This document shows positions 1 to 64,000 of a stretch of 64,000 nt of DNA, piece after piece. Below the pieces are notes generated by a model that was not told the origin of the DNA, made no database searches, and saw nothing but the letters and a program-made list of their open reading frames with translations. Position 1 is the first letter of the stretch. The number at the start of each line of letters is the position of its first letter. The DNA comes from a virus. The stretch covers positions 1-64,000 of the IMG/VR virus record IMGVR_UViG_3300006028_000002; one strand, given 5' to 3'. The translations under genes and the position numbers were made by a program.

Positions 1-327
1 ATCACCCACCGCGGCCAGATGATCCGCCAATCGATCCCCGCAGCTGGGACACAGCAGATATCCCTCACCAGCCGGTCGGGTACACGCCACACAGGCCCTT
101 GCCGCCATGGGCAGCCTTTCCACGGTGCCGTCGCGGAAGGCGTAAGCGGGGTCCAGGCTCGCGCTGTCGTTGAGGTCTACGCCCCAGATGCAACACGTCA
201 ACACCCGGGCAAGCCGCCCAGATGCCCGCGCGTTGTCTGGCGGGCGATGGCATCGACCGCAACACAGAACCAGGTTAGGGATCTAGGGGTAGTTGGTTAG
301 CGGTTGGTAAGCTGCTACGCTGGACAC
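1..327 (-). CDS. Cys-rich protein, N-terminal part, cut by window edge, with in-frame TAG
   Basis: On the minus strand a frame runs off the left edge and encodes a Cys-rich, Zn-ribbon-like protein: CCGRCHRPPDN, then VLTCCIW, then CVACTRP with CPSCGDRL. Cys pairs of this kind usually bind zinc. The only good upstream start in this frame is GTG at 327, 15 bases after a GGGGTAGG element, but a TAG at 283-285 interrupts the frame 14 codons later. Either the gene starts internally (GTG at 204), it is a broken gene, or the TAG is read through or is an error. Function unknown. Confidence 0.35.
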
Positions 328-342
328 CGCGTAAGGCCCGTA

Positions 343-351
343 CCTACCCCG
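343..351 (-). promoter_or_regulatory. Start-associated element CGGGGTAGG
   Basis: Minus-strand CGGGGTAGG, 15 bases before the GTG at 327. One of about a dozen GGG(A/G)TAGG elements found before genes in this window. Confidence 0.45.
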
Positions 352-379
352 AATTGGTAAAGCGCATACGCACCCGCGG

Positions 380-408
380 CCCCCGCTGCTACTAACCTCC
401 AGCGGGGG
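380..408. terminator. Hairpin terminator after the replication operon
   Basis: Perfect 9-bp stem (CCCCCGCTG / CAGCGGGGG) with an 11-base loop. It lies between the stop at 470 and the next leftward unit, so it probably ends the leftward replication transcript. It has no T-tract, which is common in high-GC actinobacteria. Confidence 0.6.
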
Positions 409-469
409 TCGCATCACATTGTGGATTTACACTCATGATCTGACTAACCCATCGAGGAGTGACAACCAA

Positions 470-712
470 TTACTCTCCGGTCATCTCATCGATTCTTTTA
501 ATCAACTCATCGGTGTCCCCCGGCGCAATCTCATCCCACGGGTATGACGCCTTCCCCGACATTCGCGCAGGCATCACATAACCTGCGTACAAGGGGTCAC
601 CGAAACAGTCCAACCAATCCTCTAAACTCGCAATAATAACGCTCAAAACAATCCGATCAGCGTCCTCGCGCGCCATGACCACCTCATCTATGCCTTGGTG
701 CTCTCCTGCCAC
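470..712 (-). CDS. Small acidic hypothetical protein
   Basis: 80 residues, acidic, starting MAGEHQGIDEVV. It carries no motif I recognise. Its start lies inside the 3' end of the endonuclease VII gene (25-bp overlap), so the two are probably translationally coupled. It is the last gene of the leftward replication operon before the hairpin at 380-408. Local sequence is AT-richer than the replicase, as for the neighbouring endonuclease, which suggests both arrived together. Function unknown. Confidence 0.6.
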   Translation of the reverse strand: MAGEHQGIDEVVMAREDADRIVLSVIIASLEDWLDCFGDPLYAGYVMPARMSGKASYPWDEIAPGDTDELIKRIDEMTGE

Positions 713-1338
713 TTAACCAAATAATTCAGTAACCCTACTAATCTCGGTACGCTCTCACTCAGTAACCCTAGGGCCGTATTACAGCTTTGGCATAGTACAC
801 CACGTAGATCACCAGTATCATGTTCGTGATCTAAATGCTTACCAGCGGAATCCCCCTTGACATCAGTAATGCTTTCTCCGCATGCCTCGCATCGATCACA
901 CATATCCACCGCTGCCAATTCCTTAAATCCCAAACCATAACGCAGCGAACGGCTATAGTGTGACCTACATAAACCTTTCGCCTGAGCCGTCTGCACACAG
1001 CCCTCCACAGCACATGCGAATTCATCTAAATCAAAACGCACACCAGCATGACGAACTTTAGGCGGTAGTGTCCCATCCCGAGTATGCCGTTGGTAGTGCA
1101 ACGAACATAAGTTACGCGCCACCACAGCAGCACCACAACCATCCTCAGCACACTCGCTCGCTGCCCATAGACGTTTTTGTCGATGTACCCTCACACGAGT
1201 ACCATTTAGATCAACTAGTTTAGGCGGAAGCGTACCAGCCATTCTATGATGATAGTAATGAGAGGAGCACAGGTTACGCGAATGAGGTATACGATCACAG
1301 CCATCTTCGATACATACCGCTAGCTGCATAGTTTTCAT
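688..1338 (-). CDS. Recombination endonuclease VII with three N-terminal Zn knuckles
   Basis: The C-terminal ~75 residues carry the T4 endonuclease VII (His-Me finger) signature: LDHEHDTGDLRGVLCQSCN followed by a helical tail, plus an upstream CEACG zinc pair. This family cleaves branched DNA such as Holliday junctions. The first ~130 residues hold three spaced copies of a C-x4-C...LC-x2-HY unit (CIEDGC..NLCSSHY, CAEDGC..NLCSLHY, CAVEGC..GLCRSHY), a probable zinc-binding DNA-recognition array. ATG at 1338 follows a GGGATAG element. The gene sits just downstream of the replicase and is AT-richer, so it may have arrived as a mobile endonuclease. Confidence 0.85.
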   Translation of the reverse strand: MKTMQLAVCIEDGCDRIPHSRNLCSSHYYHHRMAGTLPPKLVDLNGTRVRVHRQKRLWAASECAEDGCGAAVVARNLCSLHYQRHTRDGTLPPKVRHAGVRFDLDEFACAVEGCVQTAQAKGLCRSHYSRSLRYGLGFKELAAVDMCDRCEACGESITDVKGDSAGKHLDHEHDTGDLRGVLCQSCNTALGLLSESVPRLVGLLNYLVKWQESTKA

Positions 1339-1343
1339 ATCCG

Positions 1344-1350
1344 CTATCCC
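1344..1350 (-). promoter_or_regulatory. Start-associated element GGGATAG overlapping the replicase stop
   Basis: Minus-strand AAGGGATAGCG before ATG at 1338. Its TAG is also the stop codon of the replicase gene. Confidence 0.45.
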
Positions 1351-4300
1351 TTCGACAACTCATGGTCATTACTCAACCATCGATTACTCGGAACTTTCCA
1401 TTTCGGTTCAGCCTTAATCTTCACGCCGTACAACTCACCCGACATGCACTCTATCAAAGTGTTCATCGCCTCTGGTGCCTCAGCGGCCGGCACATTCGCT
1501 AAGATTTCATCATGAACAGGAACTAGAATACCTCCACGCCGGCCCCACTTAGTGTCGTAACGCCATCGTAAGAGGCCGTCTACCAGGGTCTCTCTGGCGG
1601 TTCCCTGTACCAGATAGTTGACGATTTTGTGCGGGAATTCGCGGGGTAGCCGCAGCACCCGACCCGAGTACAGGGTGATCGAATCCATGCCGTCTTTCAC
1701 CCGATCACGCATCTGATAACCCCAGCGCTTGACACCCGGGGCCAGCTCATCGAGCGCGTCCACCATGCGTTGGGCCTCGGCCTCGCTGCATCCCACCGTG
1801 TTGGCAATGCGCCAGATGCCCGCGCCATAGAGTTTCGCGAACACCCCGTTTTTCACGTATCCGTACTGGCGGGTGGTGTGATCCGGTCCATACACCTGGA
1901 CAGCAATGATCTTATGCAGTTTGCGGCCGGAGGCGACCAGATCCAAAAGCACCTGGTCCTGGGACAGCGCGGCCAGCACCGCCACCTCGATACCAAACAA
2001 GTCGGCATCGATGAATAGCTCCCCCGGATCGGCGATAAAGCATTCCCGAATACCGCCATGGCTCGGGATGTTCTGTAAGTTTTCATGAACACAGGACATT
2101 CTGCCAGTGTCGGCTTGCAATGTGTACACGGTAGACCGCATTCGCCCGTCCCCGTGCGTGCACAACAAATGATAAGGCCCCAGATAAGCGGTCAACAATC
2201 GATTGTGTTTGCGGAAATCCAGCACCGTATCGATCACGGGTGCCAGCGCATCGGTGCGCGGTAGCCGGGCCAGCACGTCGGCGGCCACACTCGGCTTGCC
2301 GGATTTTTCGCCGAGCGGCAGCTGGCCGGGGTGCGGGCCCACCGTGACCCCGCGGGCCAGCAGGGCTGCGGCGATCTGGTCGTTTGAGCCAGGGTTGTCG
2401 ATGCCCAGACCGGTCAGTGCCCGCCGGGCGGCGTCGCGGGCCGGGGTGTGCTCGGCGATTTTGGCCTCGATGTGCTCGCGATCCAGGCGCAGCCCGAGGA
2501 AGGAAACCGCGCCCACTGCCGCCTGTACGGCCCTCTCGCGGTCGTAGACGCCCTGGGCAGGCATGGGGAGGGTCTCGCCTAGGGCAGCGCAGTCCAGGAC
2601 GTCTGAGACCGCGTAGTCGGCCTGTGTGCGGCATCGAGGGTTGACCTGTGCCCAGCCGGAGCGTTCCCAGGCCACCCAGCCGCCGGTCTCCTCGATGCCG
2701 GAGTTTCTGACCTTGGTGTCGGTGGTCCAGCCGGCCTTGCGGAACAGCTGGGCGCGCCGGGCCTCGGCACCCGGGCTGACCGGATCGCTCAAATGCAGCT
2801 CGGACTGTGGCTTGAGCCCGGCATCCGAGCTCAAGGTGCCCACCGGGTTGTGCAGCTGAGCTTTGATCACCACATCGTGCGCACGAGCCCAGCCGTCCCG
2901 GTAATCGATCATCCCCAGCGCAGCCAGGTGCGAGATCTCCACCGCGGCTGAGTACGCCTCCAGCTCGCGCGCTTGGGCCAGCAACACCACACAGGTGGCG
3001 AACTGAACCGGATCGGCCACGTCGAACACCACGGCGTCATCCCGGTTGCCCAGCTGCACGGTGCGCACCGCGTGATCCGGGTGACCGATCGGATAGCCGG
3101 TGGATTCGATGTCCACGGTGAGCCGGCCAGGTGCAACCCGGTTGGTCATCGCTGCGCGCACGATCTGCCCGGCCACCTCGATCGAGACGCTGTGCGTGGC
3201 ACCGTGGCGCGTCTTGTGCGCGGGCAGCTCCAGAAGATCACCGCCCAGCTCGGCGATGGTGGCCGTTTTCGCGAGGGCCGAACGGATCCCGCGCAGTCGT
3301 TTGTCGATTTCCTTGACCGTGGCGACCAGTTGATCTTTCGCGTAGGCGTAGATGGCGTGCAGCGGATCCTCCGGCGGCGTTTTCTTGATCAGCTTGGTGA
3401 GTTGGTTGCGCTGATCCCGTGCCTGCGCGAGCTGGGCTGCTGTTTCCGCCTCCTGTACCTCTAATGGAGTATCCGTAACAGTGTTTTTATTGCTCGGTGC
3501 CGGCATGATCGCCGAGTCGTACGCGGCACCGCCCTCTTTTGCCTGCTCAAGTGGGGTAGTAAGATCATCGGTGCCGTGTTCCGGGTTTGCTTCCGGTTTA
3601 CGCCCTATAGCGCTTATACGATCTTGATGGGTAGTAAGATCATTATCCCCTATAAGGGTTATAAGGGGTGAGTAACCCGGCACACCCGGCACAATATCAA
3701 ATACACTACTAATAATAGCAGGTCCCGATACATCTTGATCTTGTGCCGGGTTTGCGTTCCGGGTTGTTCCGGTGCCGGGTTGGTTTTCGCTCGAACCTGG
3801 CACCGATATATCGTGACCGTTACTCAAATTGATCGTTATTAGGGTACCCTCATCTACTGTTTGCGGTGTCGCAACAGTTGCGCCCTGAGCTAGTGGATCA
3901 ATTTGGATCATGCTCGACGTCTGTTCGGGTGACGCTGGTGCACAATCCGTGCTCGTTTCCTGGTATTCGATACCCAACGCCGCATTTGCGTGGTCATCCG
4001 TGGAGCCGCTCTGGTTTTGCGGAGCGACATTCCCCGTAGCTGAACGACCATCCGCATCTGCGGAACCCTGTCGATCTTCCGTGGTGACCAGTGGGGGCAT
4101 GTCGGGCTGCTGCGCCGGGTTGGCCGGTCGGTATGGCGGGGGCACCGGGGGCCCGTAGTGGGTGGCACGCTTGCGCAGCGGTCGGACGCGCCCGTGCTCG
4201 CGGGTTTTGCTCTGCGGGTAGCCCAGGTCGGTAAGCCGGCGACCAAACAGGGTGGATGTCATGACCGGGGCCCGTGGTTCGATCCGGCGAAACCATTCCA

Positions 4301-6638
4301 CGAACCACTGGCGCAGCGTGGTGGCGTTGGTGCCCTGCTCGCAGCGCTCCATCTCGGCCTCGATCCACTGGCGTACCGGGTCTTCCTCGGCTGCGATGTC
4401 CTCGGCCCGCCAGCGGATCGGCTCGGGCGCCCGGTACTGCGCGGCGGTATCCGGCTCGGCCAGCCATTCGGCGCTGTAGTGCATGAGCTTGGCCAGCACG
4501 CCCGGGGCCTCGGCATGCCAGACGGCAGGGGTGATCACGCGCCGGGTGCGGGCCACCTCGGTCATGTCGCCTTCGCACGGAATCAGCCGCACCCGGCGGC
4601 GCAGCGCCGGATCCTGAAAGTTGGGGGACTCTTCCTCATTGCAGGTGAGCACCAGGGTGTGGGTGGGCTCGAAGGTTACCGGGTTGCCCCGCATCGGGTT
4701 GCCGGTGAGCGCCGCGCCCCCGGTGAGCTGTTTGAGCCGCGCGGTGGCTAGCTCGCCGCGTCGCGGGGCCTCATCGATGAACGCCAGCCGGATGCCTTTG
4801 AGCGCGAACACGATGGAGGCATGTGCGTTGTCGGCGGAGACCAGTAGCCGGGGGTCGGCCGCCATGCCGTAGGTGCCGAGCAGCGACATGATCAGGTTGA
4901 TGATCGAGGTCTTACCAGCCCCAGTAGGCCCGATGAGTAGCGGCAGCACCGCATCCGCATAGCCGGTCAAGGCCACCGAGAGCACCCGCAGCGCCCACTC
5001 CCGGATGGCGGGGTCTGGCCAGATGGCCGCGGTGTAGGCGTCCCAGTGCGGCGTAGGTGCCCGGGTACCGGCACCGGAGGGTGCGACCCCGGCGGTATGC
5101 AGGTGCGGGGTGTCGGAGGGCACCAGGGCCATCGCCGGGCGTTCCCGGGACCGACGCAGATCCCAGGCCAGCTGGCCAGCCCACAGTATCTCCGGGTCGG
5201 CGTCCAGCTCGGCGGTGGTGGTGGTGGCGGGGTGTCCATCGGTGCGGACCATGGCCCTCATCTTCTGTGCGATGCGGGAGGATTTACCGGCCTCCCCGAA
5301 GGCGGATTTGCGCTTGGCGCGGTTCTTGGACTCGTCACTCTCGGAGTCGGGATCACCATCGGGCATCAGCTCGTAGAGCTCGGTGATCGCCCAGTCGGTC
5401 AGGTCGCCGGGGCTGATCCGCCAGTTGTGCGCGCCCCGCACCAGCCAGGCGCCGGTATCGGAGAGGTAGCGCATCACCGGGCCCATCCGCACCAGCGCGG
5501 CAGCGGCCAGCTTGTGATCGATGAGTCCGCGCGGGTCGAAAGCCTCGGTGCCGATCAGTGCCCGACGTGACCAGAGCGTGGGGGCAGCCGGAGCGAGGAT
5601 CTCCTCACCGGGGGCCTCGGTGGCGTCATCCGGGCCGCTGGCCGCCGGTCGGGGGGCTGCGACCACCTGCATCATCAGGCACGGGTCGTAGTGCGCACGG
5701 GCGGTTAGACCGGTGCCGGTGAGCTCCGAGAGGGCCTTGCGCGCGGCGGACAGGGCCATCGCGTCGAACTCGTGCCCGCGGTTTTCCCCGGCGGTGAGGG
5801 TTTCCCACTGCTCGCGCAACGCGGCCAGTGCCGGGCCGGTGCCGGTGTGCCCGAACGCGCCGGCCCGGACCAGGGCGTACACCCGCCGGGTGGTGGTGTC
5901 GTGGCGCGAGCCGGCGGCAGCGGCCTCCATGTCCTCGGTGGCGGTGAGCCGGATATTGGTGATGTCGGCGCACTCGGGCCGGTCATCGGCCAGTAGTTGG
6001 GTGAGCAGCACCGCACCCTCGGCAACCGGCGCGGCCAGCGCACTGGGACGGGTGGCACCCTCGGCCAGGGCCACCACCCACGCCACTGGTAGCTCGGGCA
6101 GATCCCCCGGCGTCGGGATGCGCTCGGCGGGCGAGCCATCGGGGCCATACCAGCGATAGGGCGCGCCCACCTCATGATGGATTGACGGTGCCACGACGCA
6201 GTAACGATGGTGGCGTTGGAGGATCTCGATGGCGGACTCGGGCCCCAGGTTGGCCGCGTAGCGCCCCGGTGGCACCCGGTAGAACAACGTGCGCGACGGG
6301 CCGGGCGCATCCTCGGTGCCACGTGCGGTGGATGCCCAGGTGGACGGGAGTGATCCCAGCCGGGCCTCCCACTCGGCGAGCACCTCTGCGCCGCGTTTGT
6401 CGACGGAGCCTTTCTGGTAGTGATCGATATCGATTCCGATGACGTTAGCGGGCATGCGCAGCGCAATTGAGTGATAGGCCCTGGTGCGTTCCCATTCTTG
6501 GAGAATGGCTAAGTCAGTGTTTGATCCGTTGTCCCCTGTGTAGCCAGCTGGAGGTGGTGTTTTGGTTTGGGCAGGAACAGGCAGTATGCAATTCCATCCA
6601 GCATCGTAGTATTGGCGCCATGCTGTGCTGAACACCAT
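1344..6638 (-). CDS. Primase/polymerase - SF3 helicase - family A DNA polymerase fusion replicase
   Basis: A single 1764-residue protein with three replication enzymes in order. Residues ~1-210 match the bifunctional primase/polymerase (archaeo-eukaryotic primase-like) domain, with GIDIDHY (~68) and a CVVAPSIHH segment. Residues ~490-760 are a D5/P4-type SF3 helicase: Walker A GPTGAGKTS (~568), Walker B AFIDEAP (~618), LVLTCNEE and ALRRRVRLIP. A poorly conserved linker (~840-1120) of lower GC and low complexity follows. Residues ~1170-1764 are a family A polymerase with 3'-5' exonuclease (VDIESTG, YAVSD), TGRMSCVHENLQNIP, motif A ADLFGIEVAVLA, motif B KNGVFAKLYG and motif C VPVHDEI. It should prime, unwind and copy DNA. 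Phages usually encode these on two or three genes. Confidence 0.93.
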   Translation of the reverse strand: MVFSTAWRQYYDAGWNCILPVPAQTKTPPPAGYTGDNGSNTDLAILQEWERTRAYHSIALRMPANVIGIDIDHYQKGSVDKRGAEVLAEWEARLGSLPSTWASTARGTEDAPGPSRTLFYRVPPGRYAANLGPESAIEILQRHHRYCVVAPSIHHEVGAPYRWYGPDGSPAERIPTPGDLPELPVAWVVALAEGATRPSALAAPVAEGAVLLTQLLADDRPECADITNIRLTATEDMEAAAAGSRHDTTTRRVYALVRAGAFGHTGTGPALAALREQWETLTAGENRGHEFDAMALSAARKALSELTGTGLTARAHYDPCLMMQVVAAPRPAASGPDDATEAPGEEILAPAAPTLWSRRALIGTEAFDPRGLIDHKLAAAALVRMGPVMRYLSDTGAWLVRGAHNWRISPGDLTDWAITELYELMPDGDPDSESDESKNRAKRKSAFGEAGKSSRIAQKMRAMVRTDGHPATTTTAELDADPEILWAGQLAWDLRRSRERPAMALVPSDTPHLHTAGVAPSGAGTRAPTPHWDAYTAAIWPDPAIREWALRVLSVALTGYADAVLPLLIGPTGAGKTSIINLIMSLLGTYGMAADPRLLVSADNAHASIVFALKGIRLAFIDEAPRRGELATARLKQLTGGAALTGNPMRGNPVTFEPTHTLVLTCNEEESPNFQDPALRRRVRLIPCEGDMTEVARTRRVITPAVWHAEAPGVLAKLMHYSAEWLAEPDTAAQYRAPEPIRWRAEDIAAEEDPVRQWIEAEMERCEQGTNATTLRQWFVEWFRRIEPRAPVMTSTLFGRRLTDLGYPQSKTREHGRVRPLRKRATHYGPPVPPPYRPANPAQQPDMPPLVTTEDRQGSADADGRSATGNVAPQNQSGSTDDHANAALGIEYQETSTDCAPASPEQTSSMIQIDPLAQGATVATPQTVDEGTLITINLSNGHDISVPGSSENQPGTGTTRNANPAQDQDVSGPAIISSVFDIVPGVPGYSPLITLIGDNDLTTHQDRISAIGRKPEANPEHGTDDLTTPLEQAKEGGAAYDSAIMPAPSNKNTVTDTPLEVQEAETAAQLAQARDQRNQLTKLIKKTPPEDPLHAIYAYAKDQLVATVKEIDKRLRGIRSALAKTATIAELGGDLLELPAHKTRHGATHSVSIEVAGQIVRAAMTNRVAPGRLTVDIESTGYPIGHPDHAVRTVQLGNRDDAVVFDVADPVQFATCVVLLAQARELEAYSAAVEISHLAALGMIDYRDGWARAHDVVIKAQLHNPVGTLSSDAGLKPQSELHLSDPVSPGAEARRAQLFRKAGWTTDTKVRNSGIEETGGWVAWERSGWAQVNPRCRTQADYAVSDVLDCAALGETLPMPAQGVYDRERAVQAAVGAVSFLGLRLDREHIEAKIAEHTPARDAARRALTGLGIDNPGSNDQIAAALLARGVTVGPHPGQLPLGEKSGKPSVAADVLARLPRTDALAPVIDTVLDFRKHNRLLTAYLGPYHLLCTHGDGRMRSTVYTLQADTGRMSCVHENLQNIPSHGGIRECFIADPGELFIDADLFGIEVAVLAALSQDQVLLDLVASGRKLHKIIAVQVYGPDHTTRQYGYVKNGVFAKLYGAGIWRIANTVGCSEAEAQRMVDALDELAPGVKRWGYQMRDRVKDGMDSITLYSGRVLRLPREFPHKIVNYLVQGTARETLVDGLLRWRYDTKWGRRGGILVPVHDEILANVPAAEAPEAMNTLIECMSGELYGVKIKAEPKWKVPSNRWLSNDHELSKG

Positions 6639-6639
6639 T

Positions 6640-7128
6640 TCATTTCACCACCCTGTACGTATTCAGCACGGCAAATTCACCCCATGCGGCTAGTGCTGCT
6701 ATGTTGTAAGCTTGCGCTGCATCCCAGGGATTGTCAAAGTAACCAAGGCTCTTATGAGTGTAGTTTACAGTTATCTGTGCTTGCCACTTATTGCGCGATG
6801 GAATCCAGGTTATGCCTTTATAGGGAGATTTGTTACCTCGTTTTTGGCTGTTTGCCTCATTGGTTGATTTAGTGGCTATACGTAAGTTCAACCTTATGTT
6901 GTTCAGGCCGTTATTGTCTCTATGGTCAATCAGTTGGTGCGGTTGAGCATTCATAATTTGCCTATGCAGATATACGAAACGCCGTGGACCGCCCTCTATA
7001 ATACGAGTATAACGAGCTACGTATAGCTTTCCATTTGGTTTGACTACACGCCATTTGTGCGGTGTTATAAGTGGCCAGTCGTCATCGTCAAATACTGTGA
7101 CGTGTCCGGAGGGTAGTAATAGCTGCAT
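6640..7128 (-). CDS. HNH endonuclease with AP2 domain
   Basis: 162 residues. The N-terminus holds an HNH core (VYLHRQIMN, then LIDHRDNNGLNNIRLNLRI) and the C-terminus an AP2-type DNA-binding domain (YKGITWIPSRNKWQAQI, then GYFDNPWDAAQAYN). This is the classic freestanding homing endonuclease layout of phages. I chose the ATG at 7128 because it overlaps the preceding stop (TGATG) and the HNH-associated segment begins there. It lies exactly between the GIY-YIG gene and the replicase start and looks AT-richer than both, so it is probably an inserted selfish gene. Confidence 0.85.
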   Translation of the reverse strand: MQLLLPSGHVTVFDDDDWPLITPHKWRVVKPNGKLYVARYTRIIEGGPRRFVYLHRQIMNAQPHQLIDHRDNNGLNNIRLNLRIATKSTNEANSQKRGNKSPYKGITWIPSRNKWQAQITVNYTHKSLGYFDNPWDAAQAYNIAALAAWGEFAVLNTYRVVK

Positions 7129-7475
7129 CAGCCCACCTGCTCTAATTGTTGCCAGTCGATGCCCGCACCAGTCCCTAGGCAGATGGGGCACAGCCGAGCC
7201 CGGCTGCCGCGGTTTTTGAGCTTGCGCTCGGTGCGACGATCCACGCCCGCCCACACCCGGGCCAGCTGCCACGTGCTGCCGGCGGCCATGGCGACTCGCA
7301 CCAGATTGGCGCAATCCCCGTTGCCGCGAGCATGCGCGGCCAGCCGGGTCGCCAGATCCTCGCTCCATCCGAGGTAATGCGAAGCCCACTGCAATTTGCG
7401 CCCAGGTAATTGCACAGCCACGTAGGGCTTATCAAAATGCAGGAGATATACTGTACCTATGACGTTGGTTCGCAC
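7128..7475 (-). CDS. GIY-YIG-like nuclease
   Basis: About 115 residues. The pattern GTVYLLHF, then ASHYLGWSEDLATRLAAH, then RTERKLKNRG and LCPIC fits the GIY-YIG nuclease fold in a form often seen in actinophages. A GTG at 7475 lies seven bases after a GGGGTAGGT element and is preferred; an alternative GTG at 7484 lies inside that element. The short length suggests only a catalytic core with a C-terminal zinc ribbon (CPICLG). Its role is probably DNA processing in the recombination operon. Substrate unknown. Confidence 0.7.
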   Translation of the reverse strand: MRTNVIGTVYLLHFDKPYVAVQLPGRKLQWASHYLGWSEDLATRLAAHARGNGDCANLVRVAMAAGSTWQLARVWAGVDRRTERKLKNRGSRARLCPICLGTGAGIDWQQLEQVG

Positions 7476-7483
7476 GATACCCA

Positions 7484-7492
7484 CCTACCCCG
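7484..7492 (-). promoter_or_regulatory. Start-associated element CGGGGTAGG
   Basis: Minus-strand CGGGGTAGGTGGG immediately before the GIY-YIG gene's GTG. The arrangement is matched upstream of the repeat protein that starts at 57508. Confidence 0.5.
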
Positions 7493-7513
7493 GTTTGTTT
7501 GCTTTATACTATT

Positions 7514-7633
7514 CTATCGACGGTACGTGCCTCTAATCTTGTGATAGAGCATGTTGATGGGCCCGGCTATCAGCGAATAGAATGACATGAGGGTGAACAT
7601 GACATTTTCTGCGAATCGCTGGAGTTTTTTCAT
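7514..7633 (-). CDS. Tiny membrane peptide
   Basis: 39 residues, MKKLQRFAENVMF..., with a hydrophobic stretch around MSFYSLIAGPINML and basic ends. ATG at 7633 follows a strong GAGG ribosome site. It fills an otherwise empty gap in the operon. Function unknown; it may be a small membrane-active phage peptide. Confidence 0.5.
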   Translation of the reverse strand: MKKLQRFAENVMFTLMSFYSLIAGPINMLYHKIRGTYRR

Positions 7634-7642
7634 GTCATCACC

Positions 7643-8101
7643 TCACGGTAGGGTGTGCCAGTTGGCGACAGGTGCTCTGCGTCCGATGGTGGGGGTTGCA
7701 AACGCCTGATCGGAGAGAGTCTGCTGCACATAACCTGCCACGTGGATACTAAAATAGGCTTTCTTGACGAGAGCTGGTGGTAGTTCTATGAGCCCACCGT
7801 CCGCGAGCACATGCTCTATCTCGTAGACCGGCATCTGGAGATCGGTAGCCAGATTGGCCTCCAGTGTGGCGCCTTTCGAGCGTTCCCAGCCGGGCAGCAC
7901 GATGACTGCGTTACACCATAACAGCGCGTGGGTGTCGCGTTTCATGCATTCCTGCCAGCCGCGTACCATATTGCCGTATTCGGCCGGGTTGATAATGACA
8001 TACCCACGGCTCCGTAGTTGGGTCGCCGCAGCATGGAAAGCCGGATGATTATGTTCGTCATCAACTCCGGCCATGGGTCCACACAGATAGTAGACGGTCA
8101 T
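7643..8101 (-). CDS. DUF4406 / nucleoside deoxyribosyltransferase-like protein
   Basis: 152 residues beginning MTVYYLCGPMAGVDD. The CGPM start, the DxHNHPAF segment, NPAEYGN, a CNAVIVLPGWERSKGATLE core and the LATDLQMPVYE end match the DUF4406 branch of the nucleoside 2-deoxyribosyltransferase fold. That fold transfers or hydrolyses sugar-base bonds in nucleotide salvage. The ATG at 8101 has a GAAAGGA site 8 bases upstream; an ATG at 8125 overlaps the previous stop but lacks such a site. Together with the nearby MazG gene it suggests nucleotide-pool tuning during replication. Confidence 0.75.
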   Translation of the reverse strand: MTVYYLCGPMAGVDDEHNHPAFHAAATQLRSRGYVIINPAEYGNMVRGWQECMKRDTHALLWCNAVIVLPGWERSKGATLEANLATDLQMPVYEIEHVLADGGLIELPPALVKKAYFSIHVAGYVQQTLSDQAFATPTIGRRAPVANWHTLP

Positions 8102-8121
8102 GCTGCCATTCCTTTCGGTGC

Positions 8122-8349
8122 TCATAGCTGGGTGTCCATATACTGCGCCCACAATGCCGCGTAGGCAGCGAGTTGCAGAAGCTCTTTAACGGTGTGCTGC
8201 TGATCTTTCACGCCGTGCACGACGGCCAGCAACGGCCCCGCCAGCTCGTACAGGTGAGCTGCGCCGTCCCGGTCGTAGAAAGCATCGGTGTGGAATGGCA
8301 GGGCGGATGCCTGGATAGCATCCACGGTGATCGGGGTGAGCGGTATCAT
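8122..8349 (-). CDS. Hypothetical protein in the nucleotide/replication operon
   Basis: 75 residues starting MIPLTPITVDAIQASALPF. Mostly helical, with Cys absent and no motif I can name. Four-base overlap with the MazG gene upstream indicates coupled translation. Function unknown. Confidence 0.65.
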   Translation of the reverse strand: MIPLTPITVDAIQASALPFHTDAFYDRDGAAHLYELAGPLLAVVHGVKDQQHTVKELLQLAAYAALWAQYMDTQL

Positions 8350-8747
8350 AATCGCTTGCCTCCATGCCGGTACGCGCGGGTGTAGTTGTACTTTGTTTTG
8401 CGGTCATACTCGGCCTGGAGATCGATCTTATGGACATAGCAGTAATGCAACAGTCGAATAAAAAGATCCGCGAATTCGGAGGCCACACCCTCTGGTTTGC
8501 CGTCCGGGCCTTCCCAGGAGTCGAATCCTCGGCGACGAAAAGCCTCGAAAGCCTCCGAAATCTCGCTGTGCAACAGGGTGCACTCATCTCCGAAAGTGCG
8601 GGCCTTGGCGTCTTCCTCCCAACCTTTCGACACCGCGATAGCGTAGGATTCCTGCGCCAGATCCTTGAGCAGCTGTGCTCGGGTTTGGGCAACCGCAGTG
8701 GTAATGCCCTGGGCGACGCTGATATCGGTATACCCTAAATCAGTCAT
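8346..8747 (-). CDS. MazG-like nucleotide pyrophosphohydrolase
   Basis: 133 residues. The FGDECTLLHSEISEAFEAFRR helix with ExxE and the later EFADLFIRLLHYC (ExxD) helix are the paired metal-binding signatures of MazG/all-alpha NTP pyrophosphohydrolases. These cleave NTPs to NMP and pyrophosphate. The ATG at 8747 overlaps the RuvC-like gene's stop by four bases. Phage MazG proteins are proposed to adjust nucleotide pools or ppGpp; here it follows resolvase genes and precedes a DUF4406 gene. Confidence 0.85.
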   Translation of the reverse strand: MTDLGYTDISVAQGITTAVAQTRAQLLKDLAQESYAIAVSKGWEEDAKARTFGDECTLLHSEISEAFEAFRRRGFDSWEGPDGKPEGVASEFADLFIRLLHYCYVHKIDLQAEYDRKTKYNYTRAYRHGGKRL

Positions 8748-9274
8748 GCTGGCACCTCGGCCATCTTGTGTCGTTTTGAGAGTGGATCCGGTACGCCCGC
8801 GTCGTGCACCGCGGTGAACAGGCAGTGTTTCGCGGCGGATCGGGCATGGGTCAGCTTGGCGACCAGTTTGGCGATGCCGGCCCGCTCCAGCCGGTCCACT
8901 GAGGCCCACGGCATGACCTGCGCGGCGGTGTGGCGTTTGATGGCGATGCGGGGATCGTGACCGGCCAGACCTTGGATCTGCCCACACATGCGCATGGTGG
9001 TGGCGTTGTCGCCGGGTGTGGAGACTTTCGCCGAGCGGTTGCCCACGACGTAGAGCTCATAGGTGATGATGACGAGCCTGACGTCACTGGGTAGGATTGC
9101 CTGGATGAACAACAGCAGGGCATCCGGGTTGCACTCGAAATAGATAGGCATCGTAGTGCGGATCTTGGATCCGTCTTTTTGCGGGGGTGAGTAGCGATCG
9201 GCGAAAACGCCGGGCTGCGGCCCCGGGTCCACGCCAATGATGGCGATGTCGTCTCGGGAGGTGTTTGTTCTCAT
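8744..9274 (-). CDS. RuvC-like Holliday junction resolvase (RNase H fold)
   Basis: 176 residues. IIGVDPGPQPGVF at the N-terminus is the RuvC/RNase H fold first strand with its catalytic Asp. IITYELYVVGN supplies the second acidic residue, and the C-terminal KLTHARSAAKHCLFTAVHDAGV provides the last helix. Actinophages commonly carry this resolvase in place of host RuvC. It should cut branched intermediates before packaging. It overlaps both neighbours by four bases. Confidence 0.8.
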   Translation of the reverse strand: MRTNTSRDDIAIIGVDPGPQPGVFADRYSPPQKDGSKIRTTMPIYFECNPDALLLFIQAILPSDVRLVIITYELYVVGNRSAKVSTPGDNATTMRMCGQIQGLAGHDPRIAIKRHTAAQVMPWASVDRLERAGIAKLVAKLTHARSAAKHCLFTAVHDAGVPDPLSKRHKMAEVPA

Positions 9275-9456
9275 GGTGTGGGGTGCTTCCTTTCACAGTC
9301 GGGGCAGGCCCGGGGTCCGATGACCTGTTCCTGGGTGAGTGTGCCGGGGCAGGAGGTCCAGCGGTGGCATAGGGAGGGGCCGTCATCGAAAAAATGCTGC
9401 ATGCGGGCATCAATGGGCCAACCCCATCCGCGGGTGAGTCGTGTTTTGGTGGTCAT
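9271..9456 (-). CDS. Small Zn-ribbon protein
   Basis: 61 residues, MTTKTRLTRGWGWPIDARM..., with C-HRW-SCPGT and RACPDCERKH, which together look like a zinc ribbon. Four-base overlaps on both sides (ATGA) support this start at 9456. Probably a nucleic-acid or protein adaptor. Function unknown. Confidence 0.65.
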   Translation of the reverse strand: MTTKTRLTRGWGWPIDARMQHFFDDGPSLCHRWTSCPGTLTQEQVIGPRACPDCERKHPTP

Positions 9457-10109
9457 GAGGGACTGTCCGTGAGTTGGTGGCGGGGAAGGTAGGCCAGTGC
9501 TCGCTGATAAAGTCTGTCCAGTTCGAGTAGTGCCTCCGGACCTTCTTTTTCGGCGACCTCGCGCAGCAGCGGCAGACCAGAGTCGATGGAGTCCAGCACC
9601 TCGGCCCGGGTGGCGTCCCGACCGTGCGCGAACCATTCCACGGTGACCGCTGAACCGATGTACCAGAGCACGCCGTTGTCCACCGTGAACGGATGCCAGT
9701 CCCGCGAGGTCCACACGAGTGCCACACCCGGATTACGCGTGATCATGACACCGCCGGAGACCTGATAGTCGGCGGGCAGATTGCGCTCGCGGCGATGCAT
9801 GGTGGGGGTCGCCAGAAACGGGCACACCCGCGCTGCGTAGACCGCGCACTCGTGATGACTGGGTGGCTCGGCGGAGGTTTGGTTGACCGCGCACATGGGT
9901 CCGATGACGAAAGAGCCATACACTCCGCGACGCTTACCGCAGATCCAGCACAACTTAAATCGAATAGCGTCGCGCAACTTGGCCGCGTCCATCACCCGGA
10001 AATCGGGTTTTCCGTCAATCCACTCCACAAACCACGGGATGGGATAGTTTGCCTGGTTACGTGGCAGCCGCTGGATCGCGGCCGGCTCGGCGATGTCTGT
10101 TTTACTCAT
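9453..10109 (-). CDS. Conserved-looking Cys/His-containing hypothetical protein
   Basis: 218 residues. The centre has FKLCWICGKRRG and a later HHECAVYAARVCPFL, so two Cys pairs may bind metal. The C-terminal half is mixed and ends in an acidic helix (LREVAEKEGPEALLELDRLY). No enzyme motif recognised. It is embedded in the recombination operon with four-base overlaps on both sides. Confidence 0.7.
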   Translation of the reverse strand: MSKTDIAEPAAIQRLPRNQANYPIPWFVEWIDGKPDFRVMDAAKLRDAIRFKLCWICGKRRGVYGSFVIGPMCAVNQTSAEPPSHHECAVYAARVCPFLATPTMHRRERNLPADYQVSGGVMITRNPGVALVWTSRDWHPFTVDNGVLWYIGSAVTVEWFAHGRDATRAEVLDSIDSGLPLLREVAEKEGPEALLELDRLYQRALAYLPRHQLTDSPS

Positions 10110-10708
10110 GAACTATTGCCTCCGTACTCCTCGGGCCGTTTAGGCAGCCAGGGTGGGCGCAGCGAGGTGTATCCGCGCTTGATGCTGGCCCGTGCGTATC
10201 CGACCTCGATGACCCCGGCCAGAGCCAGCGCGCGCAGCAGGGCCACATAGCGCTCCCACTCAATATCGACATCGATGTAGAGGTGCCAGTGTCCGGGCTG
10301 GCTGGACGGGATGGCCACCAGCGGCAGATCTATATCGATCATGAATTTATGGATGCCTGGTCGTCCCTGGGCTTCCGAGGTGAGGATGTTGGCCTCCGGA
10401 AGCCCACACGGCTCGGCGCCGTTGATACAGGCATCCCACTCCGGATCCGGGCCGTCCAGGGACAGCGGCGCACGATCAGAGCGATTCAGCGTGGGCGCCC
10501 ACCGTGGCGTCACATCGGGGATGGGTGGCTTGTGAACTAGTGTTGATGGTGGGGGGAAGGGTGCCCCGGGCGGTGGCAGAGGAAATGGCTCGGGTGTTGC
10601 GCTCAGCCAGGGTGCGGAGTTTGCCCACGGCGGCAGTGCTGCGGGTAGCGGTATTTCAATTGGCTTGGCGGTAAGAGGTTCCCAGTGGAATGGTGCGGCA
10701 TCAGTCAT
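10106..10708 (-). CDS. Hypothetical protein with Pro-rich N-terminus
   Basis: 200 residues. The first ~75 are rich in Pro (LPPPGAPFPPPSTLV); the rest is globular with FMIDIDLPLVAIPSSQPGHW and HLYIDVDIEWERYVALLRAL. The paired DID and HLYID strands resemble a primase-fold or nuclease core, but I cannot assign catalysis. Coupled by four bases to the downstream gene. Confidence 0.65.
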   Translation of the reverse strand: MTDAAPFHWEPLTAKPIEIPLPAALPPWANSAPWLSATPEPFPLPPPGAPFPPPSTLVHKPPIPDVTPRWAPTLNRSDRAPLSLDGPDPEWDACINGAEPCGLPEANILTSEAQGRPGIHKFMIDIDLPLVAIPSSQPGHWHLYIDVDIEWERYVALLRALALAGVIEVGYARASIKRGYTSLRPPWLPKRPEEYGGNSS

Positions 10709-10868
10709 GGTGTTCTCCTAGGGTGTAGTGGGTGCAGATCCAACAGGCGCAGAACTCGCCGGCCATGAGCGTAAGATGCGCGCGAATAATCCAGTTTTGG
10801 ACCTCGCGCGCCGAGTTCTCCGTGTCGATTGCGTTGACATATGTCACTGGTGCGTGTGCTGCGGTCAT
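10701..10868 (-). CDS. Small protein with CxCWICxH motif
   Basis: 55 residues, MTAAHAPVTYVNAIDTENSA..., ending FCACWICTHYTLGEHHD, a possible zinc site. Start ATG at 10868 follows a GGGGTAGG element by five bases, and the 3' end overlaps the next gene by eight bases. Both support it being real. Function unknown. Confidence 0.6.
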   Translation of the reverse strand: MTAAHAPVTYVNAIDTENSAREVQNWIIRAHLTLMAGEFCACWICTHYTLGEHHD

Positions 10869-10873
10869 GTCTA

Positions 10874-10882
10874 CCTACCCCG
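10874..10882 (-). promoter_or_regulatory. Start-associated element CGGGGTAGG
   Basis: Minus-strand CGGGGTAGGTAGAC directly before the ATG at 10868. Confidence 0.55.
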
Positions 10883-10908
10883 TGGTGTGTGTTTTTAGGT
10901 GATGGTGC

Positions 10909-11136
10909 TTATTCTCTGGCTGTTTCTGGTGAGTAGGAGATCTCACCGCGCAGGAGAAACCAGTCTAGGCTGCGCGGATGTATGTCGTGTCCGAATACTT
11001 TTCTGCTGGATCGGCTATGGTAGAGATCTGTTTCTGGGTTGTAGTCATACATCCAGCCGCGATAGTTTATCCACGCGGGACGCCACGTGTCTTCCGTGAG
11101 TCGTACGTCGTAATATTCGGGAGCACGTTTGCTCAT
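10909..11136 (-). CDS. Hypothetical protein downstream of the SNF2 helicase
   Basis: 75 residues, MSKRAPEYYDVRLTEDTWRP..., rich in Tyr and Trp, with no motif recognised. Four-base overlap with the helicase stop. Probably an accessory of the helicase. Function unknown. Confidence 0.65.
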   Translation of the reverse strand: MSKRAPEYYDVRLTEDTWRPAWINYRGWMYDYNPETDLYHSRSSRKVFGHDIHPRSLDWFLLRGEISYSPETARE

Positions 11137-12983
11137 GCTGCTGTCTCCAAATCTGTTCCGCCGAACAAACGGCGTACGATCCGTGGATCGGCAAAATACT
11201 CGCTGAGTTGCCCTGCCTTCTCGTGCAAAATGTCGCGAATGCGGAAATCAACGGATCCCTCAGCAAAAATGTCTACGATGTCCAGCGTGGGATACCGGTC
11301 CCCGACACCGCGATCCTCGGCCTGCAACCGGTGCACAAACGAGCAGGGCGACTGCAGGAAGATCGCGGAACCGGCTGCGTTGAGGGTGAGCCCGGTACCC
11401 CCGGCCTGAACCACGACGCACAGCAGATCCAGCTTGCCGGCCTGGAAAGCATCGATGTCCCGATCCCGCTCTTTCTGCCGCTGGCCGCCGACCACATAGC
11501 CCACCCGGGCGCCGGCTCGCGCTGCCTCCTGCCCGGCGAGCTCCATCAACGGTTTGGAGATACCGAACGCGAGAGCAGGCCATTCCAGCTCGGCCAGCAC
11601 ATCGAGCAGGGCATCGATTTTCCAGCTGGGCAGTTTCGGGTGCAGATGTTGGTGGATGACGTCCAGCCCGGTCTCCTCATCGACGGTGATAGTTTCCGAG
11701 AGATCACACGCGCTGGCCGCCAGTTGTTGCAGACGCATCATCTTGGTGAGCGTGGACATGACCGTGACCTCATCGCCGTTGTCCAGCTCGGCGATCATCC
11801 TCTTTTCCATGTCCCGATACATCTTTTTATACGGCGCCGGGATCGGGATCTCGCGGGTGCTATAGGTTTTGGCGGACAGCCAGGGCGCGACGTCCTCCCG
11901 GGTGCGCCGCACCTGCCGACCCATAAAACAGGCTCGGAACTCGTGATCCCGTTGCGGGTTGATGCCGGTAATCTTCTGGCCGTAGTCTCGCTGGTTTTCC
12001 TGATTGAGCCACCGGTTTATGATGCGTTCTTTCGATGGGTAGGCCCCCGGCTCGAACACTTCCCAGGTGGAGTGTGCATTGCTCACGTTGTGCGTAAACG
12101 GGGTACCGGACAGCGGGATGATGAGACCGCCGCGGGCGTTGACTTCCCGGGCGAGCCGTTGCGTGGCCTTGGTTTGGAACGCATCCGGGTTGGACAAAAA
12201 ATGGTACTCATCGATGATCAGGGTGTGGGCCTTGATTTTGGCCAGTGGCGCGTCCCGCATGGCGAGCCGGCGGTGATTGGCATCCCGGCGCGCGGTGGCG
12301 TAGCTGGTCACGTAGACGTCGTGCTGGCCGACCAGCTGCTCGCGGATAGTCGAGTTGCCGCCGCGCCAGGCCACCGCGCTCCAGCGCGGCGCGAACCGGG
12401 CGAACTCGCGCACCCAGTGTGTCACCACCGAGGCGGGACACACCACGATGATGGGCCGCACCGCGGGGTACTCGGGCCAGCATTCGCGTTCGCACAACCC
12501 CACGATGCTGCTGGCGGACTTTCCGAGCCTCGGCGCGTCCTCCAAAAGGCAACCCAGATGGGCGATGTTTTTCACCGCGGTGGGCTGCCATTCCCGCAGC
12601 ACCAGACCCTCCGGCAGGGTGTAGCGCAGCTCGCGATCCATCCACTGGGTGCGCCGCGCCAGCTCGGCCAAAAACCAGTCCCGCAGCCGGCCCCCGGCGG
12701 AAAACTGCGCGCCGAACGTGCATGCCAGCTGCATATAGGCGGGCCAGCTCAGTGGCACCCGGAAGGTCACACCCCCGGCCACCGGCTGATCGAGCGGGGT
12801 TAGTTCCCCGATCTCCTGCGCCGCGCGCTTGACCGGCCACGGGTCGCCGGAGACCGCGAGCACGATGTGTTTGCCATCCGGGGTCAGCTCCCCGAACACC
12901 CGGGCCGGTTGCATGCGCGGCGGGGTGAACCGGCGGATCTGCACAACCCCCGGCGGTGGTAATGGCGGGCGCATGATGGTCAT
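11133..12983 (-). CDS. SNF2-family DNA helicase/translocase
   Basis: 616 residues. Motif I is EDAPRLGKSASS (~150), motif II IIDEYHFL (~256), motif III PLSGTPFTH (~288), motif V QAGGTGLTLNAA and motif VI HRLQAEDRGVG (~550). The spacing and the DEYH box match SNF2-type ATPases, which track along duplex DNA. Phage members act in replication restart and recombination. Residues 1-140 form an extra N-terminal domain. The ATG at 12983 overlaps the upstream stop by four bases. Confidence 0.88.
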   Translation of the reverse strand: MTIMRPPLPPPGVVQIRRFTPPRMQPARVFGELTPDGKHIVLAVSGDPWPVKRAAQEIGELTPLDQPVAGGVTFRVPLSWPAYMQLACTFGAQFSAGGRLRDWFLAELARRTQWMDRELRYTLPEGLVLREWQPTAVKNIAHLGCLLEDAPRLGKSASSIVGLCERECWPEYPAVRPIIVVCPASVVTHWVREFARFAPRWSAVAWRGGNSTIREQLVGQHDVYVTSYATARRDANHRRLAMRDAPLAKIKAHTLIIDEYHFLSNPDAFQTKATQRLAREVNARGGLIIPLSGTPFTHNVSNAHSTWEVFEPGAYPSKERIINRWLNQENQRDYGQKITGINPQRDHEFRACFMGRQVRRTREDVAPWLSAKTYSTREIPIPAPYKKMYRDMEKRMIAELDNGDEVTVMSTLTKMMRLQQLAASACDLSETITVDEETGLDVIHQHLHPKLPSWKIDALLDVLAELEWPALAFGISKPLMELAGQEAARAGARVGYVVGGQRQKERDRDIDAFQAGKLDLLCVVVQAGGTGLTLNAAGSAIFLQSPCSFVHRLQAEDRGVGDRYPTLDIVDIFAEGSVDFRIRDILHEKAGQLSEYFADPRIVRRLFGGTDLETAA

Positions 12984-13372
12984 TCGGGCGTGTGCTGGGC
13001 TTCCGGATCCAGATAAGACAGGTCTGTTTGGTCCTGCGCGGCTTGATAGAGAATGAAGGCATTGAGGTCAAAGGTGTCGATCAGCTCCAGCACCTTGTCA
13101 TTCACCTGCTCGGGGGTCACCACCTCGAAACGGTAATCAGATTCCCCGGTGTCCAGGCAGATGTTCACCATGCCCATGGAGAGCACCTCGATGGTGAACT
13201 CCATACCACCTCGTACCGGGTCGATGATCTGCTTGAGTTTATCGGCTCGTTCGGGGGTGTAGGCATTGATGATAATGAGCTGGCCAAGTTGGCTTTGCCC
13301 GTTGGGAGGGAAGTATCGCCGCATCGGCACGACCAGTGGGGCGAGAATGGGGGGGATAGTTTCATCAGGCAT
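12980..13372 (-). CDS. Hypothetical protein between the DNA-binding candidate and SNF2 helicase
   Basis: 130 residues, alternating strand and helix, with LIIINAYTPERADKLKQII and an acidic C-terminus. No family recognised. Translation is coupled to the SNF2 gene. Its position suggests a replication accessory. Confidence 0.65.
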   Translation of the reverse strand: MPDETIPPILAPLVVPMRRYFPPNGQSQLGQLIIINAYTPERADKLKQIIDPVRGGMEFTIEVLSMGMVNICLDTGESDYRFEVVTPEQVNDKVLELIDTFDLNAFILYQAAQDQTDLSYLDPEAQHTPE

Positions 13373-13392
13373 GGCGAGTCCTCAGTGATAGG

Positions 13393-13422
13393 GCCGGGGG
13401 TCAGGAAAACCCAACCCCCGGC
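13393..13422 (-). terminator. Hairpin after the Pro/Ala-tailed protein gene
   Basis: GCCGGGGGT / ACCCCCGGC stem of 9 bp with a 12-base loop in the 60-base gap. No T-tract. It may partially terminate or stabilise the 3' end of a strongly expressed upstream gene. Confidence 0.45.
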
Positions 13423-13433
13423 GGAGGGGATGA

Positions 13434-14732
13434 TTACTGCCCGGCGTACTGCGGCGAGGACGGATCCAGGTCAGCCGGAATAGGTACGCCGGTCTGCTGA
13501 CTCACCACCGGCCGTACCGGAGCGGCCATCGCAAGCCATTGCTCATAGGTGATGGTGGCGGGTGCAGTCGGAGCTGGAGCCGGAGCTGGTGTTGCCGCAG
13601 CTGGAGCTGGAGCCGGAGCAGCTGGTGCCGGTGTTGGCGCAGGGGTTGCCGGCGGGGGAATCGTTGGTGCCGGTGCCGGCGCGGGCATCGTGGCCGCCGG
13701 TAGCCCAGCATCCGCGGTGACCACTGCTGCGGCGGCTTGCTGAACCTGCTGAGCAGCTGGAGCGGGGACAGGAGGTGCAGCCGGAGCGGGGACAGGAGGT
13801 GCAGCCGCAGGGGCCGGGAGGGGGGGCGCTGCGGCCGGTTGCGCTGCCGCCGGGGTAACGGTGGGGGCAGCGCCGTTGCTGGCGCCCATGGCCGCCTGAA
13901 GCTGTGCCTGGTACGCCGCGAGGGCATTGGCGTACTCGATATACGCCTGCGGTGTTGCTCCGGCGGCCGGCTGCTCCGGCGGTGCACCAATCTCTGCCAG
14001 AGCCGTGTGTGCGGCCTCGATCCCGGCGCGCCGCTGGATGGTGTAGGGATCATCGGGACAGCGATACACCACGTCATAGATAAACCGGGTGAAACTACCT
14101 TTTGGTGAGCTGCCTTTCTGTTCCTCAACTTTGGTCATCTTGATGTAGGCGCCCTCTTGTGGAACGTACCCGACATGCTCAACGCCATCCTCCACCGTCG
14201 TGGTCAAGGGAGCGCCTGCGTAGGCCATGGCAGCGGAGAGCTTGTCTCGGGAATCCCCCACTTTGAAGACTGCGACGCCGTGGCCGTCCATGTGGTTACC
14301 GCCGGGCATCATCAGCATAGGCACGAGCAACTGGGCCTTATACTGCCCATTCTGCATAACGGGATTACCCTGTTTGTCGGTCTGGGCTTGAGAATCCTCC
14401 CTCCGGATAGCACGGGCCACAATACCCTCGTACCAGGTGCCCACCGGCATTTCATTGAACTTCCAGAATTTGCCCTCACCGCCAGTGGAGGCTTTCTGTG
14501 TGAGGTACTGACTCAAGGGGACGTAGACGGTGGGTGGCCGCTCCTGTTTTTGCTCGCCGGCCTGACCATTGGTGCCGGGCGCCGGGAGTGGCGGGACCGC
14601 GGGTGCGGCGGCTGCCGGTACCGGATCCCATTGCCCCGTACCGACATTAAACGTGAACCACTGCTCACCGTTCCATGCGGCGTCTGCGGGGACGTGTGCC
14701 GGTCGGGCCGGCTGGGTTGCTGTCGTAGTCAT
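13434..14732 (-). CDS. Putative DNA-binding protein with long Pro/Ala tail
   Basis: 432 residues. Residues ~60-270 are globular, with repeated strands (GKFWKFNEMPVGTWYEGIV, YKAQLLVPMLMMPGG, GAYIKMTKVEEQKG) that could form an OB-like fold. Residues ~275-395 are almost only Ala and Pro in short repeats. Domain order (fold plus flexible tail) and position beside helicase and nuclease genes suggest a single-stranded-DNA-binding protein. The tail tip (PADLDPSSPQYAGQ) is only weakly acidic, so this is inference. A GAGGGTAGGAAAGG element precedes ATG 14732. Confidence 0.45.
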   Translation of the reverse strand: MTTTATQPARPAHVPADAAWNGEQWFTFNVGTGQWDPVPAAAAPAVPPLPAPGTNGQAGEQKQERPPTVYVPLSQYLTQKASTGGEGKFWKFNEMPVGTWYEGIVARAIRREDSQAQTDKQGNPVMQNGQYKAQLLVPMLMMPGGNHMDGHGVAVFKVGDSRDKLSAAMAYAGAPLTTTVEDGVEHVGYVPQEGAYIKMTKVEEQKGSSPKGSFTRFIYDVVYRCPDDPYTIQRRAGIEAAHTALAEIGAPPEQPAAGATPQAYIEYANALAAYQAQLQAAMGASNGAAPTVTPAAAQPAAAPPLPAPAAAPPVPAPAAPPVPAPAAQQVQQAAAAVVTADAGLPAATMPAPAPAPTIPPPATPAPTPAPAAPAPAPAAATPAPAPAPTAPATITYEQWLAMAAPVRPVVSQQTGVPIPADLDPSSPQYAGQ

Positions 14733-14749
14733 CGTGCGTGTGTTCCTTT

Positions 14750-14758
14750 CCTACCCTC
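14750..14758 (-). promoter_or_regulatory. Start-associated element GAGGGTAGG
   Basis: Variant of the GGG(A/G)TAGG element, 17 bases before the ATG at 14732 and followed by AAAGGA. Confidence 0.4.
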
Positions 14759-14784
14759 TATTGGTGACCTATGGAGTTATCGTT

Positions 14785-15273
14785 TCATCCGCTAGGGATG
14801 TCATTAACCCGCGCAAACTCGCCCCACTGCTCTAAGGCGGCTTTGTTATAAGCCCGGGCTGCATCGTCTTTATTAGTGAATAGTCCTAATGATCTGCGGC
14901 CACCTTTGCCATCACCGACACGTGCCCGCCATTTACCATAGAGGCAATAAACTCCCTTGTACCCGGAAGTATTGTTGCGGTGAATCCTTTTATTTCCAAG
15001 ATTCTGAGAGTCAGTGCAGAGACGTAGGTTAGCTCGTCTGTTGTTTAGCTCATCTCTATCTTTATGGTCAATATCCAAGTTACGCGGTGGATTGAGCAGG
15101 AATCGGTGTAAGTAAACCTCTTTACCATTTATCTTTGCTCGTGCGTATTTTAAGTGTTGACCTGTTCTAGGAACAAATAGGTACCAGCCATATTTAGCGA
15201 TCAAGGGATAATCGGCTGCATCCACTAACGTTACGTCTCCGCTACTGAGCACGATTTCCCGATGATCAGTCAT
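14785..15273 (-). CDS. HNH endonuclease with AP2 domain
   Basis: 162 residues, the same length and plan as the copy at 6640-7128. It has LHRFLLNPPRNLDIDHKD and DELNNRRANLRLCT (HNH), then YKGVYCLYGKWRARV and NKDDAARAYNKAA (AP2). The two differ through most of their length, so they are separate insertions rather than a recent duplication. It lies between the DNA-binding candidate and the RecB-like nuclease and appears AT-rich for the region. Probably a freestanding homing endonuclease. Confidence 0.85.
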   Translation of the reverse strand: MTDHREIVLSSGDVTLVDAADYPLIAKYGWYLFVPRTGQHLKYARAKINGKEVYLHRFLLNPPRNLDIDHKDRDELNNRRANLRLCTDSQNLGNKRIHRNNTSGYKGVYCLYGKWRARVGDGKGGRRSLGLFTNKDDAARAYNKAALEQWGEFARVNDIPSG

Positions 15274-16127
15274 TTGTTTAACCTTCCGGGTAGTAAATGA
15301 TGGCCTGCGCAGCCGGTAGCGGACGGGTCGTGTAGTACGTCACTTCTGAACACAGGGCAGAAGTAGCACGTGGAATCTGAGGGGGTCGGGGTGATGTCGT
15401 TGAGGCTGATCTGGCCCGTGCGCACGCCAGCAGCCATGGCCTTGCGGATTCGCATCTCCTGGAAAACCTGTTCGAGCAGCGCGTCATCCGCCGGGGTGAG
15501 CTCGTGCTCCCAGACGTACATATTGTCCAATGTGGACTTGGTACGGGGCATGGCCGCGATGACGATTCTGCGCACCGGGAGGCCCATGATTCTAAAACCC
15601 CGGGCGTAGGCCAGGAGTTGCACGTAGTAGTGCCGGGCCGGTCCCTTGGTGCGCAGTTCGGTCAGCGTGGTGTCACCGAGGTTTTTCCAGTCGAGACAGC
15701 ACGCCTCGAAAAAGTCATAAGCGTCGCCGGTTCCTGGGTGATCCTCATGGGGCTGTACGCGGAACTCGGCCAGCCAGCGCACGTAGCTGTATCGGTCGTT
15801 GTCCCCTTTGAGCGCCTCGGCCAGCCACATATGCAGCGCGGTGCCCACAATCGACGCCCAGGGATCAACGATATGATTTGTTCGCTCAATGCCCGCCAGC
15901 TTGGCCACCACTTGCCTATGGCACTCGTGTCCTATTTCCGAGGGACCGAGCTCCTCCTGCAATGTGCGGGGGGAGTTGGCCGCGTGCTCGTAAACAATCC
16001 TGCGCAGTGTGGCGGCATAGCGGGATCCCCACTCGGTGTTCGAGTTGGGCGGTTTCACGGCGCGTGCCATGAATGCCACGGGTGACGGTGCGACCACTGG
16101 GCGAGTCAACTGGGTTACCATGATCAT
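15270..16127 (-). CDS. RecB/Cas4-like PD-(D/E)XK exonuclease
   Basis: 285 residues. GPSEIGHECHRQVVAKLAG, then the catalytic GTGDAYDFF...CLDWKNLG (D...DxK), then YYVQLLAYARGF are the RecB-family nuclease motifs. The N-terminal Cys plus C-terminal CYFC and GCAGH could ligate an iron-sulfur cluster as in Cas4. In actinophages such enzymes pair with a recombinase. The next gene (16124-16351) and the coiled-coil protein at 16394 may be partners. ATG at 16127 overlaps the previous stop. Confidence 0.83.
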   Translation of the reverse strand: MIMVTQLTRPVVAPSPVAFMARAVKPPNSNTEWGSRYAATLRRIVYEHAANSPRTLQEELGPSEIGHECHRQVVAKLAGIERTNHIVDPWASIVGTALHMWLAEALKGDNDRYSYVRWLAEFRVQPHEDHPGTGDAYDFFEACCLDWKNLGDTTLTELRTKGPARHYYVQLLAYARGFRIMGLPVRRIVIAAMPRTKSTLDNMYVWEHELTPADDALLEQVFQEMRIRKAMAAGVRTGQISLNDITPTPSDSTCYFCPVFRSDVLHDPSATGCAGHHLLPGRLNK

Positions 16128-16351
16128 ACGCTAGCAGGCCGGTCTGACAGTCTCGGATCGGCGTTGATCACAGTGTATCGGCGGATATTGCACCAAGGAT
16201 AGGCGTGCTGGATTCCCTCATTCTCGGTGACAATAAGATCCCTGTGCGTAGGTTCCCATCCGCCCACGCCGTTGACAAATTCATACTCAGTTGTGCGGCC
16301 ATCCATGAATTCGATAGCGAGCTGTGGCCACCTACCCCGAATGTGCGTCAT
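16124..16351 (-). CDS. Hypothetical protein upstream of the RecB-like nuclease
   Basis: 75 residues, MTHIRGRWPQLAIEFMDGRT..., basic N-terminus followed by a beta-rich stretch (YEFVNGVGGWEPTHRDLIV). A GGGGTAGG element precedes the ATG and a second copy is embedded in the first codons. Four-base overlap with the nuclease. Function unknown. Confidence 0.6.
   Translation of the reverse strand: MTHIRGRWPQLAIEFMDGRTTEYEFVNGVGGWEPTHRDLIVTENEGIQHAYPWCNIRRYTVINADPRLSDRPASV
16331..16339 (-). promoter_or_regulatory. Start-associated element, inner copy
   Basis: Second CGGGGTAGG, 30 bases downstream of the first and inside the start of the 75-residue gene. It may mark a second start or a duplicated leader. 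Confidence 0.35.
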
Positions 16352-16360
16352 CGCACCATA

Positions 16361-16369
16361 CCTACCCCG
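16361..16369 (-). promoter_or_regulatory. Start-associated element CGGGGTAGG
   Basis: Minus-strand CGGGGTAGGT 9 bases before the ATG at 16351. Confidence 0.5.
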
Positions 16370-16393
16370 TTTGTGTGTCGTTACACCGCTAAA

Positions 16394-16909
16394 TCAGCCT
16401 TTGATGGGATACAGACTCCACTGGTCGGACTCATACGTGCACGCTGCATAGGCTTCCGGAAACTCGGCCTTGAGCTTTTTCATGTCGCACAGTGTTTTTG
16501 GTACGTTGCGCAGCTCGTACCCGTGTTTGCGTCCGGTGCGATAGAGCTGGATTTTGGGACTGCGTGGATCGAGCTGGCGCAGCATCGCCTTGATGCGATC
16601 TTTGAGGCTTTTCACCAGTGGTTCCAGCTCGTCCAGCGTGGGCTTGAGCGTGTCCAGCTCATCAAACAGGGTGGCGATCACCTCGCCGGGGGAGGTCACG
16701 AACTGGCTGACCGCCTTGCCCTTGGACTCGATGCGGGCCCGGTTGGTGGCCGCCGCGATGACGGCCGGGTCGTTGTGGTCGACGGGCGCCAGTCGCGGCG
16801 TGTAGGCGGCTGCCGGCGGGATCCCGTACTGGGCGAGCAGTTGATCGATTTCCTCCTGCGACAGTGGCGTGATGTCAGGCGTGGTGTCGGTGTCGCTCGG
16901 TGTGGTCAT
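16394..16909 (-). CDS. Coiled-coil protein, candidate recombination accessory
   Basis: 171 residues. The N-terminus is acidic and disordered (MTTPSDTDTTPDIT). The middle is a long amphipathic helix (VIATLFDELDTLKPTLDELE then KSLKDRIKAMLRQLD) and the C-terminus is basic, with KIQLYRTGRKHGYELRNVPK. This plan resembles Gam-like or host-nuclease-inhibitor proteins, but I see no decisive motif. ATG at 16909 has a GGAGGGG site. It is the first gene of the leftward operon, right behind a promoter. Confidence 0.6.
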   Translation of the reverse strand: MTTPSDTDTTPDITPLSQEEIDQLLAQYGIPPAAAYTPRLAPVDHNDPAVIAAATNRARIESKGKAVSQFVTSPGEVIATLFDELDTLKPTLDELEPLVKSLKDRIKAMLRQLDPRSPKIQLYRTGRKHGYELRNVPKTLCDMKKLKAEFPEAYAACTYESDQWSLYPIKG

Positions 16910-17335
16910 AAAACACCCCTCCGTAGCTGGCAAAATGGCAGTCTGATGGCGAGTCAGGGTGCGCGGAAACCGCGCGGACCACCAGCCTAAGTCCTGCTCT
17001 CCGCGAAACGCAAGAGGCCAGGGTATGTACCCCACGGGTGGGCTAGTTGTCAAGATCTCGCTGGTAAGAGGATAAGTAGTGGCCGCTAATTGCGGTCCTG
17101 GATTGCGTGCGCACGCCCTTGCGGTGTGTTGCTGGCGTCGGGTGTGGTCAGGCAGTACGCTAGCGGTGCTCGGGTGCATGGGTGGCTGTGCAGAGCTGAC
17201 AGATGGCGAGTCTGTCCCTGGTCGGCCCCCTGTCCCCCCGCGCGGCCTAGTTACGCGGTGCTGCTGGCCTCGCTTGCCTGATCGGTCGGCACTTCCAACC
17301 GCGCAGCGGCAAGCGCCTGGGACGGGGGGTCACCC
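16910..17335. other. 426-base control region between early operon and regulator
   Basis: No convincing gene. It contains the leftward promoter at 17024-17053. A 28-codon minus frame starting GTG near 17332 (basic, one Cys) is too short to call. It lies between a DNA-binding protein gene and the replication operon, a sensible place for regulation. Confidence 0.5.
17024..17053 (-). promoter_or_regulatory. Promoter TTGACA-18-TACATA driving the replication operon
   Basis: Minus-strand -35 TTGACA (17048-17053) and -10 TACATA (17024-17029) spaced 18 bases, followed by ~110 bases of leader to the ATG at 16909. The -35 is a perfect sigma70-type hexamer. Confidence 0.6.
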
Positions 17336-17956
17336 TTATGCTGGCAGTTGTAGCAGATTCTCCGATACCAGGGCCTCGATCCCGATGGCCCAGCCGATGG
17401 TGCGGGTCAGCTCGGCCACGCTGGTGGAATCGTCTGCGTCCAGCTCGGGCAGCTGCCACCGGGGTGCTCGTGCGCCGTGCTGCCGCAGCTCCAGCCAGGT
17501 GCGCCAGTCTGCGTAGGTCTTGCGAGTCCGCAGCGGTGTCCAGGGCCGGCTGCGCTCAACGGTCCAGCTCCAGCCCAGCTCGCGCGGGATCTGCTGACAG
17601 GTCCACACCACCGAGGTCTCCTCGATCCCGGCGTCCCCGTCCTCGGTGGCGATGTCCGGCAACTGGTCGTTGGCTCGGATGATGAAAGGCCCCTGCCGAG
17701 CCCGCCGTGCTTTCCGCGGGAACGGGTTGTCTCGATCGGTGATCGGATAACGCTGGTGCACCGAGGCATAAGGCGATGGTCGGGAGGTGAGCACTTTGGT
17801 CCGTAGCGCCGCGATGAGTTCCTGGCCGCGCTGGCGCGTCACGCCGAGAGCCCTGCCCAACTCGGTGGGACTGGTGGTCCCGCTCATATACAGCGCCAAT
17901 GCCTGCTGCTGGAGCGGCGTTAACGCCTGCGGTTGGAGCGAGGGCAAGGGGGCCAC
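17336..17956 (-). CDS. HTH DNA-binding regulator
   Basis: 206 residues. The N-terminus LTPLQQQALALYMSGTTSPT then ELGRALGVTRQRGQELIAAL is a helix-turn-helix of the sigma-region-4/LuxR kind. The rest is unclassified, with a Trp-rich middle. GTG at 17956 has an AGGAG site. Sitting directly upstream of the replication operon's promoter region, it is a good candidate for an early regulator. Targets unknown. Confidence 0.6.
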   Translation of the reverse strand: MAPLPSLQPQALTPLQQQALALYMSGTTSPTELGRALGVTRQRGQELIAALRTKVLTSRPSPYASVHQRYPITDRDNPFPRKARRARQGPFIIRANDQLPDIATEDGDAGIEETSVVWTCQQIPRELGWSWTVERSRPWTPLRTRKTYADWRTWLELRQHGARAPRWQLPELDADDSTSVAELTRTIGWAIGIEALVSENLLQLPA

Positions 17957-18007
17957 GGAGTCTCCTGAGAGATGTTTGTGCAGCTAGTTCGAGGTAGCCT
18001 ACGACTG

Positions 18008-18054
18008 CCGCGCGGCACCGAGCAACAACCCCCGATCGGGTCGGTGCCGCGCGG
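18008..18054. terminator. Long GC-rich hairpin
   Basis: Perfect 14-bp inverted repeat (CCGCGCGGCACCGA and its complement) with a 19-base loop, overlapping the gap between the small Zn protein's stop (18057) and the HTH gene. Probably an I-shaped terminator for the leftward transcript from the right, isolating the HTH gene. Confidence 0.6.
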
Positions 18055-18056
18055 TG

Positions 18057-18221
18057 CTAGATCCCTGGTGGGTCATTGAGCGAGGTTGCCGCTGGGGCTG
18101 GTGGCCTCTCCCAGCTGCCGAGGCATCGTTTGTTGACTGGCCCATGTGGATGCAGACCGCCCTGTTTGGTGAGCGCGAAAGGTTTTCCGCAGACTTTGCA
18201 GGTGACTTTAGGCTTACCCAT
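18057..18221 (-). CDS. Small zinc-finger protein
   Basis: 54 residues, MGKPKVTCKVCGKPF...GGLHPHGPVNKRC..., a CxxC...H...C arrangement. Overlaps the preceding gene's stop by eight bases and ends just before the hairpin. Probably a nucleic-acid binder. Confidence 0.65.
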   Translation of the reverse strand: MGKPKVTCKVCGKPFALTKQGGLHPHGPVNKRCLGSWERPPAPAATSLNDPPGI

Positions 18222-18405
18222 TGCCTACCTCGATGGTGAGTATCGCTGTGCGGTAGTTGTGCGTGAAGGCCACCGAGCGCAGATAGACCATGCCGAGCTG
18301 GGTACCCGCGTAGGTCAGCGGGATGGGTTTGTCGAGGGCATCGGTAAAACTGGTGGGTGCCCAGGTGTGACCGGTGGGTGCGCTGCGATGCAGGCGGATC
18401 CTCAT
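18214..18405 (-). CDS. Small beta-rich hypothetical protein
   Basis: 63 residues, MRIRLHRSAPTGHTWAPTSF..., ending in hydrophobic strands (MVYLRSVAFTHNYRTAILTI). Four-base overlap with the gene upstream. Function unknown. Confidence 0.65.
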   Translation of the reverse strand: MRIRLHRSAPTGHTWAPTSFTDALDKPIPLTYAGTQLGMVYLRSVAFTHNYRTAILTIEVGNG

Positions 18406-19013
18406 GCGCGATCACCGAAAACGGTTCGCCAAGCCTTGATGTCGGCCCGGTGCACCCGCGAGAGCAGCGCAAACGGTCCCCCAAAATCCTGTTGGGCCTC
18501 GGCCGGCAGCCAGCGGGGGCGCTCACCACGGATCCGCCGATAGACCAGGTAATCATCGCCGATAACCCCGATGATGAGGCGGGCGAATTTTGTACCGGGC
18601 ATGTCGAGAATATCCCGGCCCTTTTCGTGAGCCTGTCGATATTCCTCATCGTCAGCGTGGAAAAATATCTCACCTAGCAGCGCGTGGGCTTGCGGTGGTG
18701 AGGACTCGTCTCGGGTGTAGAGACTCATCGCGAGCGGTGCCAACGGTGACTCCAGGATCACCGCCATGGTGCGCAGATCCTTGAGGGGGTGTTCCTTAGC
18801 AAGCTCTATACCTGATATTGAGTAGTGCGCGGTGATCTCTTTCGTCCCGTCCTCATCCTCCGTAGAGAAGTTTCCCACCTCGGAGAGCCGGTAGAGGGTC
18901 ATCGGGGTTTTCCGCCAGCCCGCTCGGTGCGCTGTTGCCTCCAGCACCTCAAGAGCCATCGCGAGGTAATCGTGCGGCCCCTCGTATTCTGTGGTTCCCG
19001 GTGTGGATGCCAT
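18402..19013 (-). CDS. Hypothetical protein
   Basis: 203 residues with mixed secondary structure: an N-terminal helix (YLAMALEVLEATAHRAGW), a Tyr/Asp-rich middle and a C-terminal RGERPRWLPAEAQQDFGGP. No motif recognised. First of three coupled leftward genes ending at the hairpin near 18.03 kb. Confidence 0.65.
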   Translation of the reverse strand: MASTPGTTEYEGPHDYLAMALEVLEATAHRAGWRKTPMTLYRLSEVGNFSTEDEDGTKEITAHYSISGIELAKEHPLKDLRTMAVILESPLAPLAMSLYTRDESSPPQAHALLGEIFFHADDEEYRQAHEKGRDILDMPGTKFARLIIGVIGDDYLVYRRIRGERPRWLPAEAQQDFGGPFALLSRVHRADIKAWRTVFGDRA

Positions 19014-19014
19014 G

Positions 19015-19620
19015 TCACCTCACCCAATCTCTAATGATTTTCTGTTGTGCCTGTTCGAGTGTGAGCGCGCCGGAGCATACCTGCCGGTGCAACAGATCTT
19101 CCTCACGGTCCTTGTCCTCGGCCGATGTCAATGGCGATGCCCCGGCCCGAGCTCGGCGTTGCGGGAACAGATTGACCGGTAGCCCTTTCGACCCGATCGT
19201 ATGCCCTGTATCGCCGTCTAGTTCGAGCGGAGCAATGTGATCCTCCTCGATGTTTCTGCCCGGGTCGGGATCGGTGATGCCGTAGGCGGCCATCTCGCGT
19301 TGTTTCCAGTTGTTGGTGTATGCATCCGAGGGCCGGCGTTTCTGGATCCAGGTCTTCTGGCCAGGCGGTGGTGGGGGCGCGCAGAGGGTGTGCAGATACC
19401 TCGGTGCGTCGGCGGTTACTTCCGCATCGTGTGAGAACAGTCCGGGATTACAGCGCGCATCCGCCCGACCGTTGACAGAGGTGCACATCGCGGAAACCAC
19501 TGTGGTATGCGGCGGTTGCTGAATGGATTGCGTATAGCCCTGTGATCCGGGATGAGTTGGTGCGCACGCCGATAGCGCGAAGGCCACGGCGGCCAGCCCG
19601 ATGATGCGGTGCGGTTCCAT
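19015..19620 (-). CDS. Lipoprotein with His-Me-like (HNH-type) motif
   Basis: 201 residues. The N-terminus MEPHRIIGLAAVAFALSACA is a signal peptide with a lipobox (LSAC), so it should be anchored outside the membrane. Later NIEEDHIAPLELDGD...LPVNLFPQ resembles the DHxxPLELGG...N core of secreted HNH nucleases. A Pro run (APPPPPG) links the halves. The start at 19620 gives the signal peptide and follows GGGATAGG. It could degrade incoming DNA (superinfection exclusion) or act in entry. This is inference. Confidence 0.65.
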   Translation of the reverse strand: MEPHRIIGLAAVAFALSACAPTHPGSQGYTQSIQQPPHTTVVSAMCTSVNGRADARCNPGLFSHDAEVTADAPRYLHTLCAPPPPPGQKTWIQKRRPSDAYTNNWKQREMAAYGITDPDPGRNIEEDHIAPLELDGDTGHTIGSKGLPVNLFPQRRARAGASPLTSAEDKDREEDLLHRQVCSGALTLEQAQQKIIRDWVR

Positions 19621-19621
19621 A

Positions 19622-19629
19622 CCTATCCC
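19622..19629 (-). promoter_or_regulatory. Start-associated element GGGATAGG
   Basis: AAGGGATAGGT immediately before the lipoprotein ATG. Its TAG ends the upstream membrane peptide gene. Confidence 0.5.
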
Positions 19630-19763
19630 TTCAGTTTGTCGGTCAGCGATAATCCTACCCAGATCAAACCTATGACGGTCACCCAGCCCCACACACCGAG
19701 GGCAGCCGCCACAGAGAAAATCTGGGTAACGGCCGCTACGGCGCCTTGCCAGAGGCTATCCAT
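19623..19763 (-). CDS. Tiny single-pass membrane peptide
   Basis: 46 residues, MDSLWQGAVAAVTQIF..., with one hydrophobic helix (ALGVWGWVTVIGLIWVGLSL) and a basic end. ATG at 19763 is next to the upstream stop (19765), and its own stop lies in the lipoprotein's start element. Function unknown; it may partner the lipoprotein. Confidence 0.6.
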   Translation of the reverse strand: MDSLWQGAVAAVTQIFSVAAALGVWGWVTVIGLIWVGLSLTDKLKG

Positions 19764-19764
19764 G

Positions 19765-20208
19765 CTATGTCTTTACGAAAGGATCGATCAGATCGAGCTT
19801 AATTCCCCATCCATCCCACCACGGGCGCACCAAGTATGTGCCCGCTGACAAACCCATCTCGAATGCTATCTCTCCAAGATCTCCAGCCCAGTCGTAGGCG
19901 AAGCATCGCGCAATCGGCCGGTTTGGTTCATCCTCAATGTAACGATGAATCCCAACTGCCGACGCGGAGCACGGCCAATCTTGACTGATGAAGTCAGCAT
20001 AATCATCTAGTTCACCTACACACCCTAGCGAACACCTACAAGGCTCCCATACTGAGCAAGGCATTCCTGCGGTAGGGGGATCGTGAGGGCAAACGATGTC
20101 TATGCAGTCCCAGCATCCGAAATCTTCTCCCAGGTATTCGGATGATGGCCACGCATGCAAGATAAGAATGTGCGGCATTACAGTGTCAATACTAGCGTTG
20201 GTGCACAT
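19765..20208 (-). CDS. Acidic Cys/Trp-rich hypothetical protein
   Basis: 147 residues, MCTNASIDTVMPHILILHAW..., with many Cys (FGCWDCIDIVCPHD, CSVWEPCRCSLGC), possibly metal-binding or disulfide-linked. Strongly acidic. The ATG at 20208 overlaps the upstream gene by 17 bases. Function unknown. Confidence 0.6.
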   Translation of the reverse strand: MCTNASIDTVMPHILILHAWPSSEYLGEDFGCWDCIDIVCPHDPPTAGMPCSVWEPCRCSLGCVGELDDYADFISQDWPCSASAVGIHRYIEDEPNRPIARCFAYDWAGDLGEIAFEMGLSAGTYLVRPWWDGWGIKLDLIDPFVKT

Positions 20209-21216
20209 AGGGTCGCCTCCGTTGCTTGCGAATGTGGCGGGCAATGAGTTCGATGATGATGGCGGCCCCGGTGAGGACACCCAGACCCCAGACGATGTAG
20301 GTCTGTACGGACATGACGAGCTCGCGGGGGAACAACCCGGGAATGAGGAAGATGCCGAGCCCGGCCATTGGTACCCAGAGACAGAGGATCTCGAACGGCC
20401 CGCCAGCCCGGAATGCCAGCCATTTAGGCAGCCGCCAGAATTGATCGAGCCATATGCCCGGTACCCCCATCTCGGTAAACGCATCCCCATAGATGTGTAG
20501 ATACATCCCGAGTGCGACGACGACACCGAGCCAGCCGCCATGCGCCACCACCCAGGGGTACTGTATCGCCAGCAGCGCCAGATCGGCCGCGACGAAAATG
20601 GTCATGAGCTTACCCACCGGCAGATCGATTTTACGCCAGTAGGTGAAGTAGATGGCATGAGTGTGCAGCTGCGGTCGTCGGGCGCGTTTTAGTGCCACCA
20701 TCCAGGGCACAAACCGGATGAGGTAATGGGCGAGCTCCATGGCCCAGCGATGCCGGATTGTGTCGGTTGACCGGGCTGCGTATTCGGGTACGGTTAGCCC
20801 GCGCAACGCGGCGGTGTAGAGCACCACCAGGGTGCCGAACAGCGCCCACTTATCGACGTAACAGAAGGCGGAGACCAGCCCCCCGGTAACCAGGGGAGCC
20901 GGCCACCAGTGGGTAACGCCGCGATGCGGCCCCGGGGGTTTGCGATGCCCGCCGCGCTTGGTGAGGTCAGCGACGAAAAAATGTACCTGGATGACGCCTT
21001 TGTGGACTTGCTTGCTCAGAATCCCCAACGATGTAGATATGGTACTGTTTTTGTAATCTATATCAGGCAGTAATGCCGCACCAGCTGTAGCGAGTGCAAG
21101 TGCTATTGAGGTAGAGAGCGCCGCTGCTGGAGTCCAGTCATGAAACAACGATAGCCAATTAATTACGATTAGCGCTGTGATCCAGCCGGAGATAACGCGT
21201 GTCCTGGCGCGTTCAT
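20192..21216 (-). pseudogene. DUF457/YdjM-type metal-dependent membrane hydrolase, 5' frameshift
   Basis: The main frame encodes several membrane helices and the family's markers: ALLPDIDYKNSTISTS near the start and GPHRGVTHWWPA. The usual N-terminus for this family is M-x-HA-x-GW. The frame after the best ribosome site (AAGGAGG, ATG at 21216) reads MNAPGHALS then stops, while the main frame continues with GWITALIVINWLSLFHDW. Removing one T near 21190 joins them perfectly. It is therefore a one-base frameshift, a programmed +1 shift, or a gene restarted at TTG 21148. The protein resembles LexA-regulated membrane hydrolases. Substrate unknown. Confidence 0.7.
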
Positions 21217-21278
21217 GTTTGCATCACCTCCTTACTCGTCAAGGAACTAGGCCAACTTGCCCAACAATTAGATACCAT
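21213..21278 (-). CDS. 21-residue mini-ORF coupling two genes
   Basis: MVSNCWASWPSSLTSKEVMQT. It begins in a TGATG overlap with the preceding mini-gene and ends in an ATGA overlap with the DUF457 start. Perhaps a leader peptide rather than a functional protein. Confidence 0.3.
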   Translation of the reverse strand: MVSNCWASWPSSLTSKEVMQT

Positions 21279-21355
21279 CACGTTGTGTCCCTAATTGCCC
21301 ACAACCATGCGGCAGCGGTGAGCACGCCTAGCCCGGCATTCACCCATTCCATCAT
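21278..21355 (-). CDS. 25-residue hydrophobic mini-gene
   Basis: MMEWVNAGLGVLTAAAWLWA plus a short tail, one predicted membrane helix. Start and stop overlap both neighbours (ATGA, TGATG). Membrane peptide of unknown role. Confidence 0.4.
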   Translation of the reverse strand: MMEWVNAGLGVLTAAAWLWAIRDTT

Positions 21356-21516
21356 CGCATCGGATCCTTTCTGTGCTGTCTTCCGTGTGGGCAGGTATAC
21401 CCTTGCCGCCACGCCCATGCACAGTTCGGCGAGCGTTGACAGTGATAATGCATGGCGACAGTGAAGCTGAGCCCGATAATCAGCGGACTGAACAGCAATA
21501 GCGCCTGCCAGTTCAT
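21352..21516 (-). CDS. Small membrane protein
   Basis: 54 residues, MNWQALLLFSPLIIGLSFTV followed by a His/Cys-rich tail (HYHCQRSPNC, YTCPHGRQH). One membrane helix. TGATG overlap upstream and ATGA downstream support translation. Function unknown. Confidence 0.55.
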   Translation of the reverse strand: MNWQALLLFSPLIIGLSFTVAMHYHCQRSPNCAWAWRQGYTCPHGRQHRKDPMR

Positions 21517-21701
21517 CAGTGACCCCAGATAAATGAGCCAGCTTCCTCGGCTTGTGCTCGCGTTAGATCGGTTTCGAGTCCTGCGATTGCCTCAGCCCGA
21601 TCGTGCAGAGCCTCCTCGTGGGTAACTCCGTCGAATGCGTGAACAGGCATTGTCCGAGCATTATGGAGCTGTAGTTCAATCTCCTCGGAACGGCGAGACA
21701 T
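21516..21701 (-). CDS. Small acidic helical protein
   Basis: 61 residues, MSRRSEEIELQLHNARTMPV..., mostly helix with regularly spaced Glu and Asp. No motif. Overlaps the next gene by TGATG. Confidence 0.6.
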   Translation of the reverse strand: MSRRSEEIELQLHNARTMPVHAFDGVTHEEALHDRAEAIAGLETDLTRAQAEEAGSFIWGH

Positions 21702-21716
21702 TGGGGTCCCTCTTTT

Positions 21717-22241
21717 CTATAGCGGGATCTTGATGGGTCCGGGGGTGGGCCCGCGGGGGCAACCTTTCACCACCGCACAGACTTCACGCCCACCCAGGAG
21801 AGCAGGAATCAGAATAGCCAGCAGGAGAACAACACCGACAGCTGTACCGATCACAAGGATATTAGCGGTCAGCCACAACACAACGGAGACCACCCAGCTG
21901 ACGACGATGGCAATGATGGCCAGGGGGCACGCCACTACCAAGAAACGGCAGAGATAGATAATAGCATCGCCATCGACAAAAGCGTCTTTGATCCGTGCTC
22001 CCAGGGTGTCCGAGTAGATGGCGCGGAGTTCAGGAGTATCGAGCTCGGTCGCATTCGGTATCGCCAGATCTTTGCCCGCGGTGGTGGTGGCTGGCGGATG
22101 GGTCAATCCTTTCGGCTGGACGTAATCAGTGAGGTGGAATGTCTCGCCCTCGATGACGAGACGCCCGTCCGCGGTGGTGTCGACGCGCCCGCCACGGATC
22201 AATGGCGTTGTCTCTGGTGCGCCGCTTTTGTTGATACGCAT
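21717..22241 (-). CDS. Two-helix membrane protein
   Basis: 174 residues. A soluble N-terminus (RVDTTADGRLVIEGETFHLT) precedes two adjacent membrane helices (CRFLVVACPLAIIAIVVSWV and NILVIGTAVGVVLLLAILIP). Start ATG at 22241 follows a CTGGAGATGAGA leader that is nearly the same before the gene ending at 22444. Function unknown. Confidence 0.65.
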   Translation of the reverse strand: MRINKSGAPETTPLIRGGRVDTTADGRLVIEGETFHLTDYVQPKGLTHPPATTTAGKDLAIPNATELDTPELRAIYSDTLGARIKDAFVDGDAIIYLCRFLVVACPLAIIAIVVSWVVSVVLWLTANILVIGTAVGVVLLLAILIPALLGGREVCAVVKGCPRGPTPGPIKIPL

Positions 22242-22267
22242 TGCTCTCATCTCCAGTTCACTGATCT

Positions 22268-22444
22268 TTAACGCCGATCTAGATGCTTGTCTTTACCGTA
22301 AAAGCCAGGCCCGCCATACCGCGGATTGTTGGGGCAACGATCCATTTTCTCGCCGATTTCCTGGTCTTCCGGATCATCACTTTCTCTGTAACGCCTGACA
22401 TTGTCATACCACTTGTCTGCTGAATTGCTACTGAATAAACGCAT
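22268..22444 (-). CDS. Small charged hypothetical protein
   Basis: 58 residues, MRLFSSNSADKWYDNVRRYR..., charged and mostly polar with a Gly/Pro-rich end. Shares the CTGGAGATGAGAACA leader with its neighbour. Function unknown. Confidence 0.55.
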   Translation of the reverse strand: MRLFSSNSADKWYDNVRRYRESDDPEDQEIGEKMDRCPNNPRYGGPGFYGKDKHLDRR

Positions 22445-22474
22445 TGTTCTCATCTCCAGCTGATTTGGGGCTAG

Positions 22475-22651
22475 TCATATCAGAGGCAGGCGTTCGCCAT
22501 TGGGGCCACGTATCTCGATACCTTTCAGTGCTTTCTTGGTGAGATCCCACTCGGAGTCGTTACGCTGCCAGGTTGTATCGCATTCGGAGCAATAGCCCGC
22601 TCGAACAGCGCTTGCATCGCAGTAGTGTCCTCGAATTATTGAGTAGGCCAT
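22475..22651 (-). CDS. Small Cys-containing protein
   Basis: 58 residues, MAYSIIRGHYCDASAVRAGY, then CSECDTTWQRN, a probable half zinc ribbon. AAAGGGA site eight bases before the ATG at 22651. Function unknown. Confidence 0.6.
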   Translation of the reverse strand: MAYSIIRGHYCDASAVRAGYCSECDTTWQRNDSEWDLTKKALKGIEIRGPNGERLPLI

Positions 22652-22665
22652 TACCGCATTCCCTT

Positions 22666-23034
22666 TCATCCGTTGTAAATGCTGCCGATAGGAAATCTGT
22701 CGTAGACCTCTTTCGAGACGCAGTGGGTGCCGTGGATGTCGGGTCGGTCGATCTCGCGGATTACGAGAATCCAGCAGTTGTCGCCGGAGTCATAGCCATT
22801 GCGAGCCACCACGGTCTCCTGTAGCGAATGCACGACACTAGGCACGCCTGGCAGATCCCCGTCGTAATGACAGGTATAGGGAGTGCCGTCATACTGAATC
22901 ACGTCACAGGAGGGAAGTGCCGAGGCATTAACATTATGGCTGGCGCCGAGGTCAGGGAAAATCCGAAGCAACACGATGATAAAGAGCAGCCCGAGAATGG
23001 TATTGCGGACCTTGTGCTCGGATCTCCCACCCAT
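22666..23034 (-). CDS. Membrane-anchored or exported protein
   Basis: 122 residues. Basic N-terminus, one hydrophobic helix (ILGLLFIIVLLRIF), then an outside domain with several Cys (CDVIQYDGTPYTCHYD, DNCWILVI, HGTHCVS) likely paired in disulfides. AGGAG site before ATG 23034. Function unknown; possibly an envelope or superinfection protein. Confidence 0.6.
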   Translation of the reverse strand: MGGRSEHKVRNTILGLLFIIVLLRIFPDLGASHNVNASALPSCDVIQYDGTPYTCHYDGDLPGVPSVVHSLQETVVARNGYDSGDNCWILVIREIDRPDIHGTHCVSKEVYDRFPIGSIYNG

Positions 23035-23036
23035 GA

Positions 23037-23261
23037 CTATCTACTCCTGAAAACCAGGCGGGTCAGCCAACCCGCGATTTTGTCGGTGATGAGGTACGCT
23101 ACCGTGAAAACGATCGCAGCGATGGCCATGGCCACCAGGATCATCGGGGTACCATTCCAGTCGAATTTGTTTTCAATATCATAAGCCACGCGGACGGCAA
23201 CTAGAATCGAGAGCAGCATTACCGTTGTGTCGCACAGCTTTTCGGTGAACAGCTTGAGCAT
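23037..23261 (-). CDS. Two-helix membrane protein
   Basis: 74 residues, MLKLFTEKLCDTTVMLLSIL, with a second helix VAMAIAAIVFTVAYLI and a basic end. ATG 23261 overlaps the upstream TAA (TAATG) and has an AGGAGG site. Function unknown. Confidence 0.6.
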   Translation of the reverse strand: MLKLFTEKLCDTTVMLLSILVAVRVAYDIENKFDWNGTPMILVAMAIAAIVFTVAYLITDKIAGWLTRLVFRSR

Positions 23262-23416
23262 TACGAGCGCCTCCTGATCCAATGCTTACCGGCAAAGATG
23301 TAGTGCCGATCCCCCATCTTGTCATAGAGATAACCGAGCCAGCCAATGGTGATGACGGTAAGAATCCCTCCTACTACCGCACCCATTACAAACGCTGTGA
23401 TGATAAATATGGTCAT
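23261..23416 (-). CDS. Small membrane protein
   Basis: 51 residues, MTIFIITAFVMGAVVGGILT then a basic tail ending KHWIRRRS. Starts in a TAATG overlap. Function unknown. Confidence 0.6.
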   Translation of the reverse strand: MTIFIITAFVMGAVVGGILTVITIGWLGYLYDKMGDRHYIFAGKHWIRRRS

Positions 23417-23574
23417 TAGAGCCGGTGACCCATTCCGAACCCAAATGGTCCCGGGAATGAAATCCATACGCGATGCCACCAAGAGCGGTGATGCCGACTG
23501 TTGCGGTACCGATGGCCAGAGAATGCAAAGTGAATGATGAGATAGCAGATGACGATGATGGCTAGTGTGTGCAT
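23416..23574 (-). CDS. Small membrane protein with Arg/His/Trp tail
   Basis: 52 residues, MHTLAIIVICYLIIHFAF then a basic, aromatic tail (RYRNSRHHRSWWHRVW). Stop overlaps the next ATG (TAATG). Function unknown. Confidence 0.55.
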   Translation of the reverse strand: MHTLAIIVICYLIIHFAFSGHRYRNSRHHRSWWHRVWISFPGPFGFGMGHRL

Positions 23575-23586
23575 GAATGCTCAGTC

Positions 23587-23772
23587 CTATCGTGAAGCGT
23601 AGAAGTGTTTAGAGAACCGTCGGTTGTTTCGTGATGTCCGCACATCCTCCCGAGTGGGTAGTAATCCTTGCTGAATAACCCGGTGCATTCCTCGCAGATT
23701 CCGTAAGTCCACTCCTCCTAATTCATCCAGCTCGCTCAGTTCCTCCCACCAGTGCACCTGTGCCGTAGTCAT
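23587..23772 (-). CDS. Small helical protein
   Basis: 61 residues, MTTAQVHWWEELSELDELGG..., amphipathic helix with a basic C-terminus. GAGAGGG site; four-base overlap upstream. Function unknown. Confidence 0.6.
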   Translation of the reverse strand: MTTAQVHWWEELSELDELGGVDLRNLRGMHRVIQQGLLPTREDVRTSRNNRRFSKHFYASR

Positions 23773-24239
23773 GATGTCCCTCTCGATGGCCGGTTAGCCG
23801 GTAGTCCGTACAGACGGGTTAATTCAGCTGTCAGTAAATCATTAACCTCTTGGATAGAAAGATCGCGATCATTCTCTTTGAGTACGTTCTCAGCGATTTC
23901 AAAGAATTTGTCCCGAGATAACCTAGGCCATAACTGCTGAGCTCCCTCACACATTGCGCCGATGATGAGAATGGGTACGCCGGGTGATCGCATTCTGTGG
24001 CTCCTTTTATGCTGACGCCGTTTGATTTCTTCTCGAATAGCAGGTAGGTAGTCTCTTGTTCTACGTACTGGTTTATTGGGATCTAATTTGCGGTTTGGTA
24101 CACCATGTTGCTGGATAAATGATAGTAGTCTTTCGTCGGTAGGCTCGGTATAGTCTGCCTTATACCGCATCCACTCGGATGCCCATACCGAGGCAATGAT
24201 GCCACGTGCGTTTTCCTCGTTTGCCTCGTGTGCAATCAT
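23769..24239 (-). CDS. Hypothetical protein next to SF2 helicase
   Basis: 156 residues, helical, basic middle (REEIKRRQHKRSHRMRS) and a C-terminal helical part with NDLLTAELTRLYGLP. No family recognised. It lies four bases after the helicase, so they may act together. Confidence 0.6.
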   Translation of the reverse strand: MIAHEANEENARGIIASVWASEWMRYKADYTEPTDERLLSFIQQHGVPNRKLDPNKPVRRTRDYLPAIREEIKRRQHKRSHRMRSPGVPILIIGAMCEGAQQLWPRLSRDKFFEIAENVLKENDRDLSIQEVNDLLTAELTRLYGLPANRPSRGTS

Positions 24240-24243
24240 GTCC

Positions 24244-25437
24244 TTATCGCCTTCCTGTCAATGACTCCCAGAGACTCCGAATCCGGCTGCGCTGGCCGCC
24301 ATGGATTCGCCGGGGGTCGATGTCAATCAATGTGCTCAAATCAAAGTCATCGGTGACGCCCGTGGTATCCAATATCCGGCAATCGGTTTTCGCCCGACCG
24401 GTGCGGGGATCGATCCAAGGCTTTCCCGTCCGCGGGTCGATGCAGGGTCGCAGGCCGCGCCCGATCATCTGGGTGAGGAATCCGGGGGATTCCGTGTAAC
24501 GATCCAGCAGAATGCAGCTCACCTGCGGGCAGTCGAATCCCTCCGTGGCAACACCCACATTGACCATGACGCGGATCTCGCCGGCCGCCAGTTTCTTATA
24601 GATTACCTGCCGGTCCTCATAGGGCGTGGATCCGATGACCAATGCCACCGGTACTCCGGCATCCTGGAATGCAGCCGTGCGCATGTGAGCTAGTTTGATG
24701 CTGGAGGTGTAGACGATTGTGATGCGGTTTTCCGCTTTGCGTAGCCATTCCTGGGCGATGCGCTGGGAATCACGCTCATCGAGGCCCCGTGAGGTCAATG
24801 GCCGGAAAAACTGCCGAAACCGATCCCCGCGCCGTTCCAGTTTGATGCGCTTGGTGCTGTATTTCACCAGGAGTTGCTGACTGATCGCCCACTCCGGGGT
24901 CACCACATCCGCAACCGACTCAAACAGGTCATCGAATTGTTGCCCATCGCCGCGAGTGAGAGTAGCGGTCACGCCCAGCAGTTTGGTGCGCCGCTGGTCG
25001 AAACAGCCAGCCCAGCGAGCAATCATCAGATACGATTTGGCCAACGCGTGGTGGACCTCATCGATAACGACCAGTGTGGGCACCCAGCCGATAGCATCGA
25101 GAGCTGCCTGTCGTTTCGGCCGGCACATGGATTGCACCATGGCGATAATGAGGTCGTAGCCGATGTCATTCTGTGCGGCCTGGATGCGACCCACCGGGAT
25201 TTTTGAGTAGGCGGCGATGCGTTCGGTGAGTTGATCGAGCAGTTCCGAGCGGTGCGCCAGCACCAATACCCGGCCACCTTTCGCAACCTCATCGATACAG
25301 GCGTCGGCAATATAATCGGTTTTTCCGATACCCGTAGGCCACACGATAGCAGTACGAGTAACCCCAGATTCCCACTCAGCATCAGTTCGATCGCGTGCGA
25401 TTTGCTGATATTCGCGTAATTGGCGTGGCGTATTCAT
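24244..25437 (-). CDS. SF2 (DEAD/DEAH-like) helicase
   Basis: 397 residues. Motif I PTGIGKTDY (~40), motif II VVIDEVHH (~125), motif III VTATLTRGDG, motif V VGVATEGFD and motif VI QMIGRGLRP match the RAD3/UvrB-like 'type III restriction' branch of SF2 helicases. It is the window's second stand-alone helicase, distinct from the SNF2 protein. Start ATG 25437 overlaps the HNH gene's stop by four bases. Function probably in DNA repair or replication. Confidence 0.85.
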   Translation of the reverse strand: MNTPRQLREYQQIARDRTDAEWESGVTRTAIVWPTGIGKTDYIADACIDEVAKGGRVLVLAHRSELLDQLTERIAAYSKIPVGRIQAAQNDIGYDLIIAMVQSMCRPKRQAALDAIGWVPTLVVIDEVHHALAKSYLMIARWAGCFDQRRTKLLGVTATLTRGDGQQFDDLFESVADVVTPEWAISQQLLVKYSTKRIKLERRGDRFRQFFRPLTSRGLDERDSQRIAQEWLRKAENRITIVYTSSIKLAHMRTAAFQDAGVPVALVIGSTPYEDRQVIYKKLAAGEIRVMVNVGVATEGFDCPQVSCILLDRYTESPGFLTQMIGRGLRPCIDPRTGKPWIDPRTGRAKTDCRILDTTGVTDDFDLSTLIDIDPRRIHGGQRSRIRSLWESLTGRR

Positions 25438-25970
25438 GATAGATGAGTCCAAGTCTGTCGCCTGACGATGAATCCGACATTTTGTCGCGTGATGCTAAAC
25501 TGTCTAGCTATCGCTGGATAAGATTGCCCAGACGCCGCCAGTAGTCTAATCATTTCAACGTCGGCATCATTGAGTTTGCGATTGCCATTACGTTCCCCAT
25601 GCTGCACTGTGTTGTGCTTAACTTTATCTAACATGTTGTCTCTATGTGTGGTCCATCTGAGGTTAGTCCACTCATTATTGTGCGTATTATTGTCCGCATG
25701 AGCAACTTCCATTCCCTCTGGTTTCGTGCCGATAAATGCGGTAGCTACAAGAACATGTATGCCGACTGAGTAGTTCGCGCCGCTTACTCTGTAAACTACA
25801 ACGAGATATTTTCTATCCTTACAGGTGGGTGTGATAAGTTTTCCAGAGCGTCCGATGATAGATCCGTAATTTCCGACTAGGAATCCGGGGTGCAGCGGGT
25901 CTGATGATCTAAATTGCTCGACATTGCCCATTTGACCTATACGAGCACAGTAGCTACATTTGCCAGTCAT
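25434..25970 (-). CDS. NUMOD4/HNH homing endonuclease
   Basis: 178 residues. It has an N-terminal CSYCARIG pair, a NUMOD-type segment, then the HNH core AHADNNTHNNEWTNLRWTT and a C-terminal helix-turn-helix-like NUMOD (SYPAIARQFSITRQNVGFIV). AT-rich and inserted between the helicase and the gene cluster to its right. It probably cleaves unoccupied sites. Confidence 0.85.
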   Translation of the reverse strand: MTGKCSYCARIGQMGNVEQFRSSDPLHPGFLVGNYGSIIGRSGKLITPTCKDRKYLVVVYRVSGANYSVGIHVLVATAFIGTKPEGMEVAHADNNTHNNEWTNLRWTTHRDNMLDKVKHNTVQHGERNGNRKLNDADVEMIRLLAASGQSYPAIARQFSITRQNVGFIVRRQTWTHLS

Positions 25971-25976
25971 TGGACT

Positions 25977-26249
25977 TCACGACGCCTTCCTGCGAGCCGG
26001 AGCCCTGCGCGTGCGGGTGCTGGCGGTGTGGATCCGTCGAATCGGTTTCCGAACGGGAACCCATCCGAGCATGTACCAGGCCACCACGATGACTTCGATC
26101 AACGCGGCGATCAGCCGCATGTAATGGTTGCCAGTCCAGAGGGAAAACGGAACGGCCATGTTGGAAGCAATGGCGATATCGAACCAGATGGAAGGCATCG
26201 CCCGGCGCGTGGTGATCTTGCGGCGCAGCCTGTTGGCGATCTTGTTCAC
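25977..26249 (-). CDS. Basic membrane protein after a strong promoter
   Basis: 90 residues, with a basic N-terminus (NKIANRLRRKITTRR), two short hydrophobic stretches and a basic Thr/Arg tail (TASTRTRRAPARRK). The GTG at 26249 has a CAGGAG site. A long leader (~95 bases) precedes it from the promoter at 26352-26380. Possibly regulates or marks the membrane. Function unknown. Confidence 0.5.
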   Translation of the reverse strand: MNKIANRLRRKITTRRAMPSIWFDIAIASNMAVPFSLWTGNHYMRLIAALIEVIVVAWYMLGWVPVRKPIRRIHTASTRTRRAPARRKAS

Positions 26250-26351
26250 TGTCTTGCTCCTGACTGAGCAGGTGCCGCCCACCGCATACCCCGGGAGAGT
26301 CTGGTTGGGGCCTTGCTGGTGGGGGGCGCTACGTTGTTGCCTGACATCATC

Positions 26352-26396
26352 AGTATGGCCTTGCGCACGCACGTTGTCAAGAGGTACTGACGAGCT
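26352..26396 (-). promoter_or_regulatory. Leftward promoter with 23-bp box shared with 30408
   Basis: TTGACA (26375-26380), 17 bases, CATACT (26352-26357) on the minus strand. The 23 bases 26374-26396, starting AGCTCGTCAGTACCTC on the minus strand, also occur perfectly at 30408-30430 on the plus strand, and TGTCAGGCAA follows both. Probably two promoters controlled by one regulator. Confidence 0.75.
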
Positions 26397-26400
26397 GGTC

Positions 26401-26727
26401 TCAGCCATCCCTGGACCTCATCTGATCGGGAAGGTTGCGGAGCAGATGCCCTCCGCCGAGGATTCGGATCGCGAGCGCGGCTGGTCGTAGTTTCTTGCCG
26501 GTGGTGCCGCAGTACCCGCAGTGCTCACCGAAGTTCTGACGAGCCTTATCCCAGTTCCGCCCCTTGTCACAGTGCTTGCACGGGCGTAGCGGGCGCCACG
26601 TCACCTCCATAAACCAGATCATCACCACGGCCGGCACGAGCAGGATGAGATGCGCCGCCACGCCGATGCGTGCGCCCAGCGACAGCACCGCCATGAGCAC
26701 CGCACCGCTCAGTATCAGGTACCTCAC
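26401..26727 (-). CDS. Membrane protein with DnaJ-like zinc pairs
   Basis: 108 residues. Two hydrophobic helices (MRYLILSGAVLMAVLSLGAR, HLILLVPAVVMIWFM) followed by CKHCDKGRNW and CGYCGTTGKK, a zinc-binding pair as in DnaJ-type CxxCxG units. Overlaps the next gene upstream by four bases. Stands at the end of the FtsK transcription unit. Function unknown; it may help the translocase at the membrane. Confidence 0.6.
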   Translation of the reverse strand: MRYLILSGAVLMAVLSLGARIGVAAHLILLVPAVVMIWFMEVTWRPLRPCKHCDKGRNWDKARQNFGEHCGYCGTTGKKLRPAALAIRILGGGHLLRNLPDQMRSRDG

Positions 26728-26930
26728 GAGGGCCTCCTGTTACCTTGCGCGGGCCTCGAACGCAGGGGCACTCCGGGGGCACTCCGGAGATCGTTAAACC
26801 CGCTCCGGCGTAGCGCCTCCGGAGTGCCTAGAGCGCGAGGGCACTCCGGCCCGTAGCGCCCGTGACCAGCAGGTTTGTCGAGGGCACTCCGGCCGGAGTG
26901 GGGTGCGGAGTGGGGTGCGGAGCGGGGCAT
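26724..26930 (-). CDS. Repeat-laden ORF between membrane protein and translocase
   Basis: 68 residues, MPRSAPHSAPHSGRSALDKP..., basic, Ser/Pro/Arg-rich and low complexity. It is coupled to the translocase (TGATG) and to the membrane gene (ATGA), as a real gene would be. The coding sequence is mostly an array of GGGCACTCCGG repeats, so it may be mainly a DNA element with an incidental ORF. Confidence 0.4.
   Translation of the reverse strand: MPRSAPHSAPHSGRSALDKPAGHGRYGPECPRALGTPEALRRSGFNDLRSAPGVPLRSRPAQGNRRPS
26766..26900. repeat. Array of 11-bp GGGCACTCCGG repeats
   Basis: Four direct copies of GGGCACTCCGG (26766, 26777, 26839, 26882; the first two adjoining) plus inverted copies at 26819 (CCGGAGTGCC) and 26893 (CCGGAGTG). 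Related degenerate copies follow. It adjoins an FtsK/TraB-like gene and could be its recognition site, an origin or an operator. Confidence 0.7.
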
Positions 26931-29023
26931 CACGCCTCACCTCTCAAGATCGTCATGGCTTTTTCTACGTCTTCCCGGTAATAGCAGCGGCACCGTTGTT
27001 GCGGTGTGCAACTTACTCGGCAGCGACCATTGCGGGGTTTGATGATATCCCCGTCGTCATTACCCGGAATCGCCTTTCGCAGGGCCGTGGCCAGGCTTTC
27101 CGCACTCCAGTTCTCGCCATCACTGTTGGCGAACTCCAGAACCAATCCGCTGGCCAATACATCCACCTGATAATGATTGAGCGCCGCCTCTACCGTGTAT
27201 AGCGCGCCCGAGGGGGTAGGTGTGGGACCGGCGGCATCGATGACCGTGACCGGTTCCGGTGTGAGGTCGTCCTCGCGCGTGAACTCCAGTGCCGGCAGCA
27301 GCTTGTGCGGGCAGTTACCCTGGGCTTCCCATTCTTTGAGCCGGCGGAGTGCGCGTGCCTTGATGGCGAACGGTGCGTATCCGCGCACGTAATCAGAGCC
27401 GAATCCAGGTCCGTCCACCACGGCCTTGCCGGCGTCATTCGGGTTGCGTTCGTCCGCGGGTTGCAGCAAATGCGGTGCGTAGCCCTGGTCGCGGCGGTCT
27501 TTCCCCAGCAGGTCGACGGTATCCCGCTCGCTGCACGGGCCGATGATTTTAACCCCTACCTGTTTGTAGACAACCGAGGATCCCCAGTCCTCATTACCGC
27601 TGGCCTGGCAGGCGCCGATGATGGAGACCCCCAACTCCAGCCCGAGCCGCATGATGGTTTTCACCATCTCCAGCAGGTTGGGTTTCCGGCCGCGGTGGAC
27701 TTTCGTGCCGTCGTAGGAGACGATTTCCGGCAGTTCATCGAGCACCAGGACGATGGCCGGTCCCAGGTCGGGATTCCACTTGTCGACGTCATTGTCGGGA
27801 TCATCATCCGAGTTGATCTCTTTGAGGATCCGGTTGCGGTGATGGATCTGGGCAATGGCCCACCGCAACAGATCCTCGATCTCCTCAACGGTCTCCGCTT
27901 TGTTGTCCAGCACCGCCCGGTTATAGAGCACATCCCGCCAAGCGTCGAACCGGGCGGATTTGACGAGTGCACCCGCGCACACCACAACATCGCGCGTCGC
28001 CGAGAGCCGGTCGATGATATTGCTGAGGTGGACGGTTTTTCCACCTCGGGTTTTTGCCACCAGCAGGATGTGCCGCATTACCAGGATGAGTTCGAACAGA
28101 ACCTCCCGATTGGCGGAGGCACCCAGATCCAGCGGTTGCCAGCCGGACACCGACCCCGCCGGCAGCCACGGCGCCTCCGGCACGGTTTTCAGCGGATCGA
28201 GCAGCGGGATGAGGATCGTCTTGTCGGCGGCATTGGTGGGGCTGGTGATCAGTTGGCAGACCCCGTGCGGGGCCCGGATCCACTTTTCCAGCTCACGCAG
28301 CAGTTTGGCATCGATCTCCATGGTGGTGTGCACGTCCACCTGGAAAGCCCCTCGCCACGCATCCGGACGGATATCGTGCACCCGGATGGCGTGCTCTAGC
28401 GGGGGTTTGTGCTCGGCCAGGAATGTATCGATCTGACCCCAGAGGATCGAGGTGGGCATGCCCAGTTGCAGTGCCTCCGGCCGGCGCGGTGGTTTTTGTC
28501 GGGGTGCTCGGCCCCGGCGTCCGATCGCATCGAGCGCTGCCCACAACCCGAGCCCGGCAAGTGCCCCGGTGTAGGGGTGTTTGAGCCCGAGCCACAATCC
28601 GAGTATTGCGAGCGCGCCCAGCGCGGCGGCGAGCAGTATTCCGCGGGCCCGGCGGGCGTTGATGTGCCGTTCCTTGGCCCGGTACTGGTGTGGGCTGCCC
28701 AGGGCCAGGCGCACCCCTTCCTCATGGTGCAGCGCAGCGCCGAACGCATAGGCCCGATCAATGATCCGCAGGACACCCTCGATGGTGTACCCGCACTCGT
28801 ACCAACACCCCCGCACGCCCCGGCCGAGCAGGATGGCCAGTGCTTTCGGCACCCGGTACCAGGGATGCACGGCGTAATACGCCATCGCGCGCAACCGCCG
28901 CGGACTCACCGGCAGGGTGTGATGATCCGCAGCCCGTAACCAGGCCGGCATGCCCGCGGTCTCATCCGGCCACGAAATGAGGGCAGGGGGTACCCCGTGG
29001 CGGTGCTGGTTGCGCAGGGTCAT
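26930..29023 (-). CDS. FtsK/SpoIIIE (TraB-like) DNA translocase
   Basis: 697 residues. Hydrophobic segments at ~127-165 (LLAAALGALAILGLWLGLKH) suggest membrane anchoring. Residue ~325 has Walker A (AKTRGGKTV) and ~428 Walker B (IVLVLDELPE), followed by a sensor-like IGACQASG. A C-terminal ~100 residues hold a Cys-rich, HTH-like end (CRVSCTPQQRCRCYY). This matches double-strand DNA pumps such as FtsK and the actinobacterial TraB/plasmid transfer proteins. In a phage setting it could partition a plasmid-like prophage, transfer DNA, or process ends. Repeats adjoin its 3' end. Confidence 0.85.
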   Translation of the reverse strand: MTLRNQHRHGVPPALISWPDETAGMPAWLRAADHHTLPVSPRRLRAMAYYAVHPWYRVPKALAILLGRGVRGCWYECGYTIEGVLRIIDRAYAFGAALHHEEGVRLALGSPHQYRAKERHINARRARGILLAAALGALAILGLWLGLKHPYTGALAGLGLWAALDAIGRRGRAPRQKPPRRPEALQLGMPTSILWGQIDTFLAEHKPPLEHAIRVHDIRPDAWRGAFQVDVHTTMEIDAKLLRELEKWIRAPHGVCQLITSPTNAADKTILIPLLDPLKTVPEAPWLPAGSVSGWQPLDLGASANREVLFELILVMRHILLVAKTRGGKTVHLSNIIDRLSATRDVVVCAGALVKSARFDAWRDVLYNRAVLDNKAETVEEIEDLLRWAIAQIHHRNRILKEINSDDDPDNDVDKWNPDLGPAIVLVLDELPEIVSYDGTKVHRGRKPNLLEMVKTIMRLGLELGVSIIGACQASGNEDWGSSVVYKQVGVKIIGPCSERDTVDLLGKDRRDQGYAPHLLQPADERNPNDAGKAVVDGPGFGSDYVRGYAPFAIKARALRRLKEWEAQGNCPHKLLPALEFTREDDLTPEPVTVIDAAGPTPTPSGALYTVEAALNHYQVDVLASGLVLEFANSDGENWSAESLATALRKAIPGNDDGDIIKPRNGRCRVSCTPQQRCRCYYREDVEKAMTILRGEA

Positions 29024-29044
29024 GGCATATCCGGTGTAGTGATC

Positions 29045-29069
29045 GGGTTTAGCCGTGTAGTCTAAACCC
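29045..29069. promoter_or_regulatory. Inverted repeat operator candidate
   Basis: GGGTTTAG-(9 bases)-CTAAACCC, an 8-bp perfect dyad in the 105-base divergent gap between the translocase gene and the gene at 29129. The size is typical of a repressor site. Confidence 0.5.
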
Positions 29070-29128
29070 CGGATCTATGACCGTGAATCCGGATCAGCAC
29101 TCAACTACTGGTTTTCTAGGAGGATTCC

Positions 29129-29605
29129 ATGCCAGGCAACCCGAGACGGCCCGGCTCACCCCCGGCGCGAGCACTACCCCCGCCACCGCAACCACCGCCC
29201 CGGACCGATCCGCCGGCACCCAGCAACGGAGGAAACGGGACCAATGGTGAGCCGCTCGGCAACACGATCCAGCCTGAGTGGATCTACACGGAGGGAATGA
29301 CCGCAGCCGAGGCCCTACAGTTCGTGCTGGGTGACGCGGTAACGGGCAACAACCTGGCAGACGGCGCGGCTGCGATGGCCAGAATCGCCGAGTGGCTGCG
29401 GTTGATTCCGGCGCTCCGGTCAGTGATCTTGCACCTGATGTTCAATGATTATGTACGCCGGGGGGATCGCCGGCCCGAGCACCAGCGCAACAACTGGGCG
29501 GAGGTAGCCCGCATGGCTAGGCTGCCCTATGCCACCGCCTATAAGTACGCCCACCGGGTGGAATGCTACGACACCATCCCCGGGGACGACGATGACCAGC
29601 AATAG
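29129..29605 (+). CDS. Pro-rich hypothetical protein divergent from the translocase
   Basis: 158 residues. A Pro-rich N-terminus (LPPPPQPPPRTDPPAPS) leads to a helical domain (WLRLIPALRSVILHLMFNDY) and a C-terminal stretch NNWAEVARMARLPYATAYKY that looks like a small DNA-binding helix-turn-helix. AGGAGG site before the ATG. Could be a regulator or translocase partner. Function unknown. Confidence 0.6.
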   Translation: MPGNPRRPGSPPARALPPPPQPPPRTDPPAPSNGGNGTNGEPLGNTIQPEWIYTEGMTAAEALQFVLGDAVTGNNLADGAAAMARIAEWLRLIPALRSVILHLMFNDYVRRGDRRPEHQRNNWAEVARMARLPYATAYKYAHRVECYDTIPGDDDDQQ

Positions 29606-29608
29606 GAA

Positions 29609-29680
29609 GACGGGCCCCGAGGCTGCGCGCGCTCAGAGCCCGTCCCGTCACGGTAGGCGGAGATGAGGGGCTACCTACCG
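29609..29680 (+). terminator. Two GC-rich hairpins after the Pro-rich gene
   Basis: GACGGGC / GCCCGTC at 29609-29644, and CGGTAGG / CCTACCG at 29651-29680 in the same gap. Likely termination between the Pro-rich gene and the Lsr2 promoter; no T-tract. Confidence 0.45.
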
Positions 29681-29775
29681 GGTGTCCCCAGACCGTCCAA
29701 GATGTCAGGCAAGGGAGGTTTCCAGGGACGGCCCTAGTCTAGCAGGCCCGTCAGCTCAGCGATTCTCTATGGAAT

Positions 29776-29805
29776 TTGACAACGGCTAGGCCAGGGGTCC
29801 ATTAT
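29776..29805 (+). promoter_or_regulatory. Promoter TTGACA-18-CATTAT for the Lsr2 gene
   Basis: TTGACA at 29776-29781, 18 bases, CATTAT at 29800-29805, about 58 bases before the Lsr2 ATG, which also has an AAGGGAGG site. Confidence 0.6.
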
Positions 29806-29863
29806 CGCGGGCGACATAGACCCGCGACATTAAATCATTTGACTCAAGGGAGGAACTACCTCG

Positions 29864-30340
29864 ATGGCAACCAAGACCTACACCATCATGCACGATGACC
29901 TGGACGGCACGGCGGAAAGCGACACCAACCCGGTGAGCACCGTGGAATTTGCGCTGGACGGGCAGGACTACGAGATCGACCTGGGTGGCGGGAATGCAGC
30001 CAACCTGCGCTCGATGCTGGCCCCCTTTGTCGCTGCCGCGCGCAAGGCCACCGCTAAGACAGCCACTACCGCCGCGAAGGCCACCCGGGGGACGGCTACC
30101 GCCAAGCCCGACCGGGAGCAAAATGCCGCGATCCGCACCTGGGCGCGCAGCCGGGGTGCCACGATTAGCGAGCGCGGCCGGATCCCGGCTGAAGTCACTG
30201 AGGCATATCACAAGGGTGGGGAGGCAGCCGAGCAGGCATTGCAGGTTTACATTGCCGGCCAACAGGCTCGCCTCAATGCCCAGCTGACGCAGGGGGCCAA
30301 TGGCCAGACCGCCCAGGTACCAGTGGCGGCCGGCGTGTGA
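29864..30340 (+). CDS. lsr2: Lsr2-like nucleoid-associated xenogeneic silencer
   Basis: 158 residues. The N-terminal ~60 ([20 protein letters not shown], then [16 protein letters not shown]) is the Lsr2 dimerization domain. The C-terminal ~95-115 has the DNA-binding motif [20 protein letters not shown], with the RGR hook that inserts in the AT-rich minor groove. The linker is long and Ala/Thr/Lys-rich and the tail extends past the host-type length (~110). Phage Lsr2-type proteins such as CgpS of a Corynebacterium prophage silence their own genes. Stands between a promoter (29776) and a terminator (30362). Confidence 0.9.
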
Positions 30341-30361
30341 TCTTTTAACCAGGATCAGGGA

Positions 30362-30399
30362 GCCGGCCGTGGCCAGTGCGCTGCGGCCGGTTTCTTTTT
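30362..30399 (+). terminator. Rho-independent terminator of Lsr2 gene
   Basis: CCGGCCG / CGGCCGG stem followed directly by TTTCTTTTT. A classic intrinsic terminator. Confidence 0.8.
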
Positions 30400-30407
30400 G
30401 CTCCGGT

Positions 30408-30452
30408 AGCTCGTCAGTACCTCTTGACAAGGTGCGGGGAGGTGCGTAACGT
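30408..30452 (+). promoter_or_regulatory. Rightward promoter with the shared 23-bp box
   Basis: TTGACA (30424-30429), 17 bases, TAACGT (30447-30452). The 23 bases at 30408-30430 match the leftward promoter at 26374-26396. TGTCAGGCAA occurs near the start site here and there. Confidence 0.72.
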
Positions 30453-30495
30453 CAGCAGTGTCAGGCAAGCAAGAACCGCCCAGGAGATGATTTCA

Positions 30496-30807
30496 ATGAT
30501 CACCACTAAGGTAAAGCAACTGACCGCCATGAACATCAAAGCCCTGCGCGCAATTTCTCACGACGCCGGCATGCACATCACGTTCGGCAAGACCTACGTC
30601 ATCTTCGAGGCAGCTCCCTTAGGCGCCCTCATAGCCGTCGAATCCGCCATGACCGTTGTCGCTCAAACCGAGGGCATCAACTCCACCTACAACTCGCTGC
30701 GTGCTGTGCAGCGTAAACTGGTCAGCGCCGCACCCTACCGGATCGAGGAGTTTGCCGGCGTCCGAGGCGTTACGAAGCTCACTGATTACGTCCAGATCGC
30801 CCGTTGA
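30496..30807 (+). CDS. First gene after the shared-box promoter
   Basis: 103 residues, MITTKVKQLTAMNIKALRAI, beta/alpha mixed, with GAPLGALIAVESAMTVV-like hydrophobic stretches. AGGAG nine bases before ATG 30496. No family recognised. Promoter position makes it the first product of this unit, so a regulatory or early takeover role is possible. Confidence 0.6.
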   Translation: MITTKVKQLTAMNIKALRAISHDAGMHITFGKTYVIFEAAPLGALIAVESAMTVVAQTEGINSTYNSLRAVQRKLVSAAPYRIEEFAGVRGVTKLTDYVQIAR

Positions 30808-30832
30808 TCAATTGCAGAGGGAGTGATCTGAG

Positions 30833-31351
30833 ATGGCATTTAACTGGTACACCGTGCGCACGCCGGAGCAGTGGGCGATCGAGGCCGACAACTTCCGCAC
30901 CCTCGCTAAAGAATGTGCCCAGCGTTCCCGTGAATCGTTCGAGCGCTGCGATACCGATGGCTATCTATCCCAGTGGGCTGCCGACTCAATGGCCCGGCAT
31001 TACCACACCTGCGCCGAGCTCTGCGATGCCCAGGGGATGCAGGAGCGTATCGCGCTGTTTGATCTGGACGGCAAGCTGGCTGCCACGCGCATGGTTACTA
31101 CTCAGTACGGCACGGCATGGCTCACCCGGGATGGAAAATTTGTCAACCCGAGTCGCGCCAAGAAAGGCGTCACACGCTATCGCAACCTGAAGGCTAAGGG
31201 CTACACGGAGGGTACGATCCGGATTCGCTGTGGCGTGTTCTCGCGCTCGGATGGGCCTTACCAGGTGGTCGACGTTATCGAGCCGCTGCGTGACACCACC
31301 GACGTCGAGATCATCACTACGGACAACGGGATCGGGGAAAACTGGACGTGA
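30833..31351 (+). CDS. Hypothetical protein
   Basis: 172 residues, helical N-terminus (QWAIEADNFRTLAKECAQRS) and a beta-rich C-terminus (GTIRIRCGVFSRSDGPYQVV). No motif recognised. Followed by overlapping small genes. Confidence 0.65.
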   Translation: MAFNWYTVRTPEQWAIEADNFRTLAKECAQRSRESFERCDTDGYLSQWAADSMARHYHTCAELCDAQGMQERIALFDLDGKLAATRMVTTQYGTAWLTRDGKFVNPSRAKKGVTRYRNLKAKGYTEGTIRIRCGVFSRSDGPYQVVDVIEPLRDTTDVEIITTDNGIGENWT

Positions 31352-31470
31352 GCACAGAGCCTTTTCAGACGGACCCCTACCAGATCGAGACGCCTGTACA
31401 GGATTTGATCATCGATGTCGAGTGGCAGGGCATGGTCGACGCCGGCAATAGTGGAGAGGTTGGGAAATGA
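31348..31470 (+). CDS. Small acidic protein
   Basis: 40 residues, MSTEPFQTDPYQIETPVQDL..., acidic. GTG at 31348 overlaps the preceding stop (GTGA) and the stop overlaps the next ATG. Function unknown. Confidence 0.45.
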   Translation: MSTEPFQTDPYQIETPVQDLIIDVEWQGMVDAGNSGEVGK

Positions 31471-31631
31471 GTAACCGGGTCAACGCACCGCGAAACCTCA
31501 CACCCGCCGAGCGCAACGAGTTGAATAAGAAACTCTCTGACCTTAATGCGATGTTGTCAGAGCCGGAGGACGGTCCCCAGCTGGTGGAGGCGGTAAGACA
31601 CCTGCTCAAGCAATATGGCCAGCTTCGCTAA
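31467..31631 (+). CDS. Small helical protein
   Basis: 54 residues, MSNRVNAPRNLTPAERNELN..., one long charged helix. ATGA overlap with the gene before. Function unknown. Confidence 0.5.
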   Translation: MSNRVNAPRNLTPAERNELNKKLSDLNAMLSEPEDGPQLVEAVRHLLKQYGQLR

Positions 31632-31851
31632 AAACAACTACATAGCTCGGGACTCGGGTGGGGCGCACGTGAGGCATGTGTCCGAGCGGGAGGCCGGCGC
31701 GGCGGCCGGGTTAGATTCCACCCATCACAATCAACTGGAGATGAGGACACCATGTGTGAGAATACTGAGCTTGACCCAGAGGCCGAGATCTGGCTCGCCG
31801 TTTATTGCAATGCCACCGGGCATGACCGGCGAACCGCCATCGCTCGATTGA
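31615..31851 (+). CDS. Doubtful ORF overlapping its neighbours
   Basis: 78 residues starting MASFAKNNYIARDSGG. It fills the 120-base gap after the 54-residue gene, but its last 100 bases overlap the better-supported gene at 31752 in another frame, and its C-terminus looks out-of-frame. Only its N-terminal part could be real. Confidence 0.2.
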   Translation: MASFAKNNYIARDSGGAHVRHVSEREAGAAAGLDSTHHNQLEMRTPCVRILSLTQRPRSGSPFIAMPPGMTGEPPSLD

Positions 31852-31949
31852 CGCAAATCGGTTTGCGCAGCTGGTTGACAGAGGATCATTATCGAGGTGA
31901 GCGAACATGCGGTCGAGTGATGGCCAGTTTTCATGCAGGGACGGGGTAG
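31752..31949 (+). CDS. Small hypothetical protein
   Basis: 65 residues, MCENTELDPEAEIWLAVYCN, with a helical middle. The leader CTGGAGATGAGGACACC is close to that of two genes at 22.2-22.5 kb on the other strand. Its stop TAG is part of a GGGGTAGG element. Function unknown. Confidence 0.55.
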   Translation: MCENTELDPEAEIWLAVYCNATGHDRRTAIARLTQIGLRSWLTEDHYRGERTCGRVMASFHAGTG

Positions 31950-31950
31950 G
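31942..31950 (+). promoter_or_regulatory. Start-associated element CGGGGTAGG
   Basis: Plus-strand CGGGGTAGG, followed by ACAGGAG and ATG 31965. Its TAG ends the previous gene. Confidence 0.5.
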
Positions 31951-31964
31951 ACAGGAGACGCATC

Positions 31965-32441
31965 ATGAAGATGCCTATTATCGATCTCAGCTCACGTGAG
32001 GGGATCGACTGGAGTCAGCCGCAACCGTTTGGTACGTGGCGCTGTGACCGAGGTTATGAGACTGACGGTTACCAATGCCTCTGCCTGCAACGGGCCACCA
32101 CCGAGGTTAATGGTGAGAACTTGTGCACCGAGCACGCGCTGATCGAGACGCTTGATCGAATCCGATGTGAACTTGCGGAATCTCGTGAAGCTGCTCAAGA
32201 GACGGCTGAGCGACTGGGTGATATCGATGCTTCGCTGGCTACGGTGTCCGACGCGCTGTGGGATATCGGGCGCACTTTGCTGCCTTTCTGGCGACGCTGG
32301 TACCGGAGTCTGCGCGCTCGACGCTGGGCGAAACGGCAAACAGATAAAACGCAGCGACGACCCTGGGGTAAGGAGATGCCGGATAGCAGCCCTGCACCGG
32401 AGATGATGCCTGAGAGTGAATTGCGAGGACTGGATCAATGA
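31965..32441 (+). CDS. Hypothetical protein with Cys pair and coiled coil
   Basis: 158 residues. CDRGYETDGYQCLCLQR may bind metal; a heptad-rich middle (IETLDRIRCELAESREAAQE) suggests a coiled coil, and the end is basic. Four-base overlap with the next gene. Function unknown. Confidence 0.6.
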   Translation: MKMPIIDLSSREGIDWSQPQPFGTWRCDRGYETDGYQCLCLQRATTEVNGENLCTEHALIETLDRIRCELAESREAAQETAERLGDIDASLATVSDALWDIGRTLLPFWRRWYRSLRARRWAKRQTDKTQRRPWGKEMPDSSPAPEMMPESELRGLDQ

Positions 32442-32623
32442 CTGTAGCTGAGCTGATCCAGCAACTTCAGGCGCTACCTGCCGAGCTGCCGGTGTATTTC
32501 CGGGACACTGACGGGGACTGGCTACCATGCCAATCAACGGACGTGCAGCCGCAACATTTTTATGAGATGGGGCGGTACCTTATACGGCCTGGCACTAAGT
32601 GGTTTATTACAGTCGGCGATTAA
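32438..32623 (+). CDS. Small hypothetical protein
   Basis: 61 residues, MTVAELIQQLQALPAELPVY..., resembling the small 'Leu-Gln helix plus acidic beta' proteins common in phages. Coupled upstream. Function unknown. Confidence 0.55.
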   Translation: MTVAELIQQLQALPAELPVYFRDTDGDWLPCQSTDVQPQHFYEMGRYLIRPGTKWFITVGD

Positions 32624-32637
32624 TCTGATCCGCCCAA

Positions 32638-32646
32638 CGGGGTAGG
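32638..32646 (+). promoter_or_regulatory. Start-associated element CGGGGTAGG
   Basis: Plus-strand CGGGGTAGG 29 bases before the WhiB ATG, which has its own AAGGGAGG site. Here the element is distant and could be a promoter or leader part. Confidence 0.35.
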
Positions 32647-32675
32647 CATCGGATGAGCAGAAGGGAGGTGCCGAC

Positions 32676-32939
32676 ATGGCAGACTGGCGTGATCGTGCCG
32701 CGTGCCGCGACGAGGATCCGGAGCTTTTCTTTGCAGTCGGCACCTCCGGTCCGGCGTTGCTCCAGATTACTGAGGCCAAGGCTGTTTGCCGTCGCTGCCC
32801 TGTCAGTGCTGAGTGCTTGTCTTACGCGCTGCGCATGGGCTGCGATGACGGAGTGTTCGGCGGCATGTCTGCCGATGAAAGGCGGGCGCTCAAGCGGCGC
32901 AATGCTCGCACGGGTGCCCGCACTGGCACCAACGGATAG
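32676..32939 (+). CDS. WhiB-family iron-sulfur regulator
   Basis: 87 residues. Four Cys (CRDEDPELF, CRRCPVSAEC), the GVFGGMSADERR turn and the basic C-terminus match the Wbl family. These bind a [4Fe-4S] cluster and regulate transcription with sigma factor. Phage WhiB proteins occur in mycobacteriophages, where they can alter the host WhiB network and superinfection. AAGGGAGGTG site before ATG. Confidence 0.9.
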   Translation: MADWRDRAACRDEDPELFFAVGTSGPALLQITEAKAVCRRCPVSAECLSYALRMGCDDGVFGGMSADERRALKRRNARTGARTGTNG

Positions 32940-32949
32940 GAGGTGATGC

Positions 32950-33036
32950 ATGTCAGATCCCACGGGAGACCAGATAGGTGATCTCATCGATGAGGAGACC
33001 GCGCAAGCTGAGCACGATACGTTGAGCGGAGGCTAG
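32950..33036 (+). CDS. Tiny acidic peptide
   Basis: 28 residues, MSDPTGDQIGDLIDEETAQA..., with an AGGAGG site. Might be spurious; the short, acidic product has no family. Confidence 0.35.
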   Translation: MSDPTGDQIGDLIDEETAQAEHDTLSGG

Positions 33037-33040
33037 ATCG

Positions 33041-33295
33041 ATGATCGCGTTGCGCGAGCAGGCCAAAGAACTGGCGCCGCAGTTGCCTGACCCCGGTGCC
33101 TTGGTATTACGTGCCAAGCTGGCCGGGGGAACGTCGTGGCTATTGTGGCTGATTACCGCGGCGGCCTGCGGGATGATTGCTTGGCAGACCGGTCAAATCC
33201 TGGCCACCCAGCGCAGGGTGCGCGAGATCCTGGAAAGAATGGAGGATAACCAGGTGCTCTCCGGTGGTCGCTCAGTGAGAGAGTACAGCCGGTAA
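33041..33295 (+). CDS. Single-pass membrane protein
   Basis: 84 residues with one helix (GTSWLLWLITAAACGMIAWQ) and a charged coiled C-terminus (RVREILERMEDNQ). Ends the WhiB cluster, followed by a hairpin at 33303. Function unknown. Confidence 0.6.
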   Translation: MIALREQAKELAPQLPDPGALVLRAKLAGGTSWLLWLITAAACGMIAWQTGQILATQRRVREILERMEDNQVLSGGRSVREYSR

Positions 33296-33302
33296 CACCA
33301 TC

Positions 33303-33339
33303 CCCCCGGTCACGGGATACTGATTCCCATGACCGGGGG
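33303..33339 (+). terminator. Hairpin terminator (CCCCCGGTCA type)
   Basis: CCCCCGGTCA / TGACCGGGGG, 10-bp stem, 17-base loop. Same stem type as at 42311-42354. Confidence 0.6.
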
Positions 33340-33356
33340 TACCCAGTGGAGGAGAC

Positions 33357-33659
33357 ATGAATTTTAAGGATGCAGCGAAGATTGCTATTGAGGCCGCATG
33401 GGATGGCTATCGAACGCACCCGGCGGGAACCACCGTCACCCGTACCGTAGGGCCGTTGCATATGGGACTCGTGACCGAGCCCACGATGGCTGACGTTGAC
33501 CGGTGCTATTCGGTGCACGGAGTAGCGAGCGCGCGGGATCCCATGGTGCTGGTGCAATGGGGGGTCGGGCAGCGCAGCTGGGAATACACCCAGGATCTCC
33601 GGATCATCCCGGCCAACAACAACCCGCAACCCCGTGACATTCAGGCCGAGAAACCATGA
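33357..33659 (+). CDS. Small beta-rich hypothetical protein
   Basis: 100 residues, MNFKDAAKIAIEAAWDGYRT..., with RSWEYTQDLRIIPANNN at the end. No family recognised. Starts a new cluster after the terminator, with a GGAGG site. Function unknown. Confidence 0.55.
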   Translation: MNFKDAAKIAIEAAWDGYRTHPAGTTVTRTVGPLHMGLVTEPTMADVDRCYSVHGVASARDPMVLVQWGVGQRSWEYTQDLRIIPANNNPQPRDIQAEKP

Positions 33660-33994
33660 CATCCGTGATGGATCCGCACCGACCGGGGCGACTACCGCCG
33701 GGTGGGAAAACACACCGCCCGAATGAATGGCCACGCTGTCTCTCGCCTGCGCACGGCAATCCCGGACCCCGGGTACCACCCTCAGCTATTCACCCGTTTT
33801 GCGAACGCGCGGGCGAATACGGCGCGTTCTACGCCGCGGCGCACACCCATGGCCCACCGTGCTGCCCCGGCGAATGTGGCGGGTGCGGGGTGTGTCTCGA
33901 TCGGGTCGCCAGCATGTGTGATCGCTGCGCCGTGTGCGAAGGCTGCTGCCCGGGTCATGGCAAAGACGGCAAAGATGAGACCGGTGGACAATGA
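33656..33994 (+). CDS. Cys-rich protein, copy 1 of a tandem pair
   Basis: 112 residues with a C-terminal CCPGECGGCGVCLDR, CDRCAVCEGCCPGHG cluster. The following gene has the same cluster. The repeated CCPG...CLDR...CDRC...CCPGH pattern probably binds several zinc ions or an iron-sulfur cluster. Four-base overlaps link the pair. Function unknown. Confidence 0.6.
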   Translation: MTSVMDPHRPGRLPPGGKTHRPNEWPRCLSPAHGNPGPRVPPSAIHPFCERAGEYGAFYAAAHTHGPPCCPGECGGCGVCLDRVASMCDRCAVCEGCCPGHGKDGKDETGGQ

Positions 33995-34314
33995 TGGGCC
34001 GGCACTCGCGCAACGGCACAACGGATCGCTCGGAATGGGTACCGTGCCGTGCGCACGATTGCTGGGTACGCGTGCCGGTGGCAGCCATTCACCGTAGCCC
34101 CGGGTGTTTCCGGGCAATGGCCGGAGCAGCGCTGCTGGAGGCGGTCCGCAGACATCCGGTGCCATGCTGCCCGGGTAGCTGCCTCGGTTGCGATCGGTGC
34201 CTCGATCGGTTGGGATATCCGCAGCACTGGTGCATACGCTGTGACCGCTGCATCAATTGTTGCCCGGGACATGAGAAAGGTATGGCCAATGGAGGGACCG
34301 CAGGTAATGAATAA
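33991..34314 (+). CDS. Cys-rich protein, copy 2 of a tandem pair
   Basis: 107 residues ending CCPGSCLGCDRCLDRLGYPQ, then HWCIRCDRCINCCPGHE. It aligns with the previous gene over ~45 residues. The N-terminal halves differ. Probably a duplication that kept the metal-binding part. Confidence 0.65.
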   Translation: MMGRHSRNGTTDRSEWVPCRAHDCWVRVPVAAIHRSPGCFRAMAGAALLEAVRRHPVPCCPGSCLGCDRCLDRLGYPQHWCIRCDRCINCCPGHEKGMANGGTAGNE

Positions 34315-34690
34315 TACCGAGCTTCATTTGCTGCGGCAGACATTCCACTCCTATGTGGACGTCGCGCCAGTGGAGAAACTGATGGAGCTGGTGCGCTACC
34401 TCGCGGGTGCCCATCCCCGTTACCGGAATCAATTCGAGTGGCTGCACGTTGTGTGCCAGGCGGAGGGTGATGCGGCACCTATTCCGGCGCCCCTGGTGCT
34501 CTGTGAGGAGATCTATGACGAGCTGGAGGCCCTGGATCACATCCTGCGCTGGGTGTTGACGCAGACGGACAATAGGGCGTACCGCGCGGACATCCGCAAG
34601 CACCGCCGTGTCCTGGAACGCCTGCACAAACAGTTAGGCTTACGGCACGTGGCACCCCGACCGGTACCGGAAAGCGAGAAGATTAAATGA
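34307..34690 (+). CDS. Helical hypothetical protein
   Basis: 127 residues, MNNTELHLLRQTFHSYVDVA, rich in amphipathic helix (LCEEIYDELEALDHILRWVL), basic tail. ATG at 34307 chosen for its GGAGG site. Overlaps the next gene. Function unknown. Confidence 0.6.
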   Translation: MNNTELHLLRQTFHSYVDVAPVEKLMELVRYLAGAHPRYRNQFEWLHVVCQAEGDAAPIPAPLVLCEEIYDELEALDHILRWVLTQTDNRAYRADIRKHRRVLERLHKQLGLRHVAPRPVPESEKIK

Positions 34691-35025
34691 CCGTGGCCAG
34701 CCTGACCACTCCCCAACAGCGGCCCCGCGAACTGCTGGGATTCATCTCGATTGCGGCGATGTTCGGCGTCACCCCCAACACGGTGTACGTATGGATCAGC
34801 CGGGGCAACGATCCCGACTGGCCGGGGGTGCCGCCGTTTCCCGAGCCCGACTACGTGACGCGTACAGGGAGCGGACTGGTGCTGAGCTGGGAACCCGAGC
34901 GGGAACCGGAGATCCGGGCCTGGAGAAAGAGGCTACCCGGGCGGGGCTGGCGGAAAGGCAAGCGGGGGGATCCGCGCGTTATCCAGAGGAAAGGCACAAG
35001 CCATGACCGAATCGAAACCACCTAA
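34687..35025 (+). CDS. HTH (MerR/excisionase-like) DNA-binding protein
   Basis: 112 residues. LLGFISIAAMFGVTPNTVYV then WISRGNDPDWPGVP is the winged-helix start of MerR and recombination directionality factors. The basic C-terminus has RKGKRGDPRV. Could be an excisionase or regulator; no integrase is in the window to pair with. ATGA overlap upstream. Confidence 0.7.
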   Translation: MTVASLTTPQQRPRELLGFISIAAMFGVTPNTVYVWISRGNDPDWPGVPPFPEPDYVTRTGSGLVLSWEPEREPEIRAWRKRLPGRGWRKGKRGDPRVIQRKGTSHDRIETT

Positions 35026-35224
35026 AGCCGCAGTAGAACGGCATCACGAGCCCTACATCATCACGGGCGCTAGCGGCGATTTCCACCAGGCACGCTGCGA
35101 CACCCCCGGATGCACATGGGAGAGCCCCGAATTCGATGGCCGCCGATACCTCGCCGAGAATGCCGCAGAGGAACACATCAGAGCATGTGCCTACTGGCCC
35201 GGGACGGCACCGCATGTCGACTGA
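35003..35224 (+). CDS. Small Cys-containing protein
   Basis: 73 residues with ARCDTPGCTWESPEFDGR and a C-terminal ACAYWPG, a possible zinc ribbon. Overlaps its neighbours by 23 and 11 bases. Function unknown. Confidence 0.55.
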   Translation: MTESKPPKAAVERHHEPYIITGASGDFHQARCDTPGCTWESPEFDGRRYLAENAAEEHIRACAYWPGTAPHVD

Positions 35225-35474
35225 TCCTATGACCCGTAGGCAGGAGCGTCTCATCGAGGGATACGGACGCTATGATCCGCCGCACCAGGATCACATCGGC
35301 TGCCCTCGCGCCAAAACAGATATGACGCCCTGCGTCGCCCGGGACGGCATCGCCGCGTGCGGGGATAATCACCGTTGCATCGGTTGCCAACGGCACCCAG
35401 CTGAGTTGCTCACTGAACTGGTGCGCACCGTCACGTCACTGGTGCTACTGGCCAACGAAACGGATTTGCTGTGA
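35214..35474 (+). CDS. Small Cys-rich helical protein
   Basis: 86 residues, MSTDPMTRRQERLIEGYGRY, with CPRAKTDMTPCVARD...CGDNHRCIGCQRH likely metal-binding, then a hydrophobic helix (LLTELVRTVTSLVLLANE). TGATG overlap with the next gene. Function unknown. Confidence 0.55.
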   Translation: MSTDPMTRRQERLIEGYGRYDPPHQDHIGCPRAKTDMTPCVARDGIAACGDNHRCIGCQRHPAELLTELVRTVTSLVLLANETDLL

Positions 35475-35635
35475 TGACATCGCGCGTATGGGTAATCCCT
35501 CTTTTTGCGGCGGTGTGCGGTAGTTGCTTAGCGATGCTCACCTACGCGTTGGGCGCACCGTTTGTGGTGGCTCTGATCATGTCTATTTCTGTGACGTTGT
35601 TCGTGGGATTCATGATGTTGCTGATCATAAGCTGA
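35474..35635 (+). CDS. Two-helix membrane peptide
   Basis: 53 residues, MTSRVWVIPLFAAVCGSCLA then a second helix (ISVTLFVGFMMLLIIS). Coupled upstream. Last rightward gene before the convergent monooxygenase. Function unknown. Confidence 0.55.
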   Translation: MTSRVWVIPLFAAVCGSCLAMLTYALGAPFVVALIMSISVTLFVGFMMLLIIS

Positions 35636-35654
35636 AATGGAGTTGCTGTGAATG

Positions 35655-36821
35655 CTAGGGCTGGTACATCCGGCCGCTGTTGATCCAACCCCGGGCCCGT
35701 GGCCAGCGCGTCGCCAGATGCAGCACGGTGCGCTGCCGCGCTCGATCCACCCGATTCTGCGGGGTCATGAAACGCATGGTGGCGGTCACGTCGCGCTGGT
35801 CACGCAGCAATGCCGGGATCCGTTGGGTGGTGTAGCTGCGCAGAATCTCGGGCGACATATCACCGGTGATCACCCGGGCCAGTCGCGGTGCCAGGCACGC
35901 TACGTCGGCAATACCTGAGTTGAGCCCGCGTGCCCCGAAAGGCGCTACCAGGTGCGCGGCGTCCCCGGCGAAAAACACACGCGGTCGGGTAGTGGGGTAG
36001 TGCAGTTGCGGGAGGAGCCGCTGGTGGAATCGGTAGACGGAGGACCACACGAGTCGGTACGGGATCGAGCCGAACAACTGATCCAGCTTGACGCGCGCCA
36101 AGGTGTCGATGACTTCCGGGTCGATACCGCGTCCCAGCTGCCAGTCAACTCGCCAGATGTTGCTGGGTTGGGGATGGATGAGCACGGTGGACCCCGGATG
36201 GCATGGGTGGTCGAAATGGAATCGCGGTTCAGCTGGCCAGTCGACTGCGGCACGCACGTCGGTGATGAGGAACTGATCGGGGTAGGAGGCCCCTGGAAAC
36301 GGCAGGCGCATTGCCTCGCGCATCGTGGAACGGCACCCATCGGCGGCCACCACGTAGCGGAAGTTACAGGTACGCAGTGAAGGATCGCCGGTATCGACGG
36401 CCAGCGTCACCGAGGCATCATCCACGCCGAGCCCGACCACCCGGCATCTCCAGCACAGCTCAATGAGTTCGGATGCCTCTGCCGCATCGAGCAGCAACGT
36501 CTCCAGCGCACTCTGCGGGTAGTTGGTCCACAGTGGCAGCTCACCCGGCGCCGGCTCGGGCAGGATCAGGGTGTGCACCTCGGCCTCGCGGTAGAAGGTG
36601 CGCCGTACCCGCCACGCAACGCCGCCCCCCACGATGAATGACGTCACCCCCAACGGTTCCCACGTCGTCAGGGCCGAGCGGTGCAGCGCGATGGCTCGGG
36701 AACCCACGCACCCCCGCTCGCCGGCATCCAGCACGGTGCTGGGCACCCCGCGGCGGGCCAGCTCCAGCGCCAGCGTCAACCCGACCGGACCTGCGCCGAC
36801 AATGCCCACGGGTGCGCTCAC
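35655..36821 (-). CDS. FAD-dependent monooxygenase (aromatic hydroxylase type)
   Basis: 388 residues. GIVGAGPVGLTLALELARRG is the FAD-binding GxGxxG, VVAADGCRSTMRE the DG motif, and VFFAGDAAHLVAPFGARGLN the GD motif of class A flavoprotein monooxygenases. These hydroxylate or oxidise organic substrates with NADPH and O2. It has no obvious phage role, lies convergent to a small membrane gene, and is divergent from the haloperoxidase gene, so the two may share a control region. Substrate unknown. Confidence 0.88.
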   Translation of the reverse strand: MSAPVGIVGAGPVGLTLALELARRGVPSTVLDAGERGCVGSRAIALHRSALTTWEPLGVTSFIVGGGVAWRVRRTFYREAEVHTLILPEPAPGELPLWTNYPQSALETLLLDAAEASELIELCWRCRVVGLGVDDASVTLAVDTGDPSLRTCNFRYVVAADGCRSTMREAMRLPFPGASYPDQFLITDVRAAVDWPAEPRFHFDHPCHPGSTVLIHPQPSNIWRVDWQLGRGIDPEVIDTLARVKLDQLFGSIPYRLVWSSVYRFHQRLLPQLHYPTTRPRVFFAGDAAHLVAPFGARGLNSGIADVACLAPRLARVITGDMSPEILRSYTTQRIPALLRDQRDVTATMRFMTPQNRVDRARQRTVLHLATRWPRARGWINSGRMYQP

Positions 36822-37008
36822 GGCGCGGGAGCATAGCGGTGCGTTTATCAGCCACTACCCGGTGTGGCGTGCGCACGTCTTAAAGTCCGGTTAGGGGGAT
36901 CTTAGTGCTGACTTAGTCCTGACCGCGTGCGCACGGCTAAGCCTCGGTTTCGTCACTTTTCCACAACCTCATCGTTAGTCGGGCACCCGGTGCTCGGGAG
37001 GGGGATTC
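36822..37008. promoter_or_regulatory. 187-base divergent control region of the oxidase genes
   Basis: Separates the monooxygenase (leftward) and haloperoxidase (rightward) starts. Contains repeated CTTAG(T) segments around 36880-36920 and a GGGAGGGGG ribosome site for the haloperoxidase. No clear -35/-10 pair found. Confidence 0.4.
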
Positions 37009-38340
37009 ATGGCTTACCGTCGCAGCTTTCGCATCGCCGCAGCCCTGCTGGCGTGTCTGGGACTACTGTCTTGCACCCCGGCGAACGTGCGCAGCTACCG
37101 ACCGGCCGCCGCAGCGGCCCCCACATTCGATCACGTTCTGTACTGGGATTCGGTGCTGCTCGATGCCTTCCGCCGAGCCGGCGGTCCCCCCACCACGCTC
37201 ACCCGAGCCGCCGCGATCATGCATGTGGCCATGTACGATGCCGCCAATTCGATCACTCCGATCGGCACCCCGTACCTGGCCCGTTATCCGGGTGGGGGCA
37301 GTCTGGACGCCGAGATGGACCGGGCGGCCTACGACAGTTTGCGCGGCGTGTTCCCCGACCAGGACATGCTCACCCCCTATCTGCTCGCCCAGCCGGCCAA
37401 CTCGACAACCCTGCTGGCCAGTGACAGCCCGGGTGCGCGCTCGGCTGCCGCGGTGCTTGCCAACCGATTCGATGACGGCGGCAACGCGCCCATGACCTAT
37501 GCCGCGGTGCAGTCCCCCGGGCATTGGCGACCCACCGGATCCGGCGAGGCAGCCAGTCCCGAGTGGGGCAGCGTCAAACCGTGGACCATGACCGCTGCCG
37601 ACCAGTTCCGGCCACCCGATCCGCTCGGGTACAGCGATGGTGCGGCGATGCTGCGCAGCAAGGCGTACGCCGATCAGGTACGCGAGGTATCAAGTCTAGG
37701 TCGGTGGAACTCAACTACTCGAACGGCTGACCAGACCAACATCGCGCGGTTTTGGGCGGAGGATGTCGACGGCACCGAGAAGCCCCCCGGCCAGCTGTTG
37801 GCTTTTACCCAGATCATCGCGCGTAATCACGGCTTGACCGAGGCACAGAACGCCCGGCTGTTCGCGCTGACATCAATGGGCCTGGCCGATGCGGCGATCA
37901 CCGCCTGGCAGCGCAAGTACTACTCGCCGCTCAACGTATGGCGGCCCGAGACGGCGATCCAGCAGGCCGACCTTGACGACAATCCGGCCACCGTCGCCGA
38001 CCGGGACTGGCACCCGCTATCGAGCGATGCCAATGGCGTGCCGTTCACCCCACCTTTCCCCAGCTACACGTCCGGGCATTCCACCATGGGCGGTGCCTGG
38101 TCAGCGGTGATGGACGGTTTCTTTGGTACCGACCGGGATAGTTTCATCGGCACCAGCGATGACATCCACTGCATTGGCTGCACCCGGGTGTACGGAAGCT
38201 ACACGCAGGCCGGATTCGAGGACGCCATCAGCCGGGTCTTCAACGGCGTTCATTACAAAATGGATTGTATCGAGGGTTACAATTCTGGGCGCAAGGTGGG
38301 GGCGTGGACGGTCAATCGCTACCTGCTGCCAGCTCGTTAG
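37009..38340 (+). CDS. Vanadium-dependent haloperoxidase-like PAP2 enzyme, exported lipoprotein
   Basis: 443 residues. The N-terminus (RSFRIAAALLACLGLLSC) is a lipoprotein signal ending LLSC. Active-site motifs of the vanadium haloperoxidase/acid phosphatase fold are present: RKYYSPLNVWRP, FPSYTSGHSTMGGA and RVFNGVHYKMDCIEG. Haloperoxidases oxidise halides with peroxide; the fold's phosphatases cleave phosphates. The first motif has eight residues between Lys and Arg, two more than usual, so activity is uncertain. A secreted member is unexpected in phage DNA. Confidence 0.82.
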   Translation: MAYRRSFRIAAALLACLGLLSCTPANVRSYRPAAAAAPTFDHVLYWDSVLLDAFRRAGGPPTTLTRAAAIMHVAMYDAANSITPIGTPYLARYPGGGSLDAEMDRAAYDSLRGVFPDQDMLTPYLLAQPANSTTLLASDSPGARSAAAVLANRFDDGGNAPMTYAAVQSPGHWRPTGSGEAASPEWGSVKPWTMTAADQFRPPDPLGYSDGAAMLRSKAYADQVREVSSLGRWNSTTRTADQTNIARFWAEDVDGTEKPPGQLLAFTQIIARNHGLTEAQNARLFALTSMGLADAAITAWQRKYYSPLNVWRPETAIQQADLDDNPATVADRDWHPLSSDANGVPFTPPFPSYTSGHSTMGGAWSAVMDGFFGTDRDSFIGTSDDIHCIGCTRVYGSYTQAGFEDAISRVFNGVHYKMDCIEGYNSGRKVGAWTVNRYLLPAR

Positions 38341-38929
38341 TGCTCCCCATGATGGCCTGATAGTACCGATCTGAGATGGCTTGACGATCGTACGGGTTAC
38401 CACGTTTCTTAGCCCAGTGCACTGTGTAGCGTGTCTTCTCACATGCTAGACACTCCCGATGATTATTTTTCAGTGCTTGAGGCGATAGATTGGGCGCGCG
38501 TAATGCATGACCGTATGGGCAGTGTGTGCGCTTCTGCATATGATGCTTGCCATTACGGGACCGGTCGCGCATGTTGTCGGCACGAGTGCCCCAGTACAGG
38601 TTTGTGTCCACGTTGTTTTCTGGATCGTCGTCTCGATGGCAACTTTCGTGGTTATCGGGGCATGGGCCCACGAAGGCTGTCAACACGAGAACATGAACTA
38701 GGCAGCATGTACGTTCTCCAGCGACACACAAAGATACTCGTTGGTGTGCGGTTTGTTTGTTTGCGTACGCCTTGAGTACTCGGCCTGGGCGTAGTGATGT
38801 CTGGTCACAGTGCGGGTTGTAAACCATCCGATCCAAGCTGCGGACACGGCCGAGGTTTGATACCTCATAGAATCCCTCGAAACCGACAACAGGTAGCCAG
38901 CGCTCGATCACACTGCTAAGATCTTCCAC
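38312..38929 (-). CDS. NUMOD4/HNH endonuclease overlapping the haloperoxidase end
   Basis: 205 residues. ERWLPVVGFEGFYEVSNLGR is NUMOD4; ESCHRDDDPENNVDTNLYWG then TRADNMRDRSRNGKHH is HNH; a C-terminal CPYGHAL...CLACEK zinc ribbon follows. Its last 29 bases overlap the haloperoxidase stop region on the other strand. Homing endonuclease, perhaps the carrier of the cargo block. Confidence 0.85.
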   Translation of the reverse strand: MEDLSSVIERWLPVVGFEGFYEVSNLGRVRSLDRMVYNPHCDQTSLRPGRVLKAYANKQTAHQRVSLCVAGERTCCLVHVLVLTAFVGPCPDNHESCHRDDDPENNVDTNLYWGTRADNMRDRSRNGKHHMQKRTHCPYGHALRAPNLSPQALKNNHRECLACEKTRYTVHWAKKRGNPYDRQAISDRYYQAIMGSTNELAAGSD

Positions 38930-38964
38930 GTTCGACTCCCAGAAGTCGGATCACTGCCCTGGGC

Positions 38965-39198
38965 TTGTTAGCGCAAGCGCCGGGGCACCTAACTCTGACC
39001 GTAGCAGAGGTCGGTGGTTTAGTGCTCGACTGGGATGACGCCGAGTTGGCCCGCAAGATTCGGGAGTGGGCGATGCGTGCCCGTCCCAACGCTGCCGCAC
39101 TACGCCGGGTCTGCGCCGAGTTCGAGCTGACCGAGCTGGCCGATGAGCTGCTCGCCGAGCGCGCTGCCGAGCAACCCGAGCTGGAGACCTCCGCCTGA
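38965..39198 (+). CDS. Small helical protein, start uncertain
   Basis: About 77 residues, acidic helices (ELARKIREWAMRARPNAAAL, ELTELADELLAERAAEQ). The only near start is a TTG, and the frame is open back to a TAA at about 38913, next to the HNH gene. Possibly a remnant cut by the HNH insertion. Function unknown. Confidence 0.45.
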   Translation: MLAQAPGHLTLTVAEVGGLVLDWDDAELARKIREWAMRARPNAAALRRVCAEFELTELADELLAERAAEQPELETSA

Positions 39199-39606
39199 TT
39201 GGCGCCTTTCCTCCCGCTATATGCCCGTGGCTGAAGGCTGCGCTGCCACCAGCGCTGCTCCATTAGCGTGAATCTTGCAACGCGTAGCCCGTACCTGGTC
39301 AGAGGGCTTGTAAAACGTAACCAGTCGCAGTACAGTAAAGGTACAACAGAAAATGAGAAAAGCCGAAAGGCCCCCAGTCCCTTAACAACTCAAAAGGTTC
39401 CCGATCACCGGAAGCATCGGGGGTGTGCGGGTAGCTAACGTGAACTGGACCCGCCCAGCACACCAGCTGAGATCCCGCTCCGGCTAGCCCCCCTGAACCA
39501 CACCCGCTCGAAACGCGCAACTATTAGCCCGGACAAACACGGGAAGCATCTAGACGCAGCCGAGAGCGGGTCCACCTAAACATTCAACGCTTAGAATCGA
39601 GACATC
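39199..39606. other. 408-base leader/non-coding region
   Basis: No convincing gene. Contains the promoter at 39308-39336 and a small hairpin (CCCGAT / ATCGGG, 39400-39421), and a 10-codon ATG frame (near 39351) that could be a leader peptide. The first downstream gene starts about 265 bases after the likely transcription start, so a long leader or a small RNA is possible. Confidence 0.45.
39308..39336 (+). promoter_or_regulatory. Promoter TTGTAA-17-TACAGT
   Basis: TTGTAA at 39308-39313, 17 bases, TACAGT at 39331-39336. It points right into the small-gene cluster. Confidence 0.55.
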
Positions 39607-39780
39607 ATGACTACCGCCTATCGGGTGATAGCTAAAGCTAGGCGCGGATATGATATCCCTGACTGGTACAGCAGTAAGTCTTGTACTTGGGATCAAGCAC
39701 AGCAGCTAGTGGAAAAACTACACCAATGGTGCGATGACCCGGCAATCCTCACGATCAATATCAAAGAATGCACCGAATAG
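39607..39780 (+). CDS. Small hypothetical protein, paralog of the next gene
   Basis: 57 residues, MTTAYRVIAKARRGYDIPDW..., ending DDPAILTINIKECTE. Shares the leader AGAATCGAGACATCATGA and a similar layout (helix then DPxxI-type strand) with the gene at 39800. Function unknown. Confidence 0.6.
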   Translation: MTTAYRVIAKARRGYDIPDWYSSKSCTWDQAQQLVEKLHQWCDDPAILTINIKECTE

Positions 39781-39799
39781 TACTAAGAATCGAGACATC

Positions 39800-40006
39800 A
39801 TGAGGTCTACACAGATATATCGAATCCGCATCGATCAAATAGAACCTAGCCTAGTTCGCACCCAGGTGGAAGCCTGGCGAGTGGCTGCAAATTCTCAAGA
39901 TGAGGCATTTGCTATCGGCCAACGCTACTGGACTGAGTGGATGCATCAGCATCCGGGTACGATCAGCTCATTGAGTATCAATCAGCCAAGTCACAGTGAG
40001 ATGTAA
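39800..40006 (+). CDS. Small hypothetical protein, paralog of the previous gene
   Basis: 68 residues, MRSTQIYRIRIDQIEPSLVR..., ending PGTISSLSINQ. Same leader as the 39607 gene. Function unknown. Confidence 0.6.
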   Translation: MRSTQIYRIRIDQIEPSLVRTQVEAWRVAANSQDEAFAIGQRYWTEWMHQHPGTISSLSINQPSHSEM

Positions 40007-40034
40007 GATTGCTCGATAGGGAGATAGATCATAC

Positions 40035-40232
40035 ATGGCACATCTCGTTTTCATGGCCCTGCGATCGGAACAACACATTGATATGGGTGGTTCCTGCGGC
40101 CACACTTCACCGGACGGTTTCTTTGATGATTGTCTGTGCCGAGATGGTTGGTACATTCCGGCCGGCATCGAAGACGGGTACACCGCAGGTTACTGCGACC
40201 GTAACCACACATATGATAATGCTCCGTTTTAA
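40035..40232 (+). CDS. Small Cys/His-rich protein
   Basis: 65 residues, MAHLVFMALRSEQHIDMGGS, then CGHTSPDGFFDDCLCRDGWY, and an aromatic acidic end. Cys and His spacing suggests zinc. Function unknown. Confidence 0.5.
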   Translation: MAHLVFMALRSEQHIDMGGSCGHTSPDGFFDDCLCRDGWYIPAGIEDGYTAGYCDRNHTYDNAPF

Positions 40233-40256
40233 TAAGAAACCAAGAACGGAGTAATC

Positions 40257-40430
40257 ATGAGCACGATGCCGACCGGCCAGCCCAATCCCCATCCGTCCGG
40301 GCTGGCCTGGTATCGGCTGCGCTCCGGTGAGTGGGTGCAAGCCGCTGCTGACGATCCGCGCTGGATGAAAGGCGCCACCCGCAACCATAGACGCAAGTCC
40401 CCCCGCAAAGCAAAGCGAGATGATCGATGA
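40257..40430 (+). CDS. Small basic protein
   Basis: 57 residues, MSTMPTGQPNPHPSGLAWYR..., with a basic C-terminus (RNHRRKSPRKAKRDDR). CGGAG site. Overlaps the next gene by four bases. Confidence 0.55.
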   Translation: MSTMPTGQPNPHPSGLAWYRLRSGEWVQAAADDPRWMKGATRNHRRKSPRKAKRDDR

Positions 40431-40621
40431 CTGATCCCACCCTGCCCCGCGTGTTCGTCAAAAGTACGGGCCGCTGGGAATACCAGAAGATCTGCGCTAA
40501 CCCGGACTGCCCGGTGCGGACGTTCACCTCATTCCGCCGGGACACCAAATACCACCACGTGAACTGCCGTATGGCCGCATCCCGGCGACGGCGCGCGGAG
40601 AATCACCCGAACAGCACGTAA
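40427..40621 (+). CDS. Small zinc-binding basic protein
   Basis: 64 residues with CANPDCPVRTFTSFRRD...HHVNCRM, a probable CxxxxC...H...C zinc site of the type seen in phage nucleic-acid binders. Function unknown. Confidence 0.6.
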   Translation: MTDPTLPRVFVKSTGRWEYQKICANPDCPVRTFTSFRRDTKYHHVNCRMAASRRRRAENHPNST

Positions 40622-40748
40622 CACCCAGACCTCGCCATCCGATAAGGATCCTCCTGCGCCCCCTGGTATCGGCGTGCGCACGGCTACATAGTCTTGTCGG
40701 TGGCAGCGCTCGTCAGGCAGCGCCCCCAACCCCCTCGGAGATGACCCC

Positions 40749-41414
40749 ATGACCAGCACCGACACCCTCACCCGCGAGCGTTGGCTAGAGCTCGCGATCG
40801 ACACCTACTGGCGCCCCCGGTTCGCCGAGCTCGGCTACCCCCTGCCCGAGCGCTTTCACGTCTCGGTGGGTTTCGGCCACGGCGCCAAGCGGGAATCCGC
40901 GAACATCGAGGCGCAGTGCTGGTCCCGCACGGCCAGCGCCGATGCCGTCAACCACATTTTCATCTGCCCCACCGTGGCCAGCACCACACACGTACTCGCC
41001 CTGCTGGGCCATGAGCTGGCGCACGCCGCGCTCGATTCGGATGCCGGGATCCAGGACGGCCACGTAAAGCGGTTCGCCGCGATCATGACGCAGCTCGGTT
41101 TCGAGGGTCCGATGACCTCAACGCAGACCACCGCGGAGCTGGAGGTAGACCTGGTGATCGTGGCCACCGAGCTGGGCGACTACCCGCACGGCGCGCTTGA
41201 TGTCACCCGGGCCCGCACCCGCACCGAGGTACCGGTGCCCCGCGGTGGTGGCGGTGGCGGTCCCAAAATCCGCACCGGTCCCCCGCCGCAGCGCTCGCGC
41301 CGCATCAAGTGCGAATGCCCGTGCTGCGGGTACGCGGTCGACACGACGCGAAAGTGGATCGCCCTCGGTGCGCCGCGCTGCCCAGGTGGCACCGAAATGT
41401 TGATCCTCAGCTGA
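40749..41414 (+). CDS. SprT-like zinc metallopeptidase
   Basis: 221 residues. ALLGHELAHAALD is the HExxH zinc-peptidase motif, followed by a third ligand area (HVKRFAAIM), a low-complexity PRGGGGGGPK hinge and a C-terminal zinc ribbon (CECPCCGYAV...APRCPG). SprT family members (human SPRTN) cut proteins crosslinked to DNA. In phages the family may clear DNA-protein blocks or act against host defence. ATG at 40749; cargo region. Confidence 0.8.
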   Translation: MTSTDTLTRERWLELAIDTYWRPRFAELGYPLPERFHVSVGFGHGAKRESANIEAQCWSRTASADAVNHIFICPTVASTTHVLALLGHELAHAALDSDAGIQDGHVKRFAAIMTQLGFEGPMTSTQTTAELEVDLVIVATELGDYPHGALDVTRARTRTEVPVPRGGGGGGPKIRTGPPPQRSRRIKCECPCCGYAVDTTRKWIALGAPRCPGGTEMLILS

Positions 41415-41441
41415 ATCAACCTCCTAAGAGATGAGAAACGC

Positions 41442-41549
41442 ATGATCCATATCATCATCCCCCCTGTCCTTGTCCTCATCGTGGCCTACCTACTGCTCGT
41501 GCATTTTGCGCCCGGGATTCCCTGGGCCACCTTCCTTTTTAGTCACTAA
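41442..41549 (+). CDS. Tiny membrane peptide
   Basis: 35 residues, MIHIIIPPVLVLIVAYLLLV then PWATFLFSH: one membrane helix. Short enough to be in doubt, though an AAGAGATGAGAAACGC leader precedes it. Confidence 0.4.
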   Translation: MIHIIIPPVLVLIVAYLLLVHFAPGIPWATFLFSH

Positions 41550-41562
41550 GAAACCAGGAGTT

Positions 41563-41751
41563 ATGGAAGACGACAAACCCACCACTAAGCGCTACACCGC
41601 CGGATTTGTACCAGACGATTATGTGAGACCGGAAATGGGTGTCTGGGAAACCCCCGACTGGGTACAGCAGGCCACTTTTCAGCCCGATGGCGTGCGCACC
41701 GGCTCAGACGGTCGGCTGCTCACCGAGGGTTGCACCGGATTTGGAGGATGA
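41563..41751 (+). CDS. Small hypothetical protein
   Basis: 62 residues, MEDDKPTTKRYTAGFVPDDY, polar with a Gly/Asp-rich end. AGGAG site before the ATG. Function unknown. Confidence 0.55.
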   Translation: MEDDKPTTKRYTAGFVPDDYVRPEMGVWETPDWVQQATFQPDGVRTGSDGRLLTEGCTGFGG

Positions 41752-41755
41752 GTGA

Positions 41756-41947
41756 ATGAGTAAACCCAACAGCAACGATGAGACCGCAGTTGTGCAAGAG
41801 CGGTTTGTGATCCATGTCTGCGTCCCCCTGCCCGCGTCGGATCAGGTCATGCACGTACGCGGGAAGTTGAAAGAATTGATCGGTGACGCCGTAGCGGCTG
41901 CGGTATGGAACTCCTACGGCGAAAGGTCAGAGGTGATAGTCCGATGA
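41756..41947 (+). CDS. Small hypothetical protein
   Basis: 63 residues, MSKPNSNDETAVVQERFVIH, beta-alpha, with one helix of the ferredoxin-like kind. Overlaps the next by four bases. Function unknown. Confidence 0.55.
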   Translation: MSKPNSNDETAVVQERFVIHVCVPLPASDQVMHVRGKLKELIGDAVAAAVWNSYGERSEVIVR

Positions 41948-42276
41948 GTAATCTGATTGACGTCGATATCGAGATCGGGGAACAGTCCGTCTATGACGAG
42001 CGCCGGGTAGCACTGCGAATCAGCGGCACCGAGTCAATGCCCGCGCAGCCTAGTGGCCGTTTTCAGCCGCACGGCATCATCATCGTGTACGGCAAGCCGC
42101 GCGGTGAGCAGTGGCGCTGCATCCGGGTGGAAGTGTACGGACCCAAATTAAAGACCGGTGGTGGTTATTCTGCCACGATCGCAAAAACCGTCTGGTGCGG
42201 CCATGACGACATGCCGAACTGGGTACACGGTTTCGTGGGCAAATACTGGCCGCTGCAAGATCACGGAGGAAGATGA
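41944..42276 (+). CDS. Small beta-rich hypothetical protein
   Basis: 110 residues, MSNLIDVDIEIGEQSVYDER..., mostly strands with a GGGYSATIAKTVWCGHDDMP region. Last rightward gene before the terminator at 42311. Function unknown. Confidence 0.6.
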   Translation: MSNLIDVDIEIGEQSVYDERRVALRISGTESMPAQPSGRFQPHGIIIVYGKPRGEQWRCIRVEVYGPKLKTGGGYSATIAKTVWCGHDDMPNWVHGFVGKYWPLQDHGGR

Positions 42277-42310
42277 CGCGCCATGCAAACCGTCCAGGAT
42301 GCGAAGACGT

Positions 42311-42354
42311 CCCCCGGTCAGGTTTCGGACCGACTGCTCTGACCCGACCGGGGG
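42311..42354. terminator. Hairpin between convergent gene and P450
   Basis: CCCCCGGTC / GACCGGGGG, 9-bp stem with a 26-base loop; likely bidirectional between converging genes. The stem sequence nearly repeats that at 33303. Confidence 0.55.
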
Positions 42355-42381
42355 TCTCCCATCCACAGAGAGGCACCCATG

Positions 42382-43680
42382 CTACCCGGTGGGGGCCTTC
42401 ACCCGGGGTCGCAGTACCAGCAGGGCATCATCCCGCGGGCCCCGGGTCATGATGTAGCGGCCAGGGGGGATGGCCGGGGCCCCTGGTGGGCGAGCCCAGT
42501 CCTCAAACCGCTGGAGGGTTTGCGCCAGCACCAGCGTGCCGATCATCAACGCCATGTCTTTGCCGATGCAGGACCGCTTACCCGAGCCGAACGGCTGCCA
42601 CGTGGCCCGCTGGCCAGCGCTGAGCGAAGCGCGGAACCGGGTCGGGTCAAACGTCTCCGGATCCTGCCACGCCCGTGGATTGCGCCCGAGCGCGTGCGGC
42701 ACCAGGAAAATCTGATCCCCGGGCCGCAGCTCGAATTCACCGAGCTGGGTGGCTGCGGCGACGTTGCGGAAAAACGCCGGGAATGACGGGTGCAGTCGCA
42801 GGGTCTCAGTCAGCACCGCCGCGGTGAACTCCAGCCGGGGCAACTGCTCGACGCGCGGTGGTTCGGTGCCGCAGACCTCGGCCACCTCCCAGTACAGGTC
42901 GTTGCGCAGCCCGGGGTCGGCTGCCAGGTACAGGCACGCCCAGGCCATCGCGGACGAACTCGACTCGTACCCGCCGAGCAGCAGGATCACCACCTGGTCG
43001 TGGATCTGCTCGGCGCTCAGAGGGGGCTCGGCGGTGTACATCCGCCACAACAGATCCTCGCCCGGACCCTGCTCCCAGCGCTCGGCCAGCAGTCGCGCCA
43101 CCTCGGCATGCAGCGCAGCCGTAGCGCGTCGGTATTCCCGGGCCGCCGGCAGCCACAGGGGCAGAAACACTCGATCGGCCATGGTGCCGAACACCGGTTG
43201 CGTCAGCTCAATGAGCCGGTGCAGCCGGGCGCCGGAGCCGAACAGGTGCCGCAGCAACACCTCCAGATTGAGCGCCCGCAGCTCGGTGGCCAGCGGGATG
43301 GGTAGTGCGGTGTTCCAGGTGTCCATCCGGGCGCCCCAGAGCTCTACAGAGGACTCGACGGCGCCGCGCAGCCCCTCCCGGGTAAACGAGGGATTCATCA
43401 ACCCCCGGATGCGTCGCCATTCGCCCGGGTCGTTGGTGGTGAAGATCGCGTGTGCGCCCACCGGCTGGCGAATCGTGGCGTAGATGGGGCCGCCTTTGTC
43501 GAACGCCTCCGCGGAATACCCGGTGAGCACTTGGCGGTACAGGCCCGGGTCGGAGACCACCCACCAGGACCGCCGGCCCGGAATCGGCAGCCGGGCGATG
43601 CCGCCCCCGACGATGGCCGCCGCGGTGAGGTACTCGGTGGGATCCCGGTACCGCAGGCTTTTGGCCAGCTCGCGCAGCAT
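42382..43680 (-). CDS. Cytochrome P450 monooxygenase
   Basis: 432 residues. The I-helix has LLGGYESSSSAMAWACLYLA, the K-helix ETLRLHPSFP (ExxR), a PETFDPTRF meander and a heme site FGSGKRSCIGKDMAL (~365-380) with the cysteine ligand. It looks complete, with no signal peptide. P450s hydroxylate or oxidise small molecules with electrons from ferredoxin; none is encoded nearby, so it would use host partners. Together with the flavin monooxygenase and the haloperoxidase it forms an oxidative set. Substrate unknown. Confidence 0.92.
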   Translation of the reverse strand: MLRELAKSLRYRDPTEYLTAAAIVGGGIARLPIPGRRSWWVVSDPGLYRQVLTGYSAEAFDKGGPIYATIRQPVGAHAIFTTNDPGEWRRIRGLMNPSFTREGLRGAVESSVELWGARMDTWNTALPIPLATELRALNLEVLLRHLFGSGARLHRLIELTQPVFGTMADRVFLPLWLPAAREYRRATAALHAEVARLLAERWEQGPGEDLLWRMYTAEPPLSAEQIHDQVVILLLGGYESSSSAMAWACLYLAADPGLRNDLYWEVAEVCGTEPPRVEQLPRLEFTAAVLTETLRLHPSFPAFFRNVAAATQLGEFELRPGDQIFLVPHALGRNPRAWQDPETFDPTRFRASLSAGQRATWQPFGSGKRSCIGKDMALMIGTLVLAQTLQRFEDWARPPGAPAIPPGRYIMTRGPRDDALLVLRPRVKAPTG

Positions 43681-43704
43681 GAGCGTGAACCCTACCGGAG
43701 ACGC

Positions 43705-43742
43705 AAAAAGACCCCCATCTCCCGTGCGCAGGGAAATGGGGG
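43705..43742 (-). terminator. Rho-independent terminator reading left
   Basis: A near-perfect hairpin (CCCCCAT / ATGGGGG with extension TCCC / GGGA) followed on the minus strand by TCTTTTTGC. Ends transcripts from the membrane-gene side before the P450. Confidence 0.75.
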
Positions 43743-43844
43743 CCTCGGTGGGGGTGTCTTCAGTTGTGGGAGGAGAACATTCTCGGAACCGTCGTGCTCA
43801 GCGATGGTGGCCGGCCCTGGAAGCCTGACCGGCCGAGGCAAAGC

Positions 43845-44084
43845 CTACACCAGCGCCAGCACCAGCCGGATAGCGATCGCGGTCAGTGCCGCTGCGGTCA
43901 GGCAGGCCAGGCACATCCGGGGGGCCGGCGTGCGCACGCGGTGCCGGGCGGTCTCCGGTGAGCGGGTCAGCGCCAGCGTGTAGGCCGAGCGCAACCCGGG
44001 GTCGGAGAGCATTGCCCAGGTGATGACGGTTGCGGCGGATGGGCCGGTGCCAGCACGGCGTTTGCGCGGGGTCCGGGCGCTCAC
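43845..44084 (-). CDS. Basic single-pass membrane protein
   Basis: 79 residues, MSARTPRKRRAGTGPSAATV then a C-terminal helix (CLACLTAAALTAIAIRLVLA). GTG start at 44084. Function unknown. Confidence 0.55.
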   Translation of the reverse strand: MSARTPRKRRAGTGPSAATVITWAMLSDPGLRSAYTLALTRSPETARHRVRTPAPRMCLACLTAAALTAIAIRLVLALV

Positions 44085-44180
44085 GTTCAGCAGAGGTTAG
44101 TGGCCAGGTAAGTTTTCGGTAATAAGCGCAGCGTAGTGCACCCGTTAGCTGCGTGATGCACGTGCCGATGTGCTGTGCGG

Positions 44181-44687
44181 TTACTTGCGGTGCCGGCCCC
44201 CGGTGCTGGCGGGTGTCCGGGTGCGGATGCCCACGGTTGCGGTAACTCTGCCGGGTCGCTGCCCGTTCGGCCTAGTCACGGAGAGCACCAGCGCGCCCAG
44301 CAGCGCCACCAGCCCGGCGGTGCGGGCCGGGTCCAGGTATTCGCGCATCGAGGTGTGCGAGCCCACCACCACCGCGCCGAGCACCACCACTGCGGCGACC
44401 AGCCAGATTTTGGCGACCAGCCAGCGGGGGCAGCCGCGCGCCTGGTACGGCCGGGCCAACACCGCGCCCGAGCCCACGGTGGCCGCCGCGCAGGGGATCA
44501 GCACCGCCCACTGCACGGTGTGCATCAGGTTGTTGAGCGCGCCCAGCGCGGGGGCATCCACCGGCCAGGTAGCCAGTCCCAGATCGAGCGCGAGCGCGGC
44601 GGCCAACACGCCCATCCAGCCCACCATGCCGATCAGATGCACGGTGAGCCAGATGGCGCGCCGCCCCCTCCCCAGCGGACGTGTCAT
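44181..44687 (-). CDS. Four-helix integral membrane protein
   Basis: 168 residues. Hydrophobic stretches VHLIGMVGWMGVLAAALALD, MHTVQWAVLIPCAAATVGSG, WLVAKIWLVAAVVVLGAVVV and GLVALLGALVLSV predict about four helices; the end is basic. The His and Trp pattern is reminiscent of CopD/DUF2269-like proteins, but I cannot confirm this. Cargo of unknown role. Confidence 0.6.
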   Translation of the reverse strand: MTRPLGRGRRAIWLTVHLIGMVGWMGVLAAALALDLGLATWPVDAPALGALNNLMHTVQWAVLIPCAAATVGSGAVLARPYQARGCPRWLVAKIWLVAAVVVLGAVVVGSHTSMREYLDPARTAGLVALLGALVLSVTRPNGQRPGRVTATVGIRTRTPASTGGRHRK

Positions 44688-44735
44688 GTCGAGCTAACGA
44701 AAAAACTGTCCTGGGGTTACGAGCAAGCGAGGCCA

Positions 44736-45059
44736 TCAGCGCAATCCAGCCAGCACGATAAGCGGTAACGCTGCCCATTCTTGTGCAATCGTATACTCTC
44801 TTTGCTCGGGAGAGTATTCATGCGGAGGCGAGCAACTTGACCGAACCAAACTACCGTCATTGATGTGCTTGCCAACTACGCAGATAGTTGGATACATACT
44901 GATCTTGACACCAACCCGGCCAAAAGCCATGACATACAACGGATCTACATAATCAAGCTGTTTCCACACCGAGAGCGTTACTTGCCGAGATCCAACCATG
45001 AGCACGCGTACTTCCGCAGTGAGCACCTCAACGGTGGCCGTGTTCGTCTGTGTAGGCAT
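44736..45059 (-). CDS. Small hypothetical actinophage-type protein
   Basis: 107 residues. EVLTAEVRVLMVGSRQVTLS then VWKQLDYVDPLYVMAFGRVG is a familiar small actinophage architecture with no assigned function. Local AT content is higher than around it. Function unknown. Confidence 0.6.
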   Translation of the reverse strand: MPTQTNTATVEVLTAEVRVLMVGSRQVTLSVWKQLDYVDPLYVMAFGRVGVKISMYPTICVVGKHINDGSLVRSSCSPPHEYSPEQREYTIAQEWAALPLIVLAGLR

Positions 45060-45068
45060 GCTGTGAGG

Positions 45069-45731
45069 CTAGTGCGTCACCGGCACATTCGGCCCGAACA
45101 CGATTTGACTACCTGCGCTCGGCGGCTGGCCTGGCACCACGGGCCCGGGATTGATCGGAATCAGCGGGATGATGTTGGGATTGGTGCTGCATTGGAACAG
45201 CACGTAGGCCAGCGGCGGGATGTCGAGCTGCTGATTGTCGATCTGGAGCAGGTGGGCATCGGCCACGTAGAGATCCACACAGGTGTGCAGCCACACGGTG
45301 CGCTCGGAAGGCAACGGCAGCGGGGTGCCCGGCGGGGGCAGAATTTCCAGCGGCACGATCGGCGGCTGCTCGCGCTGCGCCGGAGCGGTGGTGGGTGGCG
45401 GGTTGTACACCGGGCCCGGTGCGGGTGCTGCGGGTGCGGGTGCTGCGGGTGCGGGTGCTGCGGGTCCAGGTGCCGGGGTCACGGGTGCCGGCCGGTTGCG
45501 CCCCAGCAGCCGATCCAGCAGGCTGCGATGCGGTGCGGGGGCAACCGGATCAGCCGGCGCGGGAGCTACCGCAGCGGCCGGGTCAGGGGTGCACAGGATG
45601 CTGCTGGGCAGCAGCTCGAACCCGGGTGCACACGGGTTGACCGGGGCCGCGTCGGCCATCCCGGGCATGGCCAGCAGCAATCCGGTAGCGGTGGCGATCG
45701 CGGCCAGTGGGGGCAATAGTCGTTTCCACAT
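45069..45731 (-). CDS. Secreted Pro/Ala-rich protein
   Basis: 220 residues. MWKRLLPPLAAIATATGLLL ends in an AMPGMADA-type signal-peptidase site. The mature part has CAPGFELLPSSILC, a long Pro/Ala repeat (APAPAAPAPAAPAPG) and a Cys-containing C-terminal domain (HTCVDLYV, VLFQCSTN). It resembles mycobacterial exported proteins. A lysogen could display it outside. Start 45731 gives the signal peptide. Confidence 0.65.
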   Translation of the reverse strand: MWKRLLPPLAAIATATGLLLAMPGMADAAPVNPCAPGFELLPSSILCTPDPAAAVAPAPADPVAPAPHRSLLDRLLGRNRPAPVTPAPGPAAPAPAAPAPAAPAPGPVYNPPPTTAPAQREQPPIVPLEILPPPGTPLPLPSERTVWLHTCVDLYVADAHLLQIDNQQLDIPPLAYVLFQCSTNPNIIPLIPINPGPVVPGQPPSAGSQIVFGPNVPVTH

Positions 45732-45884
45732 GCGCACTCCTGGTTGCTCGATCAGGGACTCCCTGCCCGGGATCAACGATCGAGCACCCGTCAGGATGCG
45801 CGCCAGTCTTACGGGTTGCTACAGTGTGCGGCGCCTGCGATTTCCTTGTCCCCCCTTGGCGCAGGTGATGGGTTCCCCTCAAAG

Positions 45885-45933
45885 AGTTGACCCGGCCGAG
45901 CGCACAAGACTCCACACCACGGCCGGGTCAACT
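45885..45933. terminator. Strong terminator after the lysis/tail operon
   Basis: 13-bp perfect stem (AGTTGACCCGGCC and complement) with a 23-base loop. It follows the leftward operon's last stop (45966) and precedes the secreted protein's gene. On the plus strand CCTGTTTCTC follows. Confidence 0.7.
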
Positions 45934-45945
45934 CCTGTTTCTCTA

Positions 45946-45954
45946 CCTACCCCG
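45946..45954 (-). promoter_or_regulatory. Start-associated element CGGGGTAGG without adjacent start
   Basis: Minus-strand CGGGGTAGGTAGAG, 12 bases after the stop at 45966 and just before the terminator. No start codon follows closely, so it may be a vestige or have another role. Confidence 0.4.
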
Positions 45955-45965
45955 GATTACATCTT

Positions 45966-46250
45966 TTAGAGCAGCCCGCCGACCAGCTTGCTGATCAGGT
46001 CGCTGGCCACCACTTGCGGAGCATTCCGCACTGGCGATACCAGTGGTGTGGCGTGGGTCGCCACTGCCTTGGCAGCGAATAGAGCAAACACCCCACCCAG
46101 TACCGGGCTGAGAATCTTGGAGATAGTCGGAGGTACCAGGCCGGAGGTCAGCACTGCCGTGGACAGCGCCGAGGCGATACCCACCACCGGGCCGATGATG
46201 TTTGCCACGTCATGGACAACCTGGGGAACGGGCGCAATGGGACTAGCCAT
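45966..46250 (-). CDS. Hydrophobic membrane protein, lysis candidate
   Basis: 94 residues, MASPIAPVPQVVHDVANIIG, with hydrophobic stretches VVGIASALSTAVLTSGLV and VLGGVFALFAAKAVA. Last gene of the leftward structural/lysis operon, before the terminator. Possibly a second holin-like protein. Start ATG 46250 has AAGGTGG. Confidence 0.5.
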   Translation of the reverse strand: MASPIAPVPQVVHDVANIIGPVVGIASALSTAVLTSGLVPPTISKILSPVLGGVFALFAAKAVATHATPLVSPVRNAPQVVASDLISKLVGGLL

Positions 46251-46302
46251 GGAGAAAACCACCTTATGTGGATAATTGAGAATTGCGATATACGGGAAAC
46301 GC

Positions 46303-47256
46303 TTAAACGGTGGGCCGGGTCTCTAGACACAGGGTCGCGCCATCGGGGCACGCCGTGACATCCCAGGTCACCACCAGGTGAATCGTGCCATCGCGCAACT
46401 CCTCGAAATTGTGCGGCACCAGATTGTTAGTGTTGGGGGTCAGTGCGGTTTGATCCCACGTCCAATCGTTGATGCCTCCGGCGGCACCCTGGGCGAACAC
46501 CCGGATATAGCCGGGACCGGTCATTGAACTCGTGGCGGCTGAGAACCATGCCATGCGCTTATCTGCCGAGGCGGCTCCGGTGGGGCATTCGATGACACGG
46601 CGCCCCTTACCGGTGATGAACCATTGCTGCATATTGTCATCCTCCTGATGGCGGGCGCGGGTGTAGGGATGCTGGCCGAAATCCGGCCGTATCATTGCTT
46701 CGTTGACGTCGCAGTCAACCCCGTCCACGGTCACGGTCTTGATGTGCTGATAAATGTGCGCCTGCGGATGGATCTGGCCACCCGACCAGGCTCCAGCCTG
46801 CCACGCCCAGGTCGCGGTGCCATTGGCGAGCGCGCGTTTTACCGGGTAGAAGCCGCCATAGATGCCGACCCGCTCCACGCCAATCACACTGGCCGCGCCG
46901 CGCAGATAATCATCGATGACACCCTGCTGAGCTTCGCTGGCATCCCAGTCCGCGGAGAAATACACGGGTCGCTCGGCCGCCGGATACCCTATCTGATCCA
47001 ATTGATTCTGCGCCGAATGCGCGTCCATCACACCCGCGTTGTACCCGCCGAGCATTCTATCGGCGGTAGTTTCCCAGTTGACGATAACGGCGATTCCCGC
47101 CGCGGTGAGTGCCTGGTACTCATTTTTTGTGAGCAGCTTGCCGGGTAGTCCCGGGCCGCCGGGGGTCAGGTACCGGCAAACAAAACCGAAGCCTGCGTCT
47201 TTGATGGCGGCAGCACTCGGCACACCGCCCGCGAAATCGATGCCGTAAAGAGCCAT
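46303..47256 (-). CDS. DUF1906 (Rv2525c-like) glycoside hydrolase-like endolysin
   Basis: 317 residues. MALYGIDFAGGVPSAAAIKD, then VIVNWETTADRMLGGYNAGV, YFSADWDASEAQQ and YGGFYPVKRALANG are the TIM-barrel markers of DUF1906 proteins. Actinophages use them as peptidoglycan-degrading lysins. The last ~110 residues form a second domain that may bind cell wall. Lies next to a holin candidate and coiled-coil membrane protein, which supports a lysis role. TAATG overlap defines the start. Confidence 0.8.
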   Translation of the reverse strand: MALYGIDFAGGVPSAAAIKDAGFGFVCRYLTPGGPGLPGKLLTKNEYQALTAAGIAVIVNWETTADRMLGGYNAGVMDAHSAQNQLDQIGYPAAERPVYFSADWDASEAQQGVIDDYLRGAASVIGVERVGIYGGFYPVKRALANGTATWAWQAGAWSGGQIHPQAHIYQHIKTVTVDGVDCDVNEAMIRPDFGQHPYTRARHQEDDNMQQWFITGKGRRVIECPTGAASADKRMAWFSAATSSMTGPGYIRVFAQGAAGGINDWTWDQTALTPNTNNLVPHNFEELRDGTIHLVVTWDVTACPDGATLCLETRPTV

Positions 47257-47609
47257 TAGTCCCCCGGCCGGATGATGATTTTGTCCCGGCCTGCGGGGTT
47301 GTCCCCGTTGATGCCGGCGGTGAGCAGTTTGGAGCGCTGGGCTCTGAGCTCTGCCATGTTTTTGGTCACGGCATCCTCGTATACCGCGGGTGGGAGGTGG
47401 ATGGGCATCATGAAACTCTGTTGCAATACCTGACCGAGCACGTGCAGCGCCGCGGTGTGCAGATAGCACAGCAGCACCGGAGCCGGGCCTTGCGGGGTCG
47501 GCATGATCGCCAGCGTCACCTCGAACGCCCAGTCCTCACCCAGGGCCAGCTTCTCCACGGTCTCCCGGATGATGGGGCGCACCGATTCGAGAACTTCGGT
47601 TACAGCCAC
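47256..47609 (-). CDS. Hypothetical lysis-region protein
   Basis: 117 residues, starting at GTG 47609 with AGGAGG ten bases upstream. EVLESVRPIIRETVEKLALG is helical, followed by FEVTLAIMPTPQGPAPVLLC strands and a helical end. Probably a tail or lysis accessory. Function unknown. Confidence 0.6.
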   Translation of the reverse strand: MAVTEVLESVRPIIRETVEKLALGEDWAFEVTLAIMPTPQGPAPVLLCYLHTAALHVLGQVLQQSFMMPIHLPPAVYEDAVTKNMAELRAQRSKLLTAGINGDNPAGRDKIIIRPGD

Positions 47610-47628
47610 AGTGACGCGTCCTCCTGCC

Positions 47629-47997
47629 CTATGCGGTGGGTGCCGGGGGTGCTGGTGCGGGCACCGGGTTGGCCGGATCGGCACCCAGGCCGCGCAGCGT
47701 CGTTTCGGTCGCCTGGAGCTTTGAAATATCGGGGGCCAGGGTGTCCATCGCGGCGGTCACCGCAGCCTGGTTACCGGAGCTGATGGCGGCCTGAAGTGCC
47801 TCCAGCTTGGTGCGGATCGAGGCGGCGTCATCGGCGAGCGCGTTGGTCACGGCATCGAGTGCGGCAAGCGTGTTTTCGGCGGTGGCCATTCTTAACTCCA
47901 ATTGTTTCAATCGGGATTCATGATCGGTGAGTTCAGTGATGATCGTGGGCAGCGCATTGACGTTGTTCAGAACCACCACCCAATCGGACAGGTTCAT
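47629..47997 (-). CDS. Coiled-coil protein
   Basis: 122 residues, MNLSDWVVVLNNVNALPTII, with continuous heptads (LKQLELRMATAENTLAALDA) and a Pro/Ala tail. ATGA overlap with the holin gene. It could be a holin partner or tail-associated. Confidence 0.6.
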   Translation of the reverse strand: MNLSDWVVVLNNVNALPTIITELTDHESRLKQLELRMATAENTLAALDAVTNALADDAASIRTKLEALQAAISSGNQAAVTAAMDTLAPDISKLQATETTLRGLGADPANPVPAPAPPAPTA

Positions 47998-48230
47998 TGG
48001 ATGCTCGACGCAGGGGGTTGCCACGGAGTACTCGGCGCGGGAGGTGGGGCAGGGGGCGCAGCAGCCGGATGCGAATTGGGAATCTGGTGCACCAGAATAC
48101 TGCCGATCACCGCGGTAACAATCGCTGAAATGCCGGCGGGTGTGGTGAATCCTTTCGCGGCGACCACGGCCTGCGCGGCGGTAGCGGCCAAAGAAACGGC
48201 AGCCCAGATAAATTTGTTGTATTTGCTCAA
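47994..48230 (-). CDS. Two-helix holin candidate
   Basis: 78 residues. MSKYNKFIWAAVSLAATAAQ, AVVAAKGFTTPAGISAIVTA and VIGSILVHQIP form two membrane helices with a Pro-rich tail, the layout of small class II holins. Lies within a lysin cassette. Holins form the pores that release lysin. Confidence 0.65.
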   Translation of the reverse strand: MSKYNKFIWAAVSLAATAAQAVVAAKGFTTPAGISAIVTAVIGSILVHQIPNSHPAAAPPAPPPAPSTPWQPPASSIQ

Positions 48231-48242
48231 CGGGCCACACTC

Positions 48243-48878
48243 CTATTTATGGTAATTGATGTACAGCGCGACAATCGCGATAAGAATGGTGATGACAGCC
48301 CCCGCGAACGCCCAGCTGGCGTGCATGCCGCTACGGTTTCCGCTGGACAATGTTTGCGCTTTGGCGATCTCATCGACTTTGGTCATCACGATGTTGTACT
48401 GCGCCATCACCGCATCCCGGTCGATGAACCTATCCATCCGTTTGATCAGTTCCTGGATTCGCTCGGCGTTGCGGTCGATGGCGCCCATCGCCTCATCCCG
48501 GGAGATGTGAAACGACACCCGGTCGGTGAGAACCCGCACCTGCTCGGCGTAGCGCAGTCCCGTGCTGTTGATCTCATCACGGGTCATAAACGTCGCGGTC
48601 TGATCGGAGAGCTGCTGGCGGAACTCGTTGACCGACTCGAACCGCAGTTCCATGGCCCGCTCGGCTTTGTTGCTGGCCAGGGTGACCGCGGTGAGGGCAG
48701 CATCGATGGCCTTGCCTTGCGCGCTGATCGCGGCCTCCAGTGCGCGTTGCTGGGAGTCGAACCGCTGCGCCATCTGGGCCTGCAAGTCGATGTGCCGGTC
48801 TTTGTAATACTCCATCAGCGTGGTGGTGGTCCACCCGGTGCTGATTTGCGGGGGCAGATCCCTGGGTTCCAGCGGCAC
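48243..48878 (-). CDS. Coiled-coil protein with C-terminal membrane helix
   Basis: 211 residues. Long charged heptads (RFDSQQRALEAAISAQGKAI, YAEQVRVLTDRVSFHISRDE) and one C-terminal helix (FAGAVITILIAIVALYINYH). This tail-anchored plan is common near actinophage lysins. Function unknown; possibly a membrane-spanning lysis accessory. Confidence 0.6.
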   Translation of the reverse strand: MPLEPRDLPPQISTGWTTTTLMEYYKDRHIDLQAQMAQRFDSQQRALEAAISAQGKAIDAALTAVTLASNKAERAMELRFESVNEFRQQLSDQTATFMTRDEINSTGLRYAEQVRVLTDRVSFHISRDEAMGAIDRNAERIQELIKRMDRFIDRDAVMAQYNIVMTKVDEIAKAQTLSSGNRSGMHASWAFAGAVITILIAIVALYINYHK

Positions 48879-48882
48879 GTGA

Positions 48883-49047
48883 CTACTCCTGCCGTGTCAT
48901 CCGGGGGACCGTGCACGTGGCGCGGGGCGGCTGGGCCTCCTGCAAGGCGCGCAGAATCGCGAGTGCCCCGAGTGCGTATCCGGCATTCAGCTGGTAAATG
49001 GCGTCATCGACCAATCGTTGCTCCGAGAGATTCATACATCGGGTCAT
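48883..49047 (-). CDS. Small helical protein
   Basis: 54 residues, MTRCMNLSEQRLVDDAIYQL..., one helix (ALGALAILRALQEA). GAATAGGAG site. Function unknown. Confidence 0.5.
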   Translation of the reverse strand: MTRCMNLSEQRLVDDAIYQLNAGYALGALAILRALQEAQPPRATCTVPRMTRQE

Positions 49048-49052
49048 ATCTC

Positions 49053-49202
49053 CTATTCGGGAGGTGCAGTGGGTAGTGGCGTGGTGCGGTCGGCCTGTTG
49101 CTCGGCGGCCAGCGTGCGCAGCAGACGCAAACCGAAATCGGCGCACCCGTGGCTGATAAACCACACCGCATCCGCCGCTACCCGACGTTCGTAAGAATCC
49201 AT
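49053..49202 (-). CDS. Small hypothetical protein
   Basis: 49 residues, MDSYERRVAADAVWFISHGC..., helical, with a AAAGGAA site ten bases before the ATG. Function unknown. Confidence 0.5.
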   Translation of the reverse strand: MDSYERRVAADAVWFISHGCADFGLRLLRTLAAEQQADRTTPLPTAPPE

Positions 49203-49225
49203 GGCGCACCGATTCCTTTGGGTGG

Positions 49226-51739
49226 TTATTCGGTGAGGGTCAGCTCGCCCTGGGTGGCGTGGGTCAGCAGTGGACCGTGCGCATCGGCATCACTGCCGAC
49301 ATTCCGGGCGAGTGCGGCGGACGGGGCCCGCGCTGCGGCGGTGAGCTGGAACTCGTTTCGCTCGCGCAGCACCACGGACACCGAGTCGGGTACGTGCGCA
49401 CGCACAACCCCGACCTCGGCACTGAACTCCATGGTGCCGGCGATCAGCGACGCCACCTGAGCACCCGAGCCCGCCACGGTGGCGGTGAGAATCGCCGGAG
49501 CGTTGTCGTAGTGCAGCATCAGATCGCCGGCCGCGCCGGTAGCGCTAGACCCCAGCAGAGCCGCGTCGAGTGCTGCGGTTACCCCGGCTGCCGCGCCTGC
49601 CGCACTGGCTCCGGTCAGCGGGTAGGCGTCGTCGTGCGCCCCGGTCAGCGTGCTCGTGGTGCCGGTTGCGGTGGCCTCGATGAACACCGGGGCACCGTCG
49701 AACAGGGCCGACAGATCCCCCGCGCTGGCTACCCCGGATGCACTGACCTGGGGCGCGACGGTAGCCACCACGTCGGCAGTGACACCTGTAGCCGAGCCCG
49801 AACCAGCGGTGGCCAGCAGCGCGGACTCAATATCAGCGCTCAGATCAGCTGCGGTGCCGCTACCGGTGGCCTCAATCAGCGTGGGGGAGGCGTCGTAGGC
49901 GGTGGTGGCGTCATCGGATTCGCCTGTGCCGGTGGCCTCGGACAGCGGGGATTCAACTTCACTGAAGACGCTGAAAATCAGCCCAAACGGGTTGCCGGTG
50001 CCGGTGGCCTCGATGATCGGCTGATCGGTGTCGGTGGCGTAGCCCACGTCAGCCGCGTCGCCCTGGACCTCGGCATCGGCCAGGATGACGGTGGTGTCGA
50101 ACAGGGCACTGTGATCCTGTGCGATGCCCGAGCCGACCGCCGCGGTGGGAGCGGCCTCAATATCAGCGCTGTTATCGGCTGCGGTACCGGAACCGGTGGC
50201 TTCGCTGATCGGGCATTCGAGATCGCTGGACAGGTCGCTGGCCGAACCGGTGCCGGTGGCCTCGGTGAGTGCGGCAGTCTCGTCGTAGGCGGTGGTCAGA
50301 TCATTGGCGGTACTGGTTGCGGTGGCCGTGGTGAGGGAGGGGGCCGTGCCGGTGGCGTAGGTGACGTCGGTGGCGCTGCCCGAGCCATCGGCGTCGATGA
50401 GTGCCGAGGTGACGTCGGTGGTCAGATCGTTGGCCGTGCCGGTGCCGGTGGCCTCGATGAGCGAAAACGCCAGCTCAAACGTGAGATCGGACGCCGTGCC
50501 GGTGGCATCCGCATCGGTCAGCGTGGCGCTGGTGCCGGTGGTGCTGGTGGCGCTCAGATCATTGGCGGTGCCGGTGCCATCGGCCTCGGTGAGATAGACA
50601 TCGGCCTGGAATGCGACCACACCCGCGTTGCCGGTGCCATCGGCGTCGATGAGTGCCGAGTCGCTGGAACCGCTGACGCCTTGCCCGGCGCCCGAGCCGC
50701 TGGCTGAGCTGTAACTGGAGTCGCTGGACCCGGCTAGATCCGCAGCGGTGCCGGTGCCGGCGGCTGCCGAGGGGAAGACGCTGGCCGTGATGGTGTTATC
50801 GCCGGCCACCCCGGTACCGGCAGCATTGCCGAGCCCGGAATCGCTGGAGCCGGCCAAATCCTGCCCAGCACCGGTTGCGCTGGCGGTGGTGAGGGTGACC
50901 GCGTAGTCGTAGTTAGCGGTCAGGTCATTGGCTGCACCACTCGCGCTGGCTGAGCTGAAACTCGAGTCGCTGGAGCCGCTGACGCCTTGCGCGGTGCCAG
51001 TGGCGTCCGCATCGGTGGGGAAGACGCTGGCGGTGATGGTGAGATCGGACGCTGCGCCGGCAGCACTCGCGGTGCTGACACTCGAATCACTGGAGCCGGT
51101 CAAGTCATTCGCAGCACCACTACTGGCGGCGTTGGTAACGCCCGAATCCGAACTGCCGCCCGGGGCATTCGCGGTACCCGTACCATCGGCATCAGTCGGA
51201 AAAACGCTGGCCGTGATGGTCAGGTCATTGGCGGCTGAGGTGGCACTGGCGGAGCTGTAACTCGAATCGCTGGACCCGGCCAGGTCGCTGGCGGCACCGG
51301 TTGCGCTGGCCGAAGTAAACGACGCAGAGGTGTCATAAGTAGCGGTCAGATCGGATGCCGCGCCGATACCGTCCGCGTCGGTGAGGTTGCCAATAACATC
51401 AACAGATCCGGTCAGATCATTGGCGGTGCCCGCTGCGGTGGCCTCGCGCAGGTATCCTTCGACATAGCCGAAAGGACTGCCCGCCAGCGCGGTCTGGATC
51501 TCAAATCCACCGCCGGCATCTTGCGCGGCAGCCGTGGCATCGGCATCGATGAGGGCAGGGCTGGCGTCGCTGGTTGCGGTGAAATCATTGGCGGTACCCG
51601 TGGCGGTGGCCTCGGTGATGGCTGCCGAGACATCGGGACTAACACTGGGGAGAGTCCAGCAGGTTGGATAAAACCAGGGCCGCAGAGGATGACCTTGTTT
51701 GCGGGGGGCGCCACGGCCGGCGCGGTTTAGACTGCCCAC
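49226..51739 (-). CDS. Giant ~20-residue repeat protein, likely tail fibre or adhesin
   Basis: 837 residues. After a basic N-terminus (RAGRGAPRKQGHPLRPWFYP), about 34 units of roughly 20-23 residues follow, with cores such as LTEADGTGTANDL, LIDADGSGSATDV and LIEATGTGTANDL. The composition is almost only Ala, Thr, Ser, Gly, Asp and Leu with no Cys. Such a pattern suggests a beta-solenoid or elongated fibre; Asp in the turns could bind Ca. The last ~60 residues differ (ERNEFQLTAAARAPSAALAR). It is last of the tail genes before the lysis cassette. Exact role unknown. Confidence 0.8.
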   Translation of the reverse strand: MGSLNRAGRGAPRKQGHPLRPWFYPTCWTLPSVSPDVSAAITEATATGTANDFTATSDASPALIDADATAAAQDAGGGFEIQTALAGSPFGYVEGYLREATAAGTANDLTGSVDVIGNLTDADGIGAASDLTATYDTSASFTSASATGAASDLAGSSDSSYSSASATSAANDLTITASVFPTDADGTGTANAPGGSSDSGVTNAASSGAANDLTGSSDSSVSTASAAGAASDLTITASVFPTDADATGTAQGVSGSSDSSFSSASASGAANDLTANYDYAVTLTTASATGAGQDLAGSSDSGLGNAAGTGVAGDNTITASVFPSAAAGTGTAADLAGSSDSSYSSASGSGAGQGVSGSSDSALIDADGTGNAGVVAFQADVYLTEADGTGTANDLSATSTTGTSATLTDADATGTASDLTFELAFSLIEATGTGTANDLTTDVTSALIDADGSGSATDVTYATGTAPSLTTATATSTANDLTTAYDETAALTEATGTGSASDLSSDLECPISEATGSGTAADNSADIEAAPTAAVGSGIAQDHSALFDTTVILADAEVQGDAADVGYATDTDQPIIEATGTGNPFGLIFSVFSEVESPLSEATGTGESDDATTAYDASPTLIEATGSGTAADLSADIESALLATAGSGSATGVTADVVATVAPQVSASGVASAGDLSALFDGAPVFIEATATGTTSTLTGAHDDAYPLTGASAAGAAAGVTAALDAALLGSSATGAAGDLMLHYDNAPAILTATVAGSGAQVASLIAGTMEFSAEVGVVRAHVPDSVSVVLRERNEFQLTAAARAPSAALARNVGSDADAHGPLLTHATQGELTLTE

Positions 51740-51757
51740 GGCTGCACCCCGTCAGTC

Positions 51758-52531
51758 TCAGCAGATAGCGTCGTGTGGTGCCACCGCGTTTGTCAGAATC
51801 CCCGGCGATCCCTTGAACCGCCACGGCGCCGGGCCCGGATTACCTGTGTTGTTCAGCTGCCAATTGCCGTAGTACATGGTGGGCACATTCGCCACAGAGC
51901 TGTTCTGGAAACCGCAGTACCACCAGCTGGCAGTGGATGCGCCATAGTTCTGCCCCGTGACGCTGATCGTATCGGTGACCGTGGTGGTGTCGACATCGGT
52001 ACCCGCAAAAAAGTTGGCGGACGCGCTACCCACGGATCCACTGGCGGTAAAGGCGAGCTCAATTCGCGTCCATTGTCCGGTGAGTACGGTGATCGCACCC
52101 AACGATTGCGTACCGGCATTAAAGTTTTTCAGCACCCACAACACGGGTGCGCTGGAGGTGCGCAGATTGATCTGGAGCTGATCGTTGATGAGACTATTAC
52201 TGCCGATACCGAATACCGTTTGATCGGCGACCAGTCCGGTAAATGATGTCACATAGATGTAGAACCGCACATAGGTGGTCGTCTGAGTGCCCATCGAGGC
52301 ATCCCATTGGACGTAAGGATTGTCCGCCGTAGCACCCGAGGACTGCCCGTAGACAAAGGTACTGGTGGGCCGATTGAGCCCAGCTCGGTTTGCGTCAATA
52401 AATTGTTGCACCGTACTGGCTGCCGGGTTACCGGTCACATCGAAAGCGTTATCCCCGAACTGCCCGCTATTCGAGGTGGTCAGCGTCGTGGTATCCGGGC
52501 CACCGTTGAAATTATTATTAAGGACGGTCAT
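51758..52531 (-). CDS. LamG/concanavalin-like structural protein
   Basis: 257 residues. TTYVRFYIYVTSFTGLVADQ, VLWVLKNFNAG and GQWTRIELAFTASGSV are strands of a LamG/jelly-roll fold that binds carbohydrate or protein. The Thr/Ser/Asn-rich profile is typical of virion surface proteins. Lies between the repeat protein and tail genes, so likely a receptor-binding component. Confidence 0.65.
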   Translation of the reverse strand: MTVLNNNFNGGPDTTTLTTSNSGQFGDNAFDVTGNPAASTVQQFIDANRAGLNRPTSTFVYGQSSGATADNPYVQWDASMGTQTTTYVRFYIYVTSFTGLVADQTVFGIGSNSLINDQLQINLRTSSAPVLWVLKNFNAGTQSLGAITVLTGQWTRIELAFTASGSVGSASANFFAGTDVDTTTVTDTISVTGQNYGASTASWWYCGFQNSSVANVPTMYYGNWQLNNTGNPGPAPWRFKGSPGILTNAVAPHDAIC

Positions 52532-52977
52532 TGCTCAATGTAAAGATTGATGGCCGCGGTGGTGGTGATCGTCGAGGTGCCCCGCAACGCCCGCAACACC
52601 GAAATCGGTTGGTAAATCTCCCGCCCAAACGGGTACAAAATGCTGTACATGCCGGGTAGTGGCAGCAGATAGATAGGCAGCTGACCGGCCGCGAAACTCG
52701 TAGGCTCAACAGTATCCGCCACTTTGACAGTACCCAGGGTCGCCGCGAGCGATTGATCCGGCCCAATCTTCTGTGGGGTAATCGTCGTGCCGGTTCCGGT
52801 CACAGTATAGGTACCCCATTGGATCGTCAGCGCACCAGCCGACGTCGCACCGCTGGTGACTTCCATGCAATAGACGACAAACGGCAGCGAGGCCCCGGTG
52901 GGAATCTCGATCATTGTTTTCGCGGTGGCTGCGGTCAGCGACACTGAGCCCGTACTAATACAGTATTGCAGCGCCAT
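52528..52977 (-). CDS. Minor structural protein
   Basis: 149 residues, MALQYCISTGSVSLTAATAK, beta-rich with LPIYLLPLPGMYSILYPFGR. Four-base overlap with the next gene. Probably a tail-tip or decoration protein; no family assigned. Confidence 0.6.
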   Translation of the reverse strand: MALQYCISTGSVSLTAATAKTMIEIPTGASLPFVVYCMEVTSGATSAGALTIQWGTYTVTGTGTTITPQKIGPDQSLAATLGTVKVADTVEPTSFAAGQLPIYLLPLPGMYSILYPFGREIYQPISVLRALRGTSTITTTAAINLYIEQ

Positions 52978-53208
52978 CTATTCGCTCTTTTCACTACCGC
53001 AGACATGGACGGGGGGCGCCTCTGGGCTGGCTCGTACACACAGACCGATGACCATGCCATTCTCATCAACAGTCGGATAGAGCTGCATGCCGTGCCAGTC
53101 GCCCACCGCACCGCATCCCGTGCATTTGTAATTCGCTCCGGCGTGCTGGAGCAGCGGCAAATCATCAATTGGATGTGCCGGATTCTTGAACGGCGTGAAC
53201 TCACCCAT
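52978..53208 (-). CDS. Small zinc-ribbon protein in the tail operon
   Basis: 76 residues with YKCTGCGAVGDWHG and a later CVRASPEAPPVHVCG, a zinc ribbon. Located between structural genes. Function unknown. Confidence 0.6.
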   Translation of the reverse strand: MGEFTPFKNPAHPIDDLPLLQHAGANYKCTGCGAVGDWHGMQLYPTVDENGMVIGLCVRASPEAPPVHVCGSEKSE

Positions 53209-53210
53209 GA

Positions 53211-53750
53211 TCAGTCTCCTGGCATGATTCCGGCGACGGCGCTGAACACGCTGTTGACGGTGAACATTAAATTGCTGTCCGTCTCCATCTTCTGCACAGT
53301 CCCGGTCGCCCCACCGACACCATCACCGGGCTGCGGGATCGAGAAGGTAGTGGTACTGATGACCGTGATCACCCAGCTACCATTAGCGGCAGTGTTGACG
53401 GTGTGCCCGAGAATCTCCACCACGTCGCCGCTGGTGTAGCCGTGTGCCGCTGCGGTGGTGATGACAATCGGATTCGCGTTAGTCGATGAAGTGATGGCAA
53501 TAGGGTTAAACCAACTCAACGCCGAGCCAGGATCGGAAGCCACCGCATTGGTGAATGCCGCGAGTGTCGCGGTGGGTGAAGTCAGTACACGGATCGCGAG
53601 CAAGCGCCGTTTCGACCACACGGTCGCAGTCATAGCAGCCTGCGCCTCACTGCTGACCTGGACAGCGGCCTTGACCATAGCGAGTTGGATGCGCTGCTGG
53701 AATGAGGCATCGGCAATGAGTTGCGCGCCCTGGCCCAACGTGAGTGCCAT
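53211..53750 (-). CDS. Structural protein with FCCH-type beta domain
   Basis: 179 residues. The start (QLIADASFQQRIQLAMVKAA) is helical; the end contains ITTAAAHGYTSGDVVEILGH and WVITVISTTTFSIP, as in the FCCH/'ubiquitin-activating E1 FCCH' beta domain found in phage tail proteins. Likely a minor tail protein. Confidence 0.65.
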   Translation of the reverse strand: MALTLGQGAQLIADASFQQRIQLAMVKAAVQVSSEAQAAMTATVWSKRRLLAIRVLTSPTATLAAFTNAVASDPGSALSWFNPIAITSSTNANPIVITTAAAHGYTSGDVVEILGHTVNTAANGSWVITVISTTTFSIPQPGDGVGGATGTVQKMETDSNLMFTVNSVFSAVAGIMPGD

Positions 53751-53763
53751 TCAGTCTCCCCCT

Positions 53764-53952
53764 TTAGGCGACGATGATTCCGGCGTCCACGGTGCCGCCC
53801 AAGTCTTGAGCAAAACCCGTGCTATCAGCATCGGTTACCGTTGCGCTTGTATCTGCGGCGCCACGAGCCCGGGGCAGCGCTGGACCGGGAATAAGAACGG
53901 GGGACGGCGAGGGTGCCAGCCATCTCAAGCCCCCGGCACGGCGACGAGACAT
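53764..53952 (-). CDS. Mini repeat protein with one ~20-residue unit
   Basis: 62 residues. A basic, Pro-rich N-terminus (SRRRAGGLRWLAPSPSPVLI) then ATVTDADSTGFAQDLGGTVD, a single unit of the repeats seen in the 837- and 649-residue proteins, including the same basic N-terminal style. A truncated or founder version of the family. Confidence 0.6.
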   Translation of the reverse strand: MSRRRAGGLRWLAPSPSPVLIPGPALPRARGAADTSATVTDADSTGFAQDLGGTVDAGIIVA

Positions 53953-53986
53953 CGCGTCACCTCACCACGCAATGTGCCAACACGAG

Positions 53987-54472
53987 CTATTCAGTCCACA
54001 CGAGATAACTGGTGACCGCGACAATGGCCGGCGCTACGCACTGAACGCCCAGCCCCGCGCCTGCTGTGGCCGGAAAAGCGGGCTCCTGCCCTAGTGGTAA
54101 TTGCACGACAATCCCGGACGTGGGCGGCACATACCACGTCCGCAAAATAACGCCCACGGTGGGCGCAGTAGTGGCATAAACACCAGGTGATGCGGTGGTC
54201 GGCATATACGCGGTGCACAGACTGCCCGGCGCGGAGGAGTCCAGCGGGGTCGCCGCCTGAGTAATCGTGCCGCCGCCCACCGGGGCGACTGTGGTACGGA
54301 CCAGACGCACAATCACGGGCACCGCTGTAGCTGTGACGCCGTTAAACGTCACGGACAACTCATTAGCGACCATGCGCCGGGTGGTGCCCGTTGAGGCAAC
54401 ATCCAGCACGACGAGTGCGGCTCCTGCACCCAGGTTGATGGCCTCGGATGCCGCCACATAAAGATCAGCCAC
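53987..54472 (-). CDS. Minor structural protein
   Basis: 161 residues, MADLYVAASEAINLGAGAAL, beta-rich, Thr/Val/Pro-rich. No family assigned. Part of the tail operon. Confidence 0.6.
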   Translation of the reverse strand: MADLYVAASEAINLGAGAALVVLDVASTGTTRRMVANELSVTFNGVTATAVPVIVRLVRTTVAPVGGGTITQAATPLDSSAPGSLCTAYMPTTASPGVYATTAPTVGVILRTWYVPPTSGIVVQLPLGQEPAFPATAGAGLGVQCVAPAIVAVTSYLVWTE

Positions 54473-54490
54473 GGGACGGCTCCTTTTTGA

Positions 54491-55183
54491 TCACCAGAAT
54501 ACGGCGCGTTTTACGGCCTGACTGATAACGCGCGGGCGGATCGGCGTAACCGCTGACAAGGGTGTGAGCTCCAGAGCGATGCCCAACCAAGACAAGCTCG
54601 TATTGGTAGCACCTATCGTTTTGGTTCCCACCGCACCCGCGTTGAGGTAGTACCCGCCATAAAATGTGCCGAAGAATGTATCGTTTTGTAGCGTGGCCTG
54701 GGTGTAAGAGCCCGCAGTGGCCGTACTGTATGTCAAGACAGTGTTAGCGCCATTGGCATCGGTCATCAGCATGACGATCGCGCTATTAGCCACGGTGGTG
54801 GCGATGGTAAACGTCGCTGCGGCGACTGCGCTAGAACTGGCGCTAGCGGTAGCCCCGATACCCGCCACTCCAGTAAAACTATAAGCGGTGTATGACCATT
54901 TTGTACTGCCGGTAGACAACGCTTGTGACAGCGTGAATGTCTGGCCAGAGCCGATGGGGGCCGACCACATCTCAGCCGCGAGGATAGCGTTGGAGTCTAC
55001 TATGGATATCCGCGGAGTATAGGTGTAGCTCCCACCAGAGGGGGTAGCGAAATTCAGGGCGCCGGTCTCAATCCACGAAATGACGAGCAGCATATCGCTG
55101 GCATTGACGGTCACTGATTCTGTTTTAGGCGTGGTGGTGCTGATAGCGATAGGCCCGGTCTGCACACCGAAGGCGATAGCCAC
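54491..55183 (-). CDS. Structural protein, paralog of the 649-residue repeat protein's N-terminal module
   Basis: 230 residues, MAIAFGVQTGPIAISTTTPK. It parallels the first ~210 residues of the protein starting at 57508: VNASDMLLVI / VAANDVLVIL, SGQTFTLSQ / GTQTFTLTV, VANSAIVMLMTDA / AANSAIAIILKDA and YYLNAGAVGTKTIG / IYLNAGAIATKSIG. The GTG at 55183 is preferred to the one at 55192 by analogy. Probably a receptor-binding or fibre head domain. Confidence 0.7.
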   Translation of the reverse strand: MAIAFGVQTGPIAISTTTPKTESVTVNASDMLLVISWIETGALNFATPSGGSYTYTPRISIVDSNAILAAEMWSAPIGSGQTFTLSQALSTGSTKWSYTAYSFTGVAGIGATASASSSAVAAATFTIATTVANSAIVMLMTDANGANTVLTYSTATAGSYTQATLQNDTFFGTFYGGYYLNAGAVGTKTIGATNTSLSWLGIALELTPLSAVTPIRPRVISQAVKRAVFW

Positions 55184-55227
55184 AGACCACACCCCCGGCC
55201 GTCATTGCTCTTGCTAGACTGACCGGC

Positions 55228-55569
55228 ATGCCCGATACGGAATTGCACTATCAACTCTACGAGCTGCGGCATGAAGTACCCTATGGGGTGACGATCAGAC
55301 TCCCCGACACCGCCATAGCCATCACCCAGTCAGGCCCCGGTCGTGGCTGGCGCGTCGACCACTATCGGGATGACGGCGTGATGCTGGAAAGCTGGATCAT
55401 TCATCCCGACTGGATACACGGCTACGTCGTCAACTTTAACGAGCACAAAAACTCCTGGCTGTATGCCTCTGTTTGGCTGGAATGGCCGAATAGCGATGCG
55501 GCGGAACCAATGGCCATTGCGGTGTACACGTCGGGTGTGCCCTATCTGCCGCCAAGCACTAATCGGTGA
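55228..55569 (+). CDS. Opposite-strand gene inside the tail operon (moron)
   Basis: 113 residues, MPDTELHYQLYELRHEVPYG, with WRVDHYRDDGVMLESWIIHP, a Trp/Tyr-rich globular protein. It is the only rightward gene in ~18 kb of leftward structural genes, with a TGCTAGACT extended -10 ending 8 bases before the ATG, so it may be leaderless. Its end overlaps the repeat gene's stop. Such isolated genes in phages often encode exclusion or virulence functions. Function unknown. Confidence 0.6.
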   Translation: MPDTELHYQLYELRHEVPYGVTIRLPDTAIAITQSGPGRGWRVDHYRDDGVMLESWIIHPDWIHGYVVNFNEHKNSWLYASVWLEWPNSDAAEPMAIAVYTSGVPYLPPSTNR

Positions 55570-57508
55570 GCTGCACGTCCACCACGTAGCGCCGGGTCAT
55601 GATGCCGGGGGTATCGGGGATGTCCGCGTAGCGCAGCTGAATCACACCAGCGCGCACCGGCCACGGCCGATAGGGAATAATGCTGTAGCTCAAATCGGAT
55701 GCCTGCGCGCTAGCCTGCGCTCCGGTGGTGGACGGGCTCGTGTCCAGCTGCACCAGCAAATCCAGCGCGCTGGCGTTGACCGTGGCCAGCTGCCCGGAAA
55801 CATCGGATCCGAATCCCACGCCGGCCGCGGTGGCTGTGGTTAACGCCCCCCCGAGCGCTCCCTCCGGCCAGCCGCCCAGATCAGCTGCCGTGGCGACCGC
55901 ATTGCTGGCGCTGTACGCCACGTCCACGCTGGCGGTCAAGGTTTGGGCTGCCCCGGTAGCGCTTGCCCCGGTGAGGGTGCCAGCGTCGTCGTGGATGGCG
56001 GTGAGGTCACTGGCAGCGCCGCTGGCGTCCGCGTCGATGAGTAGGGGGCTGCCAGGGGTGTTGCTGTTGAGGGTCTGCGCTACCCCGGTGCCGGTGGCGT
56101 TGCCCAGTGAGTAGGCATCGTCGTGAGCAGCGCTGACGTCCTGCGCAGCACCTGTAACGCTCGCGGTAGTGAAAGACGGGCCGGCATCGAGGTTGACGCT
56201 CAATCCCTGCGCGGCGCCCGAGCCATCGGCATCGGTACAAGTGGCTACGACGTCGAAATTGGCCGCCATGTCGCTGGCAGCACCCGTGGCCGTGGCCGTG
56301 GTAAGGGAAGGCCCGGCGTCCAGTTTGACGCTCAGATCATTAGCCGTGCCGGTAGCTGACGCAGCGGTATCTGTAGGCGCGCCGTCATAGTTGGCCGTAA
56401 GATCACTCGACGCACCGGCTCCGGTAGCGCTACCGGGGCCGGAGTCCACCTGGCCACCCACGCCGGCTGCCGTGCCCGAGCCATCAGCATCGATGGTGCC
56501 GGCATCAATCTGGGTGGTAAGGCTTTGTGCCGCACCCGAGCCGGCCGCCTCAGCAGTTAGCGGCGAGTCACTGGATCCACCGAGGCTCTGTGCGGCCCCG
56601 GTGCCGGCCGCCTCCGCAGACAGGAACACGCTGGCCGCGAGGGTGACATCCCAGGCTGTTGAGCTCGTGCTGGCTGTACCAATACCGGCGTCAGCGCCGC
56701 CGCCCTGGTCCTGTGCGACACCAATGCCGGTGGCACTGCCAGGCGTGGCCGCGAAATCGTAGTTAGCACTCAGATCGTTGGCAGTACCGGTGCCGCTGGC
56801 CGCGGTGTAGCTCGAATCGCTGGATCCGGTGACGTCTTGCGCTGCCCCGGTGGCGGTTGCGGCGGTGAGGGTGCCGCTGGCATCCGCTGAGGCGGTGTGA
56901 ATCTCCAGGGCGCTGATATTGGAGCTGAATGATCCGGAGGGGGAGGAAACCCCGATGCTCTTGGTAGCGATCGCTCCGGCGTTCAGATAGATGCCCGGGT
57001 AATTGGAAATCGTGCCGTTGGTGGTGCCCTCGGCCGTAAACGAGCCCGCATCCGAGGTGATCCAGGTGACCGGGCCACCGCTGTCCGCGTCTTTCAAAAT
57101 GATGGCAATAGCCGAGTTGGCTGCGCCCGCCGCAATCGTGGTGTTTTCGGTACCGGTGGCAGCATCCGCATAGGCTGCGGTACCGCCGAAAGTGCCATCC
57201 GCCCCAGTGAGCCGCAACACGATGCAGCCCCAGACAACCCCGGCGGTGGATGAAACGGTGAGCGTAAACGTTTGCGTCCCCGAGCTGGGCGCCGTGATGA
57301 TGGCACTGGAGCCATAGGTGGTGTTTTTGTTGACCCGGTTCGTATAGGTCAGCGCTGGGCTGCCCCCGGAGGCGGAGAATGTATTACTTAATCCACCAGA
57401 GCAGCACAAGATGACCAGCACGTCGTTTGCGGCGACCGTGACACTGCCCGTTTTGTTTCCGGTGCCGGTCCACGTATCGATGTAGGTTGCCGCAACTGCA
57501 ATGGCCAC
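55559..57508 (-). CDS. Modular repeat protein, fibre head plus ~17 repeats
   Basis: 649 residues. The first ~210 form a module shared with the gene at 54491-55183; after it come about 17 repeats (LTAATATGAAQDV, LIDADASGAASDL, CTDADGSGAAQGL) of the same family as the 837-residue protein, then a distinct C-terminus (VRAGVIQLRYADIPDTPGIM). Start GTG 57508 follows a CAGGGTAGGTGGG element. A likely tail-fibre or adhesin with a beta-solenoid stalk. Confidence 0.75.
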   Translation of the reverse strand: MAIAVAATYIDTWTGTGNKTGSVTVAANDVLVILCCSGGLSNTFSASGGSPALTYTNRVNKNTTYGSSAIITAPSSGTQTFTLTVSSTAGVVWGCIVLRLTGADGTFGGTAAYADAATGTENTTIAAGAANSAIAIILKDADSGGPVTWITSDAGSFTAEGTTNGTISNYPGIYLNAGAIATKSIGVSSPSGSFSSNISALEIHTASADASGTLTAATATGAAQDVTGSSDSSYTAASGTGTANDLSANYDFAATPGSATGIGVAQDQGGGADAGIGTASTSSTAWDVTLAASVFLSAEAAGTGAAQSLGGSSDSPLTAEAAGSGAAQSLTTQIDAGTIDADGSGTAAGVGGQVDSGPGSATGAGASSDLTANYDGAPTDTAASATGTANDLSVKLDAGPSLTTATATGAASDMAANFDVVATCTDADGSGAAQGLSVNLDAGPSFTTASVTGAAQDVSAAHDDAYSLGNATGTGVAQTLNSNTPGSPLLIDADASGAASDLTAIHDDAGTLTGASATGAAQTLTASVDVAYSASNAVATAADLGGWPEGALGGALTTATAAGVGFGSDVSGQLATVNASALDLLVQLDTSPSTTGAQASAQASDLSYSIIPYRPWPVRAGVIQLRYADIPDTPGIMTRRYVVDVQLTD

Positions 57509-57516
57509 GCAGCCCA

Positions 57517-57525
57517 CCTACCCTG
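57517..57525 (-). promoter_or_regulatory. Start-associated element CAGGGTAGG
   Basis: Minus-strand CAGGGTAGGTGGGCTGC before GTG 57508, the same layout as at the GIY-YIG gene (7475). Confidence 0.45.
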
Positions 57526-57569
57526 TCAGATCCGGCCCCATCCCCGCATTGTGGGACACCACAAAAAAT

Positions 57570-58061
57570 TCACAGGGTAAACAGCATCATCCCGTTCGCC
57601 GGGATCACCACGGTGAGCTTACCGCTGGAAACCGCCACCGCTGACCCGAACTGGTTAAAACAGATTCCCTGTTTGGCGACCGGCGTTGCGATGGTGAAAT
57701 CGTAAATGAACACTCCCTGAATATTGCTCATTGTCGCGGCGGTGCCGCTCACCGGGTTGGTGGCCGTCGTGAATTTCACCTGGGCGGACACCGAGACATC
57801 GATGGTGGGCGTCGTGATGTTGACGCCGCCCTGCGCCCACTGGCCCGTTTGGTACACCTGGGGAGTCCCGGTCGCACCGCCGGTCGCCGACCACACTCCG
57901 GCGCTGTAGGCGAAGTTAGCGGCGGTCACATTCTGGTCAGGGGTGATGGTGTTGTCATACAACGCCATCGTAATAGTGTGCGTGTCAAGGTCAAAGGCAG
58001 CGGTCTGAGTGAAAAGATCCGCGAGAAACTGCCGGGAAACCTTACTTGCTGTCCAGGCCAT
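57570..58061 (-). CDS. Minor tail/structural protein
   Basis: 163 residues, MAWTASKVSRQFLADLFTQT, alpha then beta, ending VVIPANGMMLFTL. Resembles phage proteins that cap or decorate the tail tip. Overlaps the next gene by 20 bases. Confidence 0.6.
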   Translation of the reverse strand: MAWTASKVSRQFLADLFTQTAAFDLDTHTITMALYDNTITPDQNVTAANFAYSAGVWSATGGATGTPQVYQTGQWAQGGVNITTPTIDVSVSAQVKFTTATNPVSGTAATMSNIQGVFIYDFTIATPVAKQGICFNQFGSAVAVSSGKLTVVIPANGMMLFTL

Positions 58062-58362
58062 CGCGGGCCTCCTCTATATCGTCTGCGTCCGCCACTGCGG
58101 TATCCGGGTAAGCACAGGTATCAAAAGAACCATCAGGGCGTTCGGTGTAGACGGCGCTCACCGGTCGGCCATTGTCATCGGTGTTGACCCGATTGCGCCC
58201 CACATAATCCCCGCGTTCCATCACCACGTGGCGCGTTTTGCTACCCGGGGGTACGAGGGGAACCATAAGCCCAGCCACCGAGGGACACGGATGCAGCGGC
58301 ATCGAGGCATCAACAGTGCGCGCCGTCGCCGAGCACTTCTCGCATTCCCACATATGGATCAC
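58042..58362 (-). CDS. Small Cys-containing protein
   Basis: 106 residues, MIHMWECEKCSATARTVDAS, where CEKC plus LHPCP may bind zinc. Acidic C-terminus. Function unknown. Confidence 0.55.
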   Translation of the reverse strand: MIHMWECEKCSATARTVDASMPLHPCPSVAGLMVPLVPPGSKTRHVVMERGDYVGRNRVNTDDNGRPVSAVYTERPDGSFDTCAYPDTAVADADDIEEARDGLDSK

Positions 58363-58380
58363 AAGAATCTCTCCCTCAAC

Positions 58381-58821
58381 TCACGCCGATGGCCGGGCCG
58401 CCTCAAAATCCACCTCGTACACTTGGTTGACGATGCGCGATTTGTAACCGGTAATCGGGTCCGTCATCTCAGCTTGCACAATGACTAGCGGGCACCGCCA
58501 AGCATTTGTCTGGGTGGGGGCCACGTGAATAGACACCCGGTTGGGGAAGTCCTGACCCCCGGCGGTGATCGTGCCCCAGCTAGGATCGGTGGGCGTGGTG
58601 TCCCACTCGGACACGATCGGCATGGTCATCCGGTAGCGCCACGTCAGATACAGCGGGCGCCCCAACACGAAACGCTGGTACAACGCGCGCGCCACCGCAT
58701 GCACGGTAAACCCGGTGACGTTGACCAGGCTGCCCGTGCGCACGTCGCGGATATTGTCGGCCTCGATCCAACAGTCGGTGCCCTGGAGAATAACCCCCTG
58801 ATTACCGGGAACGGTGGGCAT
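58381..58821 (-). CDS. Structural protein
   Basis: 146 residues, MPTVPGNQGVILQGTDCWIE, beta-rich, with RPLYLTWRYRMTMP and ITGYKSRIVNQVYEVDFE. Coupled to the next gene (shared base at 58821). Probably a minor tail protein. Confidence 0.6.
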   Translation of the reverse strand: MPTVPGNQGVILQGTDCWIEADNIRDVRTGSLVNVTGFTVHAVARALYQRFVLGRPLYLTWRYRMTMPIVSEWDTTPTDPSWGTITAGGQDFPNRVSIHVAPTQTNAWRCPLVIVQAEMTDPITGYKSRIVNQVYEVDFEAARPSA

Positions 58822-59333
58822 CAGTAATCCCCGATGATCGTAGAAGGCCCGAGTGCAGTGACAATCAAAGAAGTGGGGGAGACCGCGGTCAACGTGCCGG
58901 TACCAGAGCCAATCCGCACGATGCTACCTGCGAAATAATCAAGCTCAGCCGCAGTGGTTTTATAGATAACACGCAGGGTGCCGCGATTCTGTTCGGGAGT
59001 GATATAGGTACCGATAGCCGCGCACTCGCCCAAAATAGTGCCGCTCACCGAGGTCAACCTTATTTTCATGGACACATCATTACCGGCGGCTGAGGCCACA
59101 AAATACAAATTAAAATCCAACTGAAAAACGCTATTGGCGGTCAGCGCCAAAGTCTGAGTATCGATGACAATAGTCTCGATAGTTGCCACTGCGGCACCGG
59201 CTGAGGTCTGGCGTTTACCACCAATCACCCCGAGCGCATCCACTGCGGTAGCGAGCGACTGAATGTCAGCGGGAACGTTGGGCGAGGCGGACAACGCCGG
59301 ATAGGGAAGCCCATACTTGGAGGTGGTAGGCAC
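58821..59333 (-). CDS. Tail fibre-like structural protein
   Basis: 170 residues, MPTTSKYGLPYPALSASPNV, containing VPADIQSLATAVDAL, the start of a common phage tail-protein module, and beta strands after it. Likely virion surface. Confidence 0.65.
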   Translation of the reverse strand: MPTTSKYGLPYPALSASPNVPADIQSLATAVDALGVIGGKRQTSAGAAVATIETIVIDTQTLALTANSVFQLDFNLYFVASAAGNDVSMKIRLTSVSGTILGECAAIGTYITPEQNRGTLRVIYKTTAAELDYFAGSIVRIGSGTGTLTAVSPTSLIVTALGPSTIIGDY

Positions 59334-59348
59334 TCCGTTACCTCCAAT

Positions 59349-60602
59349 TTAGACAGCAAAGGTTACTTGGATGTACGGGGCATAGCCGGTGGTGCCGAAA
59401 CCGCGCATACCGGTTGACGAGTCGGTGAAATTAAAACTTCCGCCCAGCACCGAGTTAGCATTACTGTTCAGAATGTTGGACATCTGGCTGGTAATATCAA
59501 ATCCATTCCAACCAGGCACCACCCACAGATTTTTGACATCGAGCCCGCCAAAACCGTTGTTGGGGAATGTTGTGGCAATCGTTGAGTTGGTGCTCCATTT
59601 CCAGTTCCAGTCCGCCGGGCTGGATGATGACGCGAAACAGTAGTAGAACATCGCGGCGCTCAGTACCGTGGCGCTCGCCAAATCCGTGCGCATGGTGGCC
59701 GCATCGAACGTCCACATATTCGACTCATCGCCAAATGAGCGCCCAGACAGGGACCACGAGTAGATGTTGTTGTCGCCGTCCGGTGAGCCGATGAAATTAC
59801 CGTTGTGGTCGTACGAGCGGGAACCGGTGGCCCGGTAGATCTTGACGTGAGTCTGGGCACCACTGGCCGGCCCCAACTCGGCGATGCGCAGCCATGACCC
59901 GGATTGCAGGATGGCCGGGGTTGCATTCGCGGTGGCCTGTGAGAAACGTAATTGCAGCAACCCGCCCGTGTCCGAGGTGGAAAACCAAGCGGAGGGACGG
60001 GCGACCGCGCTGGCGCCGAAACCGAAAATAGTCTGAGTGGTGGCGTCTCCGTACGCGGTAGCCGTATTGAAAATCGGGTAGTCATCGGTGCCGGTGCTCA
60101 CATCGCCGAATGTGTTCCATTTGCAGGCCATGTTGGGCGGACCGGTCCAACCGAATTTGATATTTGAGCTGCTGGTCGCGTTGTAAAACAGCGTGCCATC
60201 GATGCCATACTGGGTATTGTCGTTGAGCAGGAAATTTAGCAGCCCGGCATCGGCCATCGTGGTGGTGTTGGTGACCGGCACATCGCTGCGTAGAGAGCGA
60301 TACCGGATCGGATCAATAAAGGTCACAGATCTGGAGGAACCCAGGTTACCCATGATGATGTAGCCGCCGGGCACCTTGGCCAGTAGTACCTCGCCCACGG
60401 TGAGCCCGTTGGGGGAGCACACCGGTACATTGATGAGCAGTACCGCACCACCCAGCAGTACGGTATTGGCAAAGCTGGTGGCGTCCCAGGTCAGTAGCTC
60501 CGCCGCACTCCAGTCCTGGGTGGAGGACGGCAGGCCCGGGATGTTGGTGGGCGCGATGAACTGCCGCGACATCGTAAATGCATCGGTGCCCGGATTGGTC
60601 AT
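59349..60602 (-). CDS. Large structural protein
   Basis: 417 residues, rich in Ser/Thr/Asn, with strands such as GWTGPPNMACKWNTFGDVST. No family assigned; probably a tail-tip or receptor protein. Four-base overlap with the following gene. Confidence 0.6.
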   Translation of the reverse strand: MTNPGTDAFTMSRQFIAPTNIPGLPSSTQDWSAAELLTWDATSFANTVLLGGAVLLINVPVCSPNGLTVGEVLLAKVPGGYIIMGNLGSSRSVTFIDPIRYRSLRSDVPVTNTTTMADAGLLNFLLNDNTQYGIDGTLFYNATSSSNIKFGWTGPPNMACKWNTFGDVSTGTDDYPIFNTATAYGDATTQTIFGFGASAVARPSAWFSTSDTGGLLQLRFSQATANATPAILQSGSWLRIAELGPASGAQTHVKIYRATGSRSYDHNGNFIGSPDGDNNIYSWSLSGRSFGDESNMWTFDAATMRTDLASATVLSAAMFYYCFASSSSPADWNWKWSTNSTIATTFPNNGFGGLDVKNLWVVPGWNGFDITSQMSNILNSNANSVLGGSFNFTDSSTGMRGFGTTGYAPYIQVTFAV

Positions 60603-60988
60603 GGCAGATCCGCCGTGAACAGTACCGCCAGCGCCCGGAAAGACATGGTGTCGCTCGCGCCGCCGGTTATTCTGCCGGCGAAACGCAGGGATTGTCCGGC
60701 GCCCACGCCGCCTACATTGGCGAGCGCGTTACCGGCCGCTGAGATCGTACTGGAGGTGCCGGGAATGTTTGTCCAGCTCGCTCCCCCATCGGCACTGGAT
60801 TGCACCGTCCACGTGAGCGTGGGGGCGCCGCTGATAGCTCCCACGTAGAGCAGCAGCTCCAGATCGGCGATCAGCCAACGGGGATACCGGGTGGCGTATG
60901 CGGGGGATGCGTAGTTGCCGACCCCTCGGACAGCGTAGGGCATCGCGACCACCCAGACCACCGAATGCACCCCCGCCGGTAGCGGCAT
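60599..60988 (-). CDS. Minor structural protein
   Basis: 129 residues, MPLPAGVHSVVWVVAMPYAV, beta-rich with WTVQSSADGGASWTNIPG. GAGGGGG site. Part of the tail operon. Confidence 0.6.
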   Translation of the reverse strand: MPLPAGVHSVVWVVAMPYAVRGVGNYASPAYATRYPRWLIADLELLLYVGAISGAPTLTWTVQSSADGGASWTNIPGTSSTISAAGNALANVGGVGAGQSLRFAGRITGGASDTMSFRALAVLFTADLP

Positions 60989-61000
60989 AACACCCCCTCA

Positions 61001-61168
61001 TCAATCCCGGCGTGCCCAGCCGTACTCCACACAATGGTGTAGGGCCATGCTCACCTGAGTCTCGGTGGGTCGGCGCACGTACGGGACGCCGTAGGCCAGT
61101 TCCATCAGAAAACGTCCCTCCGAGGCGTAGCGCCCCAACGACGTCGGCGGTGTCTGGAGTAACGGCAT
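61001..61168 (-). CDS. Small basic protein in the tail operon
   Basis: 55 residues, MPLLQTPPTSLGRYASEGRF..., one helix with basic ends. AGGGGG site before ATG 61168. Function unknown. Confidence 0.55.
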   Translation of the reverse strand: MPLLQTPPTSLGRYASEGRFLMELAYGVPYVRRPTETQVSMALHHCVEYGWARRD

Positions 61169-61180
61169 TACAACCCCCTA

Positions 61181-62410
61181 TCAGGCCAACACGCCGAGAC
61201 CCAGCTGGAGACCTTCAGTAGCCAGCGGAATCCGGGTAATAACCTGCGCCGGTTTGTTCACGTTAAGAGGCAGCGTCATCGAGTCCACAATCGCACGTAC
61301 CGGGTTGGTGTTGGGCCACACGATCACATCGATCGGATCGAACGGCTGGAGCGCCGGGTTAGGGATGGTTTGCAGGGTGAACGTCAGCGGCAACGATCGA
61401 TAACGCCGCAGCAACGCCTCACCAGCCAGCACGACATCGCCGTCTGTCTGGAGTAGTGGGCTGGAATAGTAGGTGGTAGCCGGGCCGAACACGTGCGGAT
61501 AGGTGGTGGAGTTCCAGGCCAGCGGACTGGCCGAGTCGGCATTATACGAAATGATGAAATCAGTGATCGAGTTCGGGTCTGTGCCGTACGCGGTCACTAT
61601 GTTGACGACGTTTGTCCGCTTTGTTGACCGGGTGGCTGAGATGACGTTGCCACCCTTGCCGGCCGCCAGTGTGGCTTTCGGTGTGGAGTAGTCCACCAGC
61701 AGGGAGAACACTTCCATGCCGCCATCATTGTTAAATTTGATGGCCGAGTTGTAGATATGGATCAGATCAGCGAGATAGGAATACGTGCTATCCTGCACCA
61801 GCTGATCGCCCACGATGACCGTCTTATCCGGATCGTATCCGGTCCACGTGATCGGCACCCGTACGTTGTAATAAGCACCCGGACCTGCCGGCGACACCCC
61901 CGGGTATGTCTGCTGCTGCGGAATAGCAATGCCGTTGACCAGGCGCTCAAACACGTCCCGGTGCGTGTTTCTATCATTGATCGGAATTGGCATCTGGACG
62001 GAGTTCTGCTGGATCTGCGCGATCCGATCCAGCGCAATGATCTCGATGGGCCCATAGGGTGCGTTATTCTGAGTGACCTGCTCAATCCTATGATAACCGA
62101 GCGGCACCAATTCTTTGTCCCCGTTGGCGTATTCCACACCAAGTTTGACGTACAGTTCCGCGCCGTACGGCTGAAAGGCAGTCCAGGGGTCTATAAATCC
62201 AGGCACCGCGAGATTGCCGGGCACCGTGACGGTCAATGTGGATTTGACGTCGGTCAAAGAACTGATCGTTAAAGTGCCATCGACCACCGGGATATTGATA
62301 CCGGTCGGGTTGGTGCCGAATTGTGGCACTGGGTTGCACAAGGTGATCTGGTACGCGGCCCGGTAGCTTCCCTGTACGGCATTAAGGAAACGCTGGCTTA
62401 CGGGATGCAC
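61181..62410 (-). CDS. Minor tail protein (DUF5047-like)
   Basis: 409 residues from GTG 62410 (AGGGGG site). MHPVSQRFLNAVQGSYRAAY is the start of DUF5047-type actinophage minor tail proteins. Later YGPIEIIALDRIAQIQQNSV and VIVGDQLVQDS fit. Such proteins sit at the tail tip after the tape measure. Confidence 0.75.
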   Translation of the reverse strand: MHPVSQRFLNAVQGSYRAAYQITLCNPVPQFGTNPTGINIPVVDGTLTISSLTDVKSTLTVTVPGNLAVPGFIDPWTAFQPYGAELYVKLGVEYANGDKELVPLGYHRIEQVTQNNAPYGPIEIIALDRIAQIQQNSVQMPIPINDRNTHRDVFERLVNGIAIPQQQTYPGVSPAGPGAYYNVRVPITWTGYDPDKTVIVGDQLVQDSTYSYLADLIHIYNSAIKFNNDGGMEVFSLLVDYSTPKATLAAGKGGNVISATRSTKRTNVVNIVTAYGTDPNSITDFIISYNADSASPLAWNSTTYPHVFGPATTYYSSPLLQTDGDVVLAGEALLRRYRSLPLTFTLQTIPNPALQPFDPIDVIVWPNTNPVRAIVDSMTLPLNVNKPAQVITRIPLATEGLQLGLGVLA

Positions 62411-62423
62411 CCGGGGGCACCCC

Positions 62424-63845
62424 CTACATCGTCCAGAGCGCGTCAATCGGCTGGCCACGCAGATTCAGGATCGCCTGATAGGTGGCATTCGCGGCCAGTG
62501 TCGCAGCGTAGTCCGCATAGTTGGTGAGCAACGCTGCATAGGTGACCAGGTTGCCGACAATCGAGATGTCTGGCATGACCACTTCAGTCAATGGGACTTT
62601 GATCAATGCCCGGACGCTGCGGTGCGAGGGCCGCGCGTAGCTGTAGTTGCCCACTGCGCCGTACATGGGTTGAAACGCCACATTCGGCGGCGTGTGCACG
62701 AACACCACATTGCCGACCGTGAGCACCAGCTCGATGGCTTGTAGCTCGGCGACGCTATCCGCCCAGACATGCAAGGTGACGGTGCGAGGGGAAGCTACAT
62801 CCTGGTAGGCGGTGGCGTCGCGCTGGGCGTGGATCGCATAGGTGGCGGTGCGCGCAGTACGGGCGTTGTCCGACCAGTCCACCATGGTGATCGAGCGATT
62901 CAGGTAGGGGACTTCGGGCACCTTGAGCCACACCGCGACCATATAAGGCGTAATGGCGGCCACGGTGCGAGTGACATAGGCCGAGGATTGCAAGGCCACC
63001 ATGACGCCGTAGGAAATCCCTACGCTGCCGCCGGTCACCACGAACGCGCCGGAAGCCACCGGAGCAGCGGTGGGGGTCAGCAGGTAGTCCCAGACCAGCC
63101 CCGCGCCGGATCCGAGGCTCGATGAGATGTCACCCAGCTCGATAGCGCCGGCCAGGGTAGCGACTGAGGTCCAGCTGGATTGCCGCCAGCCCAGGTACAG
63201 GATCGCATCCCACGCCGCGGTGAAAGCGAACAGGCCCGGATAGGTGATGTTGGCCGCGCTCGGATTCTTTTGGTAGGCACTCGCTGCGGGCACCAGATCC
63301 AGATTCCGGAAACACGCGGTCTGCGCAATCACATCAGCGCCGGTCGCACCCGCCGTAATCGTCACAGTCGGCGCGGATTCGGAGGCACTGGCGCGTTTGC
63401 CGAACAATCCCCAGTTGTCCTGCTGCGCAATCACTGAGTAACCGGTGGGCACATTGACAGAGCCGGTGCCCGCGTTGCGGATCGCCCCCCACACGAGTAG
63501 GAGATCACCCTCGCCCCACGTGCTGCCCTGTCCTGCTGGCAGTGCGGGGGTTACCGAGGCATTGTTGGCAGTGGCTGACGTACCTGCCGCCAGAAAACTG
63601 GGTGCACTGATGTCCACCGCAGTGGCGCGATAGTAGTTGGGAACGCCAGCCGAGAACTCATAGTCTGTGACGCTGGCTGCATTCGATACTGCGGCAACCG
63701 ATGCACCGCCCCGGACCGGTGACCAGTGGACCTGATCAATGCTGCGCTCGAACGTAACGGTATCAACCGATGCTGCTAATGAGGAGACGGTAACGGTAAC
63801 TGCGGAAAACGTGTCTGAGTAGGTAAGTGTGAGAACTGGAGACAA
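62424..63845 (-). CDS. Large minor tail protein
   Basis: 473 residues. The N-terminus has Ig/fibronectin-like strands (VDTVTFERSIDQVHWSPVRG); the middle has a GDLLLVWGAIRNAG module like the fibre-head fold; then MVAVWLKVPEVPYLNRSITM and a C-terminal YASYA-like helical end. First complete gene after the tape measure. Likely baseplate or tail tip. Confidence 0.7.
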   Translation of the reverse strand: MSPVLTLTYSDTFSAVTVTVSSLAASVDTVTFERSIDQVHWSPVRGGASVAAVSNAASVTDYEFSAGVPNYYRATAVDISAPSFLAAGTSATANNASVTPALPAGQGSTWGEGDLLLVWGAIRNAGTGSVNVPTGYSVIAQQDNWGLFGKRASASESAPTVTITAGATGADVIAQTACFRNLDLVPAASAYQKNPSAANITYPGLFAFTAAWDAILYLGWRQSSWTSVATLAGAIELGDISSSLGSGAGLVWDYLLTPTAAPVASGAFVVTGGSVGISYGVMVALQSSAYVTRTVAAITPYMVAVWLKVPEVPYLNRSITMVDWSDNARTARTATYAIHAQRDATAYQDVASPRTVTLHVWADSVAELQAIELVLTVGNVVFVHTPPNVAFQPMYGAVGNYSYARPSHRSVRALIKVPLTEVVMPDISIVGNLVTYAALLTNYADYAATLAANATYQAILNLRGQPIDALWTM

Positions 63846-63854
63846 GACTGCCTC

Positions 63855-64000
63855 CTAGTTAATGAGCCCGCGGCCCATGCGTGCGAGTACCGCCGTGGCC
63901 TGATCGCTGCGCCGAATTTCATGGCTGATGATGTCCCGCAACTCCGACTCGCCGATTTTGACCGTGACAAAGGTGTGGCCCGTGTTGATATTGGGGGTGA
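63855..64000 (-). CDS. Probable tape measure protein, C-terminal end
   Basis: Open to the right edge. The minus frame ends FVTVKIGESELRDIISHEIR...VLARMGRGLIN then TAG at 63855. A 'V-x-I-x-E-x-L-R-D-I' strand-helix before a GRG end is typical of the tape measure C-terminus, which lies before minor tail genes. The size is outside the window. Confidence 0.55.
   Translation of the reverse strand, partial: TPNINTGHTFVTVKIGESELRDIISHEIRRSDQATAVLARMGRGLIN

Follow-up and report, generated by a model that had tools for sequence, protein, structure and literature searches.

The question raised by this locus is whether a single viral gene encodes the enzymes needed to prime, unwind and copy DNA, and whether their union is a biological feature or an accident of assembly. 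The window, that is, the whole stretch of 64,000 nucleotides analysed here (64 kb of an IMG/VR virus record that spans 88 kb), carries on its minus strand, at 1344..6638, an uninterrupted single gene with an ATG start and 1764 amino acids (aa). The initial annotation, which gave these coordinates and this length exactly and left the strand unstated, described a primase/polymerase, an SF3 helicase and a family A DNA polymerase in one protein. Pfam and PHROGs agree, and the domain search that it proposed recovered all three domains, plus an exonuclease, from independent domain libraries.

The "three enzymes" amount to four modules once the Pol I-type exonuclease ahead of the polymerase is counted, and the open reading frame (ORF), Pfam, PHROGs and the fused relatives together give the order PrimPol, SF3 helicase, linker, 3'-5' exonuclease and family A DNA polymerase. 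The observation was correct, the fusion is biologically real and conserved, and its reading as a fused three-enzyme replicase is supported.

Modules of the fused gene

The PHROGs library matches a phage primase over aa 2-815 (2e-102) and a phage DNA polymerase over aa 1169-1750 (2e-70). At the N-terminus, the PrimPol (archaeo-eukaryotic primase, AEP) domain lies at aa 9-172 (6123..6614, minus strand), as indicated by Pfam Prim-Pol (PF09250, 4.2e-20, 73.2 bits against a curated cut-off of 22.8), by conserved acids and by a fold match of the N-terminal half to AsfvPrimPol. The AEP motif I, D70-I-D72 (6423..6431, minus strand), keeps both D70 and D72 in every row of an alignment of 20 fused-clade sequences, and the motif III position in the same rows, E138, is always an acid (E in 12 rows, D in 8). 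The His of motif II (sxH), whose position was set by sequence alignment only, is replaced by F119 in the window, with F or L in 16/20 rows and H in 4/20, and it is chiefly because of this missing His that priming may be doubted; the domain is filed here as AEP-like, a predicted primase.

The SF3/D5 helicase module occupies aa ~431-830 (4149..5348, minus strand), with a Pfam match to DUF5906, the SF3 core, at aa 568-676 (5e-7), a weak D5_N match under the cut-off at aa 386-501, and profile matches to the D5-type structures C962R. Its Walker A, GPTGAGKT (aa 570-577, 4908..4931, minus strand), keeps G570, G575 and K576 in 20/20 fused-clade rows, as do the Walker B pair D622/E623, the sensor/motif C residue N667 and the R680/R682/R684 cluster. 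A plain pattern scan of the window protein alone returned no motifs, alignments being required; a single-sequence search with the relative L122 gave chance matches only, and the PrimPol part had no sequence match among solved structures at E <= 1.

The model of the N-terminal half, built from 20 sequences, is of moderate confidence (pLDDT 83, pTM 0.59). Its fold is best matched by full-length chains of AsfvPrimPol (3e-19), whose structures are hexamers and dodecamers, and by MPXV E5. The modelled monomer thus resembles hexamer-forming proteins, and the SF3 part may assemble into a ring.

On the C-terminal side, a helical segment (aa 1111-1170, 3129..3308, minus strand; an AlphaFold helix with high pLDDT) stands ahead of the 3'-5' exonuclease domain (aa ~1171-1400, 2439..3128, minus strand), which is placed by alignment to phage Pol I, by the AlphaFold model (pLDDT 93) and by DNA_pol_A_exo1 matches in relatives. 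The alignment retains D1176, E1178 and Y1342/D1346; motif II reads S...E, not N...D, in the window, and the second Asp is replaced by Glu (E1234) in the window and, besides it, in the relative L010 only, with D in 24/26 clade rows. The domain is perhaps a DEDD-type exonuclease with a putative proofreading role.

The family A DNA polymerase domain (aa 1415-1742, 1413..2396, minus strand) rests on Pfam DNA_pol_A (1.2e-42), on invariant residues and on a Pol I fold. Its signatures are complete, namely motif A (D1546), motif B (K1596/F1600/Y1604) and motif C (H1709-D1710-E1711); D1546, K1596 and D1710/E1711 do not vary among 48 aligned polymerases, F1600/Y1604 hardly vary, and F1600 corresponds to position 762 of E. 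coli Pol I in the established numbering. The AlphaFold model of this half (aa 1102-1764, 48 sequences) reaches a pLDDT of 93 and a pTM of 0.90, and the half has 211 PDB matches at E <= 0.001, to Pol I enzymes that include those of phage G20c and Bst.

The linker and the fused relatives

The two halves are joined by an Ala/Thr/Pro/Ser/Gln-rich, low-complexity, AT-richer linker (aa 831-1110, 3309..4148, minus strand), recognised by its identity, GC, open frame and swap boundary. The AT-richness pointed out initially is borne out by both GC (0.49-0.57 versus ~0.70) and GC3 (0.44-0.49 versus ~0.85), and the linker is lower in GC than its own gene in 37/37 relatives measured, among which its length ranges from 98 to 352 residues (median 154, n=37). 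The short repeats of which it was said to be full are, on the other hand, negligible, amounting to one 2.1-copy 9-mer and a few pairs of 12-25 nt.

The linker is the fastest-evolving part of the protein, with 29% aa identity to L010 versus 58-71% in the catalytic parts, and the frame is retained nonetheless: none of 2000 dinucleotide shuffles of the linker was stop-free (mean 9.5 stops), and its other five frames hold 6-17 stops. Its residue composition suggests that it is probably disordered. The linker is both the fusion junction and a swap point; the fusion itself is old and lineage-wide and not peculiar to this genome. A separate internal start for the polymerase was rejected: the window offers no supported site apart from a weak GTG with GAGG at aa 1160, and an internal start preceded by a Shine-Dalgarno near the polymerase is absent in 34/37 relatives.

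Over all scans, SF3 and PolA-type sequence lies in one ORF at 63 loci (42 distinct proteins), with the primase profile also present in 38/42 and with two members (L016, L142) in which the exonuclease part alone is fused; the primase, SF3 and PolA profiles were built from some of the loci counted, and Pfam confirms the architecture independently in the loci tested. The IMG/VR matches to the polymerase (L010 at 69%, the others at 38-47%) are single ORFs of 1562-1839 aa where untruncated, except L016. A broader PolA scan, covering IMG/VR and GTDB genomes with subsequent profile annotation, shows that relatives at or above ~39% are fused with few exceptions and that those at or below ~31% are split.

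Similar results were obtained with the primase-helicase half, for which ~30 loci matched along most of its length at >= 41% (or were truncated by the contig), all of them in one ORF with PolA except L212 and L219, at a contig end; relatives at <= 39%, which match in the PrimPol part only, are proteins of ~760-875 aa without PolA. The many unfused close relatives that would have spoken for an artefact were not found, every complete PrimPol-SF3 relative at >= 41% being fused with PolA. The fusion is also present, with zero internal stops, in four named genomes (Micromonospora sp. MW-13, M. zingiberis, Labedaea rhizosphaerae and Nocardioides sp. Root190), the M. zingiberis protein being shorter than that of the window at 1568 aa, and the fused design is common to dozens of soil actinobacterial phages, with the host range resting on these four GTDB matches.

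Split layouts are found further away. Plasmid matches cover the primase-helicase part only or PolA only, and known phages with a related PolA carry a TOPRIM-type primase/SF3 gene and a separate DNA polymerase I of ~620 aa, with 0-3 small genes between them. In the nearest phages with a PrimPol-SF3 gene, no PolA adjoins it, and of three such phages examined two encode a DnaE-type polymerase instead. The layout described at the outset as usual, a prim-pol/helicase beside a separate family A polymerase, is right as to the separate PolA; its partner, however, is a TOPRIM-type primase/SF3 protein and not a PrimPol.

A PolA tree of 61 rows unites the fused rows, seven split rows and one truncated row in one clade (SH-aLRT 100), which lies apart from the TOPRIM-type split polymerases. 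A single fusion with all split members outside was rejected (AU test, p 1e-50), which implies that the split members are nested and that either fission or repeated fusion must have happened. The simplest account is that the genes fused once, early on, and were split again at least three times, and repeated fusion may be an alternative to it; the fusion itself is passed down within a clade of actinobacterial (pro)phages. The SF3 and PolA identities are correlated (Mantel r 0.39, reached in 1/2000 permutations).

Separate PolA genes occur within the fused clade (L119, L135-L138), which means that the fusion is not obligatory. For example, the separate PolA of L119 (L119:4000-10788) adjoins DnaB and DnaG, a bacterial-type pair that has replaced the primase-helicase half, and in L136 and L137 a gene with PrimPol and an AAA_25/KaiC-type (SF4-like) ATPase is followed by a separate PolA. 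Elsewhere, the replicase is split between its exonuclease and polymerase domains (L016:1578-9302 and L142:4138-10191), and in L016 the two pieces are separated by unrelated genes.

The front half has also been exchanged while the gene remained fused. Two loci of the same metagenome (L014:5073-9794 and L015:4581-9761) have PolA halves that are 98% identical and SF3 parts that are 19% identical, and it is where the linker ends that the identity of the two proteins rises abruptly; this is a recent cassette swap at the linker with the fusion retained. A single ORF at L125:5085-9419 joins PrimPol, an SF4-type (AAA_25) helicase and PolA, which puts another class of helicase into the fused design, and in L213 and L215 the same PrimPol-SF3 is fused to another PolA branch. 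The PolA itself is interrupted at L201:8234-13801 by an intein that carries an HNH nuclease (Hint, Intein_splicing and HNH_3 matches), and at L139:5797-11811 (2004 aa) by an insert.

Comparison with known all-in-one replicases

The protein GP55 of the lactococcal phage 1706 combines a helicase, an AEP, an exonuclease and a family B polymerase, was shown biochemically to make DNA de novo, and was called by its authors unprecedented in holding four activities in one protein (PMC12205980, 2025). It has 1317 aa in the order helicase-AEP-PolB and its hosts are mostly human-associated bacteria, whereas the polymerase of the window protein belongs to family A, a GP55-type family B domain being absent from it.

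Prex, of the apicoplast, is a proteolytically processed chain of primase, helicase, exonuclease and family A polymerase (PMC8113025, PMC7689252). It resembles the window protein in carrying these four on one chain, and differs in being the processed product of a nuclear gene of a parasite. The Prex primase and helicase belong to the DnaG and T7-type families, whereas Pfam finds PrimPol and SF3 in the window protein, and not a DnaG/TOPRIM primase with a T7-type (SF4) helicase.

A structural search of viral proteins also found Pas55 of the cultured Actinoplanes phage phiAsp2 (L240:8305-12552, equal to NC_005885 43304-47551), which was deposited as a "putative DNA polymerase" and is a fusion so far unremarked. 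Its 1415 aa include a primase-like region, a Walker-type ATPase motif and PolA, in an actinobacterial host, as in the window protein; in contrast, a TOPRIM-like DUF3854, absent from the window protein according to Pfam, replaces PrimPol, and its PolA belongs to another branch (~27-35% to most of the fused clade, 41-42% to L213/L215). The relatives of Pas55 in Streptomyces phages are split.

Among other viruses, the Pyrovirus (TOSV) PolA polyprotein of 1606 aa has the order DUF927 helicase-exonuclease-PolA and is fused or split depending on the member (PMC7689252); it is like the window protein in joining a viral helicase to exonuclease/PolA and unlike it in the DUF927, for which the window protein has no Pfam match, and in that an AEP primase is not reported. 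The TV-Pol of Sputnik and related elements joins a family A-related polymerase to a D5/SF3 helicase and differs in that its polymerase is N-terminal, minimal and itself predicted to prime, with no separate AEP (PMC2579912), and PolA-SF3 and SF1-PolB fusions are reported from Polinton-like viruses (PMC12721341). The PrimPol-SF3 replicases of Gordonia phage Tracker, Corynebacterium phage P1201 and Mycobacterium phage Hawkeye share the architecture of the N-terminal half at 23-27% identity; they have no fused PolA, and in Tracker and P1201 a DnaE-type polymerase has a gene of its own.

Given the GP55, Prex, Pyrovirus, Polinton-like and Pas55 fusions, the all-in-one arrangement arose more than once. 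No paper on an AEP-SF3-PolA fusion was found in the open-access literature searched, although one may exist, and the AEP-SF3-exonuclease-PolA combination is new as far as that literature goes; it joins the few all-in-one replicases reported, and it is found in prophages of culturable actinobacteria. Replisomes are normally made of many proteins joined by weak contacts, whereas this clade swapped such contacts for a covalent tether, re-split it several times and exchanged the front end within the fused gene, and it thus offers a natural experiment for finding out which contacts are needed in a replisome. Laboratory work can now test a near-complete copying machine carried by a single protein, and the members of the clade are candidates for primer-free, helicase-assisted DNA amplification.

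Possible mode of action and alternative explanations

The gene is, with high probability, the phage's own self-sufficient all-in-one DNA replicase, a function deduced from its domains. The SF3 part would form a ring, probably a hexamer, and unwind the DNA, the PrimPol domains on the ring would lay primers, and the PolA domains, on flexible linkers of ~100-350 residues, would extend these primers and copy both strands. Tethering on one chain would hold priming, unwinding and synthesis together without docking proteins, and the linker would allow the two halves to work and evolve semi-independently. The host, or genes that went unrecognised, would supply SSB, ligase and clamp where these are required. 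A fuller version of this model is put forward tentatively, as a possibility that we favour less than the general function: a hexameric ring with six primases and six tethered polymerases that would need no other phage replication proteins, and whose front end (PrimPol-SF3, another AEP-SF3 or PrimPol-SF4) would be swapped as a cassette at the disordered linker, with the fusion kept throughout the lineage.

One alternative would confine the PrimPol domain to DNA binding or loading, with primers supplied by the host DnaG or RNA polymerase and the enzyme acting as a helicase-polymerase. Consistent with this, the motif II His has given way to F or L in the window protein and in most of its relatives, and in L119 a PolA of this kind is paired with DnaB and DnaG; the DxD of motif I and the motif III acid are, however, invariant in 20/20 sequences, a primase module of one of several types is retained among the relatives, and DnaG was not detected in the record; we consider this alternative unlikely. 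Somewhat less probable still is a polyprotein precursor, cleaved at the linker into PrimPol-SF3 and exonuclease-PolA, for which processed Prex (PMC7689252, PMC8113025) would be the analogue. The linker is indeed fast-evolving, Pro/Ser/Thr/Gln-rich and tolerant of swaps, and the clade's split members have a separate PolA, but no cleavage site was noticed, and the retention of the fusion in nearly all members despite easy re-splitting suggests that the tether matters.

An assembly or sequencing artefact that merged two adjacent genes might be evoked by the AT-rich junction and the split layout common in distant relatives, but its probability is negligible, given that dozens of independent contigs, and four named genomes as well, carry the same fusion and that the reading frame is retained across divergent linkers. 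A sequencing error or a pseudogene at the junction is likewise ruled out by the independent fused loci.

The setting of this probable all-in-one replicase is that of an 88-kb record, possibly incomplete, in which no PolB, DnaE-type polymerase, DnaB, DnaG or SSB was detected and which holds two further SF2-type helicases. The rest of the record includes an ORF with ~36% identity to Rhodococcus phage terminases and, by eye, a tyrosine integrase-like ORF. In the replication region, a 432-aa protein with a long Ala/Pro-rich tail (window 13434-14732, minus strand) has no PHROG match and might, as a guess, be an SSB-like or annealing protein. Finally, genes of the HNH/endonuclease VII type, according to PHROGs, flank the replicase gene at window 688-1338 and 6640-7389 (minus strand), where they are possible free-standing homing endonucleases, and another HNH gene lies at window 14785-15273.
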